A DNA stretch of 64,000 nt from Stenocarpella maydis (taxonomy: Eukaryota > Ascomycota > Sordariomycetes > Diaporthales > Diaporthaceae). The stretch covers positions 248,001 to 312,000 of the forward strand of contig NQMI01000007.1 of NCBI GenBank assembly GCA_002270565.1, given 5' to 3'. The notes beneath the pieces are model-generated. The model ran no database searches and was not told the origin of the DNA. It was given only the letters and a program-made list of their open reading frames with translations. Positions within the stretch are counted from its first letter, which is position 1, and each line of letters begins with the position of its first letter. This document shows, piece after piece, positions 1-64,000 of this stretch. The translations under genes and the position numbers were made by a program.

Positions 1-1187
1 GTACAGTTTTCTTTTCTGACGTCTCCATCCCGCCCCATCTGCTGGCCACGTCCAGAACTGGACGCCTCGAGCTAAACACCGCCTTGGGACGGGACAATAT
101 CGCCACCAGGTTGCCCTCCGATCGTCATGGCCGCTCTTCAGCTTGAGTAGACAAGGTGGTGGTATCTTGTTTCTGACGCGGACCTCGTTGGTTGATACAC
201 ATATCCCTTTCGCGCCCTTCCTGTCTGTCCAACGGACAAGAATCCAATTCAACCACAAGCCCCACTTGGTCGGAGCCTCTTGTCCACCAGGCCCAAAGGT
301 AGAGAGAGATCCCCCATTTATTAACACCGTGATCATCCTCCCTTCGCTGTGATAAACCTCCACCTGATCACAGGATGGACCCGAGAAGTTTGCGCCCTCT
401 TGAACTCTGCTTCCAATCTCCCAAACTTTGCGCCAAAACCATCTCTGATTCATGGGCTGACGTGAATTGTAGGACGACAGCCTGTCATTGGAGGACGCAC
501 TCAGACTTGGATATCTCAGCCCCAAGCCGAGAACCTCCGGGCACACCAAGTCCGGCTTCTCACCTGGCACAGGCCAGAGCTACTCAAAAAGTTCACCCTT
601 TACCGTCAATCCGCCCCGGAAACGACGTCTCCTTGCCTCGTGGAAACAGCCCTGGTCGCAATCAGGAAGGGAGGGTGTCCAGCCCGCCGCGGGGCCTCCA
701 GACCTTTATAGGCTGGCTTGTTCATGGCCCTCCGAGTGACGTTTACGTCTGCCTCCTGAGATCTTGCACAACCTCGCCCCGCCGCCTGTTGTGTCTCCCG
801 AAGCCAGTCTCGAGAAGGCGCACACTATTCCTGTGAGACTCTCGCTACTGCTTACCCTTGGCCACGAGAACCAGAGACAAGTTCGAGCGAGGGCAGGCGT
901 CCGTTTCGCCTTTCTACCGACGCCCCCGTGGGTTTTTGAGGCCGTCGGCTGAGCGCCCACTGTCGATTGAACAAGGATACAGTCGAGCGTTTATACGGCC
1001 TCAGTCCACGAGCACCCACGCTTCCGACAGCCACGCAATCTTCTGCTCCGTATGTGCTGTCTTCTCTCTGAGATTGGCCCTGCATGCGTCCACGGCACCA
1101 GCCAGCTGCCCGCGTAATGAATGCAGCTGACAATCTAGATTACGCACGAAGACCATCCCCGAGACCACCCCCCCCCCTCCATCGACC
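1..1187. other. Upstream region, no gene recognised
   Basis: GC-rich sequence with several short open frames on both strands but no recognisable protein motif or consistent splice structure. The last few hundred bases are pyrimidine-rich (a C tract lies just before the ATG at 1188), as expected for a fungal promoter and 5' leader of the next gene. Confidence 0.5.
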
Positions 1188-3222
1188 ATGGCCAATGGGT
1201 TGGACAGGCTGGAGAGGCTGTTCTCCAAGAGGAAATCTGCACCTGCCCGTGACACGACGGCGTCCAACATAAACGGTAGTGCGCCCCCCGCTTCTGCGCA
1301 GCCAGAGCCCGACTCCCCATTGCTCGAGGTCGTCTTCCCGCCGCCGTCCTTTATAAGACCTACTGCCAGTCGCATGCACGCCCGCGACGAGTTCGAGCTC
1401 CCCTCGCCCATCTCGGTTGCTCGTACCAGCTCCTCTGGCTCTGCAAGAAACAGCCGCCGGCTCTCTCACCTCGGAAACCGAAAGAGCCGAGAAATGAATG
1501 AACCCAGGCGCCGGAGTGGCCCCGCGACCACTGCCTCTTTTCACCTCCCCAGCCGAACCTCGTCACTGCTCACCAGGAGACACGACAGGAAACCAGGTGG
1601 CCTGATGCCATTGCAGCTTCCTCGTGGGACAATAGGCACGGGCAGGGCCCCGTGCCACTCACCTCAGCCCCCACCCGCAGCCGTTTCCTCAGCTTCAGGA
1701 GACCAAAAGGTAGCTCAGCGGCGTCTCCTTGAAGCATTGCCCATCTACCCAGCAATCAAGGTCGAGACGCCTCCGGCCTCAGACCAGGATGACTTCAACT
1801 TCCCCTCACCGCCCTCCAGCACACGTGGACGACTGCCACCCGCCATCCTCAGCCCGTTCACACCAGAACCCTCCCCTGATATGAGACCGCAGCGTGACTC
1901 CATATTGAGTGAGCCAAAAACAAGCAGCGATCTCAGGCGCGAGTCGGTATCCACGGCCCCATCAAGGAGGGCCACACTCGCCACCATATCCAGCCCCGCA
2001 CTGCTGGACGACGACTGGAGAGACTCATACGTACACGATCCACAGGTCAATGTCGGCCCGGAGCCAGTATCTGTCTGCCGGGAGCCCAAAGTCCAGGACT
2101 TCCTCTCCTTGTCTGAAGACGACCTCTCTGAGTTCCGGACCAGGGCGCCGTCGAATCCACCCGTGAGGCTGCCACCCCCTCCGCCTGTTCTCCCCCCGAG
2201 CGTGCGGCCTCCGGCATACTCGCCCGGCAGACGAGGCAGCAACATGCTGGCCCCGCTCGCACCGGACGAGGTCGCAGCCCTCCAGGCGGCCCGGATAGCC
2301 AAGAGATATGACTTTGACGTCCTCTACATCATCAACTTCTGGCCAAAGGAGATGAGCCACCTCCACCGGCCGGGCCAGCCGGCGGGCCACCACCCGTCAG
2401 TCCCCAGCTCACCCCTCTCCTCCTCGACAGGCTCCTGCTCAAGGCCGCCGTCCATCCTCTACTCCCCGACGTCTGCCTGCCCAGCCACAAGGAACTCGAC
2501 ACCCCGCCACTCGCTCCAGGCCCCCTCCGAGGCAGCCAGCAGCACCGGCAGCGACCAGCAGATAACCGACTGCTGCCCGGACTCTGCGGCCATCGGCGGG
2601 CCGCGCACGCGCCCCACGGTGGCCGGCCGCCTGCTCGCCGCCTACGGGCTCAACACGCTGGACAGGCCGTTCCGCCCCGGCGCCAGGGCACACCGCAAGA
2701 TCCTGCGCGAGGGCGGCGACGGCTGGATCGAGTACCGCAAGACGGACGCCAAGGAGAACGAGTTTGCCCGGGGCTACGCCCGCTCCTACTACACGTCGGC
2801 GGCCGGGGCCCTTCCGCGCCGGGCCTCTGCGCCGGTCGGCACCTCCACCACCAGCACCTACTACGTAAGTAGTATAGTAGTAGTAGTAGTAGCAGCAGCA
2901 GCAGCACTGCCGCGGTGGCGCGCCGCTGCCAACGGAGGCGCGCTCGTACGGCAGTCGACATCAGGGCCGGGGGGCCGGGCGAGAACAAAGCCCTGGGCCG
3001 GGGGCGGGGTGCGGTGGCGCCTCAGCCCGCCGCGCGGACCGCGGCATCGTGTTCGCGGCGTACCGGCGGCCGAGGGGCCACGGCGGCACGGTGCACAGCA
3101 GCCGGGCGGAGCTCGACGCTCTCGAGAGGGACGCCGAGGCGCTCGTGGAGCTGGTGCTCGACTTCCACCAGGACCGGAGGCGGTGGGAGGTCTACGAGGA
3201 GGCGAGGAGGGCCTCGGACTGA
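1188..3222 (+). CDS. Conserved low-complexity protein of unknown function, two exons
   Basis: The model is join(1188..2864, 2965..3222), giving 644 residues. The 100-base intron has a GTAAGT donor and TCAG acceptor, is phase 0, and contains a TAG/AGC trinucleotide run. Reading through it would give Val and Ala runs and lose the true C-terminus. About the first 350 residues are Pro/Ser/Arg-rich and probably disordered. Ordered-looking patches follow: YDFDVLYIINFWP (about 365–380), GRLLAAYGLNTLDRPFRPG (about 480–500) and, in exon 2, DRGIVFAAYRRPRG followed by an acidic, possibly helical tail. The patches resemble conserved filamentous-fungal proteins of unknown function, but I recognise no enzyme or binding motif. 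There is no signal peptide or membrane segment, so a cytosolic or nuclear location is inferred. The ATG is the first in a long open frame and follows a C-rich leader. Confidence 0.8.
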
Positions 3223-4828
3223 CTGGCGCGCGATGGGCTCGCTGCACGGCTGTCTTGTAAACGGATGCACTGGTGGCAGTTAATATCGAGAGGCTGGTGT
3301 TTTGTTGTTGTTGACCCTGGTGGTTTGGGCATGAGACCCGCGGGAATGACGGGACTCCATTATCAGTGAGCGCTTCTTTCGAAACTTGGTCTCTCCCTAC
3401 TACCGCTCGGGGCGGTATGTGGGAAGGAGGAACACAATCCGACACCCTCGTTTCTTTGTGTTTAATAGCGATGTGAAGACGGAAACGATAATGACAAAAG
3501 TATACTCACTCGCATGAGCTTTCAATCCTGTTGAGTCTTCGCGCGGGTAGGCCGTCCTCACGGATGGCCATCCTCATTGGAAGGTTCTTGGGCGCGCCGG
3601 GGAGACATGTCGCCTGCTCGGGCATCTGCCCATCCCACTTCGCCTAAGAGGCACGCAGCCTCGTCTCGAGCGCCCGGAAGAGCTTCATCGCACCTAACAG
3701 CTATTGGTCAGTCCCACCTCTGCACCAAGAAGAGCATATCACCGCGTGTGCATACCGTCGTTGCAGGCAGGGAGGACGTCATCAGGAGGATCATCACAGT
3801 CGTCCCACCCCGCCTCCCTAGCCTGACCGCCGCGTCGAGGCAGCAGGCCTCGGGGGCACTGAGGCGCCCTTTTTTTAAAAAAAAATAAATAAAAAAATTC
3901 TTATTCTCTTTTTCGTTTCAGGACTTAGACAGACCACGACGTTGTTGCAGATATGTCTGAAAGGCTAGCAGTGGCAGGTTTGAGGCTTTGTGTTTTGTTC
4001 ATGGCAATCCAGGCTTCATTTCTTAGGTGGAGACCTCGTGTTGTTCTAAGGTCACAGGTCCAAAAAGGTGCGGGTGGACAGAACGTGGGGTTATCAAGAA
4101 TTTGCTTCAAAATCTCCCAGGCAGGCTTCTTGGCTAACTCTTTCTTGCCTGGGATTATCCAAAGGTCCTGGTGAAGAAATCTCGACATGTGCTACAGGAC
4201 GACCGTAAACATTTAGATTTGTATCTTGGGCCGTCAAACGTCAGGATAAAGTCGGCAGTGAAGGTTCGTTTTACTTACCCTTTGTGTGTGTGGCGTGGGA
4301 GCACACTTTTGCAGAATCATGGCATGGACGAAGGAGCGTTACTCCATTACTGACATATTGACCAGAGACCTGAGAACATATAAATGGAGGCCTGATATGC
4401 CCGGGCTCAGACCAAGTGACCAATTCGTTGTGAACGAATGGTCAGAGAGATCAGTCACTCCTATCAGTGGCCAACACATTGGCATGACTAGTCATACAGC
4501 ATAAGAGCTCAGGCCCCTGCTTGCATTGGTACTTCTGACAGCTTCCATCTGAATTCAAGGAATAGGCACGAGGGATTACCGTCACTTGAAAAAAGACTTA
4601 TTTAACGATTTGGCGCACGCTGAAGTGGGCCGGTTGCGGGATAGTGTACTATTTTCTGGTTTCGTTTTTAATACGGTCACAATTCCCTTTTAGAGAGGGA
4701 GGGAACAGAAAAAGGAGCTGCGGCGCTCCTTTCATACAGTCGCAAACACTTAGTATTGGTCAAAACACGAGCATTACTCGACTTATACAGCCTGACAGTC
4801 TACCCCTTTATATCCACAAAACTAGTCT
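3223..4828. other. Intergenic, no supported gene
   Basis: Contains the 3' flank of the preceding gene, a T7A9-like run near 3870–3890, and short open frames on both strands at 3925–4500 without recognisable motifs. I see no RNA gene or repeat. Confidence 0.5.
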
Positions 4829-6374
4829 TTATGGTTCCGCCTCTCCGCCGGTATCTTCGGTGACGACTTCTGTTCCTGCATTTCTACTCTTCTCCCTTGT
4901 CGTCTCGTCCGACTCAGTAGCTGTGGTCAGGATAACGCGTGCTTGTTGTGGATTCCTCAAGATCGACGGGAACACGTATCGGTTGGCATGTGGCTCTCCC
5001 GCCGCTTTGTACCTGCTCATGAGTATACTCAAAGACGGTAGGCACTGCAAGGTAGATCCATCAGTCTTGCAGGCGGGCAAGGACTTTGTGTTGCCGATAT
5101 GAACAGCCACTTGGAAAACACTCACGGCACAGATGAGACCAATGCTTATCTCGGAGATTCTGCGACCAAACATGGTGATCAGCTGGTCGGTTCCTCTGGT
5201 CACGCGTCTTAGTCCCGAGGCAGCACGAGGGAAATGTTACCCAAGGAGGTTGAATCTCGCGAAATTGAGCGTGGCGTCATCAAAGCTGTTCTTCTGAAGC
5301 AGCAGCCCCAGCCTCGCGAAGCTCGTTGCGGTGGCCATGCCCCCGGCGCCAAGCATCATCACGATTCTGATCTTCTTCATGGTGGAGAATGTAAGGGACC
5401 ACGTCAGGATGATGGGCGGGAAGAGTATGACGAGATCAGAAACCGAGGCCACAGCTGTGTCGGCAATGAAGCTGGCCTGCCTGTCGAGGCATCTCGACGG
5501 CACCGACGTGTCCCAGACTCCCTGGATCGGAACGCAGATGACGATTTTGACGATGACGATGGCGATGCAAAACGCGACCTGAAAGGCTATTGTGGCCCAG
5601 AGGAACAGGGTTGTTTTGCGGAATTGCTTGAAGACCCGGGCGAGTAGGAGGAGCAGGGCCAGCTTGGTGGAGAAGCTTGCAATGCTGTAGCAGATAGACC
5701 CCGCGTACGAGGACTAGGTGGAATTGTAAGTGTCTTTGCCTAATCCAAGTCTCATGCACCTCACCTTTTGAAATTGAACCACGTCTTCCGGCGATACATC
5801 CCACAGATGGTAGCCTCATTCACGGTCAGCTTATAGAGGTCGGAGGCTCTTGGCAAGAGAGGGCGAGGATACCTAACCCATAACGGTACACTGTTCCATG
5901 TGAGAATCAAAGAAACGTGGTTCGGAGTCTAGGTGCGCGGAACTTACTGAATATCGAAGTAACCCAATAAGACAGCAGAGATATCTGCTGCCGTCAGCAT
6001 GCTTACGGCAATTTGGTAGAGGACTGATATGGGATGGCCCATACGTATGCTACGATGCAAGTCCCTATTGATATCCTTTTGTGTTAGCGAGCGCCTTTGG
6101 AAAATTCGGCATAGAGCACATGTTCGAATACATCAGCTGATATGTGGGAGCTCAGAGTCAGCCGCGACTTACATTCTTCTCTTTGCAGATGGCGCAGAAT
6201 GATTAATCTGACGTAAATTCGAAGAAGAAATATTGGCGTGGTAAGACATAGTACAACGATCATTACCGCGAGGTTGATACTATGCAGCACGTCCTTGGGG
6301 TTGCGGACGTCAGCAGTCTCCCCGGGGGGCGGAGGAACGGCTCCCTCCTGCCGTACCCTATCATGAAGCTCCAT
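4829..6374 (-). CDS. Pth11-like fungal rhodopsin-domain membrane protein, six exons
   Basis: The model on the minus strand has exons 6374..6173, 5987..5948, 5890..5824, 5713..5241, 5195..5126 and 5044..4829. All phases agree and give 355 residues. The first membrane segment follows an Asn/Leu-rich start (INLAVMIVVLCLTTPIFLL, then RIYVRL). The core shows STKLALLLLLARVF, a helix ending CVPIQGVWDTSVPSRC, ADTAVASVSDLVILFPPIIL, then MLGAGGMATATSFARL, and a last helix ending EISIGLICACLPSLSIL. This is the classic order of the fungal rhodopsin/Pth11-like integral membrane family (plasma-membrane, G-protein-coupled-receptor-like). The C-terminal tail is charged and cytoplasmic. The last two introns are well supported, since removing them restores NLLG-GTDQL and LICA-CLPSL. 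The three 5' introns are less certain, and the donor at 5823 is weak (GTGAAT). The ligand is unknown. Confidence 0.85.
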
Positions 6375-7877
6375 ATCCGGTCCCTTGGCGGTTGCTCTGC
6401 GATTTCATTCTGCACAGCAGCATCGCGGAAGCCAAGGTCATGATATATATGACGGGTTCTTTGTCTGCAACTTGGTTCGAGACCAAACTCTGGAAGAGCT
6501 GCGCTCCTCCCGGCCGGGTGGCTTGAACCTTAATTAAGCTCGCAGCCTTTGAGAGGTGTACGAGTCAGTTAGCCTGTCAGTATTCGTGTGTTCTACAACT
6601 TTCACAGCCATCTTGCAGGTCATAAAGTTTAAACTATCATCTTCGCACGTGGAATAGACCGTGGGCCGCTAGTTGAATTGCCAGCCCTAGACTAATCGTC
6701 AATCTCTAGCGGCCAAGGGATCAGCGGAGCGGGACGTGGATCGAAGCTTACGTACCTTAGGCGAAGGGGCCCCGGCGAAGAGGGCCTCACGAAGAGAGCG
6801 GCAAAGGGCAGCAACAAAGGGCAGCAGTTTAAACTATTTCAGATGTATGTGAGGTGCAGAGACACGGACAGCTCGGGCCAGGAGGAATTCCGTGGTTCAA
6901 AACGCGAATAACTATTATGCTAGGTCTAACCTGCGTGCTAAGCCTGGATTACACAACTTGCGGCGCGGGCATTTGAAGTGCCTGCCATCTGGGTATATAT
7001 CAATCGAGCCCAAGCAATGGACAAGTTCCCATACGTACGCGATAACTCGAGTAGGTATAAGCGCCGGGGGGTTATTGGGTGCGGCAGCAGCGAGCTGGCC
7101 TCAACGCACAGCAATCAACCGCGGCCACGGTTGTCGAGACATCGCTGTCAAAGGTCTAAATGCGAGGGAGATGCACACAAAACCTATTTGGTTCCCGCGC
7201 GACGAAGGGCAAATAAACAGTGGGCAGCTGGACAGGCGGCCACGGCAGGAATATCTGCAGTTAGACAGCTGCTGGCTCCGCTATGCTGTAGGCAGCGGCG
7301 GTGTCGACCGGGTAGTACACGCCTTGGAAAGTCCCCAACGCGTCGGAGCCCTGTCAGACGACATCAATGATGTGTGCCCCTGAGACATGCCGGGTCGTGG
7401 CACCGCGGCCTGCATGATGTAGTCTATATATTGCTGTTCGCGTGCAGTAGTGCCAAGCAGGGCGTGCCGTCGTCTCAGGCTTACCGTCGAGAACTCTGGA
7501 ATGGTTTCGAGTGGCTCGAAAGGATGAGGAAAAGGGCGGCGCTTACGCCAGGGGCCACAGAGGGGCGGCCCTCTTGCGGCCCTCTAGCCATAGGCTGCAT
7601 ACCTGGGCACACCCGGAAAGCCAATGAGACGCAGGTCGACCGGCCGGGGATAATCAGATCCTCGCTACACCTGATGCAACTCAGCCCCTGGGTTCAGCCC
7701 TGGCAGCGTGCTGTGCTGTGCGCCTGGGGACTCAGCCGAAGGATCGGGGCCTGGCTACTTGGCTGAGGCAAATATGAAGATCTGCGCGCAGTCCTTGCCT
7801 TTTAATAAGCAAAGGAACCCCCATAATGAGTCAAAGAAGACACCGTTCTGTGTCTCTGCTGGCAATGTCCCGCAGCC
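6375..7877. other. Intergenic; possible degraded coding traces near 6.9–7.4 kb
   Basis: Upstream DNA shared by the divergent receptor gene and the following membrane-protein gene. Open frames at 6892–7383 overlap each other in several frames, and one minus-strand reading (about 7400 to 7260) looks faintly protein-like but is cut by stops. I recognise no family and see no clean gene. Confidence 0.4.
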
Positions 7878-8790
7878 ATGGCTGCCCAGTACCCTGTCCA
7901 TGAAGGCTTACAGGTCGCCCGACCAGACAACACATGTCATGCACCAGAGGTATACCGCTACCACGATGCGGCACCAGAGGTCTCCCCTCAAGGTTCGAGC
8001 CGGCCTCGACATGCGTCCTGAATCTCAGAATACGTGTTTGCTAACGATGAGCAGGCTATGTGGATCCAGAAAAGCCTGCGCCGCACCAGGAGCTACAGCC
8101 GCTCGCGACGGAGAAACCTCCACGCTGGTGTGGTCTCCCGAAACGAACGGCGCTTGTCGTCGGCGCCGTGGTCCTGCTGGTCACCATCGGCGCTGTCGTT
8201 GGAGGAGTCGCCGGTGCTTTGGTTGCCAGGAATAGCACAAGTGACTCCAGCAGCGCAAGCACCGCCAGCGCCACATCAAGTGCCAGCACCAGTACCGCTG
8301 AGGCCACGCCCACAGGTACCCCGGCCTCGACAGCCCCAACGACCCCGTCGTCGACGTCGACATCGACCAGCACCTCGCCGGCATTCCCGAGCCCGACTAA
8401 CAATATCCTTCCCTTGAATTGCCCAGCCATCAACGACACCCAGTTCACGGTCGACGGCGCGTCCTTCCTCGTGTTGTGCCTGACGGATTTCAGGTCAGAG
8501 TCCAACAATATCGCCCAGTCACTGGAGCCGAACATCAATGATTGTATCGGATCTTGTGCAACATATAACAGGGATAATCAGAACACAAATAGTCCGTGTC
8601 AGGGGTTGACCTTTGGCGCCAACCTCACAAGGTGAGCAGAATGGACACCGTGAGGAATGGGATTACTGAAGCCTGCAAATGCTGACCAAAGACCAGGTAC
8701 GGAGGGGCAAACTGCTTCCTCAAGACGGGGCCACTGACCAGAACACCGTACCTCGATGATTTCCAGGCTGGTGCCATCTTACTGGGATAG
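7878..8790 (+). CDS. Single-pass membrane protein with Ser/Thr-rich stalk and Cys-containing ectodomain
   Basis: The model is join(7878..7992, 8055..8631, 8697..8790), 261 residues. The ATG opens MAAQYPVHEGLQVA, a start familiar from a common Pezizomycotina family. Intron 1 (62 bases) ends GCTAACGATGAGCAG, a textbook branch site, but its donor is unusual (GTTCGA). Intron 2 (65 bases) is GTGAGC…CCAG. The protein has a short cytosolic N-terminus, a strong membrane helix around TALVVGAVVLLVTIGAVVGG, a Ser/Thr/Ala-rich stretch probably O-glycosylated, then a small ectodomain with spaced cysteines (NCPAIND, LVLCLTDF, NDCIGSCATYN, PCQGLTFGANL, YGGANCFLKTG). The ectodomain pattern resembles PAN/apple-like modules in fungal cell-surface glycoproteins; the role is unknown. 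Exon 2 alone has an in-frame stop just upstream, so the first exon is required. Confidence 0.82.
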
Positions 8791-10818
8791 GGCGCTCCGG
8801 GCCTCACTCAAGCTGCAACTACTTTGTGCGGGAACGTGTTACCAGCCATTCTGTTCCAGCTGCTGCAAGGCACCACAAGGCGAATCGACGAACCAATGTG
8901 AAATCGCGGAGTTGAACACGCTCCTCTAACACGTCAAAACTATATCCAAAGCCGACAAAACGTCGTCCCGAAGCTCGCCAACATCGCTGCGCTCGTCAGC
9001 AGCACCTAGCACTCCAGCCTCACTAGGCATAGTGCCCTCGTCAGGGCCGTGACTACGGCCGCCAGGAACCCCAAAATCACAGAGAGTGGATTTGTATACA
9101 CTAGAACGGATAGTACATAGAGTGCTGATGACTACCTAGAGTACACATGCTAGGGCTGCAGCTGTTCAGAGGGGTAGCTCCAGCACTATAACTATAATTA
9201 CCCAACATTGAGGAATGCATTTTTTTTGAGAGTAGGGTGTTCGTCCCTCTGATAGGAGGTTGTTCCTCTAAGATGGGGGAGGATGAGGGCAGGGGGGGGG
9301 AGGGCCGGCTTCTTATTAAAATAGGGTAATTTGGGTTGTTTGCCCTACATAAGTGCTTGGTTGGATGTATTTTTACACCACCCGTTTTACTCTATACCTA
9401 CGTATAAATATCGGGTGGGATTTCGAGGGTATTTTGCCGTACTTCATCAAGGTGAGTATCTTCCCGCTGTGCCCGATTACTCCTGGGAAACTTCGCCGAG
9501 GTTCTCGCACCTTTTCCATAGAACCCCAACCATAACGAGCACGTTTTCTCTATAGTGGAATTAGTTTCTGCATCAGGCATCACAACCGACCAGGAACTGG
9601 AGTATTGATGTTCGGACCACCGGAAGTTCTACCACAGGCCACCTCACTGGGGCTTGTGCCATGGTGCTGCGAGAGTTTGGAGGCGTCGTCAGTCCGGATC
9701 TTTTGGTCTATTGAGTTACAGGACTCAGTGTGGTAGACTCAAACCTCATACCGGCCAATCCTGGAACAGACACACGCGCCTCAGTGTACGCTGACCGAGA
9801 AGGCAAGAGAAATTAAATATATGTAGAGCTAAGTTTGCTAAATTTCTCGTTAGACTGCTGATATTATCAACGCCCGTCATTAGCCAGAAAATAAAAGGAG
9901 TTATCCCGCGCATAATATAGGAATGTGATGATGATAGATTGGGAGACGAAGTCATTCCTGGTGCAGTGGGAAAGCCGTGCATGGCGCAGAGAAAACTATT
10001 GAAAATGATACTGGGGATGTACCATATCAGCTCAGATAGAAAACCCTGATTCTGATATCGGTCACCTGACTTGGCTCAAAGCCCGCCGTCTCAGTGGCTC
10101 CAGTATATAAATAATTAAGAAGGAAATACAACTAGTGTATGATTAAGGCTATAAACCCACCTTCTTACATAGCCATCATTAACTGATACACTCTATTCAC
10201 ATACATACATGCTTACTAGCCAGCATAAAAACGGTGCATATATTTGGGGTCTATCCGGGCCAGGAGAATGGACTATAACTACATGTTAGAATATTGAAGA
10301 ACTTAGGCCGCAAGCCGACAGCTGACCAGACTCGTAGCCGTAAGTTGATGAAGTAAATGAAAGTAATTCTGAATGAATTATATAGCAATACCCGTACGTT
10401 TATCTAGAATTATCGCAAGTGTGGTTGAGTCCGTAAGGTTGATGAGAATAGCACGGTATTGTACCCTGCGCAGAATCGCGGATTTCAATTAGCATCTTAT
10501 CACTTCTGCACTCAAATATCCAGGCACTGGAACTTCAAGACACCTATATCTTGCTGTCTCAAATTACCGGGAGATTTTATTCTCGCTAAAATGCCAGCGT
10601 TGAATGGACTATGTTGATATGGAGCACCTGCACAACCCTTCCCGTATACTGTCTCCTGAATGCTTCAAGTGCCCCAATCGGGCCAAGGCAGTCTTCAATC
10701 TCGAATACCACCGCACAACCAGGTTACATTTATGAATGATGAAACATGTTTGGCTCCATCTCGGAATAGTTACATCCCACGCAATAGGTCATTGACCAGG
10801 GATAGTGCTGCTTGCTTT
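8791..10818. other. Gene-free flank of transposon block
   Basis: No supported gene. Base composition becomes AT-richer to the right. A G-rich run lies near 9290, and scattered short frames have no motif. A stretch resembling a hAT TIR begins at the right edge (10819). Confidence 0.45.
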
Positions 10819-10838
10819 TAGGCCCAGGAAATACCCAC

Positions 10839-11096
10839 TGTTATGAACCAACACGTCGGCACCAAGGGGACCCGTTTGGGGAACCCAGACAACCTGGACA
10901 GAACACCATGGCGCAGGGAAACAATAACTAAGGAACGGAGTCACGGGTTATGCAGAAATTAGGGTTAGGGTTGAAAACCCACCCTAGGGATGGATTGATG
11001 GGCTTGATATCGATTTAGTCGAGCAATACTAAGGATGGATTAATAGACTTGCTATTAATCCTGTTAAGCCACTGAAGAGTTAGAGTATATAAGTAT
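10839..11096 (+). repeat. Left LTR fragment of Gypsy family (TGTTATGAACC…)
   Basis: Begins TGTTATGAACCAACAC only 20 bases inside the hAT TIR, includes two tandem TTAGGG units near 10964, and runs to the junction with the next LTR at 11097. The segment with AAGCCACTGAAGAGTTAGA near 11075 matches a diverged copy near 17490. An inverted copy of its start lies at about 36009 reading left. RIP decay blurs the exact borders. Confidence 0.6.
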
Positions 11097-11677
11097 TGTT
11101 AAACGGAACCGCTCAGCAGGGCGTTGGTACTCCGTGCAAGGAGTTACCCTAGACTTCGTTGTAAGGAGTTACCCTAGACTTTCTAGTAAGGAGTTACCCT
11201 AGACTTGCGAGTCAGGCGATTTTCGCTAAGTACGCCCAGTGCGTGCGTGANNNNNNNNNNNNNNNNNNNNNNNNNTATATCTCAGGCACCAGTCTACCTC
11301 TGCATTACCTTTATTTCTTATCCAAAAATTATATAACTTAGTTCATTAGGTAGCTTGATTTTTGAAGTTTGTATGTACTTATTTTGGGTATTGCTAGGGC
11401 TTTGGTTGGCTGGTTGCTTTGAACTAAAGATGGTGTGTTTGAAGGGCGAATTTTCTGGTATTTGTAAATTTGCACTAGAGCCTACCGTAGTGTGCCCAGG
11501 GGTGAGACGACGTCGGAGGGTATATAAGGAGGGCTTACAGAAGCCCAACTTAATTCAATACAAAGTTGTCCAGACCATTGTTAATCATCCCAATTCGCCT
11601 CAGAGCACCATACTGCAACCCTGCCGAAATACACAAACGCTGAACTGAATGCTATTCTATAGCACAAATTCATCAGA
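11097..11677 (+). repeat. LTR copy A of second retroelement family, RIP-mutated, with 25-base internal subrepeats
   Basis: Starts TGTTAAACGGAACC and ends TTCATCAGA, matching copies B, C and D. Compared with D it carries C-to-T changes at many CpA/CpG sites, a one-strand RIP pattern. It holds three 25-base units beginning AAGGAGTTACCCTAGACTT at 11137, 11162 and 11187, where the other copies have one. A 25-N gap at 11251–11275 interrupts it. Flanks (AGTAT and CATAT) do not form a target duplication. A short frame across the TATATAAGG box is an LTR artefact, not a gene. Confidence 0.75.
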
Positions 11678-14600
11678 CATATATTTATAACGGATGTAAG
11701 GAACACATAAGGGAGAAAACTAAGTACAACTGGTTTCCTTAATAATACCTAGGTAAGAACATTAAATACATATATAAGCGCAATGATTTTAAGAACTAGC
11801 ACCTACACTAGAAATATAATAAAATGGAATGCGCCTTAATAAGGCTGGACTCCCGCATACCCTTAGAATGCCTATAAAACCCTAATGGATGGGCAAATTA
11901 CAATAAACCAATCTGCAAGGTGCACATGCTTAATAAGGCTCAAGAGTAGCACCTACTAAGGCAGTAGGGGCTGCTACTCAAAACTCCAATAACGAAGGAA
12001 CAGAATTACAGCATGTAATAGCTGATTAATAACCTATAAGAATCACAAGATATCATAAAGCAAAACCTTAAGAGCATCAAGAAGGTCCTAGCAGCAGATA
12101 AGCAGTTAAAAAACTAGGAAGGCTATCTACAAAACCTTAGGCAGCAACCAAATATATTACAAGGTACTTATGCGCAATAATAAGCAACTATAGCCACCTA
12201 ATGGTTTAAGTTAAGCTAGGAGTCCATATATGCTTAGCACTCATTAATAGTAGAGTATAAGGGAATTTTATATCCCTAAAGATAGTAAATAAATACTACC
12301 TACTATAGCATAAGAAAAGGGAACCCTATAAACTCAATATAGTAAATAGAACTAAAGTATCTTATAATAATAGAATTATTAATATAAAGACTAATCTTCT
12401 CCCAGTTCAGATTCATAACCGCACAGAATTACTATTATTTAATATTAATAAGATAGTAAATTATTAGTTAATCTTGGGAATACCTTAATTAAGAAAGAAT
12501 AATCCCCAAATTAATTGGACTACTAGCTAGATCTTTTAGGATAATATCATTCCCTAGAAGAAGGTTACAATTAATAGCAAGGGAAGGAATCACATTACTA
12601 AGGATAGCAAATAGGTAATACACTCAAATAGACTTATAGATACCTCTGGGAGCAGACAGAAGGCCCAACTCCAGGAAGGCAGAGAAGAATTAGGCTACTT
12701 AAGCGCCTTACGGAAGGACTAAAGCCAATCAGGAGATCACCACTCTAATACAATCAGTCAGCATATAATATAGGAAACATAATAATACCTCTTTTACCTA
12801 AAGGAAAAAAAAGAAGGAGATAAAACCAATAAACTAGTATGAATACTAAAAGACTATTATAAATTCAAGAAAGTATTCTAGGAATAACTTAACACTATAT
12901 TACTATAATACACATAATAGGACTATAAAATACCATTAAAACCTAGAATAACACCCTAATTTAAGCCTATCTATAGATTTAATAAAGAATAACTTAAAGC
13001 ACTTAGAGAATACCTTAATGAAACCCTCCAGAAGGGATTCATTAGGCTATTATAATTACTAGCAGAATACCCAATCTTCTTTATACTAAAGAAGAATAGC
13101 AAGCTATAACTTTATATTAACTATTAATAATTAAATAATATTATAATTAAGAACTAATACCCTCTTTTACTTATTAAGGAACTATAGGATTAATTTAGAG
13201 GAGTAAAATGATTTATAGCACTTAACTTAAAGCATAAATATAATCTTATCTAAATGAAAGAAGGAGAAGAATGGAAAATAGCATTTAGGATATACTATAA
13301 GCATTATAAGATAATAATTATACCTTTCAGATTAACTAACGCCCTTATATTATTCTAGGAAATAATTAACTAAGTCTTCAGCAAATACCTAAATATCTTT
13401 ATTATTACTTACTTGGATAATATCCTTATCTTCTTAGAAAACCTTAATAATTATAAGGGATATATTAAAAAGGTTCTCCAAAAACTTTAGGATGCTAATC
13501 TCCTAATGAAATTAGAAAAATATAACTAGCATATATAAAAAGTTAACTACCTTAGATATATAATGAAAATAGGAAAAATTAAGATATAAGAAGGAAAAAT
13601 TAAAGTAATTAAGGAATAGCCAACCCCTGCAAACATTAAGAACATTAGAGCACTCCTTAAATATACTAACTTCTATTAATAATTCATCACACAATATAGT
13701 AATATTATGAAACCATTAATAGACCTTATTAAGAAGGATTATACCTTTAGATGAATGGATACTAAATAATAAGCTTTCTAAATACTCAAAGATAAAGTTA
13801 CAGAAGACCCTATACTTAAGGAAGCAAACCCAGAGAAAGAATTCAAAATCCATACAAACGCCTCAGATAACGCTACAGGCAGAAAACTTACTCAAAAAGA
13901 CAACCAAGGAAGAACATATATTATTACAAACTTCAGCAAGAAGTTCAATAAACCAGAAACCCACTACACTATACCAAATAAGGAATTCATAGCTATAATA
14001 TATACATTCCAGACATAGCAATACTACCTTATAAGAGCTAAAAAGCAGATCAAACTCTACATAAATCATAAGAATCTCACACCTTTTACAACAACCAAGA
14101 CTCTCAACAAACAATAAGTCAAATATATAGAGTTCTTATCGTAATTCAACATTAAGGTTATCCATATAAACAGAGTTAAGAACGTAAGAGCAGACATACT
14201 AAGTTAAAGGCCCAACCATTAAAATAAGGACTTACCTATAGAATAAACAGTATTTAAAACCCAAGAAGATAAAAGCCTCATTCTTAACTGCAAACTTAAC
14301 ACTATAATTAGAGTTAACTTTCAAACTAGAAAAACCCTTACCAATCTAAAGGAATAAAACGAGTTAATTATAGAAATATATAAAGCACAAGCATATAGCT
14401 ACTAAAGTATAGCAGCAATAATTAAAAGGATTTAGCGGAATTACTAAATCCCCAACCTTAAAGGAAAGGTTCAAGATATCATTTGCAAATACACCTCATA
14501 TAATAAAAATAAAGCCTCTAAATATAAACTATATAAATTATTAAAACCCCTACTAATACCCACAGCTATATAATTATCTATTAGCCTGGACTTTATTATT

Positions 14601-15541
14601 AAGCTACCCCTTTTATAAGAACCCTTAACTAGAGTATTATATAATAGTATTCTAGTAGTAGTTTATAAACTAAGCAAGTATACATACTTCATACTATATA
14701 AGGAAGCTAGCACCACAAAAGAACTTATATATACATTCTTATAAATCATTATAAGCAACTATAAAATACTATATAAAATCATCTCAAATAAAAACAAGCT
14801 CTTTATATTAAACTTTTAGAAGTTACTAATAAAGTAACTTAGAGTAAGACACAAGCTCTTAATAACAATACATTTATAAATAAATGAACAAACAGAATAA
14901 ATCAACCAGATTATAGAATAATACCTCCAATACTATATCAACCAATTACAAGATAATTAAATTAAACTACTACCATTAGCACAATTTACCTACAACAGCA
15001 CAACTACCAGTACAACTAAGCAGTCACCTTTCTTTACACTCTATAGATATAAACCTCAGGCATACTACAAATTACTACCAGACAACACCCCAGCGGAATC
15101 AGCAGAATAAAAAGCAATATAAATTGGATAAATCCGGAAGGATATCTAAGCAGAACTTTCTTTTATATAAGAATGAATATTAAAATATATAAATTACAAA
15201 ATAATTAAGAAACTAATTCTTAAGAAGGGAGATAAGGTCTACCTCTTTTACTAAAATATTAAAACCAAGCAATCTAATGAAAAGCTTAATTATAAGAAAA
15301 TCAGCTCCTTTAAAAGTTTAAAAAAACTTTCAGATACTAACTATAAACTCTTATTACCTAAAGAAATAAAATAATACCCAGTCTTTTATATCTTACTCTT
15401 AAAACCAGCATATAAAAATATAAAACTTAAAATAGCACTAAGGAATAATGAAGTACCTTATTAAGTAGAAGGGCTATAACTCCAGCAAAAACACATAGGA
15501 ACCAGCCTAAAACTTACCCCACTATTATAATAAACTTAAAA
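11678..15541 (+). mobile_element. Internal region of Ty3/Gypsy retrotransposon, heavily RIP-decayed
   Basis: The plus-strand translation, riddled with stops at former CAG/CAA/CGA/TGG codons, keeps the order of Gypsy pol. Reverse transcriptase runs about 13000–13690: YLDNILIF for the YxDD box near 13410, and a YLRYIM-like motif near 13550. RNase H is about 13850–14130 (HTNASDNATG, NKEFIAII). Integrase is about 14380–15000 (LDFIIKLP, YNSILVVVYKLSKY). An integrase C-terminal region ends about 15160–15480 (KKGDKVYLFY, YPVFYILLLKPAY). The gag and protease part at 11.9–12.9 kb is too decayed to read. No intact frame survives, so this is a dead copy. The orientation agrees with the LTR fragment at 10839. 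Confidence 0.85.
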
Positions 15542-15546
15542 AGTAC

Positions 15547-16074
15547 TCTGATGAATTTGTGCTATAAAATAGCATTCAGTTCAGCGTGTGTGTGTTTCGG
15601 CAGGGTTGCAGTATGGTGCTCTGAGGCGAATTGGGACGATTGACAATGGTCTGGACAACTTTGTATTGAATTAAGTTGGGCTTCTGTAAGCCCTCCTTAT
15701 ATACCCTCCGACGTCGTCTCACCCCTGGGCACGCTGCGGTAGGCTCTGGTGCAAATTTGCAAATGCCGGAAAATTCGCCCTTCCAACACACCATCTTTGG
15801 TTCCAAGCAACTAGCCAACCATAGCCCTAGCAATACCCAAATTAAGTACATATAAACTTCAGAAATCAAGCTATCCAATGCACTAAGTTATATACTTTTT
15901 GGGTAAGAAATAAGGGTAATGCAGAGGTCTAAATTAAGGTGCAAATGCAGGCCAAAATAATCGACTCACGGCCACCAAACTCATCTTGCGTCACGCACGC
16001 ACTGGGCGTACTTAGCGAAAATCGCCTGACTCGCAAGTCTAGGGTAACTCCTTGCTGAGCGGTTCCGTTTAACA
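15547..16074 (-). repeat. Solo LTR copy B with 5-base target duplication
   Basis: A 528-base LTR in minus orientation, TCTGATGAATTTG…GTTTAACA, flanked on both sides by AGTAC (15542–15546 and 16075–16079). This is a clean retroelement target-site duplication around a solo LTR. It is near-identical to copies C and D and not RIP-mutated, so it inserted into the already decaying Gypsy element recently. Confidence 0.85.
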
Positions 16075-16599
16075 AGTACCATACACAGACCACTACAGAA
16101 CAGTCCCAGAAACCAGAAATATAGCCTAAAAACCCTATACATAATAAACCATAACAAACCAATATCACAATAAAACCATACAACAAACCCTAGATTTTAT
16201 AGCTAAAATAGGGAAAACAACTAATAAGAAACTAATCACAATAGGAACAACCAGAAGCCAGCAACCAGTCAACCCCTCAGAAAAACACACTAATACCAAT
16301 CACCCTATCCAACTAACAACCCAAATACTAGTTATACCCAAAACCCATCTAAACAAATACCAGTATCCATACCCCACACCCTAGCAAATACTAATCACAG
16401 AAAAACAAGATCAGAACAATACAGCATAACCAGTAAACCAAGGACAGCTAGGAACCAGGACCAATCAGGCAACAGTCAAACAAGTTCCATTCCCAATAAC
16501 AAGAATCGGGTACTAAGACGAGCCACCCACAGGCACATTTCCTTTATTATCCTCATTACTAGTACCCACAAATTCAGACCAATTAATACCATCACTCAT

Positions 16600-17175
16600 C
16601 AGGGAACTCTAGTCAAAAACTCCCACTTCACCCTCAGAATGCAACCACGCCTCCTACGCCACTATCCTACCAGCCTCCTTAATAGAACTTTAGCAAACAA
16701 CCTCAGCAAACTACTTAGCAATCCGCCTCCACTCTACTTCAGCCTCCTCCTTCTCCACCCGCTCCAACTCCTCCACATTATTAATGCCCCAACAAACCGC
16801 ACGCATCATCTTCTCATACTATAACCGCTTCTACTTACAAAGGCGCAAAATTCTCGCATTCAGTTATTAGGCCTCCTCCTCTACAGCCTCCAGCTCTTCC
16901 TCCAATCAACAGTATATCAGAGTAACCTTATTCAACTAACTAGAAGTAAGACCTCAAACATCACAGTTAGATAAATTAAGGCAAACATAAGTCCAACAGC
17001 AAACGGATTCTAAATCCACAACCTTACAATCCTTAGCCAGGTCATATTCTTCACAGTAGGAACAAGGTATAAGAACAACGCTACCCTTCAAGGCAATAGC
17101 AAAAAGAAGAGCAGCCTTATACTCAGCAATAGAAAAGGACTTCACAAAACGAGACTTATTAATCCTACCCAACAT
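16600..17175 (-). pseudogene. Decayed transposon-associated Cys-cluster/coiled-coil protein
   Basis: The minus strand opens MLGRINKSRFVKSFSIAEYK, then shows a Cys pattern PCSYCEEYDLAKDCKVVD … CCWTYVCLNLSNCDV, followed (after stops) by a Glu-rich coiled-coil with LNARILRLCK and INNVEELERVEKEEAEVE. This resembles a fungal ORF often found beside retroelements, with a paired CxxC-type cluster and a helical segment. At least eight stops interrupt it, consistent with RIP. The function is unknown. Confidence 0.45.
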
Positions 17176-17269
17176 AACGAATTAAGAAGGAGTAAACAAA
17201 AACATAAACAAGCGAAAATAACTTACGAAACACTTTTAAAGATAAAAAAAGCAAGAAGAGAGATAGTAT

Positions 17270-17700
17270 TATAGGCCAACATACCTTAGCGGCTAACTAC
17301 CACAGAAGACAACCCCGCAGGTCAGGAAGTAACCCCCAAAAGGAGCGCCCCGCCTAATCCAATCAGTAATACCACCTTATCAGGGTTAGGGTCAGGAACC
17401 CACCAGAATCAATGGGATCTATATCAATTCCATCAAGCAGCACCCAGTCAACAGCATCACCATTAATTCCATCAAGCCACTAAAGAGTCAGAACATATAT
17501 ACGGACATAGTCATCACCAACAGTAGATAGTTTTCATAGAACAGACTCTTCAGTCATCAATCTAAGTATTCAATCCCAACATTGGATAGCCTCACAGCTA
17601 ATAATCATTATCAGCCAACAATATTACTCAACAACCGCCTAACAACATATTCCAAACATAAACCCTTGATCTTTCAGGTTTAACATACTCGGAAACCCTT
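17270..17700 (+). repeat. Probable right LTR of the Gypsy element, diverged
   Basis: Contains AGGGTTAGGGTC near 17383 and ATTAATTCCATCAAGCCACT near 17473, which parallel TTAGGGTTAGGG and ATTAATCCTGTTAAGCCACT in the left LTR at 10839–11096, in the same order and orientation. G-to-A changes dominate here, versus C-to-T in the left copy. Ends are not resolved. Confidence 0.5.
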
Positions 17701-17754
17701 TAATCATTACAATCTAAAGCATTAATCTACTATTAAATCAATCTTTCTTGCTAC

Positions 17755-17900
17755 GTAATAAAATTACCCATAGGAATACCCATGGGTTGTGGGTACCCAT
17801 GGGTAATTAATTATGTAATTTGGGTCCTTCTTTAAAGTTGCACCCAAAGTCCGTGCACGGGTACCCATGGGTACCCATGGGTGGGTAATTCCTGGGCCTA
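17755..17900. repeat. Subterminal GGGTACCC palindrome cluster and right TIR of hAT element 1
   Basis: Repeated ACCCATGGGTACCC-type palindromes (for example 17778–17812 and 17857–17884) precede the terminal GTGGGTAATTCCTGGGCCTA. The same arrangement, mirrored, occurs at 27847–27960. Such arrays are typical binding sites of hAT transposases. Confidence 0.7.
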
Positions 17901-18327
17901 CTTGAAACAAGGACTATCATCTTCATAGAATAAGAGAATTCTGTCAGGTTTCCCTAGACTGCAGAACCCGTCTCACACATCATAGTGGAATCCGACATTC
18001 TGAAAACACTGCCTGAACCTCGTCATCATGCTTCCGGCCTGGGTTAAAGCACCACTCAAAAAGATGAGCGCAGCGGTTTCAGTGAAGTGTCAAAACCTTG
18101 GCTCGTAACGTAAGGATCTGTGTCCACCACAGGCCAGGGCCTGCTGGGCGCCGTGTTCACGGGTTACATGGATTTGAGTGACCCCTAGTGCCCATGTATA
18201 TTGTGTACAAGCGCATCACATCCCAGGTGTCGCAGACAAGAGGAATCGTGCCAAGCAGCAAAGTCATTAAAGTATGACCTATTTCAAACAGACTTGGTGT
18301 CCAAGAAGAGTGATTATCATCACACAC

Positions 18328-20043
18328 TCATGAGGAAGAGTAATAGTTGCCAAAGCCAACGGCGCAAGCAGTGTCGAAATCGGACACGAAGAAGTGCGAC
18401 AGGTCCTGCTCGTCGATATCGAAGCAGAACTCGCACTCCGTCTTGGTGGTATGCCCGAATGAGTAATCGTGACTACAAGATCCCCCGGGGCTCGACCCGG
18501 GCGGCGACGCACGGGTGGCCTCTGCCTCGAACCTGTCGATGACAGAGCCCATGACCTCGGCAAGCAGATGCCGGTCGACCTTGTCGCGGTCGTCCCTCGT
18601 GTCGATGACACCCGAGATTATCTCGGGGCCCTTGCTTTTCCACAGGTCTCGCATCAGCGGGATCATCTCCTCCACGTGGTTGCCGATGAAGGCGGACTGA
18701 GGGCGCCGGTGGCACGGGAAGATGATGTCCCAGACCTCGAACCACTGGTCCTGCTGCGACTTCTTCCTGTGTGAGCTCTTCTTGAGCTCGACCCTCTGGT
18801 CTTCTGATATGCCCTCGAAGCCCGGCGGCTCCCGCCTCTCGCAGTCGGCACGGCGCGAGTGCTCGTCCCGCTGGTCAGGCGAGCTGAAGAGCCTGTAGCA
18901 GCGGGCACAGTAGTAAGGCGGCTGGGTATGCTGCCGGTAGATGTGCTGCTTGACGTCCTTGATGCGGTTCAGGGTGTACTTGAGGCACTTGTGGTACTTG
19001 TGCGGGTCGAACTTCTGGAACGGGCAGGCGAAGGCCACGTTGGGCCCCTTCTCGTTGTTATCCGCGCTGATGGGCCTGGTCTGCTGAACCTTTTGGTTGC
19101 AGTGCGCTGCTGCTGCTGCTTCGTCAGGGAACGCGGTCAGCAGGGACCGCTTTCGGTGAGACGTGCTGGCGGCGCTCGTTTGTGTCCCATCCCCCGGTGA
19201 AAGCTGGTACAGGTCGCAATCATAGGTGTTGGGGATCCAGAAATCGGGGTCTGTCGGATGGATGAAAACATCTTCCGGCGGGGGCGTTGTTCGGGAAGCG
19301 AAATCCGCAATTGACGCCTGGCTCACAGATACTGAATTGGCCAGGGGGCTCCCGGGCCCAGAGGTCAAGGCTGGGAGCGCCTCGCCATCGACGCAATACG
19401 GTGTGTCAAACGCATCATCTGCTCCGGCGCTCCCAATCTGTAGATCTAGTGGTTTCCAGCCCAGAACACTGGACGACGTGGCAGAAATGCCCAGCGTATA
19501 GATCCAATGAGATGCGTTGACTTCCAAAATTGACTTATCCTTGCCAAAGAAGATTAAGTTTTTTGCGTTCACGAGTATATCTTGCATTCGGTTGTCTTGT
19601 TCCTTCCTCTCTTCCTGGTCACTTTGATTGACACAAACGGTGTCCACCCATATTGTCTTCGACTCGATTTGGCTTCGAATGTTACGCAACGCTTCCAGGA
19701 GGTTTTCGCTGACAGTCATTGGTTCATCATTCACATGTATGGTCTCTCGTGGTTCTTGACTTCCCCAGACACGGGATAGCACCTCGTAGGTTCTTGACAA
19801 GCTGGGTGCCAAGCGCCGGTGAAGCAACTTGGTTTGAATCGACGTGCTGTGGTCCTGACTCGGGCTGATAGTCAACAGCCTGATCTCACCAGGCCCCAGA
19901 GCATTGTACTCGAACTTCTTGGGCCGTGGCGCGATGCGAATTGGTAGCTGGGCCGAGTTGCTCCTCGGTCGCTCCTCGTGTCGGACGGCTCCTGAGCGGC
20001 TCGCGTGGGAGACCTTGGGGACATTAGAAGTCATTCTCGTCAT
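18328..20043 (-). CDS. HET-domain protein fused to a fungal Cys/His zinc-finger-like domain
   Basis: A single open frame of 571 residues starting at the ATG at 20043; an upstream in-frame TTG is not used. Residues about 45–175 carry HET (heterokaryon incompatibility) signatures: a YNALGPGEIRLLTI start, YEVLSRVWG, TIHVND, NLLEALRNIRSQIE, TIWVDTVCVNQ, then ER…Q…M. The family mediates non-self recognition and programmed cell death in ascomycetes. Residues about 340–450 hold a second module: ACPFQKFDPHKYHKC, TLNRIKDVKQHIYRQH, YYCARCYRLF, an H…C end, and WFEVWDIIFPCHRRPQSAFI. This is a Cys/His cluster common in fungal proteins of unknown function. The linker is low-complexity. The neighbour at 22.2–23.4 kb has the same second module without HET. 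No intron or frameshift is seen. Confidence 0.85.
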   Translation of the reverse strand: MTRMTSNVPKVSHASRSGAVRHEERPRSNSAQLPIRIAPRPKKFEYNALGPGEIRLLTISPSQDHSTSIQTKLLHRRLAPSLSRTYEVLSRVWGSQEPRETIHVNDEPMTVSENLLEALRNIRSQIESKTIWVDTVCVNQSDQEERKEQDNRMQDILVNAKNLIFFGKDKSILEVNASHWIYTLGISATSSSVLGWKPLDLQIGSAGADDAFDTPYCVDGEALPALTSGPGSPLANSVSVSQASIADFASRTTPPPEDVFIHPTDPDFWIPNTYDCDLYQLSPGDGTQTSAASTSHRKRSLLTAFPDEAAAAAHCNQKVQQTRPISADNNEKGPNVAFACPFQKFDPHKYHKCLKYTLNRIKDVKQHIYRQHTQPPYYCARCYRLFSSPDQRDEHSRRADCERREPPGFEGISEDQRVELKKSSHRKKSQQDQWFEVWDIIFPCHRRPQSAFIGNHVEEMIPLMRDLWKSKGPEIISGVIDTRDDRDKVDRHLLAEVMGSVIDRFEAEATRASPPGSSPGGSCSHDYSFGHTTKTECEFCFDIDEQDLSHFFVSDFDTACAVGFGNYYSSS

Positions 20044-22158
20044 TTCCAACCGGGATATTGCTAGCTTTCTTTTGGATGCCGCGGATGTATAGGGCTAGAA
20101 TGAAGTCACTGATCAGTATTTGCCCATTGGAAGAAGACATTGTCCGATTCAGTTGAACGGAATACGGTCGGGCCAGGCGGATCCCGGCCAGCGTTTGTCT
20201 TGCAACACCACCTGGGCACCCTGTTATTGCTTCTCTCATTTGTTTAGTGATCCCCTGGGCCTCAGTACAGGGGTATTAATGCTTCCCCATGCAGGCAAAC
20301 GCCTAGGCACCATCGGGATTGCCTGACATAGGCTAGGCGATCCTGCAGCAAGTACGCAGTTGCGTACCTCGTGCAGAATGTCCTCGTGCATCAGCAATTG
20401 GGGTCCGAGAAAACAAGGCGTCCGAGTACGCAAGTGTGTAGTCGGTCATGAATTCAGCCCAACTTGCCCGCTGTACGTCCCTGCGCCACTGATGTGCAAT
20501 CCCGGAATGCCGCATCATCCACACTCCCACTGCATGTCACACGTTTGATTCAGAGTTGGTCATAATGACGAGCAACAAGCCCGCTGAAAAGAGGCAGCCA
20601 ACTTGATTTGGATTGGTTAAAACTACTTGCACTCGCAAATTCCCACCTCACAGCGGCCTAGCGGTTGGCTATTGGTTACATGATGCGGTAACACCATCTG
20701 GATGATTGAGGCCAGCCCCGCGCTTCTCTCCACTGGACCGGACCACCTGCACACAATCGCTATAGTACCCAACGAGTATCTAACCCTCTCCCTTCTGGCT
20801 ACAATAAAAGGTCTACATTGGCTATAGCCCGCGCGGCATCCTTCCTTTTCGCGCTGGTCTTTGACTTCCGGCTTGTCGGCGGCTTGTTCTGCAACATCTG
20901 ATGGTTTATTGGTGGGCAGGGGTCCTGCTGCCATCGTGCGATGCTTTCGGCTTGGAAATATGCCATACTTGTGCGGGGAGTGGTCAGCTTGGGACGGGCA
21001 CTGGGTGGGGGTCGGTGGTCTTACACAGCTGTAGACGAACTGCCAGTGGTGTGTGACGAGCCTGCTGGAGTGCGGCTGCTTTCAGTGAGCTGAAATCGGT
21101 CGCTTTTCGTCATTTTGGGCACCTTAAGAGATTGATGAGTTCTCCAAGTCAACGTTCAACTGTGCTAGTCAAAGAAACACTTGGGATTCTCTCAGGTGCT
21201 CGACAATAACGTCCTGTCTGCGCGGTTATATCTGCCCATCCGAGCACACAGCTGCGCAACTCTACTCAACAATACTGCGGGCGCGCTGGGGTTTCTCCTG
21301 AGCATCCCTCATACTAACGGGCGGGCCTGAAGCCGTACGCAGTTGTGTTTGCACCGCTGCGTACGTGAACTGGGTGCAGTGGGGTGCAGTGCTGGCGCGC
21401 TCCCTCATTGATCGACCACCCTTGTCCGTTAGCCCCCTCTCACCGACCCTGGGATATGGTGCGCGGACTACGAGGACCACCACGCAGGAGCGTGCTGGAC
21501 GTAGGGTGATGGCTGCTGCCTCGGACTTAAGGCGGTTGTCATCAAGAGGTGAGGCGCGCAGCGCGCAGTCCGGTTCGGAGGCGCACACGCGTGTAGACAC
21601 TGAAAATGCCTAACTCACTGATCCCAGAATCTGGGTTGCCTAAGGCATTTTTTTTTGGGCCCCTGGTATGCAAATATTATTGGTAGAAACCAGACCGCAC
21701 ATGAGCGTGATTGGTGAGATGATTGCACACACGCACCTGGGTAAGTAGACTATCAGGACGAGGCAACTCGTTGCTCACAACCCTTGGCCTCCTTTTCCTG
21801 TCACCTCGAACTGACCTGTGTGCTTTTCTGTCCTTCCTTCCCCGCTCTTGCCTGGATTATTTGTGGGTGGACCGTGAATAACCTAACACGCCCCATCCAG
21901 CACACGCCACTCGTCCCCGGCCTCCCATGCCCAGTTGCCGTGTTTGAACGTTGTGATCCTCAATTATCGATTTGTATACTCGGACCGCACGGTGGAGGAA
22001 CAAGTCCAACCTAAATCGTGCTGTTGTGCCAGTTGCCTCTGGCCGATGCGAACAATGGCTTTGTCTTCGCGTAAGGCTCCATCCCCTTTAACTCGCCACC
22101 GCAGGGAATTCCTTCCAGTGCTGACCAGCTGAAAGAGCCCGAAGAAGCAACAATTCCT
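20044..22158. other. Intergenic between HET and zinc-finger genes, no supported gene
   Basis: Short frames occur on both strands (for example minus 20934–20623 and 20530–20333), but none has a known motif. A T8G3 run lies near 21650. Pyrimidine-rich DNA at 21780–22100 is probably leader or promoter of the next gene. Confidence 0.4.
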
Positions 22159-23439
22159 TTGCCCATCATTGTTATCTGCATCATTTACCTACTTTCTCGC
22201 TTTTTCGACTTCACGAGATCTACCTTATATATATCCTTGCCGATACTCAACCCCGTCCACTGTTTCCTTGAACAATTGGCCTGCACGCTGTGGTGGCCAT
22301 ACTTGGTAGCGACATGGGGCGAACCGGTTCGTGCGGGTGAATCTGCGGGTAGGCGATCGACGGGGGCCTGCAGGTCGGGGGCTACCAACGAAACCTGTGG
22401 GCCTGCGAACTCAAATGGGCCCAGGCCTGGCCTGAACACAACGAATACAGCAAGCAATCAACATCGAAAACGAAAGAGAAAGGACGAGGATGACAAGGGC
22501 CCGCCGAAGACCAAAAGGCTCGATGCCGGCCAACAATCAAACCCATTTGCTTGTCCGTTCTACTTGCACGACCGTCACGAGTGGTCCAACTGCCTGCGGA
22601 ACTACACCCTGAACCGCATCGTCGACGTTCGCCTGCACCTTCATAGAGCTCATGCGCTGGCGCCGCAGTGCCCCGTCTGTGGTCAAGAGTTCAGAGAGGG
22701 CCGGAATGAGAACGGCTCGCCCGAGGATCGATGCGACATGCACATCCGACGCCGGGCCTGCCGTCCTCCGCCGTCCCCTCTTCCAGCCCGCCACGGACTC
22801 AACGGCGACGTCCTTGGGGAAGTGCGAAGGGTTGCTGCGCGCAGGAACGGCCAGGATGCGGCAGACCCAGCGGCCGCAAAGTGGTTCGACATATGGGACA
22901 TCATCTTCCCCGGGACACCCCGCCCGGCTTCACCGTACATCCGGGACCACGCCGACGTACAGCGCATAAGGGACATGAACAATGGCATCTTTTCTGGTGA
23001 GGAATGGAGGGATCTGACCAGGGGGGGCAGCCCTTCCCTCACCAACCTGTCCCGGATCGCCCTCATGACAGTCGCAGACAGATTTGTAGCAATCTACCGG
23101 CGAATGTACCGCGGCTCAAGCCAGCCAGCCTCTGAAGCCGAAGGCAGTACAGTGGCTCGTACCCCTGAGGCCAGTCCGGCTCCCCAGTCCCCGCAGCAGC
23201 CCCTTGGCTGGGATGCCCTGCCAATGCCACCAATGCCACCATTTCAACCAACTACAGCATCCACGGGAGATGATCAATGGCTGTCAATCTTTAGCTTGGA
23301 AGAACCCAACGACCCTCTTGAGCCCTCGGCCCGTCCCGGCTCACCATCCCAGTTCCTTGACGGCATCAACTTCGGGCCGGACCCTTCTGAGTTTTGGGAT
23401 CATCCTGGCGACGCTACAGACGACACGGGTCCAGGCTAA
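22159..23439 (+). CDS. Cys/His zinc-finger-like protein related to the HET fusion's C-terminal module (start unresolved)
   Basis: Open frame to TAA at 23439. The certain coding part, from about 22370 on, has a basic patch (HRKRKRKDEDDKGPPKTKR), then FACPFYLHDRHEWSNC, TLNRIVDVRLHLHRAH, QCPVCGQEF, a CDMHIRRRAC end and WFDIWDIIFPGTPRPASPYI. This is the same Cys/His module as the HET protein at 18.3–20.0 kb, in the same order. The C-terminus is Pro/Ser-rich and acidic. The open frame has no in-frame ATG before the module, so the listed left end is only the limit of the open frame. One possible start is ATG at 22313 joined over a very short intron ending CTGCAG at 22372; this is not proven. The basic patch could be a nuclear signal (inferred). 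No HET domain is present. Confidence 0.7.
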   Translation: MPIIVICIIYLLSRFFDFTRSTLYISLPILNPVHCFLEQLACTLWWPYLVATWGEPVRAGESAGRRSTGACRSGATNETCGPANSNGPRPGLNTTNTASNQHRKRKRKDEDDKGPPKTKRLDAGQQSNPFACPFYLHDRHEWSNCLRNYTLNRIVDVRLHLHRAHALAPQCPVCGQEFREGRNENGSPEDRCDMHIRRRACRPPPSPLPARHGLNGDVLGEVRRVAARRNGQDAADPAAAKWFDIWDIIFPGTPRPASPYIRDHADVQRIRDMNNGIFSGEEWRDLTRGGSPSLTNLSRIALMTVADRFVAIYRRMYRGSSQPASEAEGSTVARTPEASPAPQSPQQPLGWDALPMPPMPPFQPTTASTGDDQWLSIFSLEEPNDPLEPSARPGSPSQFLDGINFGPDPSEFWDHPGDATDDTGPG

Positions 23440-25173
23440 GAACATTGCCGCCGGGTCTAGGGTCCTGCTGATGCAACCTACTATACCACCGCCCGTCAGA
23501 ACTGCGCCCGTGGACGGCGGGGCTGGCGGTGAAGTTGTTGGTACATGGCTAGCCATGTTCTACTCTAGCAATAGCGACATGGGCTACTCAAGTACTTGGG
23601 CCTGCCAGAATTCAGTTTTGGGCCACTACAAGTCGATCCCGCAAAGTTTCGTCGTGTGCACTGCGACGTCCAGGGCCTGAGCTCGCCCCCAAGTTTTCCG
23701 GGGGTCCTCGAGCCTTGCCTAAACTCCCCTGCCTAAAATAGTTCTACGGCGGTGCATGGAACCGGCGAAAGCAGTCACGTCCCGGGTCGGCGTTCACGCA
23801 CCCAGTAGGGTAAATACAAGAAATTAAGCATGCGACACATCCAGTTCCCTTATACCTTTGCATACAAACAATCAAATAAAGTTAGATTACTGGCTTGATG
23901 ATTACCGGTGTTATTCTATTCGGGTTGTGATTGGCAACCTGAGTCGTGCCCTGAAAGTGTCTAAAACAGACATGCCCTGCACGCACGTCCTTGAGAGTGT
24001 CTTTGAATACTAATTTCGATGACCGCGTTACACTCGAGGTGCGAATATGCCGAAATGCACTGATGGAGTATATGCGAGTCGAAACAAAGTGACTGGATGA
24101 TGGCGAATTCACACATTTAGAATCAGTGTCCGGCTGTCCAGTCACTTGATCAGACTTTACACCAAGCTGGAGACCCGGCTGACAAGCACAGATCTGCGCG
24201 AATACCTAGCCCCATGAGTCTCAAGTACGATTCTCTCGGATTTGTTCAGTTGTAAAACCTAAGACGTCTTCAGCTCTGTACTAAGGGATCTATAGGATGG
24301 TATAAGAATTACAGTGGCACTATCCTTTACCTTAACGTTCGATTTGATTCATTTAGTCGTACCGAGATGTGTTGGATATAGGCATATTTTGGAGGTGATC
24401 TACATCTACTACAACTTAATGCAAAGGGCTCTCCTATTGATCGAGTTCGATACGATACGGCCCAGTCGGCTGGCCATAGATCTGGCACTTAAAATGCCAC
24501 ACCTCCCCATCTCGAACTTTTGGCAGGAGAGAGTGTATCTTAATAATTATCGTGCACCCGAAGGGTTGATGAGCGGTTGGTAGTGAGCACGAGTTCAAGG
24601 TGGAATTTGGTTCGAGTTTTAGCCCTACCTCAGCATACTTGAGAATATTAAGAGACATCATGCCAGCTACCATATAGGGCCTGTTTCTCTTGTGCTTTGT
24701 AGCAAAGACAGGTCTCTGTATATCAGAAATACCAGGTGAAACTACCCAGTCAGATGATAGATTAAAGGAGTCAGGGTTAAATATTACGTCCTTGCAATCC
24801 CTCATGCTACCAGCAAGCTGGGTCTCAAATAGTGAACCAAGTGCTGGCCAAAGTGCAGCCTTTTGCCCCCATGAACCAGCCCGGACATATGTCATGTCTA
24901 CTGCTTCACCTGACTACACTTAAATAAATTCATCTCAGAGTTTCGGAGGCGGACGGCGATGGGATGGAAATTAGAGAAGTAGACGTGAAAACAGCGAGCT
25001 CTATCAATCAGACATGCTGGTCCTTGAAAGGCTGGGAAGCAGCTAGAAGATGCGTAAATTGATATACTGTGCTGACCCTGTCCCCCCACACGTTATAAGG
25101 TTATGCAAAGAACTATATAAAAGCTCAACTGTCTCGCACCAGACCGACCCGATAAGTCCCCCATGATGTCTCC
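23440..25173. other. Intergenic; weak minus-strand frame at 24434–24895
   Basis: A 153-codon minus-strand frame starting at the ATG at 24895 (MTYVRAGSWGQKAALWP…) looks protein-like in its first 95 residues, but I recognise no family and find no matching splice context. Nothing else is supported. Confidence 0.3.
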
Positions 25174-25760
25174 CTAAGACGCGACCTTCTCAGGAAGGAG
25201 AGGCGCATTCACGACGACGGTAGACTTACGGAGCCTGTCGATTTTCTGTAGTTCAAGTTTTGATAAAGGTGCTCTGACGGAGGTTTTTGCGACACGCGCA
25301 TTTTTTTCCTTTCGCGCAGCCTTGACATTCTCGTGGACCTTCACCCGCAGTCGCGCCGTGGTGCCGAATCCTTCTTCCTGGAGCTTGTCCAATGGCTGAG
25401 GGGTATGTTCCGATTCGAGGCATTTGATCTTGCCGTAACCACCACCGGTTAGCAACATCAATAGCCCTGTCGAAGTTAGTCGCTGCGGATAAGTGCTATG
25501 ATGCCCTGCAAGCCTCTCACGGCTCGTGGACTTTCCAGCAGATCGAATCGATTTCTGAACTTACTATCATTGATAACATTTTGTATAAATGTTTCAGAGA
25601 TTCGAGTGCATATGAACTGTTTATCCCGGAGGTATGGCGTGCCGGCTTGCCTTAGGCCCAAGGGGTCTTTAGGGTTTTCCGCCATGAAGATACCACCACC
25701 GAAGGCGTTCCCCTCAAACCACCAACCTGACTCCCCTAGTTCTTTGGGGGGCTGGCTCAT
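25174..25760 (-). pseudogene. Putative small gene broken by a frameshift
   Basis: A minus-strand frame from ATG 25760 (MSQPPKELGESGWWFEGN…) runs 94 codons to a TAA at about 25476. A second frame, offset by one base, begins around the same point (LTSTGLLMLLTGGGYGK) and continues to 25174 with a basic, coding-like sequence. The two parts lack a convincing donor and acceptor between them, so a one-base deletion is the simplest reading. No family is recognised. It could also be two unrelated frames. Confidence 0.35.
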
Positions 25761-26193
25761 AGCGTCAAATAATATTTAATTAATAAATAAAGTTAATGAA
25801 ATATTTGATATAATATTTAAATAGCATGAAACAAATATCTTGTGGGTAGACCTTGCGTGATTTCGCACCGGTTGGTTCGGGCGCAGCACTGCCAACCAAC
25901 CGATCGACCTCAGCGGCCCCACTTTTCCTCCGCACAGCTCTTGTTCACCACTTTCTTCCATCACTGCAGAACCACGTCAACACCGTGACGCCTTCGACAT
26001 CTCCATTCTGCTCTCAGTTTACTCACACCATCTACTTTGCAAAGTCGGTCTCGAAACAACACCATGGTCAAGCAGATGCCACTGAGGTGGGAACCTCGGC
26101 ATCGCTCCGAAGCCCCCTCCAGAGTTCATACACAAAAGCCGGGTAGATCAAGTCCTCGACGATGCCCACCAAAGAGCACTCGACTGTGCGGTA

Positions 26194-27275
26194 ATGAGCA
26201 TTATCTCCACACCAATTGCGGAAGAGACCTTTGCCCAGATCATGGACGGGCTCCCTCTGAGAAGCGTAGCCTTGGGGACTCAGAACCATCGGGTTATATG
26301 GGGAGACCCGATCGACAATCATCCTGAAATGTGCCCTGGGGCACTTGAGAAGGCCAGAGAGTTCCGAAAGAGGCTTTATACGAGGGGCCTGGAGGTTACA
26401 TCAGCCGTAAGTAATGAAGGATTAACAATCAAAAATACTACAGACACAACTAACGGCTGACTAGGTTCTAGGCCATCCAGCGGTATCAAAATACCCCTGT
26501 CGGCTCTAAAGCCTCCAAGATGCCTTTCTTGGAGTTAGCTGCGGTGACTATACATAACATCGCCGTAGAGCTCTTCAAACTAGCCAACGGGGGTTTTCAT
26601 AAGGACATCACATGGCCTAGCGACGAAGCCTATCGAGAGCAGAATTGGTCGAGATGGCCAACGCCTTTCTGCCTGTTTCACTATTCAAAACCAGAGCAGT
26701 ACCCTGATGTAATTGCTGACTTGGCGGGTTACTGGGCTGAAGACCGAATCTTTGGTGGAGTCGTGCTTTTTGGTCGAGGTACCAACGATACCGGCGTATG
26801 TTCCACTTCCAACCCCGCCACCCTCGTCTCAAGCAGAATGGGATTAAATTACGACACATATGAACGATCATCCAGTCGAGAACTGATTTGCTCACATGGT
26901 GTTGTTTTCCAGTCTACTTACGACGGCATATGGTTCCATTCTCACCGCGACGATGTTACGAAGCGGATATATGCGCTTACAGAGGAGCAGACAGCGAACC
27001 TGCTGCAGTTCCTTGAGAAGGGACAGACTGATGGCTCCGTGTGCCCATTGCCAATCCTGGGAGACATCACGAACCGGCGGCGGGTGGATGAGGAGGTTGC
27101 CATCCCGGAGTTCAACGTGTACCGGGACCGGTGGGAACGAACAGTTGACTACCGAAACTGGCAGGACTATCGTTACCAGCAGCACCATTGCAGAAACGCC
27201 ATAGACTGGCCGGAGATCCTGGACTATCAGGAGAAGCTCAGGCGAGAATTTGATAGTCGACCGGACAGGAACTAA
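26194..27275 (+). CDS. Conserved fungal protein of unknown function, two exons
   Basis: The model is join(26194..26406, 26472..27275), 338 residues. The 65-base intron (GTAAGT…CTGACTAGGTTCTAG) is phase 0. The C-terminal half has landmarks of a family common in plant-associated Sordariomycetes: AVELFKLANGG, DVIADLAGYWAEDRIFGGVV, GIWFHSHRDDVTKRIYALTEEQ, CPLPILGD, and EFNVYRDRWER. The family's function is unknown. There is no signal peptide or membrane helix. Upstream codons stay open in the same frame to about 26083 (…EFIHKSRVDQVLDDAHQRAL), and a well-placed ATG at 26063 after AACACC lies in another frame. The real start may therefore be further upstream, with a missed intron or a frameshift. 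Confidence 0.75.
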
Positions 27276-27846
27276 GACTTCCGGTCTGTGAAATTCCAAG
27301 ATGAGATTTAAGGTGTTACAAGTATATCAGTGCCCATATTCTATGCCCGGGTAACCTTTGCGCCGCAACTCAACGCACATCATCTTTCATATCTGGCCCT
27401 TGACCACCGTCAGTTTGTCCATCAGCTTCATGAAATCGTTCTCATCCGAGTATTTCCCCCCATCGTTCGCTTTTCTCATAATGCCCCCCCCCCCCAGTAT
27501 CGGTCAGCTTGGCCAGCTTGTATCTCTTGACGAGTAAGGTCCTGACCAGGATGAGATTTCGCCAACCTATCTGAGGCATCACCTTCTCCAGGAGCAGGGT
27601 CCAAAACGATGGAGAGAGTCCTCATGTTGACAGGGCGCTCTGCCTCGCACAGGAAGTCTCGCGGCGTGATGCTGCCGTCCATCCGAGCCATGGATCTGTG
27701 CTGCCTTGACGATCTGCCCGACCACTCAAGGTCATCTCTCATAAGCAAATCGGACTTGATGCCAGTAGGGAGAAAATAGAAGAGCTTTCACATGACATAA
27801 CATAAAGCACCAACGAGTCGGACACCCTACATAAACGAGTTGGACA
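27276..27846. other. Intergenic flank of hAT element 2; 12-C run
   Basis: A homopolymer of 12 C lies at 27484–27495. Minus-strand frames on either side (27748–27496 and about 27480–27395, ending LMDKLTVVKGQI) would join only across this run, hinting at a broken gene or a base-count error. No family is recognised. Confidence 0.3.
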
Positions 27847-27960
27847 TAGGCCCAGGAATTACCCGCGGGTGGGTAATTTCCAAATGGGTACCCGAGGACC
27901 CGTGGGTAATTGCAGGGATAAAATTACCCATGGGTCCTTGGCGGGTACCCACGGGTTTTA
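27847..27960. repeat. Left TIR and subterminal GGGTACCC palindromes of hAT element 2
   Basis: TAGGCCCAGGAATTACCC starts at 27847. It is followed by GCGGGT, ATGGGTACCC, ACCCGTGGGTAA, ACCCATGGGT and GCGGGTACCCACGGGT units. This is the same architecture as the right end of element 1, inverted. Confidence 0.75.
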
Positions 27961-28141
27961 ATTTCATTAATGTAAAATCTTCGATTGCTCTGTTAAGCTT
28001 CTGTCCTGTATATCTGATTAGGACGCAGATTAGGACGGAATGATGTAGAATCTTTTCCTAGACACTATCCTTATCTTTACTATCTGGTTACTGTGCAGGC
28101 AGTTTCTTTCCGCCCTTTAAAGGCACCTGATAACTATCCAT

Positions 28142-28681
28142 CTATCTGGTTGACCGGATAATATGATAACCCTGCATAATCTTACAGACTGCATCAGCAA
28201 GCTTAAAATCCTTTTGTATAATAGTAATGCGCTTTCCGTAGATAGCATATAGATTGGCAGCTATTAAATATTAGCTATTGATTAGGATATGGATTAGGAT
28301 AGACTTACCCTCCATGCGTGTAGTAATGTATTCCTCAGCAGCCTCCTGTAGGGCAGCTAAGGCAGAGGATTGAATCCGTTTGGGTTTATAGCTTATATCC
28401 CCTATAATCTCCCGGATGAGATGCTGAAAAGGAAGCTTTGGGATCAACAAACATATTGACTGCTGAAAAGATCGGATCTGCCTTAGAGTAATAGCTAGAA
28501 ATAATGTTAGAATAATTATAAAAAATAATAATAATAATAATAATAACTTACTATTAGACTTGAATCTTCTGCGACGCTTAGCTACCTTGCTGCTATTGGC
28601 TGTGGTAGGGGGTGGAAGATATCTGCTGCCGACCTTTTTGCCCTTTCCACCAGTAGCTCGGGTATTTTTGGTTTGGGCCAT
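28142..28681 (-). CDS. Histone H3-like protein encoded within a hAT-type element
   Basis: The minus-strand model has exons 28681..28552, 28494..28309 and 28260..28142; all phases agree, giving 144 residues (canonical H3 is about 136). The introns are 57 bases (GTAAGT…TTCTAG, with a TTA microsatellite) and 48 bases (GTAAGT…AATAG, with two TATCCTAATC copies). The tail starts MAQTKNTRATGGKGKK, an edited form of the H3 tail. The histone fold is unmistakable: TLRQIRSFQQS (αN), LLIPKLPFQHLIREI (α1), QSSALAALQEAAEEYI (α2), NLYAIYGKRITIIQKDF then KLA (α3). Differences from canonical H3: R2 is Q; the tail is two residues shorter around K9–S10; loop 1 has one extra residue (GDISYKPKRIQSS); and a GYHIIRSTR extension replaces the usual end. 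There are no stops or frameshifts, unlike its neighbours. An open upstream segment at about 28750–28830 (TGRPLQAAAKAASL) might be an extra 5' exon. The role is unknown; nucleosome incorporation is inference. Confidence 0.88.
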
Positions 28682-29192
28682 CTTGATTATAGCTTGGAAA
28701 TTGTTAGTAGAAAGATTAGGATAAAGATTAGGATAAATGAAACTTACTTGCGGGCTTAGCAGTAGGAAAAAGTAGTGCAGTTAAGGATGCAGCCTTAGCT
28801 GCAGCTTGCAGAGGTCGGCCAGTAACTGAAAAACCTATTTTAAAATAAATATTAATTAAAAAGAACATTATTAAATAAAATATTATATATATACCAGTAG
28901 GTTTATTTTTTATATGGTTGTTGGTAGGTGGTTGTTTAGGTTAGAAGTTATTACTATTTTGGTTGTTAGGGACCCACTGCAGCAGCAGCTTAGTGCAGCG
29001 CTAGGTGGCCCGTGTATAGCTGCACCCCACCATAAAAACGCGCGTTAGAAGCAGCAGCCAACTTACCTTCTACCAACTCAACATCACCTAAGAAAAATCC
29101 CCTAAATTTTTATAGATGCTATATGCAACTAGTAAGTATTATTTAATGCTATAAACGTCCTAATTATTATCCTAATTAATTTTTCTTAGCCC
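28682..29192. promoter_or_regulatory. Shared upstream region between H3-like gene and gene B
   Basis: Divergent genes imply a common promoter here. The region holds a CAG-rich patch at 28976–28996 and a GC-richer segment to about 29060, within otherwise AT-rich DNA. Intron-like stretches with paired TCCTAAT motifs occur on the minus side (28710–28740) and the plus side (29150–29175), so both transcripts may have extra 5' exons. Confidence 0.4.
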
Positions 29193-31050
29193 AATATGCT
29201 GAAATGCAAACGTGATGAGGAGTACTCACAAAACCCTCATACAGTCAAAGCCAATAAGTGAGTCCAGGCAATGACTGAACAGGAAAAAGAAGTCTACAAG
29301 GCAAAAGACAAGGTTACCAAGGCAGTTAACCAAGCCCTCAAAGATCTGCAGAACAATAAAGAATGGAAAGCTGCATCTCAACCTGCGCGCGAGCTACTTA
29401 AAAAGTACTACTGAGAAAGGGTGAACGCCAAGTAGTAAGTTTATTACACTAAACTTATCCTAATCAGTATCCTAATCCTTAAAGCTATAATAACGGCTCC
29501 CACCCGAACCAAATTACCCAAAATCACGGAATCCTCACCACCAATAAGGATGCAGATTGGGTAATTAAAGCTAAGATAGAAGAGGAGGTCCAGCAGATTA
29601 AGCAACACGATATTACTCAATACAGCACAAAGGAAAACGCCCGCTCCTATGATCTCATCAGGGGTACATTAGATCTCTACCAGGAAAATGCTCCTAATTC
29701 TGCTTGGGAGTCTGCAGTTATTCAAATAATAGCCAGCTATTACCCTCTTGCTCAAAACAAAAGGAGTTTCTCTACTACCATCAAGGATATCATATAAGTA
29801 TTACAGCAAATTCATACCAACAAGAGATACCCGGATGAGTTAGTCTACCTAAAGCCTAATGGGGACTTAAAAAAGCAAGTCCAAGAGACTAGAGTAAATT
29901 TATCCTAATCTCTATCCTAATCACAACCAGCTAATATATATTTAGGGGCAAGCTTTTACAAATACAACCAGAAAAGCTTTACTTCATTCATTCCAGAGCT
30001 ACTAGGAGATAGCTCTACAAGGGCTATACATAAAGCTCTGGGCTATTCAACACCAGCCTAGCCGAGCTTTCAATTTCCTCAGAGCTTATCAGGTCTACCT
30101 AGAATGCTTTCCTGATAGTCCTCTATAGTTTAAGGAGGACCTCCGCTTCAACAAATCAGCCAAGAAGCAAGAGCAGCAATTCCATAATATCTTTCAGAAT
30201 CTCTTAAACAAACAAAGATCTAAAGATTACCTTAAATCTAATTGGGAAGATTTACCTAAGAATAACCACATCTACATTAGCGCTAATCCCCAGCCTTACA
30301 TTCTTCCCTTCCCAAATATCTAGGAGATACTTACTCTCCCAGAGGCAGTAATCTAGCGTAAGATTATTCAAACCAAGAAATAGCTGCCAAAGAAGCCCCA
30401 GATAATACAGAACGGAATAAAGAAGGCAGCAGCTAAAAAACCAAAGTATATTCATAAGCAGGATACTCAGCAGTAAGTATAATTTATCCTAACTCATATC
30501 CTAATCTAACAAATTATAGGCGCAGCTACTTCTACACCCGGACAATTTATATAGGTGGAGGTAAAATAATTAAGGATAGGTAAGATTATAATTATATTTA
30601 TTTTATAAAATATTCACTAACAATAACGAGATCATCTCCATTCTTCAGTCGCTACCTCAGCCTTAGAGGCCGTCGTAAAAGAGTTAGCCCACCTACCCAC
30701 CATACAAATCTCTCTTCCCAATTCCATATCAATTCTATCCGGAATTTCAGTTGGAATATTAATTAGGGAATATATGCAGCCTTCATAAGCAGGAAGCCCA
30801 CCATCCTTACCCCCGGAACTCTCCCAAGCATTCGCAATTCTAAGCATAGCCTTACTATTGCATTGGTTAAGGGCCGGAAGATCCAGAACACACATCAGGT
30901 GGTATTCTATAAGGGAGAAAATATAACCTTAAATGGGGACTGCCTTGCCTTACAGAGCAACAATAGCATACCAGACCCCCGGCTAGACTACCAGATAGCA
31001 TTAGAGCGATTAGACAAAATAGCAGAGTAGATCAGCAGCCGGATTAAATT
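29193..31050 (+). pseudogene. Gene B of hAT element 2: unknown multi-exon protein, RIP-damaged
   Basis: From ATG 29193 (MLKCKRDEEYSQNPHTVKAN) the frame follows at least four exons. Junctions are near 29434 and 29480 (GTAAGT…TTAAAG), 29894 and 29947 (GTAAAT…TTTAG), and 30475 and 30520 (GTAAGT…TATAG). The frame is preserved across the splices. Readable parts include MTEQEKEVYKAKDKVTKAVN, SAWESAVIQIIASYYPLAQ, ALQGLYIKLWAIQHQPSRAF, and a Lys-rich end KKAAAKKPKYIHKQD. Stops are almost all TAG/TGA/TAA where CAG/CGA/CAA fits, so they look like RIP damage to one gene. The part after 30600 is GC-richer and open in more than one frame, and its exon is not settled. I recognise no family. Confidence 0.55.
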
Positions 31051-31136
31051 ATAATTAGAACAGTGATTAGGATAGGCCTTTTATTGCTAGTAATGAATAA
31101 TAAATTCATTAAGTTATTATATTTCCTTTTAGCTTA

Positions 31137-31815
31137 TTACTTATAATTTTTAATAGCTGAAGGTCCTTTAGCAATATTGTTGTCCTCTTTGCATGTAATG
31201 CATACTAAAGCCCTACTAAAAAAAAGTATTAGCTTAATAATATTTTAATATTAAAAAAAAACATACCATCAAATATAATAACTAAATACTTTTCTGATGC
31301 TTCCTAAAGCCCAATAATTGCCTCCCGTTGCCATCATAGGTTAGGATGCCTTTAATTGCTAATTTCTTGAACCAATCTACTAAAACTTATAAACGGAAGA
31401 ACCAGCTCTATACTCTTTTATAGGCATTAAATCTCTTGGTAAGCAGCACCTATATATAATTTAAGTAAATATCCTAATCGTTATCCTAATCAGTTTATTA
31501 CTTACGTTCTGGCTTATTCCTCTATATACCTCCTGATTTTACTGCTATTAGCTTTCTGCAGCCATTACCTCAAACTGGGACTTTATTCACAAGACTTATA
31601 TTTCCTGCTAAAGTCCCTTTTAGTGCTTTCTATACCGTCTTATTATGCTTCCTTTACTTGGGAATCACTCATAATCTCAATAGTATTTCTAGGATCTCAC
31701 TCCCAAACCTAGGTGAGGGCATCATAGGAAGTAGGGCAAGATCATCTCAAACTCTATCAGATATATCCTCTATATCTAAGTCAGATAATGCCTCAGTATC
31801 AGATAAACAAGGCAT
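31137..31815 (-). pseudogene. Gene C of hAT element 2: unknown protein, RIP-damaged
   Basis: The minus-strand ATG at 31815 opens MPCLSDTEALSDLDIEDISD, followed by FGSEILEILLRL, LAGNISLVNKVPV and GCRKLIAVKSGG with TGA/TAG/TAA stops at former CGA/CAG/CAA codons. An intron (GTAAGT near 31510, with two CTAATC-type motifs) leads to WFKKLAIKGILTYDGNGRQ. A last exon reads VCITCKEDNNIAKGPSAIK, with a CxxC, before the stop at 31137. No family is recognised. The acidic N-terminus and CxxC tail might suit a chromatin or DNA-associated protein, but that is a guess. Confidence 0.5.
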
Positions 31816-31999
31816 AATAGTAAGGTAATTAGGTAATATAAGAGGAGGGTAGAGAAGGAAATGAAAATTAAGTTGAGAAAAATTTAATACCTAAAGCTGG
31901 GTTATTTATCCATGCAAGCAGGGTTCAAACTTTAAATCATATAATCTAAAATCTCATTCCTTTTATTATCTTTAACTCTATCCTAATCTTTTTCCTAAT

Positions 32000-34640
32000 T
32001 CTTCATCCTTCATCCCTTACATCATAATATCTGCCTCAGGCTCTATATCACCATTACCCTTAATATCAGGCTCTACTCTACTAGATTCTATATCTAAGTT
32101 CTCTAATTCTAATAGTAGTATACCTACTTACCAGCCATCCTCAAGAAATATTAGCTTCTAGTCATCAGATAAGCCCTCCTAGCGAGTTAATAGCCAAGTT
32201 AATAATATCAGCTTATAGCACTTCCCTATAATCAGCATTAACAATAATATATATCGCTTCGATACTGAATATACTAATCAGTTCATAGAGTGGTTTTATT
32301 TACAACCATATATTAATCACTAGTAGCACAGCAATAGAGATGCCAGCCAGAGGCGCGATAAGGCTCAAACCTATTTTCTTAGAGAGAATAGGAGGTCTAC
32401 TAATACATAGCCGAAGTTCTACCCAGGTGCTAGAATCACTAGTGGGACTCCAGTAGTTATCTGTAAGGCTTGCAATAAGGAGCTTTCACACCCTTTATTT
32501 ACTGGGCAGAGAACTTCTTCTATAAGGAAGCATCTTATATTAGTAAAATATTCAAACCCAGGTACCTAGAGTCAGCCATTATCTTCCTATAATATAGATA
32601 CTATAGCTATAGTGGAGCCTAACTTAAGAGAGTTTTAGAAATTAAAATATAATAACCTGGTATACTTATATAATCATTTTATCCTAATCATTGTTCTAAT
32701 CATTATCCTAATCAATATTATAGGTAGCTTTACTCCCAACTATCACATAATCTCCTTATTAATAATAAGAGCATCTTATTAAAATGCTTATTATATTAGG
32801 CAAAGGTATAAATATAAGCAAGAATCCCACATTCCTACAACTATACTCCATTAGCAACCCATTCAGTAAGAAAGGATTTAATACAAAAACCTTATATAAG
32901 GTTCTATATAATCTCGCCCAGGAGAGCATATAGTAAATACTCTCACAGAAGCATCCAAATGCTAAAGTTTCCTTAGTTATTAATAACTAGTCCTATAAAG
33001 CTCTTAAATGGTCTTTATAGGGTATAATTATTACATTTATAAATAAGAACTAGAATCTTCACTACACACTTATCAATATTAAGCAACATAACTCCTCCTC
33101 CAATAGGAATACCATATTATAGCTCACAGCTGAAATACTAAAAGCATTAAACTTAGAAGCAAAGACCTTCTATATTACTACTAATAATGTAAAGAACTTT
33201 TCTATAGCTATTATAAGATAGTTAATTAATGGGAAGTTACCTTACAACCAGTATATTCCTATTATACACCAGCTTCCTTATGCTAGCCACTCTCTACAAC
33301 TTAGCAAGGGGGCGTTTTATAGCGAGATGAATGTCCTAAGGGCTAAAACAAGGGCTAAGATCAAGCAATACAGGCTAGAGGACCTAGAAGCCTTAATTCT
33401 TCAGGTATTAGATAAGGGTAGAGAAGACTATAATTAGATATTATTTCAAGTAAGCAGTTATCCTAATCTATATCCTAATTATTTTATATACTAATAATAC
33501 TAATTAGATTCACTAGCTTGCTATTTACATTAATATTAGCACCCAACGGAGGACCCAGTTCAAGGAGTTGCAGCATAAAGCTGCTGATTATAAAGACAAC
33601 AATCAGCAACTATTACAGCTAACCCTTAATGTCCGTACAAGATAGAGCTCAACCACTAATATTACTATTCATGCAAGGAAACTAAGGCATATAATTGCTG
33701 CCTTTATTAAGGAATATCTTCAAACGGAAAAGGATAAGGGTAATTATAAGTGCCTTCAGTACTGCATATTTACACCATAAGAATGGGACCTCTTAGGCAG
33801 CCTCATTAAGTATATAGTTCCGATCTCCTTTCTTACAGCTAAGTTTAAAAGTAAGACAGAATTCCTACTTAATGCAGTATTTCCTAGCTTTAGCTTTATT
33901 CTTTCACAATTAACTAATTTCCGCTAGCTTTACTTCACTAAATTCCAGGCTGGCAATTAACAAGCTAAACAATACCTTTCTAGTATTATAACAGCATATA
34001 ATAAAGTTCAGACCTATATTCACAAGTTTATTAACTTAAAGGAGGTTTTTAGCTTTAGCATCCTTCTTTTACCACTATCTAAAGGCTTGCACAACCATTA
34101 ATAGGAAGGATTTAATTAATTTAAGATATATAGCTCACCTAAATAAATTAGGGACAGGTTGAAGACAAAGTTTAGGCTAAAATATTAAGACTACTAGCCA
34201 TACTCATCCCACAGAATAACAACATCATTAACTCTCTATTGCAGCTTTACTAAAGAAATCTCAAGCAGCCCAACCAAGCTACAAGATACCATAACGCCAT
34301 ACATATAGTTAATAGACCAGGAGCTATAGAAGTTCTTTAATACTAGTAAGCTTATTCTATTTACTATAATTTTTTAGGATTAGGACTAAAATTAAAACAG
34401 CAAAAGCACAAGGTAAAACGGTATTAGAATTTTAGTCTGCTAATAAATGAGCTTTTCCATATTTAGCAAATATAGCTACCAATATATTCAGTGCCTTTCC
34501 TTCTTTAGCTATAGTTAAGCATATATAGAGCTTTACAGATAATCTTTTTGCTAACAATTAATATAATCTTGCTATCCAGAATATTAAAGCCTCCTTAGTA
34601 TTATATATAAATAATAAGAAGGTAGAGAAGCTTCATCAGG
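32000..34640 (+). pseudogene. hAT-family transposase with BED zinc finger, RIP-decayed
   Basis: The plus-strand reading shows, in order: a Ser-rich N-terminus; a BED-type finger near 32455 (VICKACNKELSHPLFTGQ, then SSIRKHL); and a central region with intron-like breaks containing TCCTAAT (about 32690 and 33460). Further on come NVRTR*SST near 33630, matching the hAT RTRWNST motif with Trp changed to a stop, and KYIVPISFLTAKFKSKTEF. The end carries the hAT dimerisation motif, FPYLANIATNIFSAFPSLA near 34455, then FTDNLFANN. Many stops make it inactive. hAT transposases cut and paste DNA between TIRs with 8-base duplications. Position and orientation fit the TIR at 27847. Confidence 0.8.
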
Positions 34641-34674
34641 AATCAGAAGACTATCAGTTTAGTACTCACTATTC

Positions 34675-35182
34675 TCTGATGAATTTGTGCTATAGAATAG
34701 CATTCAGTTCAGCGTGTGTTTCGGCAGGGTCGCAGTGTGGTGCTCTGAGGCGAATTGGGACGATTGACAATGGTCTGGACAACTTTGTATTGAATTAAGT
34801 TGGGCTTCTGTAAGCCCTCCTTATATCCCCTCCGACGTCGTCTCACCCCTGGGCACGCTGCGGTAGGCTCTGGTGCAAATTTGCAAATGCCGGAAAATTC
34901 GCCCTTCCAACACACCATCTTTGGTTCCAAGCAACCAGCCAACCATAGCCCTAGCAATACCCAAATTAAGTACATATAAACTTCAGAAATCAAGCTATCC
35001 AATGCACTAAGTCATATACTTTTTGGGTAAGAAATAAGGGTAATGCAGAGGTCTGAATTAAGGTGCAAATGCAGGCCAAAATAATCGACTCACGGCCACC
35101 AAACTCATCTTGCGTCACGCACGCACTGGGCGTACTTAGCGAAAATCGCCTGACTCGCAAGTCTAGGGTAACTCCTTGCTAG
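34675..35182 (-). repeat. LTR copy C (minus), truncated at an N
   Basis: Starts TCTGATGAATTTG as copy B does, and runs to CTTGCTAG before the N at 35183. It lacks the outer TGTTAAACGGAACCGCTCAG. It is near-identical to D, in inverted orientation, and has no RIP signature. Confidence 0.8.
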
Positions 35183-35183
35183 N

Positions 35184-35695
35184 CTAGCAAGGAGTTACCC
35201 TAGACTTGCGAGTCAGGCGATTTTCGCTAAGTACGCCCAGTGCGTGCGTGACGCAAGATGAGTTTGGTGGCCGTGAGTCGATTATTTTGGCCTGCATTTG
35301 CACCTTAATTCAGACCTCTGCATTACCCTTATTTCTTACCCAAAAAATATATGACCTAGTGCATTGGATAGCTTGATTTCCGAAGTTTATATGTACTTAA
35401 TTTGGGTATTGCTAGGGCTATGGTTGGCTGGTTGCTTGGAACCAAAGATGGTGTGTTGGAAGGGCGAATTTTCCGGCATTTGCAAATTTGCACCAGAGCC
35501 TACCGCAGCGTGCCCAGGGGTGAGACGACGTCGGAGGGTATATAAGGAGGGCTTACAGAAGCCCAACTTAATTCAATACAAAGTTGTCCAGACCATTGTC
35601 AATCGTCCCAATTCGCCTCAGAGCACCATACTGCGACCCTGCCGAAACACACACACGCTGAACTGAATGCTATTCTATAGCACAAATTCATCAGA
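35184..35695 (+). repeat. LTR copy D (plus), head-to-head with copy C
   Basis: Begins CTAGCAAGGAGTTACC and ends TTCATCAGA. It contains a TATATAAGG box at 35539 and downstream sequence that would be the LTR R region. C and D form an approximately 510-base-arm palindrome around a single N. The apparent 100-codon frames inside are products of the LTR sequence and cross the TATA box. Confidence 0.8.
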
Positions 35696-35699
35696 AGTC

Positions 35700-36009
35700 T
35701 GTTTTATAAAAGCTATTTATTATAATAATGATTATATCCTTATATGTTCTGACTTTTTAAGTTGGCTTATTATTGCTTGCTTAATCTTAGATAAGCACTT
35801 GCAGCTATTGCTTGCTATTGCTTATAGGTGCTTATATAAGCACTGTTGAGCTTATGGGTTTGTAGCCCTAACCCTAGGGTTTGGCAAGTAGTGCTGACTT
35901 ATTAGTTGGGGTCCTGTGGGGTCGTGCGGGGGCGTGCTGCGGTGCTCGTTCCTGGGTGCCTGGATTCTTGAATGGGTCCCCGGGGTGCCATTTGTGTTGG
36001 TTCATAACA
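35700..36009 (-). repeat. LTR fragment of the Gypsy family, minus orientation
   Basis: Read right to left from 36009 it starts TGTTATGAACCAACAC and includes CGGGGACCC and CCTAGGGTTAGGG, as in the fragment at 10839. It then has a TATATAAGCACC box near 35835. There is no matching partner on the right, so it is a solo or truncated LTR. Confidence 0.6.
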
Positions 36010-36939
36010 GGCAAGTTAAAGTCCCACGCAGCACATCATAAGGAGCAGAGTTTTTCCGGGGTTAAGCTAAGCCCCCGCTAAGCACATGCCGGATATATAA
36101 GCTAAAGTTCAAATAAAATTCACAGGCAACAATAAGCTACACGCCTATAGTAAAGCATCAAAAGGCATTATCAAGGGCCTAAGCAAGGGCAATAAATACT
36201 TCATTCCTTGCAGCAGTCTTAGCCGCATCCTAAGCCAGAATGCCCATAAGGATTAGCATCATGGTCACAGTAGGGGCGAACAGGTCATCAGTAGTTATAG
36301 GCAAGGCACCTCCGAGCGGTAATAAGCTAGGCTGTAGCTCATCTCAGCGTCACTTGCCTCATTGGACGGTCTGGAAGCCATCAGATTCAGCAAGGAAGGC
36401 CTCTCGGGCCCTCATGAAGGTTCAAGGGGTGCAAAGCCCCGGCGGCAATGGCGAAGCCATTGGCGTGAGGCCGTCGAAAGAAGGCGTGTCGTTGGTATCT
36501 GCTAAGCAAATTGGTGTAATGCAGGCGAAAACCTTAACAGCAGCTGCTAAGGCCAAATTAGTTGTAGGAGGTGTGTAGAGGAAAGGCAACAGAGGCTGCT
36601 GTGCGCCTTATCGATAAGGTACCCATAGCCTAGCCGCCAGGCAGCCCCCAGGCCCTAACAAAGCCAGGTACGTATACGAACTAATAATGAGACCTTAATA
36701 ACTCTAGAGGCAGTTAAGTTCTCACCCATAAAACCTTAAAATGCGTGTAAATCCCGAAATCCACGTCCGGGCGTAATGCCGCGTAAGTCCGTTTCAGCAG
36801 GTAGAGACCTGTCAACCGGTTTTCCACATGGAATATAAAGGTTGCGAAGTCAGTCCCAATGGCAAGATCCAGAAATGATTCTCGGCATCCTTCCCTAAAT
36901 TTATTTTTGTAACATTGTATCATTCATCACAAGCCCACG
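36010..36939. other. Unclassified repeat-like DNA with strong hairpins, then MDR gene promoter
   Basis: Contains perfect or near-perfect hairpins at 36426–36440 (GGGG…CCCC) and 36444–36464 (stem of eight pairs plus one mismatch around GAA). A 113-codon plus frame at 36240–36578 overlaps them without recognisable motifs. The last 200 bases precede the ATG at 36940. Confidence 0.35.
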
Positions 36940-38053
36940 ATGCCTTCGAACAGAGCAGCAGTTCTGACGGCGACCAAGGTGCCGCTCGAGATCCAAGAAA
37001 CCCCCTATCCAACGCCGAATGAGAATGAGATCATCGTCAAGAACCGTGCCATCGCCATCAATCCTATCGATTGGTTCCAGCAGGAGATGGGGCCGGAGAA
37101 AATCCCGTTCCTGAAATATCCAGCCATCCTAGGTTATGACATCGCCGGCGAGGTTGAGGCTCTGGGCTCCGGAGTGACCAAATTCAAGGTTGGAGATAGG
37201 GTGGCTGGGCTCGTGAATGAGGGATTCCAGGAGCACGTTCTATTGCCGGAGCACCTGGCGACAAAAATACCTATCTCTGTCTCTTTTCAGCAGGCAGCCG
37301 CGCTTCCATTGGGCGTGTCTGTCGCCACCAAAGCTCTCTTCCACGACGACTACCTAGCCTTGGACCTGCCCTCCTCATCGCCGACCCCGAAGCACGAGAC
37401 ACTCCTGATCTGGGGCGGCTCAACCAGCGTCGGCTCAAATGCCATCCAGCTCGCTGTTGCAGCCGGGTATGAGGTGATTACAACGGCCTCTCCGCGCCGA
37501 TTTGAGTACCTGAAGGGACTCGGGGCTTCTGAAGTGTTTGACTGTATGTATCTCCCATCGTTTGTAACAGATGTGGACCCTGCGCATTCTTCGTTTTGGG
37601 ACGCTCCCCGATCAAGTCCCTGTCAAAATTTATTGACACATCATAGACAACAGTCCCACCGTCAAAGACGAGCTGGTTGCCGCTTTCAGGGGCAAGAAGG
37701 TAGCTGGGGCTATTGCCAATGGCGGAGTGGACTTTTCCGTCTTTCCTGCAATCGTGGAAGCTTGTGCAGCCGTCGTGTTGAGCGCGGAGGGCAGGAAATT
37801 TGTCGTCCTGACCATGGTGCCGGCTTTCCCAATACCTGCAGGGATTCAGACCAAATTTGTAGAGGAGCTCAGGCATGACGTTGAGCTCGCTTCGGCTGTT
37901 TTCCATGGCTTTTTTGCAGGGGCGCTTGCTCAAGGAAAGTATAGGATTGCTCCCGAGTCTGAGGTTGTTGGAGAAGGTCTCGAGGCTATTCAAGGAGCCA
38001 TGTATACCCTGAAGGAGGGAGTGTCGGCGAAGAAGATCGTCGTCTCGCTCTGA
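36940..38053 (+). CDS. Medium-chain dehydrogenase/reductase, quinone-oxidoreductase-like
   Basis: The model is join(36940..37543, 37647..38053), 336 residues, near the family's usual 340–360. The 103-base intron (GTATGT…CATAG) is phase 1, and splicing restores GASEVFDYNSPTVKDEL. The N-terminal GroES-like fold shows IAINPIDWFQQEMG and ILGYDIAGEVEALGSGVTKF with VGDRVAG. The Rossmann part has LLIWGGSTSVGSNAIQLA, the nucleotide-binding loop of NAD(P)H-dependent MDR enzymes. The catalytic-zinc ligands of alcohol dehydrogenases are absent, so a zinc-free enoyl or quinone reductase is likely. The substrate cannot be told. No secondary-metabolite gene adjoins it closely; the next gene is an LPMO convergent at 38.5 kb. 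Confidence 0.92.
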
Positions 38054-38523
38054 TTATACTGCGCATAACCCTGGGTGTTTTTTTTTTTATAAAAAAAAGG
38101 GAAACAACTGCATATTCATTCGCAAGAGTGCTTGCCTTGTGTAGATTGAGTGCTAGGGACATCGTCGCGGCCCCAGATGTCGCCGCTCGCACCAAGCTTA
38201 GCCGCAATTCGGGAAGCTAGATCTAACGAATACGCATGATGATATAAAGACAATTTAATATCGCACAGAAGAATCTGCTTCGTCATGTTTTGAGGGCTCA
38301 GTGCCGGGGAGACCACTGAGGCCCCTTTATACAAATTCCAGCGCATAAAAGCTATTTACAAGAAAGCTAACCATTCGACCCAGAACAAAGAGTATTTGGA
38401 TGGTGACAATATCGTCCGGTATACCTAGGTATACGAGATGGTTCGAGAGTTCGAGTGCAGCTCGTGACAAAGAAGAAAGTTAGGGCAGATATCTGCCCCG
38501 ACCCACTTACTACCAATATGGGA
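38054..38523. other. Convergent 3' region between MDR and LPMO genes
   Basis: A T10-and-A8 pair near 38080–38098 could serve as 3' processing DNA. No gene is seen. Confidence 0.4.
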
Positions 38524-40059
38524 TCAGACACATTGAGAATAGTACTAGTACAAGTGTTAGAAATTGCTGGCGAGACTGGATGGATGACGATAATTACCTG
38601 GTTGGTAGCAGAGCAAGTGCTTCCCGACACACAACAGGCAGCGCCCGTCCAGCCCTGGCCGCCGCACTGTCCGTACTTGGCGGCGCAGTTGGTCCCGCCG
38701 CCTCCCGACGAGGCACTCGACGTGGTCGCCGCAGCAGAGGTCGTGGCAGAAGTGGACAGCGTCGTGGGGACGGCCGTCGCGGAAGGCTGGCCCGCGGTTC
38801 CGCTCGGGCCCGAGGTGGCGGCGCAGGTTGACTCGCAGCCGGCACACGGCGCGCCGGCGCTCTTGGTCGACCCGCCCGAGTAGACGGTGGGGCCGGGCGC
38901 GATATACGTGCTCATCTTGGCGTGTATGTCGACCAGGATGCCGGGGTCGCTGGCGGCGTAGGCGCCGGGCAGCTTGACGGTGGCTGGGGAGGCCGACCCG
39001 CCGCCGCTGACGGTGATCTGGAAGCACGTCATGTAGAACTGGGCGCCTCCCGACGAGCTCGCTGTGTGCAGTGCGAGGGCCTCGGCGCGTACTTCATCCG
39101 GGTGTTAGACATCGATGATACATCGGGTGACAGTAAAGGGTGAGGGAACGTCGAGCCCAAGCAAACGGTGCGAGGACCGCAGACGGGGACAGAAACATAA
39201 ACATTCTCAGAGCATCACTGGTGAGCTCGGTGGTGCTTACAAAGATAGTCTCCCGGGGCGATATCCGAAGGGATCTTGACGTTCATCCTGCCTGTGTCGT
39301 CCTTTCGTTAGTGCTTGCTGACAGAAACATGCTTGACAGTGCAACTGGTGTAAATAAGATCCCGAACGTACCGCAACATGTTGTGAGATCCTTAGTACCC
39401 CAATAGTCGTCATCCCCCGAGCTCCCGGATGGGTTCTTCGCCCAGGTATCGGCAAAGATCTTGAACCACCCTGCAGAGGACCCAACAGCGCTCGCGGCAT
39501 CGGAGACCTTGGATAGGTAAACTGAAACAGGACCGTAGTGTGCTCCGCCGATGGCTTCGGAAGAGCAGTCTTTCGTGTTGGGCTGTTGGTGCATCTCGAC
39601 GGTGACGGTTGAGCCGGCCTTCACGGCGCACTTTCCGGCGGTAGTTGAGGAGCCGGCATTGCAGGCGATGTCTGCAGCATTGAGAGTCAGCTTCCAAAAA
39701 GAAGAAAAAAAGCCATAGAAGGAGTTTCATTTAAACACAGCATGAACTGGGCCATAGTGTGGCCATAGCATCCAAGATATTGGCTCCGGGAAGGAATCGC
39801 TTATTCCAAGGCGGTTTAAAAATAACTGCAGAAGCTGCTTACCGTTCGAGAGGACGTTCGTAACAGGCGAGTTGCTCGCGGGCAGCCTGGCGCACTGGGC
39901 CCCGTTGGTGGAAGTTAGCCTGGGGGGTTATATAGGTTGCCCAGAGAATAGAAGACTTATATAATTGACGCCATCGACGTATAAGATCTGGAACGTCGCG
40001 TGGGCTGAGGCTTGACGAGCAGCCAAGCCGGCCAAAATCGCAATCAGGGTTGACTTCAT
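38524..40059 (-). CDS. AA9 lytic polysaccharide monooxygenase with C-terminal CBM1, six exons
   Basis: The minus-strand exons are 40059..39970, 39894..39843, 39671..39372, 39291..39241, 39091..38598 and 38544..38524; phases agree and total 335 residues. A signal peptide MKSTLIAILAGLAARQASA is followed at once by HATFQ, so cleavage would expose the N-terminal His of the copper histidine brace. Further AA9 landmarks are CARLPASNSPVTNV, the second brace His in GGAHYGPVSVYL, DDDYWGTKDLTTCCG, VKIPSDIAPGDYLLRAEALA and the axial-Tyr segment GGAQFYMTCFQITV. A Thr/Ser linker leads to a CBM1 cellulose-binding module (YGQCGGQGWTGAACC … SATNQYYSQCV). The last seven CBM1 residues sit in their own mini-exon. 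The first intron's donor (GTCAAT) is weak. The enzyme is secreted and oxidatively cleaves cellulose or related glucans. Confidence 0.93.
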
Positions 40060-40184
40060 TTCGGTTCGATCTGTGCGATTGATCTTCAATCAAAATGTCT
40101 TGGCTGAGGATCGCCCGGGACTGGAACTGAGACGTGTACTTCGCCTGGCTGAGTAGCGTCCAAGTTGCTTTTAAAGCTGTAGTT

Positions 40185-40200
40185 AGGACCGTTATATACC
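40185..40200 (-). promoter_or_regulatory. Likely TATA box of the AA9 gene
   Basis: GGGTATATAACGG on the minus strand lies about 135 bases before the ATG at 40059, a usual distance for a fungal core promoter plus leader. Confidence 0.5.
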
Positions 40201-41471
40201 CTGAAATTGGTGGTCTAGGAATTGAAACCCAGTCATCTCGGCGGGTTGATCCCGTGCCTTCTCCATCGATTCCGGAAGGATGCCATTGGAAGTTAGAGGT
40301 AGGATCAGTTGACCCGGTTTGAGTTGCAGTGATTGACTCGCCGCGTGCTGTCTGGGACGCGAGTGCTGTACACAGTACGAGTTGAAACAAGACCGCGATC
40401 CCTGGAGTATCTGACGCGGCCATTGATTACACGCACGACGAACCAAGATCTGTTCTGAGATTGATGCCCATGCGGTGTGAGCACAGCTCGTGATCCGGAT
40501 CAGGATAGACGGCCCTGCTTGCTTCAACCGGATTGGCTGGCTGAATAAGTTCAATATACCGGCAACCTTAGTTCACATCAGGCTTGGCATGCTACCTGCT
40601 TGGACCAGCTGCCCGGGATGATGGGCCTCGTCTCCGTCGTGGGCTAGGTATGGATTAGGAATCATGGAAGCAGCCTCGCCGAGATCCGAAATCCCACCTC
40701 TCGAGGACGGGGCAAAAGCCGCTGAGTATGTCTTCGTCTGACACGCGCCCCTCTGATTTTGTGGACCCCATGTACACAGTGTCCGACAAATTGAGGTGTC
40801 TGTACTACATACCGAATTCTTTTTTATTTCTCTAGCTCTGTCTGATAACTAAACTAGCTCACGGTTTTGTGCAACTCCGAGGCGAATTCTCCGGACGCTG
40901 TACTCCAAGGCTAGGATGCTTGGCAAAAGCTTGATTTGTCTACATTACTTGACATTGTGAAGAAGTTACAATCATCCTATACGCCGTGGAATTGGTATGA
41001 TGCCTCATTTATTATGGGCAGCCAGTAGCGTGTGAGTCTGTTCTGAAAAAAAAGAGTGCCATGAATTGATACATTGTGTATACGCTGGCTCCTTTGCAAC
41101 TGCAACCCTATGGGCAAGGGTTTTCTAATGGTTGAAATGCATTGATTGTCTGATTTGCTGAAGAGCTGTGGTGTTTGAAGTACATTTGTAGCAATTGTAA
41201 GCGCGGGCTACTCCTGAATATATCCACAACATTATGTGCTGTTCCCACTCCATGGTAATGAACGACAGAACCAATCCCTGAGACTGGATTCAGGCTAACT
41301 TACACAGCCTGTTTGCGGTCTGGGTGAGCAGAGGCACCATCCTTCCACCACGGCCCGGCCCACAGTCCTGAGATTAAGGCCAAGTATACCGAATTGTTGC
41401 TTCTTCCAGTGGCCTAGGAGTCGCCACCCTGAGCGACCCGAGAGCCCCTCATCAATATTCCCATCCGCTGC
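40201..41471. other. Intergenic, no supported gene
   Basis: Upstream DNA of the AA9 gene, then AT-richer DNA to the CAP–LysM gene's 3' end. A minus-strand frame from 40423 runs through the AA9 promoter and leader in the wrong frame and is not taken as a gene. Confidence 0.4.
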
Positions 41472-42246
41472 TCACTGGACCTCAACAACGAATTGTGTCT
41501 GCGAGTCCTTGAATGGGATGTTGAGCACGTCTCCCCTATGTACCACAAAGTCGGGACCACCGACCTGCGGGTTGCGAGCCTTGACAGCATCCAGCGACAC
41601 GTCAAGCTTCTGGGAGATATGTGACAGAGAGTTGCCATCAACGACGGTGTACTCCTCCGCCGCCGCCGCCGTCATCAAGGCCGTGGTGGTAGTGGTTCCG
41701 TACGCATTCTGGCCCACCCAGTTTCCCTGGGGCGTGTACCGGGCGACGACGTAGGTCGCGCCGTTGGAGGCCTTGGCGGCCGCGATGCCGAGCTTGGTAG
41801 TTGTCGGCCAGATGCACTGACCATTCAAAGTACGTTCAATATAGGTGACGAGCAGGGAATCCATAGCCATCGAAACATACCTGGGTGTAGTGCCCATATT
41901 TTTGGAAGTCACCGTCTGGAATCTTCTCGCCGTGATAGGCGGGCTTTTCGTTGAGCCATGCGCGAGAAGCATCCAACAGGGTGGCATCGCCACTCGACAT
42001 GTAGAGGTTTTCGCCCTGACCCTGAACTCCAGAGTGCTCGAACTTCTTGTTATCGGCTAGATACTGCGCATACTTCTTGGCGTCGTTGACGAGACCGTCG
42101 TCCAAGGTAAAATCCGGACGTTTCACGCCGGGAGCCAATCGGCGAGCTGGCGGATGGTTAGTATATGTATAAGGCATGGGAAGAAGATTTTGGGGAAGGA
42201 GTTCACCGTCGTTGTGAGCGTCAAGAGCGGCCTTGCTGTCAGACAT
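41472..42246 (-). CDS. CAP-domain (PR-1-like) protein fused to a LysM domain, no signal peptide
   Basis: The minus-strand exons are 42246..42207, 42146..41881 and 41816..41472, 216 residues. The introns (60 and 64 bases) restore ALDAHNDARRLAPGVKRP and KYGHYTQCIWPTTTKLG. The CAP/SCP fold is clear: AHNDARR, LDDGLVNDAKKYAQYLAD, FEHSGVQGQGENLY, the signature HYTQ…W, and YVVARYTPQGNWVGQ. Residues about 160–210 form a LysM: EYTVVDGNSLSHISQKLDVS, then NPQVGGPDFVVHRGDVLNIP. LysM binds chitin-type glycans, and CAP proteins often bind sterols or lipids. Both families are usually secreted, yet the protein starts MSDSKAALDAHND with no hydrophobic leader, and no leader-encoding exon is seen upstream. It could be cytosolic, use an unconventional route, or have lost its first exon. 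Confidence 0.9.
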
Positions 42247-44298
42247 ATTTGTAGTGAATTATAGGCGGAGAATTGGAGAAGGTATAGAACTTTTCGGTGA
42301 TACCGTTTGAGATTCCGAATAAATCTCTGTGATGGGTAAAAGCCCCTCAACCATAATGTCCGCATCCTTTCATATATAATCGTGGTCTTCTCTTCGTCAA
42401 GCTGGCGGAATTGGCCGAACTCCTCCCACGAAGGCTTGACGAATCCCCAATATAGAGATTGCCCAATGCAGAAATCTAAAGTCTCACATGATTGTCAATT
42501 CACCTGTGAGTCCATGTCTTACAGAGCATGTGCGGTGATTATTCATTTTCATTGGACGTATGACTGACAGCCAAGCGAGGATGAAACATTTCAACTGATC
42601 TTACTGTTTATGTTCTGGCTCAACAGTGCCCAGGTGGGACCGTATTGCAAAATGTATGCCTCGGCCTCAAAGCGTTTGATGTCGTGTGGTCTCGATCGAG
42701 TGGAACATGCATTGATAAGCACTCATCCATCAACCATCAGTAGTAAGCCGACGTCAGCCCACCAAGAAAGACCAGAGGCAAAATGCGGCCGTCAGGAATG
42801 CCTGCTGACATGCCTGGGGATTGTGGTTCATATAAGCTGACCTTGAACATGCCTTTCATCACACTAGCAACTCATTTGCTGAAATGAGCATCCGCAGCCC
42901 CGAAGAGCACCCGAGGTTTAGCTTTTGAACGGCATCAGATATCAGGACAGATCTGCAGAGCGCGAATGATGAGCTGACCTCGCAAGGCACTCTTGTTCCG
43001 AGTGCCACTCGGCGAGTGGCGAAGGCACACCTCCAGTATCTCTTCGACTCTCGATGATAGGATTTCCAGAGAAGTTTCCAAGGTTTGGAGTGCCGCCCGC
43101 TGGTGGAGTCTTGGCAATAAGATTCCCTTGTCTTCTGGCTTCTTGCAGATTAATCCAGTAAAGTAGAGACCTCAAGACCAAACAGACCTAGTTGTGCTCT
43201 ACCAGTGGAGCCGGGCATGGTCCAAAATTTTCATCTGTTTATTCGTCAGCTGAAACATCCGTACGTCAAAAGGACTTGAGTTCTCGGATTAAAAGAGTAC
43301 CACATTTTATGCATTCAACTTCCTGCACAATACTATCGCTAGAAGCCAAGCAATGAGCAGTCCAGAGGCCGAAACGAATTATAAGTATAACAAAGGTTAT
43401 GTGCAAGCCTTGACATGAAGAAAACGTCTGGGAGATCTATGTTCCCTGCTGCTGCTCAGTCACTGATTCTTTTCCCACTCCTTCTGATAGCTGGCCATAG
43501 GTATCGATGGGTGCGTTCGAAGAGACCCTAAATTATACACATAATTCCCAGTTCACCTGGGAAACCGCTAGCCAGGATACTGAAAAATTGTTCAGAATGC
43601 CGTCACCATCAACGGCAAGGGTTAGGTAGAGTCGCCCACATCAGACCCCATCAGGGAGGGTCGGAAAATTGTGCAACATTCAGAGGCGTCCAAATGATTA
43701 CATATTGCATAGTGAGATGAGCATGCCGTCTTGTCGAACAAGACCGCACTTCAGTAGGCATAGACGCACCTCCGTCCCACTGCATTCCGATGAGCTGTGG
43801 TTTCCTCCCACACTTCGGTTCCTTGGTCATTCGTTCAAGTGCTTGGTATCATGACTAAGCAGCTGGTAGCGTCTAACCGGGCGTCGACGAAACAGAGTCC
43901 TAGGTGCCTCAGCAGCCGGCAGCGACTTGAAATTCACAGCACTCGGAGTTGAAGCCCAGAGCTATGGCTTATTGGTGTCGTGGGCGCCGTGGATGTTATG
44001 GCTGTGGGCGTTGGGCGATCTACCAGTGTACCCTCCATTTCGCTAAACAGTGTGCTAGTGTCTGTCGTCCCCTCCGCCCCAGAGAAGCTTCTCTGCGAGA
44101 GCGGATTCCCAATCAAGTTGTACGCTCATTCTATAAATTTCCACGGAAGAGCCCCCTCCTGGTCAGGCAGCAGCTGTACAAGCCCCCCTTGATGATGCTG
44201 ATCGATGTGGTCCAAGGTTCCCCGGGTAGTGTAATTATTCCGAAAGTATGTTGCGGGGCAGCTGGAATCGATGCAGCTGAGGCAATGTAGGCCACAGT
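42247..44298. other. Intergenic, no supported gene
   Basis: Short frames on both strands (for example minus 43181–42942) lack motifs. No repeats stand out. Confidence 0.4.
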
Positions 44299-44827
44299 CT
44301 ACTGGCGCTGAGTCGAAGGACCGAAGTCAGGTACCGTGATTATGGCCATGTGGCGTTTGGGATCGTGCATGTCTCCGCTGTCGTTTCCAACTGCAGGATT
44401 CGCCCTTACGGGATACCGCTCAACCACCTTGAGGTCTATGACAGCCTGGCGATCAAAAAGGCGCTTCCTCGCTGAATACTGTCGGCCTTTCAAGCCTCCA
44501 CACGGCCCCGGAATACTGTAAACGTGAGGTAATCGCTCCTGTAATTCCTTTAGTGACAGGCCAGTATACTTGGCGGCCCTGGCTAACAAGACGTCCATGA
44601 GAACTTCTGCAAGGATCTCCACTGGCAGCTTAAGTATACAGCTGGTCAAGGCCCGTGGCACTCGCCTGAAATGTCGCTCGAGCGAGGTCGACGGGACAGA
44701 AACGTTGCAGGTCGACGTCGTCCAGATTATGGTCAGTGAGTGGTAATCGCCGCTGGCCCTGGACTACGAGAGCATCTGAGTCCCACTCCACGCGGTCCAT
44801 GTGGCTGAGTGGTGAGACTTTGCCCAT
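44299..44827 (-). pseudogene. Possible frameshifted gene of unknown family
   Basis: A minus frame from ATG 44827 (MGKVSPLSHMDRVEWDSDAL …) ends at a TAA near 44630. A second frame, offset by one base, carries on as ILKLPVEILAEVLMDVLLAR and then KYTGLSLKELQERLPHVY to the stop at 44299. The join lies within an overlap where both frames are open and no intron fits, so a one-base insertion is likely. The LPVEILAEVL start is mildly F-box-like, but not enough to name it. Confidence 0.35.
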
Positions 44828-44904
44828 GCATCATCATCAATGGAAATTGTGTCTCCAGTCATGGACCAAGCCGAGGTACGTCAGGGAGGACTTCCAAGAC
44901 ACCA

Positions 44905-45240
44905 GGTCTGGGTTGGAAGGGTTAGGGTAAAACCCCCGTGGATGGGGGAAGGATGTGCAAGTGAGGTTAGACGCGGGTTACAGTGGGTTACGGAGTGCAG
45001 TAATTGCAGTCTTACTGAGGCAGCCCAGCGCTGGCGCAGCGGCATACGTCATGCCAGGCCCAAGTAGGCAGGTAAGTAATGCGTACAGCGCTGTACGTAC
45101 TCACACACACTCTCTCGGACAACAAGACTACAAAACAAAGACTCCATCCAGCGTCTATACTAGACAACTCCTCTACCCTACCCATCACTGACCAACATCA
45201 CTGACCAACATCACTGACCAACATCACTGACCAACATCAT
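44905..45240. repeat. Possible LTR remnant plus 13-base tandem repeat
   Basis: GGGTTAGGGTAAAACCCC near 44919 parallels the TTAGGG–AAAACCC segment in the Gypsy-family LTR at 10960. From 45184 to 45235 the unit ATCACTGACCAAC is repeated four times exactly. Together with the A run that follows, this forms the upstream region of the I78 gene. Confidence 0.4.
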
Positions 45241-45275
45241 CCTAACCAAGCCAAACCATCAGAGTGCCGCTCTAC

Positions 45276-45276
<1 letters not shown>

Positions 45277-45316
<40 letters not shown>
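45277..45316 (+). repeat. 40-base poly(A) run
   Basis: An uninterrupted run of 40 A, 37 bases before the ATG of the I78 gene. It may be a retroposition tail, a promoter nucleosome-free element, or partly a sequencing artefact in length. Confidence 0.8.
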
Positions 45317-45317
<1 letters not shown>

Positions 45318-45353
45318 CCCCCCAAGCTTAGCATACCCTCAAGATTGCCCAAG

Positions 45354-45670
45354 ATGCCCCTCGTCGTCCCAGGAGTCACCAACGCGCCCGACAGCAAGAC
45401 CGAGGAGTGGACCAACAAGCTGGTCGGCAAGAAGATCACCGACGATGAGACCTCTAACGAGACTGTAAGCCGTCCAGGTCCCTATCAGGAGCCCGAACCT
45501 GAGCAAATGCTAATCAGGCCACCACACAACAGTGTTTCGCGAAGCGCGAGCTGCCCGAGGTCCACAGGGTCATCCCGCCGAATGCCATGGTGACTAAGGA
45601 TTTCAGGCCCGACCGGCTCAACGTCCACGTCCGCGAAGACGGAACGGTCACCCACGTCACTCACGGTTGA
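45354..45670 (+). CDS. Peptidase inhibitor I78 family protein
   Basis: The model is join(45354..45464, 45533..45670), 82 residues. The 68-base intron has a GTAAGC donor, a GCTAATC branch-like site and ACAG acceptor, phase 0. The N-terminal half (MPLVVPGVTNAPDSKTEEW, then NKLVGKKITDDE) precedes the I78 core CFAKRELPEVHRVIPPNAMV, then DFRPDRLNVHV and GTVTHV. Members are small cytosolic or secreted serine-protease inhibitors. This one has no signal peptide, as is usual for the fungal cytosolic forms. The intron falls just before the conserved Cys. Confidence 0.92.
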
Positions 45671-46376
45671 TCTAGATGCGTTGGAAGGGCGAAACGGTGC
45701 TGGTATCTGCCTGTGTCATGGTGTCGACGAAAGGTGCTCTGGCGGATGGTAGGCCCCTCCAACACAGCATGCGTGTGACATCATGACCAGAAGACGTTAG
45801 CCTTCACAAAACCTAGCCACTTTTAATAAAAATACGATACCGTTGCCGCATATAAAGCTTGCAAGTGAACATGTGCTCCCGTTGACCACAGTCTGCTTGT
45901 ATCTTGGGCGGGTGGTCTGCTCAATCTGCTGTGGCCTGACGAGGCCCTCGAGGCCAGCGAGAGCTGCCCCGCTGGAGCTGCCCCGCTGACGACAGTGGCT
46001 GTGGTGGGAGCTGCAGTGATTGGCAGTGGCGCCAAGCACATGTCCCTGGTATCTACCAGGAGGTAGTCAGTCCCCTGCGCCGTGTACCCCGCGATCACTT
46101 CGCGGGGCATTTCTTCCAATTGCTACTCATCAAAAGGCATTTGAATTGCAGACTACTCCTTCCACTCTGTGACCCGAAAGAGCCGTCTCTCTTTAATTAT
46201 TGTCTTTGCCTCCCCGAGTACGGACCTGGTGACTGTCGCATCGCGGGGCATTTCTTGTACACAGCAGCGAGCGTCAACAGGAAAGTCCAGCATCCTACCT
46301 CATACCAACACCAACCCACAACATCTGACCAACAACCGGCTCTGGGACTGCCAGCGCCCGAACAGCACCAGTCAAG
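45671..46376. other. Intergenic between I78 and Tma20-like genes
   Basis: A direct duplication, CTGGAGCTGCCCCGC, occurs near 45967–45985, and a CGCGGGGCATTTCTT 15-mer occurs at about 46098 and 46242. No gene is supported. Confidence 0.4.
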
Positions 46377-47020
46377 ATGTTTAAGAAAGAGTTAGTGCAT
46401 CCATCGCCCAACTCCAAACCCCGTTACTGACCCCCCTTCTCTTGCGCAGTCTACCCGGTGCTCCCAAGCAAAAGCTCAAGTCCTCGGTGCAGCGCTCGCT
46501 GCGCCAGTCCCTCCTGACCACCTACCCGCTCCTGAACCCCTACATCGACGAGGTCCTCCCCAAGAAGGCCTCTCTGAACCAGATCAAGCTTCCCGAGCGC
46601 GCCTCCCTCTACGTCGCCGACGGCGAGCCCATCTTCTTCCAGCACGACAACGACACCCTCCTGCCCCACCTCAAGCTCGTCCACCGCTTCCCCCAGGCCT
46701 TCCCCGCCATCCGCATAGACCGCGGCGCCATCCGCTTCGTCCTCAGCGGTGCCACCCTCATGGCCCCGGGGCTGACCAGCGCGGGCGGCAGGTTACCCCA
46801 GCCCCGGGACGGCGACGAGGGCGCCGACGACGAGGGGCACTGGAGCAGGGAGCTCGAGAAGGGCGAGCCTGTGATTATCACCGCCGAGGGCAAGGAGCAC
46901 GCCTGCGCCGTCGGGGTGCTGGTGGCTGGGACGAAGGAGGTCAAGGAGAAGGGGAAGGGGCCCGTCGTGGAGGAGGCTCACTTCCTTGGCGATGGGTTGT
47001 GGAAACTCAACATTGACTGA
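46377..47020 (+). CDS. TMA20: Tma20/MCT-1-like translation factor with PUA domain
   Basis: The model is join(46377..46390, 46450..47020), 194 residues. The 14-base first exon encodes MFKK plus two bases of Asp; the 59-base intron is GTTAGT…GCGCAG. Landmarks are KLKSSVQRSLRQSLL and YPLLNPYIDEVLPKK, LYVADGEPIFFQHDND and LPHLKLVHRFPQ, then a C-terminal PUA domain from about IRIDRGAIRFVLSGATLMAPGL. The domain is interrupted by an acidic Gly-rich insertion (QPRDGDEGADDEGHW) before EKGEPVIITAEGKEHACAVG. The family partners DENR/Tma22 in recycling 40S ribosomes and reinitiation, in the cytosol. The overall length is slightly above the usual 180 or so because of the insertion. Confidence 0.92.
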
Positions 47021-48632
47021 GGAGGATCCGATTGACCCGTCGTGGCGGTAGGCGGGGCTGTACCCTCCGGTTCCTTGGGGGTGGGAGCTCACTCGCTACT
47101 CCGAGGCGCCGGGGAATGCGCTGACGAGCCGATTTACGGAGCCAGCTCCCAGCCTGCGAGCAGTGGAGCCTTCAGCACCTCCTCATTGAGGCCTCAGCTG
47201 TCTCCTCTCATGGATGCCACTGTTTTTGCTCCGTTAGGTTGGATCTCAGCTCACAAAGCGGCACACGAGCACAATGGCTTATTAGAGGCATTGTGGCCAT
47301 GTGAAGGCAAGGCATCTCCTGGGTTTTCAGTGTTTCTAGATATTTAGTTAGGTCTCAAAGGAACCTGAAATCAGCGCATTGGAGACTGCTTCACGCCAAC
47401 CATACTCCAGTCCTTCCATTCCCCCAATGATTTGCCCACATATCATTCATCGACCCTCGCCAGACTTGCCAGTACTTAGCTAGGTGGGAATTGGCAGGTC
47501 TATGAACAAATCAGCAGACCAAGAGTACTGGGGATGGTGTGAAGTCCAGGCCAGCTGTTCCCCAGTCCAAAGACAATCACTGGCGCACAAGAACTGTCGG
47601 CTCAGGCATCTTGACATATAATCATTGCGTGTTGGAGGCCACACTTGTCCACGTAATCCAGGTAGGTATACAGCCCCTCCACCGCTTCAGACTATCAAGA
47701 TAAGCTGGGCACACAAGGTAGTCTGAGCTCTGGCAAGGTCTACTAGGCTCTCAGTCCCCCATGGTCTGGCTCTCCTCCTTGCTGCTGTGAATGTCTTTCC
47801 ATTTGCCGTGATCAGGGCTCGAACTGGAGGCTATCTCAGATGTTCCTTTGCAGAACGGCTACATTGCTGTGGTCCGGGCTCAAACTGAAGAGCGCCTCAT
47901 ACGTCCTCATCGTTGAACAGCCACAGCTATACACTAAGAAAGATAGGCCTTGGGCTCATAGCTACTTAGCTCTTTACAGAGGTCAATCCGATGTACTGCC
48001 TATTTCCTGAACAAATCAACCTCTCTGGCACTTCCCCTTCAAGTCTTCAAGCCACAGTTCTCTTCGTGACGGTGATAAATCCTGGATGCTGGTGAGCACC
48101 CGAATATCTCGTACATTTACTGTTTTATGGGATACCTAGGTAAGTTTCTCACCCCGGAAATCCTGCTGCCATATCTCGAACTAAGTAGCCTTCATCAAGT
48201 TACTCCATCCACTCTCCAGCGTCGCGAATGTCTGTCACATCAATAGCTATCACCGAGACTGCCCAACTAAACGGTCCGTACGAAGTTCCGAGGACGGTAC
48301 AGTTAAGGTCGGGAACACATAAAGCACTACGTTTTCCAGTCAAAAGGGTTCAGAGTTGCATGGTCGGAACTGTGTTTGCCTGTATTCAGTGGTCGGCAAA
48401 CGGCGCAATGGTTGGAATAAATGCCTCAGACTACTACTCTCTTCTCTCTCCAGCCCTGGCCAAACGGCGCATCCTCTGTGCGCAAAATTGTTCCTGAAAC
48501 GACAAAACCTGTAAACTCCCTTTTCCCTGTTCCCTGTGTCACAAAATCAACCAACCGAACGCCAAATCCCTCCTGCAAAACGCCTCTCTCAGCTCGAAAT
48601 CCATCATCGCCGTCGTCGTCGTCCGGCCGGAT
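47021..48632. other. Convergent intergenic region, no supported gene
   Basis: Low-motif DNA between the Tma20-like gene and the BTB gene's 3' end. Short plus frames (47042–47347, 48228–48636) have no recognisable domain. Confidence 0.4.
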
Positions 48633-50442
48633 CTAGGGGGTCGGCATGAGCATCTCCCTGGTGAGCTCGATGACCAACTGTGGCGGGAACTCGGGGATCA
48701 TCTGGGCCAGGAGGACCCGCGGGCACACGCTGATGAGGAACGCCACGTATCGGTGCGGCTGGACCGGCAGGCTGATGTTGTAGGAGCTCATGGTGACGGA
48801 GCGCTCCCAGGCGTCGGAGACGTCGATGACCCTCTCCTGGTGATGCGCCAGGAGGCCCGCGCCAGGGTGGGCGACGACCTCGTGCTGGTACTGCACGGAC
48901 CAGCCCGCCATGGCGTTGAGGTAGTCGTCCATCATCCTCTTGATCCAGCCCTCGATCTGCCGCATGAGGAAGCGGTCCGCGAGGACCGTGCAGTCGAGGA
49001 GGTCCGACAGCGTGCGGAAGGACGGGCCGATGTTGTGGTACGACCCCGGGTGGCCAGACGAGATGACCATGTACAGCCGCTGGAAGCTGACGATGTCGAC
49101 GTCGTCGAGGTCGACGTACCCCGACTCACGCTCCCCCATGGCGCGGCCGGCCCGCTCCAGGCCGCGGAAGTACTCGGAGTGGTCGACCAGGAGCTTCTTC
49201 GGGTAGTCGACCTTGCGGAAGCCGACGGCTAGGCCGCCCTGGGTGACGGCCAGCCGGACCTTCAGCTTGGGCCTGCAGAAACACGGTTAGAACAGGTCTT
49301 CTGGGCAGAGTATAGGGTACTCCTCATACTATGAGGAGGAAGGTGGAACTTACCCCTGCCCGCAATAGAGCAGGTACTCAGGCCAGGAGACGAAGTCTCC
49401 CGGAGGAGTGCTCTCTGTGAGCGGCTAAGGAGAGGACCGCGTCAGCTGGAGGCTTCGAGGGGGTGCGCAGGGCGGTGCGCAGGGAGGTGCGCAGGGCGTT
49501 GCGCATCGCCCTTAGGCGTAGAAACGGAAGAAGAGGAGTGGGTGTGTGAGGTCAGGTCTCTCTAGACCTTAAGATAGATGGATGGTTGAGTGGAAAAAAG
49601 GAAGGAAGAGAGAAAGATTGGGGAGGGAGAAGGGTTTAAGTAGTTTCTGGGAAGATTTCCAAGCGATGCTGTGAAGTGCGACGACCAATAGAATATCGTA
49701 GAGTGCCAAGGGAAGCATCTGACGGTTGACCAATAAAAGAGCGTGTTCGACTAGGCAAGACAGGGGTTCTGGTGAAGATGGGACGATTTGGCCAATGAGC
49801 GATCGTGCAGCAGAAGGAAAGGCATGAATCTTCAATGGGCATTGAAGATGGCACGATCTGACCAATGAGATAACGTGCAAGGATGCAGAGACCTCATGGC
49901 AGAAGGTACAATCGAACAGCCTCCACTTGTGGCCAATCAGGAATAGGGAGACTTGGGAGACGGGACGAGGTTTGAAGAAAACACGTGACTGGAGCCATAT
50001 CAAAGAGCGTGTGGGCGGACATGACTGGGACCGCACAGGATACATGAGAGGAAGCATGCAATTACATGATTGTGCAATACAGGGCAGAGAACATAGTGTA
50101 AAATCACTAAACAAACAAATGGTGTAATTTGCAGGGTGTGGTATAAAGGCAGGGTGATGAATATGATCTCACAACTAGAAGACTTACCTCGCCGTGCTTG
50201 TCCATGAACGGGATCTGGCCCTCCTCATCTGGGTCCTCATCAGCCAGGTTAGAGACGTCATTCTTGGTGACGGTGATGTCGTCCTCCTCATCGTCGGTAA
50301 ACTTGCTGGACAGGAGGGGAGGAGGAGAGGAGCGGTCCATGTTCAGGTTGGCAGCCTGAGAGGTGATGGAGGAGACAGAGTCGGTGTCACTTCCGGAGCC
50401 AGTATCGGCGTTCTGCTCGTTGGTGGGGACGTTGGAAGACAT
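48633..50442 (-). CDS. BTB/POZ-like domain protein, three exons with a long first intron
   Basis: The minus-strand exons are 50442..50188, 49424..49354 and 49272..48633, 321 residues with consistent phases. Exon 1 is acidic and disordered (MSSNVPTNEQNADTGSGSD … DDEEDDITVTKND). Exons 2 and 3 lead into VRLAVTQGGLAVGFRKVDYP, then LLVDHSEYFRGLERAGRAMG, VDLDDVDIVSFQRLYMVI and LLDCTVLADRFLMRQIE. This is the layout of fungal BTB-like proteins (a dimerisation or Cullin-adaptor fold). The C-terminus ends VIELTREMLMPTP. Intron 1 is 763 bases, very long for this genome, and carries CCAAT boxes and 12-base repeats; intron 2 is 81 bases. A shorter transcript starting inside intron 1 is possible. Confidence 0.85.
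49462..49509. repeat. 12-base tandem repeat in the BTB gene's first intron
   Basis: GGTGCGCAGGGC in four tandem copies, the last diverged. It lies 38 bases upstream, on the gene's strand, of the intron's acceptor. Confidence 0.75.
49684..49937. promoter_or_regulatory. Five CCAAT boxes inside the BTB gene's first intron
   Basis: CCAAT occurs at 49684, 49730, 49792, 49862 and 49933, several within a repeated context of gACCAATgAG–CGTGCA. CCAAT is the fungal HAP-complex site. The cluster suggests an internal promoter or a diverged tandem duplication. Confidence 0.4.
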
Positions 50443-53400
50443 TTTGGGTATGTAGGACGGGTCTTGAACAGAGGTGGTAGCTGAAGTATGTACGGCAGAC
50501 GATGGGCTGCTAAGGATGTTGGTATGTAGGACGTGTCCTGAAAGGAGGTGGTAACTGAAGCCTGTACAGCAGGTGCTGGGCTGCCAAGGATGTCTTAGAG
50601 GCTGGTTGGTGCTGTATCTTGACCAAGACTTGCAAAGGAGGCTGAAATTCTGAAGGATTCTGGATGGCTGCTTGGGTTCTTTGTAGACTTCACTGTCAGA
50701 AGATGGGTGTGTTACGCGTGGAAAGGAAAGAAAGAAAGTGTGAATTCTTGATGGGGGAAGGAAAAGGGTTAAGTACTTGTGGGGATGGAGTTCCAAAGAT
50801 GAACGCTGCCGCAGGTGGCCCCATTAACTGGATCACCACAATGGATTCCAAAGTTGTGTCCGCGATCTCGACAAAATCTGGAAGGTATCGCGAGTGATTG
50901 AGTGACGCGAATTTCTCGGGTTCGCGAAGCTTGAAAAGTATGAAAAGTATAGCCCTTCACAACTTTCTTGAGTGGGAGGTAGCTATTGTTCTTGATTGTT
51001 GTTGAAAATTCGAAATTCGCGTCTTATGGTTCTCGGCTCGCTGAGGTTCTCAAATGGCCCTTCTGTTAGCTGGAAGCTCCCCTTCTCATTACCTAATTAG
51101 AGCACCCTAACAATATTAATGGGTTGAATGAGCCTTACACTTTTAAACTCAGTGATTAGGAAATAATCATGAGTCCAGGAAGCAATGGTGCTATCAAGGA
51201 TTGATGAATTACTGATGCTGGAAGAGGTTCAGGACCGAGGATCCGAAACAGCTGGTGGCGACCTCGAGGAAATTTAAGGAAGCCACGACGCCGCAGGCGA
51301 CGAATTTGGGGTTTACGGACGAGGTTGGTAAGACGCAAGCGCAGCGGGAGCCCAAAAGGCAAAAGAGTTACCCTTGCCGTCAAGGAAGGCCGAGCTACTA
51401 CTATTGGGCGACGACGCGGCCGAGGGCCGAGGACCACAGACAGCTGGTAGTGAATATTGAGGAAAGAGTCGATGAATTTGGAGACGATTGGCTAGAAGCT
51501 GGTGAGCTAGGTGGCGCAATGGGTATCGTTTTCCGGTAGAGTGATTGACTAAGACGGTGAAGACGATGCCCTCGAATCTCAGAAAGACTAAAGGGATGGT
51601 GCTGTCGCTGCTGAACTTTGCGGAACTGCTGTCAGAAGAAGAACCTGGAAGAATCCAACGACGAGATCTTGTTAGTGCTCGAGCTGTAGCCGATCAAGAT
51701 GACAGGGAAGATGGTGATTCCAGGAGAGACAGTATTGCCAGGAGAAGACGGTGCCGGGGGAGAAGACGGTGCCCAGGAAGGAAGACGTCGGGGAAAAGAG
51801 GGCGGAATGAAGACGCTGGGGGAAACAACACTGGGAGAGCAGAAATCAAGGCAGGAGAAGTCAGGAATGAAGACGAACCTGAGCTCCGGGAGGATAACAG
51901 GTCGATGGTAAGCCTGTGAGGGCTCTTAAACAAGAGGAGGAGGGACTGCTGATGTAAGAAGAAGACAGAGGAGTTATTGACGAGCTTTTCAGTGCTCTTG
52001 AAAATAAACAGAAGGGATCGTTGATGGATGAAGAAGAACTAGATGAGCCCGATGGAAAGCCAGAAATGATATGTTACGAACCTTGGCGAGTTCTTGAAAA
52101 TGGGCTCTTAATGGAGGAAAGACAGAGGAGTTGATGACGATCCTGCCAGGGGTTTTAAACAGGAAGAACGATAGCTAATCGATCAAGGGCTAGAGAAATC
52201 GATGACGAGCTCGTGTGAGTTCCTGTATCGGCAGTCGCCAATGAGGATGCCAGAAAGATGACAATACTTGGAGAGATGGTGATGCTAGGAGAGGTGAAGA
52301 CGCCAGGACAGATGAAGATGCCGGGAGAGGTGGAGGTGTCGAGGGAGATGAAGGTTCCAGGAGAGATGAAAAGTTTCAGTTTCGGGAAGGTGAAAAAAGT
52401 GCTTCGCTTGAATACAGGCCAGGAAACCTAACAGTGACCGTAGGGGCAATGTAAGAAGGATTTCCAACTTGCAATTATGACCGTAATTACGGAAGAAGAC
52501 ACAAGGAGGAACTGACAGCGGACATACCTCAACAAAGGTCGGAGAGCCGGTCGCTTCGTGCGTCAAAAAGTTGTGAATGCAGGGGCAGGAAGATGTGGAA
52601 GCTAAATTGTTTTCGTAGTGGTTACGGACGAGTCACAGCAGCGTCTCCCGCTGCACATCGTGTGCGAAGATTTCCGGCCTGCAGGCTGCAGACTACGAAA
52701 AGACTGCAGTGTCGGATATGAGAATAGGATACTTGTTGGCAACGGCGCCGTCGAGTGGTCTGATGGAAAGAACGAGGCCACGAGGCAAGGGGTCTATGGA
52801 CGGTTGGGCACGGTGTGGGAAGAATCCGGAGCAGGAAGACTCGAAATTTCGTTGCTGACGACAGAGCAGGACACAGGAGACGAAGGACACTGGATCAGGA
52901 GGGGAGTGGATTGGAGGGCATTGACTCGGAAGACACTGTCGAGCAGTCCATGGCCCGCAACTCGAACATGAACTGCCACCTCTCAGCCGCCATTGCCATC
53001 TTCCACAAGATCTTTGAGGAGTACAGCATGGGCAGGGACGGCGAGCCTGGCATCCCTGCCGTTCTTCGGGCCCTCGGCAAGCCCTCGTGCGATCAGGGCA
53101 TGAGAGCAAGAACCAACTGGACTGGAAGACATTGACTCGGAAGATACTGAACCAGGAAGGCACTGGAGGAAAACACTGGAGGAAAACACTGGAGGAAAAC
53201 ACTGGAGGAAAACACTAGAGGAAAACACTGGAGGAAAACACTGGAGGAAAGCAATGTAAAACGGTGCAGGAGAAATCGGGAACAGGAAGACGCTAGAACA
53301 GGAACACGATGGAACAGGAAAAGTCTACGGCAGGAAAGATAATATACCGTAGCAGGAAGACGAGACTGCAGCAGAAAGACTCTAGCGCGGGAAGAGAGTG

Positions 53401-53981
53401 GCCACCCGGGGGAATTCCGTAGAACATCTCTGAGGAAGCAACAAAGATTGGTTGCGGTTCCGTCTTCCCTTGGTTTCACTGCGTTGATGCTCAGTGAAAT
53501 TCACAGACAGACAAGCGAGGCTATGCTCTTTGCCCGCCTTTGACTTTACTCCTAGGAGTGAGAAGGCGTTCCCGTACCTAGAGGAATCCCTCGGAGCGGC
53601 TCTCAGTAAGTAACAGAGGTCGGCTACGACTGCGCCTTCCCTTGTCTTCATTGCTTTTCTGCTCATCTCAGGGGGACAATGAGATTTACAACCAGACGAG
53701 GCTAGGCTCTGCGGCTGCCCTTGGTTTTATTTCGAGGAGAGGAGACATAATTTCGACGATAGGGGCACTTCCCGAGAAGTCGGCAACAAGCAAGGCTGGT
53801 CCCCTTGCCTTGGAGCCAAGAGCATTCTCAGTGGCTTGAAGCAAATCTTGCGATCCTTTTCTACCCGTATACGCCGACGAACGAGACCCAGACACCCTGG
53901 AAGACATAGAGAGCCTCTACGATACCATCGAACTACGACTGCGGAACTCGACACGATGATGGCGGACACCAAGAGCGGCTG
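50443..53981. other. Purine-rich imperfect repeats, no convincing gene
   Basis: From about 51.1 kb the plus strand is rich in GGAAGA/GAAGAC-type words with overlapping open frames of no known family. Segment 52250–52380 repeats GCCAGGAGAG-GTGAAGA-like units of about 20 bases. Segment 53400–53740 contains two diverged copies of a roughly 175-base unit (compare CGGTTCCGTCTTCCCTTGG near 53457 with CGACTGCGCCTTCCCTTG near 53627). Confidence 0.45.
53161..53251. repeat. 13-base tandem repeat, seven copies
   Basis: CACTGGAGGAAAA repeated seven times head to tail; copy five has one change (CACTAGAGG) and the last ends AAAG. Confidence 0.9.
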
Positions 53982-54431
53982 ATGGCGATTGCGAGAAGAA
54001 CATTTAGCAGCGCGGATCACGAAGCCCAAGAAACATGCCGACATCACATCAAAAGAAGTTATCGAACATCAGCCTTGAATCAACGCATATCCTCAGTCTC
54101 GAATCGGCCGCAATATATGAAGTTTCTCGAGAAAGGTTGGAAGATCGATGTAATGATGAAGGGCTATGCTATATTGGGGGCAGTGGCCGGCAGCGTCTGT
54201 GGCCTAGGGATCCTCGCAGCAGCGTCAGCCTACTTCTTCTGTTCCAGGATTAGGCAACGGGAGAAGAAGGGGAGAGAGAAAGAGGAATCGAGAGCTCCTG
54301 GAGACGATTGGGTGGAGATTATTTCCCGGCGCGGATCACAGAGGCCAAGAAACGTAACGAAAATACAACCACAAAAGTCGTCGAACATCAGTGTCGAGTT
54401 ACCGCGTACACCATTCTCGAACAGGCCGTAA
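53982..54431 (+). CDS. Possible small single-pass membrane protein
   Basis: An ATG-started frame of 149 residues. A clear hydrophobic helix, YAILGAVAGSVCGLGILAAA then SAYFFC, is followed by a strongly basic stretch (RIRQREKKGREKE), a plausible stop-transfer arrangement. The flanks are low in motif content and repeat related DNA further on (a segment near 54065 resembles one near 54455). It may therefore be a chance frame in repetitive DNA, and no family is recognised. Confidence 0.3.
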   Translation: MAIARRTFSSADHEAQETCRHHIKRSYRTSALNQRISSVSNRPQYMKFLEKGWKIDVMMKGYAILGAVAGSVCGLGILAAASAYFFCSRIRQREKKGREKEESRAPGDDWVEIISRRGSQRPRNVTKIQPQKSSNISVELPRTPFSNRP

Positions 54432-57400
54432 CAAACCAGGGGTTGTCAAAAATCAGCCTCGAATCACCGCGTACCCTCACTTCAGTTTCGAACTGTCTGC
54501 AACACATAAAGATTCTCAAGATGGTGATGGAAGATCGTGAGGGAAGAGCATGGCGGAAAAGCAGGGGAAAAGAGAAGGGTGACAGAGCGTGAGGGAAGAG
54601 AGTGGTGGAAGAACGTGGCGGAAGAGCGAGTGAACTCCATGGAAAAATCACTTCAAGTCAACGGCCTTTGAGACGACACCAGGTCTGTTATCGAAACGAA
54701 CTGCGATGATTCGGTGTTTGTGCCAACACTGTTCTCCGTCTAAGCCGGGAGAATCTCGGGGTTGATGTTGAAGATCATCAAGATGAGGAAGGACGCATTG
54801 ATCAGGCCACACAACCCGGCAACAACTATTCATGCTGGAGAAAGATGGATTGGGGCCGGAGTACTGGTCGCTTGGTCGTTATACAGAGACGCAGTGTATC
54901 GGAAGCTCACAGGTTGCTCTTGGCACCCAAGGAGAGCATAACGAAGAACCGCGGGTCAACGTCTCCACCGCGAACCCCAAGTTTACATATAAAGAGGCCT
55001 GTCGTAGGCTATGGAGAGCGAGGAGGTCATTTTTTCGGCGATTCAAAATGAGAAACAGGCCCACAGACACACACATGAAAGGGTTCTACGTTGAACTCGG
55101 ATCTAGAAGTCAGCCGAATAGAACTTAGAACGAAATGATGGCGAGGAGCAGCTGTGGGTAGGTTTGGAATACTCCAGGATGCCTCAAACCTTGGAATAAG
55201 GCGTCTCTTCTTTGATTAGAGAATGTACGAGCTGCTGTTGCTGCGTCTGCGGGTATCCAAAATACGAAGCTCTAAACAAGGGCCAACGCATTCCTTGATA
55301 GAGTCAAGCGCGGCGTCTCTTGAGATCGATGTGTTCACATAGTCAAGGCGAAGCATAATAGCATTGTTCTGGTTCCGGGAGTCTACACAGGCCCAGTGCT
55401 ATGGGTCCTGGTAAGGGGAGGTAGACAGCATCATTGGTATTTTACTTTCAAATTACTTCTGGAATTCCTCAGAGCAGCGCCTTTCGAGACTCCGTTCCGC
55501 TCTTTCTAAGACTCTTGTACGTTTATATGGACGCCGTGGCGTCTTCGTGCAGATCTGGTGTGCGAGAGGCCTTATGTTGAGGATCGGTTCAGAAAGGGAA
55601 GCGTCGAGCAGGCCACGCATCGGTAAAGTTTAGATGTTTTTCAAAGTATTGAAAGCAAAAACGGAGTAATTGATTGAGTGTTGAACCGTTAAGACTCGGA
55701 AGCCATTCGTTCTCTTCGATTAGGAGTGTGCGAGTTAGATCCTACTGGGTTGCTTCAAAGTTAGAACGTATCTCCAATCATTGACTGTGTGGACTTAGAA
55801 CTAACAATGTAAGATTGTGTCTCCTGGCCCCTAGCGCAATCAGCTGGACACTGCGTTGCGCGCAAAGTGTAACTGCCTTTGGCATTTAAACAAGCTTCTA
55901 GATGTGTGGCTGTTCCCCGGGGCAATCTTTCAAATGTTGTTGATCGTAGTGTCAGCCGTGTGGGCAATACAAACTGATTTGTAACGTGGGAAGTGTTAGA
56001 AGAGTGTAGGAATTCTTTCGAACGGTGTCGACGGGGACCTCGGGAGCAGGCTTTCGTGAACTATTGGTGGTGTATTGATAACTGGGAGGGAAGACTGTTT
56101 GACGGTACATTACAGGCGGATCGGAATTACGTACCATACTCTTGAGAAGAAGGAAGACTGAGGGTACGAAGTTGAGACTCGCGCCTGGGTCTTTTGGATG
56201 CTCGAGGGAATAGCCGGGGATGAAGTAACGAGAAGAGCAGCGTCGTGGGGAGCAGTGCTTGGCGCGGCGGAAAGGAGGCTGATATAAATCGCCTGGTCTT
56301 GCGACCGGCCGTCCCTACCACGCTTCTGGGCCTGCTCATCTTTGTTCTGCGCCTCTTGCGCTGTCTGGCTTGCCTTCCCACCGCCGGCTGACCGTTGTGT
56401 TCTTCAGTCTCCCTCGACTGTAGAGCCGGAAGTAACGAGGCGGAAGACTCCGCAAGCACGCACAGTCCATAGAATTCGACTGATCCCCCGACTACTCCTC
56501 CAGCTGCTACATTCCGACTCCTGCTGATATTGTGTATAGACAAGTCTGGGTCATGTACGTAAAGGTCCCTCCGGTTCTTGTCCCCTCGTCTCCTCGCACC
56601 TGAGATGGCTGCTTGTCCGGCTCTTTGTGTAGTCTCTTCTTGGCCATTATTTTCGTGACACTCTCTCTGTATTCTGTCGTCTTCGTCGTCCCGGCCGCCT
56701 CTTGCTGTTATACCCTCCTCTTGAAATCGCACCTGCAAGCCATGGTAAGCCTTTTCTTTTCCCTCGGTTCCTTTTCGTGATGGATCATTTGATTAATCTC
56801 ACGAATAAAGTTCGGTGGGCCTTCTCCGGCACTATATTGAACAATTTCGAGCGGTTCTAGCCTCCGTCGCCAGGGTAGAATATCCAGGTATGTGAAAGTG
56901 TCGCAGTGATTGTGGCTGACTATGGCCGAGAGTTTCAAGGAACGCTCCTCGAGTGCGGTAGGCATGAATGAGAAGAACTGGGGGATCAATCAGACAACTA
57001 GGGGTATCATATGCGTACGAGTCAAATTTTTCGGCGGTTAAGCAGACCTTGCGGTTGTAGTTGGACTTCTTCGGCTTCTCCTCGGTGTTGGCCTCTGCCC
57101 GTTCACTCGAGAATCCGATCGGGAAGGACTGGCTGGAGGACCTCGGCGACTAGTCGCTGATACTTGTGTTGAGTATTTAAGTGTAGTCGCATTTGATATG
57201 GATGTAGCTGACCTGGGACAGCTGTAGCCAGGAGGTCGGGCACCCGGCACCCTTTGATCATCAACGTATTCCTGTCAGACCGCAGGCTATCAGTTATAGA
57301 ATAGACCGACGAGTTGCGGCCAGGAAACGTTCCAGAAGGTCTTGATGGTGGAAATATGTAAGGAATACGCAGAGAAATTACCAACCTCATACAGGGCCGA

Positions 57401-58704
57401 CTATTGATGGGGGCCGAAGCCCTATCGTTGGGACTCGACTACTCGGACGTCGAGTGGGAGTTGGCTAAGACTATCAGCGAAAAATTGAAGCTTCCGAACG
57501 CGGAAATTGAGACCTTTCGTGCAAAATGGTCTCCAGTCTAAGAGTCTGGTCAAGCTGGCTTCCATTGCTGGCATGCCCGAGACGAGGGAGGTTATGTTGA
57601 GAATATGGGATGTGTGTACCGAGTCTGTGAAGAAATCGTATGGCGTATCAGACGCCTGCGGACTAAACGAGCGGATGTGGTCAATGCTTCAACCAATGTG
57701 TGTATCATGAAATCGTGGCACTGGTTGAAATCTGACATCCCGGGAATGTGGTAGAATGAATGGCCATGGAGTCGACGAACAAGCCACCAAGCTGGCAGGG
57801 TCTGAGGTAGTTGGATAGGAGGTTGCTTGTCGTCGTTGTGGTGACAGGTAACAGTGATAGCTCCCGGAGCTGTTGTTATTTAGCAAGGAAGCAGCAGCAG
57901 AGGGCTTCAATCTTTAGAAGGACAAGTACAATGACCCGTCTAGACTGGAGAGCTAATGTTCAGGGAGGGATCATCAAGGGAAGAGGGCCAGTGACATTCG
58001 AGAGGTCCTAGGATCAGAAACTCTGTGCGGAAAGAGAGGAAAACTCGAACAGGTGGGCGTAAAAGGAGGCACAGGCAGTCTCGTAAATCACCACTGTGAA
58101 GAATTGGATAATGGGAATGCTTTCATTTTGAGCTAGTGCACATTAAGGGAGGCAGACGATGCTTCAAAGGAAGTCTAGTATACTTTGGTCTTGCATGCCG
58201 GGACCAGAAAATACATCTACAGGTGTTTTCAGGACCCCAAAACAATGTTCTGAGGCGAATTTCTCGAACAAGCCAGCTGTGTTCGAGGAATTCGCCAGAG
58301 CGTTGAGCTAAACAGACAGATCTTCTTACATACATGTGTTGCTTCACACCGCCATCTTATACAAAACCAGCGGGGCAGTCTTTGAGATGGTAGCCACACT
58401 AACTCTGATATCACCGGGAGAAGAGTTGCTTTGGTGAGCCGACTAATCGTTGCTAACAGCAACCACGAAGCTGCGTTTTGATGCTGGTGTCTACGTGGAC
58501 CGGGGACTTGCCTACCATGTCCCAGGAACATGCACACATCACCCACCCCCGCCTCTGACGAAACAGTCAAGCTTACAGACTAATGGGCTCAAGTCGAGGT
58601 TCTCTTCGGCATCTCATTTGCTAAATGACCCGAGTTTTACCTAGATGGTTTCTCGTCCAGGTAATCTTCGCCGTTTTTCTTTGCTCATGTGTGCTCACTC
58701 TCAT
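54432..58704. other. Long gene-poor stretch
   Basis: Contains diverged duplications of the 54.0–54.2 kb sequence, and overlapping frames at 56127–56738 (minus), 57400–57710 (plus) and elsewhere without known motifs or splice consistency. No gene, RNA or mobile element can be supported. Confidence 0.4.
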
Positions 58705-60798
58705 CTAGTGAATCTCAACCCTAATCTCCGTCGACTGCGAGATCGAGCCGTACCTCTCCTTGGAATCCTGCCACTTATCGCCGTGCTTCTCATACACACT
58801 GTCGATCAAATCCTTGAATTTCTCCTCCGTATGCTTCCGCACGACGCTACCCTTTGCGGTCCTGGCAAACCCACCTGCTGGCACCAGCACGACGTGTGTC
58901 TTTGCAACACGGATGTGCGTCGGCGCCTTCTCGTTCGCAGGCTCGATGAAGCGCTCCCAGACATCCACAGCCAGAATTGCCGACGGCTCGACCCCATCCA
59001 CGAGCTCAACAAGCGCCAGGGGCTGTTGATGCTTGTTCCCAATGAGTATCGCGGCACTCACTTCGTTGGCTGACGTGATGGAGTGCTCAATTGGAGCAGG
59101 ATGCCCTGTCACTCCCGTGGAGAAGGAAATTAGATCATCCTTCCGGCATACGAACTTCCAAGCGAAGGCGGCTTTGGCTGGGTCGGGGTGTGGTGTCCAC
59201 AGGTCGCCTGAGAGCCATTCAGGGGGGTTTGAGGTGCCCGGGAGAATATTTTCGCGGGCATGCCAGCTTGCAATCGGCGCGGACTTGTCGTTGAGCTTCA
59301 TGACAAACTCATACAAATCTTTGGATTCGCCCTCCTCTGACACATATCCCGTGTCTTCCACGCGACGGAACTCATACCCGTCAGTGAACACATCGAAGTA
59401 ATTGTAAGTGTAGTCGTCCCTGTCAGCTTCGAGCTGAACCGCAGCAAGAGCCTCAGTCGCGCCCCAGAAGTTCTGAATTCGAGTGTGTTTGGCCCATATA
59501 CTCCCTGCTTGCGGCGAGAGAACCGCTGATAAAATCCTTGTTAGGGCTTCACTAAGATTACCAAGATCTCATACGATGTCACTTACCACCACCGAAGCAG
59601 ACGTGCTCAAAGGGCTTGATGAGCTTCGCAGCGTCCGGGCGGCGAGCAATTTCTTCCATGAACCATGGTGTAAAGAATGCCTTGGATGCCTTCGCGCAGG
59701 GCAGAAGCAGATGTACATCGCTTGCAGTAGTCGTGCGGTGGCGGAAACCGGGGACGAAGACGGCCTTTCCGAAGACTGAGACGCACTGTGGATAGTTGTG
59801 AGTGACCATTCGCTGAGCCGGTTGATATTTCAGCTGACTAACCATAGCGAAGCCGGAAGAGATAGCATGGAAAGGCGAAGTCGTGATGAGATAGCGAAAG
59901 TCCTCGCCCGGGTGGGATAACATCAAGCACTGCTTCCGTCCCGCATGCTCCTCAAGGAGGATATGTCGATCCTGAGTCGCTAGGAACGCGTGGTTCCACA
60001 CGATCGGTTTCTAAAGACTACAGTTAGCAATAGCCACGTCAAGGGTGCTCCGCAGATCCCATACAATCTTGAGCGAGAATGCTAAGACTGCGGCCGAAAC
60101 TACTTACTGGTTGTCCCGTTGTCCCACTTGTATGAAGGATAAGGTAGGGATCATATTCAGCTTCCTCGAATGTCTTCTCGTAAGGGTAATGAGGCACAGG
60201 AGTCGGTTCCAGCAATACCTCAAGTTCAGGGATGACAGTATTGCTCATGGGCCGCATAGCCAATAGGTCCTTCACGTGTACACCTTGAGCTGTGAACAGG
60301 GCCTTGCACTCTGTCTGTTCCATCAGGGATACGTGCACGGCTGGAGTATTCAGCATTGTTGAACACAAGACCTTGTGCCCGGTCTTGCACACAGCCATCT
60401 GGAACATGTGGTCTGTAGCATTGAGAATCAGCTTTCCAAGAACCAACGAAGAAGTGTTATTCGAACACAGTACGGAGCGGGCCACAGTTTGCCATTCTCT
60501 AGCGGGTTAAAAATGACTCCGGAAACTGCTTACAGCGGACATCAGTGACGCCGAGATACGCAATGGTCTCAAAGGTGTTGGACTTCCCCACTGCCTTCTC
60601 GATGCACCATGCCAGTCTGTTGATTGCATTAGCGAATCGGGCGTACGAGATATTCTCGAAGCCCTTGGACAGGTCATAGTCATCTCTGGGCAACGAGCAC
60701 CATGCTCTCTCCGGTTCATCTCTTGCACGCTGGTCGATAACTGCCGGAAGAAGCCGTCGACCGCAGTCAGGGGAAGGCACTGGAACCCGGGGTGACAT
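58705..60798 (-). CDS. NRPS-like adenylate-forming enzyme, adenylation domain only
   Basis: The minus-strand exons are 60798..60534, 60412..60108, 60010..59843, 59785..59587 and 59525..58705; every phase agrees and gives 585 residues. Splicing restores YLGVTDVRYHMFQMAVCKTG and TSGTTGQPKPIVWNH, the A3 core motif. Others are SPFHAISSGFAM, FGKAVFVPGFR and FTPWFMEEIARR. NFWGATEALAAVQ is the A5-type motif, WLSGDLWTPHPDPAKAAFAW follows, and GGFARTAKGSVVRK contains the A10 Lys. The family activates carboxylic acids as acyl-AMP. Most fungal NRPS-like proteins continue into a carrier and a reductase domain; here the frame stops about 45 residues after A10, so a stand-alone adenylating enzyme or a truncated relic is implied. 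No other biosynthetic gene is evident nearby. Confidence 0.9.
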
Positions 60799-63700
60799 TA
60801 TTCGGACTTATGCGGAGATCCACGAGTTCGATGCGTGAAATATGGCAATCGCTACTGCCTGGGGATCCTTGTTCAGATCAAACGAGTTTAAAATACTCTA
60901 AAAAAATATTCAAAGACATACGAGCAGAGTGGCCAAAGAGAGGGAAACCTCCTCGCAATCATCTCAAGACCAGGCTCGCAAGACAGACTTGTGCGCGGCC
61001 GGGAGCTCATTAGGTAAACAAAAAATGTGGGCAGTGAGGAAGACGCATCTATTACGCTCCCTGAATGACGTCCTGAAGCGCTCGCCCCTTTTCACAGCCA
61101 AACTACGGTATGCAGCACCGTTTGGGCTGTTGGCCTGCATAACCGAGCAGGCTCCTTTCGCGCTGATGTATCCACCGCAGTGTTTCCAACGAATCATCCG
61201 GACGCCAGGATCAACTTTGATGTGATCAGTCAGTTGGTGCCCCTTCACACTGGTTACTCTTATTACTACAAACTAAGTCCCTGTAAACGACTTTCCCGAT
61301 GGGTTAACCCCTTAAGAGTGCAAACACAACGGGCGGTATTAAAAGGGCTACATCATCCCTAAACTGCTCATTTTATACCTAACCTATAGCTCAGGTATAA
61401 TGAATAACTTTTAATGGTTAAACTCTAAAACATAAATCTTACGAATATAATATAATAATATAACATTAAAAATCTTAATTTGCTTCAACAATTAATATAT
61501 AACTTATACTAACTCGACGGCGAGGAGCAGACGAGGAAGGTCTTCGGCGAGATGTAGGAGGCCGTCGGTTATTAAATTATTAGTAATTAAATGAAAACTA
61601 CCCAGCTCGGCTTTCTTGCTAGGTATTACTAAAAGCCTATCAGGCTGCTAGTACATAGAGGTAATGTGGATAATAGCTAATCACGATCCCTTGCAAGCAG
61701 CGTGGACCGCGTCACGGGTATTACACCTACCTCCATCACGAGTACTCCCAATACACCTTGTCCTACAGTGTCTGCCTATTACCCATCACCTCGACGAATT
61801 ACCGATGTACCACTGATGCGTGACGCCCCATGGCAGGGGCCGTCGATCAGTTCATCGTGGCCTACCTGGCTTTGCTTCTGGCCTTCCGAGCACGAGCTTC
61901 GTCCAAAATTCGATCTAGTCTGGAACACCAGCAGGTGACTTTTCTGTTGTTGTAAAGGCTCGGGCAGTCATCCAGGCAAGTGAGGGCACTAGGTGATACC
62001 GACTTGGTCCCTCTTCCGCTCTGCAGGGCGCACGGAAGATGTCCGACGTTCGTATGCTGCGGCTCCTTGGACCTGTTGGTATTTGGATGATTACCAGGGC
62101 TTCCATCCTGCCGGAACGGATGAGGCTGTATACGATCATGAGCCGGTGTTCCCGAGCTTCCAACGGCAGACGTGCCAAAGACACATCTCGGCACAAGGTC
62201 GTTACCGTCTGACAGGGCCCTACCCGACCGACCCTCTCCTGCCTCCTAGCCCACCAGTCTCGACCGGTCTACTATGTAATGCTGCCATCTCAAGATTATT
62301 TTCCATGTGGATCCAGGCTACTGGGCGCCCAGGGATGGCTTTTCCTGGGACGGCTCCAAAATACTGCGCATGGCGAGAGCCGGCTGCGTCCGCGGACCCA
62401 GCTCTTGCCGGAGCTGTCTGTCCCTGGCCCGTCATGCATAAACCAGGATGTGTGAAAAGAATTCAAGACACAGTATGTGAGTAAGAGCCTTTGCGGGTCT
62501 TTGATGATCCACCCAATGATGGACATGACTCCCAATGCATCGGCGCAGGCGGACGCAGGCTGAATCGGCCCGAGGCTTGGTATCCCAGTGTTTACCGTCA
62601 GTATACTACATACACTATTTGCGTAGCGATGTCCAGACCCGGGACCAATCGTGGCTTGGCAAGCACACTGAAGATCAATGCATTCTCCAGGGCGATATGT
62701 GACGTTGATGCTGAATGGATCTTGGCTTTGAGAGGAGAGTGAGTCGCGACGAGCTTTGCATGCGGAGACGTTGGAGGTGAGCAGTGGTGCACGGACCATC
62801 GACCACACACCGTCCTGGAATCCCACTCGCTGATAAATTTTCTGTTGGCACACACGAAACGCTACGTACTCTGTCACTTGTCACGCGCCTGTCAGCACCA
62901 AAAACAAACCGCATTACCAACGTCGTGAATCGTCGCGATGCACCTAATGCATTGATCTGCCATATACGGCAGGGTGCAGTCCAACCTTTGAGACCGCAAG
63001 CGGAGTGAGGCCAGCTCTTGGCACCGGGTCGACCAGGACGACAACCTGCGTTGCGCTGGCTTCTTTCCGCATGCGAAGATTCCTGCCGTTCAGAGGGATG
63101 AACCGGCTGCTTCCAATGCGCTCCCGCGCCGCAATGAAATCTGGCCCCAGGCGGGCGCCGTCGACGGTCCTCTCCTGGCGGTGGTCAAGATGAGCATGCC
63201 CCGAGCGTGGCTCTCCACCTGCCGCGGTTCGGAACGCTGGCTGATCATCCATGGATGAACGGCGACGGATGTCCCAAGCGCGTGAGTTCACAAGCCACCC
63301 TTCTCCTCTGCTTAAAGGATGACCGCAACTCTTATCATCATTGAGGATCGCCATCGCCTATTGTGCATGGCTGTCCCGTGATCGGATAACACTGAAAATT
63401 CTGATTTTGCACCATCGCATTTTCTTCATCTCATCGCATGGTGTAAGCCGGAGCTGACTGTCCCCTCCCTCCCTAGGATCCACGGCACTGTCAGTCGTAA
63501 TAATCTCACCCGCTGGATGCAGCCATGCAACCTCATTTCGCTTTGGTCGTGGTACCTCTGACGCGACACTTGCGGTATCTCAAGGCGCCAAGTGGCAATG
63601 CCTTGATGCAAAATGTCCTTGATCTGCGGCAGGATCGGCCTAGCCCGGCCGAGTATCGTTGCTCTAGGTTTGCCGACTGGGACTTGAAGCAGATGTGTTT

Positions 63701-64000
63701 CCTCATTCGCACCGAGAGTCCCGTCATTATCTGGCGGTCTGCCGCTCCATTCATCAGCGAGCGGTTCCCATGTCCCGTCCTAAATTCAACCAGTTCTTCT
63801 CCCTCGCCCTGGCTCTTGGCTTCTCACCGAGTCATAACTCGAGTTGGACTGCCTGCGAGGGCAAACTGGGCCAAGGGACATTGTAGAGAAGAGGCGGGCC
63901 CAACTCGGACCGCGCACAGATCAAACACGTCCCGCCTGCCAACCTGATGCTCTCGCTATGAATAGCGCGTGCTTCATTTTGCACCTGATCAAGACCGACT
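60799..64000. other. Unresolved right end
   Basis: AT-rich decayed DNA lies at 61400–61620. From 61842 a plus frame begins MAGAVDQFIVAYLALLLAFR and may splice near 61938 to about 62028, but downstream frames are broken. Overlapping frames at 62.0–63.9 kb on both strands show no family I can name. Possibly one or more degraded genes. Confidence 0.35.

Follow-up and report, generated by a model that had tools for sequence, protein, structure and literature searches.

Two divergent histone H3-like genes in a RIP-damaged hAT-type transposon family of Stenocarpella maydis

A hAT element of Pyrenophora tritici-repentis encodes, between terminal inverted repeats (TIRs), a hAT transposase, a central ORF and an H3-like gene, H3L (Manning et al. 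2013, PMC3538342). According to the available portions of that report, the element occurs as a long form of ~5.6 kb in 10 copies and a short form of 2.3 kb in 16 copies, with one H3 gene, near-identical copies, ESTs and little RIP; its authors assign H3L, which has insertions in the amino tail, neither to H3 nor to CenH3, and raise the question of whether it affects chromatin. As described in the accessible text of Dhillon et al. (2019, PMC6710886), H3-carrying hAT elements also occur in Pseudocercospora, Cercospora and Sphaerulina. In Pseudocercospora fijiensis and five other Mycosphaerellaceae these elements of ~9.5 kb, present in hundreds of copies, have TIRs, 8-bp duplications and one or two H3-like sequences, the extra copies being broken by RIP. 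The same source treats the H3 as a captured transcript lacking introns, its second copy bearing a 16-residue insertion, and reports no sequence similarity to the P. tritici-repentis element, with the caveat that RIP may hide kinship. The available text of the two papers (PMC3538342, PMC6710886) reports no test of a chromatin effect of element-borne H3, and the H3 genes of hAT elements have so far been read mainly as captured cargo. The original prediction for the locus described here, that no described transposon carries an H3 gene, is contradicted by these reports of 2013 and 2019.

The window analyzed here is a stretch of 64,000 nucleotides from Stenocarpella maydis (contig NQMI01000007.1, positions 248,001 to 312,000), and all copy counts and comparisons are within this one genome, other copies being named by contig label. 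An H3-like gene, which we will refer to as H3A, sits within a TIR-bounded element. The left TIR of the window copy (TAGGCCCAGGAATTACCCGCGGGT, 27847-27870, forward strand) begins directly after the 8-bp target-site duplication GTTGGACA (27839-27846); the same 8 bp follow a right TIR at C267:117141, and the right TIRs of relatives end in ACCCATGGGTGGGTAATTCCTGGGCCTA. The inverted repeats of the family are short (TAGGCCCAGGAATTACCC / GGGTAATTCCTGGGCCTA), with diverged ends in the C12 copy. A genome DNA search for H3A, in which the best candidates were scored, returned eight matches representing at least seven loci, and at 7/7 the family TIR lies in the same orientation ~300-400 bp past the 3' end of H3A, which bears out the original prediction that the gene belongs to a hAT-type transposon. 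Six of the seven H3A-bearing left ends can be paired with a right end by an identical 8-bp duplication. In three cases both ends are on one contig with H3A between them (C257, GAACGACC; C30, GCTCCAGC; C12, CTGCCTAA), at distances of 3.0 kb, 8.0 kb (including an internal duplication) and 11.8 kb, respectively. The others pair across contigs: the window left end with C267:117141, the C273 left end (GCCACCGG) with a right end on C153, and the C255 left end (CTTGAAAC) with a right end at 17900 in the window. The latter, from another H3-carrying element, spans 17712-17908 on the forward strand with its duplication, and its 189 bp match C30 at 96%. The C267 left end (TACTTAGA) had no partner among the right ends examined.

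The right TIR of the window copy is not contiguous within the window. Position 34674, previously taken as the end of the element, proved to be the point at which the element is interrupted by a repeat of ~0.6 kb and a scaffold join of a single N; between 34675 and 35695, two ~0.5-kb inverted LTR-like repeat copies surround the N (35183) and sever the element's right end. An assembly broken within these repeats, with single Ns and ends split over contigs, could in principle place beside a transposon an H3-like gene that lies outside it, as could a chance neighbourhood. The three loci intact on one contig, together with the position of H3A beside a TIR wherever it was found, make this explanation highly improbable.

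Several copies have an H3-like gene and a transposase between matching TIRs with 8-bp duplications, which is the support that the original prediction called for. All six transposase stretches found genome-wide lie in H3-carrying elements, if the one on C153 is assigned to the C273 element, whose right half it would form by their shared duplication. However, when ~10 kb at each of 13 TIR loci was searched by tblastn with H3A, the second H3-like gene described below (H3B) and a transposase stretch, six (C311, C56, C23, C294, C272 and C218) returned no match; C56 is a ~337-bp MITE with this family's type of ends. The expected co-occurrence thus holds from the side of the transposase, while the TIR loci with neither gene speak against strict linkage.

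The transposase is recognizable on the forward strand as a BED-like zinc finger stretch (32297-32680), a central stretch (33003-33434) and a C-terminal stretch (34427-34669). The first has a sub-threshold Pfam match (zf-BED, 13.7 bits in the window and 17.4 bits in C267, both below the cut-off of 20.6). The central stretch is presumably hAT-like, judged by eye; it had no Pfam match above cut-off, and a profile built from four of its copies gave 0 matches in the PDB. The stretch on C153 corresponding to the third has a weak match to the hAT dimerisation domain (PF05699, 17.6 bits at C153:10154, cut-off 21.4). PF05699 did not match the window and C30 transposase pieces, and at E<=1 the genome holds one further match, on C268 (18.4 bits), outside the family. 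Because the zf-BED and hAT matches are all sub-threshold, the earlier label of BED/hAT transposase draws on the TIR and the 8-bp duplication along with these weak domains; short TIRs and 8-bp duplications are as in the hAT superfamily. Between H3A and the transposase lie a central gene (29196-30569, forward strand) with at least four putative exons, in-frame stops in 4/4 compared copies and no Pfam match above cut-off, and a second coding stretch (30663-30929, forward strand), which is also found in C267, C273 and C30 and has no Pfam match; the products of both are unassigned. The proposed gene order of an H3-like gene, two unknown genes and a transposase is accurate for H3A and the transposase, but one of the intervening genes is H3B.

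H3A (28142-28681, reverse strand) has three exons (28552-28681, 28309-28494 and 28145-28260, followed by the stop TAG at 28142-28144), and in the window it comprises 144 codons and 0 internal stops, in agreement with the three-exon, 144-residue gene first proposed. The splicing is predicted: the chosen 3' splice site yields ...TRMEAANLYAIYGK..., a stretch equal in length to that of H3, and the introns measure 48 nt (16 codons), apart from a single 57-nt intron in the window copy. The predicted histone fold is supported by Pfam (PF00125, 73.1 bits, cut-off 26.4) and by a best PDB match to a Histone H3.1 chain (8kcb, 6e-24), both obtained with a 143-residue form that uses an earlier splice choice. 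The best 60 of 178 PDB chains for H3A, and the best 60 of 173 for H3B, are all H3-type. An open stretch upstream (28728-28940, reverse strand) may hold further exons or a leader. The H3A tails read MAQTKNTRATGGKGKK (window), MARTKNAXATGGKGKK (C273), MARTKNAXATSGKGKK (C257) and IAXTKNARATGRKGKK (C267); aligned to H3, 4/4 copies with a readable exon have no lysine at the K9 position. The tail of the C12 copy is different.

The window copy is the sole stop-free H3A among those read, and its exons are richer in G+C (0.442) than the element (0.356) or H3B (0.350), as might be expected if it were a domesticated host gene inside an old element. Yet it differs from its three closest copies by transitions only (pairwise 44-54 transitions and 0 transversions among the window, C273, C257 and C267), and it has itself undergone a RIP-type change, starting with AQTK where C257 and C273 have ARTK. 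Domestication is therefore very unlikely.

H3B (31139-31815, reverse strand; exons 31506-31815, 31267-31449 and 31139-31215) encodes a tail of ~100 residues. The window copy has 12 in-frame stops ahead of the natural end; the C267 copy, with X at stops, scores 43.2 bits against the Pfam Histone model (cut-off 26.4), and tblastn found no H3B at C12 and C255. Identity between H3A and H3B is only 30%, but both inferred intron positions and phases are common to the two, falling in codons aligned with the T of PGT|VALREI and the D of LFED|TNL, all in phase 1. Host H3 and CenH3 have a common phase-0 intron before VRE, which H3A and H3B lack. The shared positions and phases make it most likely that the two genes descend from one ancestor already holding these introns, although they may instead have been captured separately from a gene with those introns. 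That ancestor may have been either a host gene with these introns or a captured transcript in which they arose later, the latter being compatible with the absence of host introns from both genes; on the same ground, an initial argument against an origin from captured transcripts was abandoned. Common origin has no support from the tree, in which H3A and H3B are not sisters and each is nearer canonical H3 than the other, only 2 to 3 branches being well supported and the C12 branch long; the argument is one of intron position and phase.

The copies differ almost solely by transitions, mostly at CpA; for instance, the window and C267 are separated by 568 transitions and 4 transversions. This indicates that the family multiplied while its copies were still nearly identical, and that RIP inactivated it afterwards. 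RIP-type stops are present in every H3B copy seen, in all six transposase stretches and in all H3A copies but that of the window. The family is now dead and its H3 genes did not save it from RIP, so whatever the histones did gave no lasting protection.

Does this history leave a trace of function? The simplest alternative, transduplication, is that a host H3 was captured by accident and hitch-hiked without benefit to the element. We judge this a serious though somewhat less probable account than a functional one. It agrees with the view taken in PMC6710886, that the H3 copies of Mycosphaerellaceae derive from captured transcripts and were destroyed by RIP, with the missing host introns and with the stops in all H3A copies read but that of the window. 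It also agrees with the substitution pattern of H3A, in which transversions are not enriched at third positions relative to host H3 (25/18/26 by codon position, p=0.44) or to the C12 copy (16/11/12, p=0.58); relative to C255 they are concentrated at first positions (8/1/1, p=0.007). For these reasons protein-level constraint on H3A is weak. H3A is identical to host H3 at 46 of 96 core residues and H3B at 38 of 90, and H3A retains 38 of the first 75. In favor of function, when neutral change was simulated at an equal transversion load (400 runs at each of three transition rates), 8, 1 and 0 runs reached 38/75, and 54, 43 and 30 ended stop-free. Against accidental cargo stand the two different H3 genes per element with identical inferred intron positions, and a histone core free of frameshifts in the compared copies except C30. 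H3B, moreover, appears to carry a constraint signal, its transversions relative to host H3 being distributed 29/21/46 (p=0.006); relative to CenH3 they are not significant (p=0.07). Part of any third-position excess in H3B arose on the host branch. The same cargo in P. tritici-repentis and Mycosphaerellaceae elements, as far as the published descriptions go (PMC3538342, PMC6710886), also counts against accident.

A further feature is a 12-bp-phased doublet, GATTAGGAY-N3-GATTAGGAY, found in the inferred introns and in both subterminal regions and nearly exclusive to the family, to which 34 of its 35 matches in the genome belong. In the window it occurs as GATTAGGAC-N3-GATTAGGAC at 28016-28036 on the forward strand, ~170 bp from the left end. 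A plain branch-point signal is unlikely, since the doublet is reversed in the inferred H3B intron 1 and also found outside genes.

We lean slightly towards the view that the histones serve the element. Marking the element's chromatin, resisting silencing and directing insertion, the uses first suggested, are candidate roles. The reading we favor, to which we give a probability of about one half, is that of a hAT-type element with two H3-type histones acting as working H3 variants that favor its own expression or mobility. This cut-and-paste family encodes a transposase and one or two unassigned proteins, with H3A and H3B on the opposite strand. When active, it most likely produced H3A and H3B as H3 variants, which would pair with host H4 in nucleosomes; H3A, having no lysine at K9, could not receive the heterochromatin mark there, and expression or mobility of the element would be favored. 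As a speculative extension that we consider improbable, the transposase or the central protein might sit on the doublets and nucleate H3A/H3B nucleosomes unmethylatable at K9, leaving its DNA accessible to the element's transposase, with heterochromatin of the host forming elsewhere.

Like canonical H3, H3A has the histone core, the ARTK start in two copies and TGGK in the window and C273; unlike it, H3A has no K9 lysine, a different C-terminus and other introns. The canonical combination of an ARTK start with K9 was not found, and H3B and the C12 H3A have other tails. H3B resembles CenH3/CENP-A in its long tail and in a W in loop 1, but loop 1 is not extended (+1 residue relative to H3 in H3A and +0 in H3B, as against +3 in host CenH3), and neither gene groups with host CenH3 or Cnp1 in the tree, which thus lends no support to a derivation of H3B from CenH3. 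The published arrangement of an H3-like gene and a transposase with TIRs and 8-bp duplications is matched here, with transposase domains below cut-off. By published description, the P. tritici-repentis element shares TIRs, transposase, central ORF and H3-like gene with the present family, which differs in its size of ~8 kb, its two divergent H3 genes and its RIPed copies. The Mycosphaerellaceae elements, again as described, share TIRs, 8-bp duplications, H3-like sequences and RIP-broken copies; here there are at least 7 loci, and both H3 genes, 30% identical, have inferred introns. The published 16-residue insertion may correspond to an unspliced 48-nt intron. New relative to the published cases are two very different H3 genes with inferred introns and a repeated DNA signature of the element's own. 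With two divergent H3 variants, common intron positions, a K9-less H3A tail and doublets nearly restricted to the family, it becomes possible to ask whether a transposon can use a histone variant against silencing.

The gene for an H3-like protein (H3A; minus strand, 28142-28681 of the window, itself C279:248001-312000 of a 53.5-Mb genome in 312 contigs) does lie inside a transposon, as originally predicted, within the terminal inverted repeat (TIR) beginning at 27847. Its 144-residue product is free of stops in the window copy when the 3' splice site is chosen to keep the length of H3. An open stretch upstream on the same strand (28728-28940) can be joined to the gene via two typical introns, and the tail of H3A may therefore be longer, or its leader spliced. 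DNA searches of the genome returned 8 matches to the gene, from at least seven loci, and at least 30 to the left end of the element, both counts being lower bounds from a search that scores the best candidates only. At 7/7 H3A loci, a TIR of this family, hereafter H3-hAT, is found approximately 300-400 bp past the 3' end of the gene. The C30 copy (L044, oriented approximately 580-900) is missing single bases at short intervals in the middle of H3A, unlike other copies, which looks like poor consensus sequence and not mutation.

Thirteen TIR loci were taken, extending approximately 10 kb inwards where the contig was long enough; C273 stops after 5.3 kb, and the C255 stretch contains 4.7 kb of N. 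Matching TIRs with 8-bp target-site duplications, expected around the H3-like gene, were found on one contig in C257 (GAACGACC), C30 (GCTCCAGC) and C12 (CTGCCTAA), the last with diverged ends. Across contigs, an identical 8 bp pairs the left end of the window element with a right end at C267:117141, that of C273 with one on C153, and that of C255 with one at window position 17900, where the right end of another H3-hAT element occupies 17712-17908 (duplication CTTGAAAC). The C267 left end had no partner among the right ends compared. Because single Ns stand within these repeats on the contigs, the cross-contig pairs are read as misjoins or rearrangements. As the roughly 10 kb at 17909-27838 lie between two H3-hAT elements, the window contig may be misjoined at both sides of that segment. 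On C267, one element end is present, flank included, at both 114351 (L056) and 117141 (L009), 2.8 kb from each other, likely through an assembly duplication. The C30 element measures 8000 bp end to end, part of it duplicated internally, with three single Ns in its sequence. An LTR-like repeat of approximately 0.6 kb (TGTTAAAC...TTCATCAGA) occurs in the window at 11097-11677, 15547-16074 and 34675-35695, the last as an inverted pair about a single N; several H3-hAT elements contain nested copies, and the one in C273 has GCTTC at either side. TIR loci on C311, C56, C23, C294, C272 and C218 had no match to H3A, H3B (a second H3-like gene) or the transposase stretch within approximately 10 kb inwards. 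The C56 locus (L050, oriented 157-493) holds a MITE of approximately 337 bp with TIRs of the H3-hAT family and flanking bases matching at 7/8 positions.

The window copy (C279) differs from that on C267 by 568 transitions, 353 of them in CpA context, and 4 transversions, from C257 by 175 and 1, from C273 by 447 and 7, and from C30 by 525 and 38, respectively. H3A has no transversions among the four main-group copies in which every one of the three exons can be read clearly. Since the copies differ almost only by transitions, we infer that the family spread as near-identical copies and was mutated afterwards by RIP. All six transposase stretches found in the genome contain stops.

A family profile search revealed another Histone match, at window positions 31271-31444, belonging to H3B (31815-31139, minus strand), which has a tail of approximately 100 residues. 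H3B is carried by five of seven elements, namely C279, C267 (twice), C257, C273 and C30 (last exon only); it was not found in C12, nor in C255, where little of the element was fetched. One of the C267 copies, read with stops as X, reaches 43.2 bits against Pfam Histone, and the stretches read from five copies hold 7 to 13 stops each, natural end counted where reached. H3A and H3B have 28/92 core residues in common, and the host H3 is closer to each (47/94 and 39/88, respectively). Their two inferred introns occupy the same codons in the same phase, while host H3 and CenH3 have a different intron in common. From this agreement, H3A and H3B are probably paralogous, or else a gene with that structure was captured twice. 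With the host introns absent, a captured transcript that gained introns later is also possible; transcript capture was inferred by Dhillon et al. 2019 (PMC6710886) for their own cases and for Pyrenophora tritici-repentis.

Transversions by codon position show a third-position excess for H3B against host H3 (29/21/46, p=0.006) and for H3A against H3B (34/23/45, p=0.03). No such excess was seen for H3A against host H3 (25/18/26, p=0.44) or C12 (16/11/12, p=0.58), or for a second H3B copy against H3A (31/23/37, p=0.2). Any excess is owed in part to changes on the host branch. In simulations of neutral drift with the same transversion load (400 runs each at transition rates 0.5, 1 and 2), the identity of H3A to H3 (38/75) was reached in 8, 1 and 0 runs, and 54, 43 and 30 runs, respectively, were without a stop. 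These sequence comparisons offer moderate evidence of protein constraint on H3B and weak evidence of it on H3A.

The window's element is also marked by ATCCTAATC or its complement, present 16 times against 0.16 expected and nowhere else in the window. Doublets of 21 bp (GATTAGGAY-N3-GATTAGGAY, 12-bp period, at most one mismatch) occur nine times in the window, at 28016, 28280, 28714, 29457, 29902, 31471, 32681, 32693 and 33460, two overlapping and all inside the element (expected 0). Genome-wide, at the same tolerance, 34 of 35 fall by coordinates in H3-hAT elements, including 20/20 exact doublets, and one elsewhere (C280); as a control, the pattern read backwards gives four matches. The doublets lie in both orientations and mainly within inferred introns, in H3A and H3B as well as in the central and transposase genes. 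Doublet pairs also stand near the ends: approximately 170-190 bp from the left end in the window element, where C30 showed none, and in C30 at 190-210 bp from the right end. Because the BED domains of Hermes, a hAT transposase, bind the left end of its transposon (PMC10368747), the simplest reading is that the doublet is a putative binding site for the transposase.

The further claim that no described transposon carries an H3 gene does not survive the literature. Manning et al. 2013 (PMC3538342) described hAT-type elements with an H3-like gene in P. tritici-repentis, in a long form of approximately 5.6 kb that includes the transposase and a central ORF (10 copies) and a recombinant short form of 2.3 kb (16 copies), and ESTs exist for the H3-carrying elements. 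Dhillon et al. (PMC6710886) reported 784 H3-like sequences spread over 471 hAT elements in Pseudocercospora fijiensis, each element carrying one or two, and described the same event for five related species, with RIP having broken all extra copies. A literature search, mostly short of full text, found no other transposon reported to carry an H3 gene; in PMC4994206 the words sought occur only in the reference list, and of two later papers citing Dhillon et al., one mentions the P. fijiensis case. The H3-carrying element is real, and H3 genes in hAT elements were already published; what sets the S. maydis family apart from both accounts (PMC3538342 and PMC6710886), as far as their available text extends, is the presence of two strongly divergent, intron-bearing H3 genes, an H3A tail without K9, and a doublet almost confined to the family.
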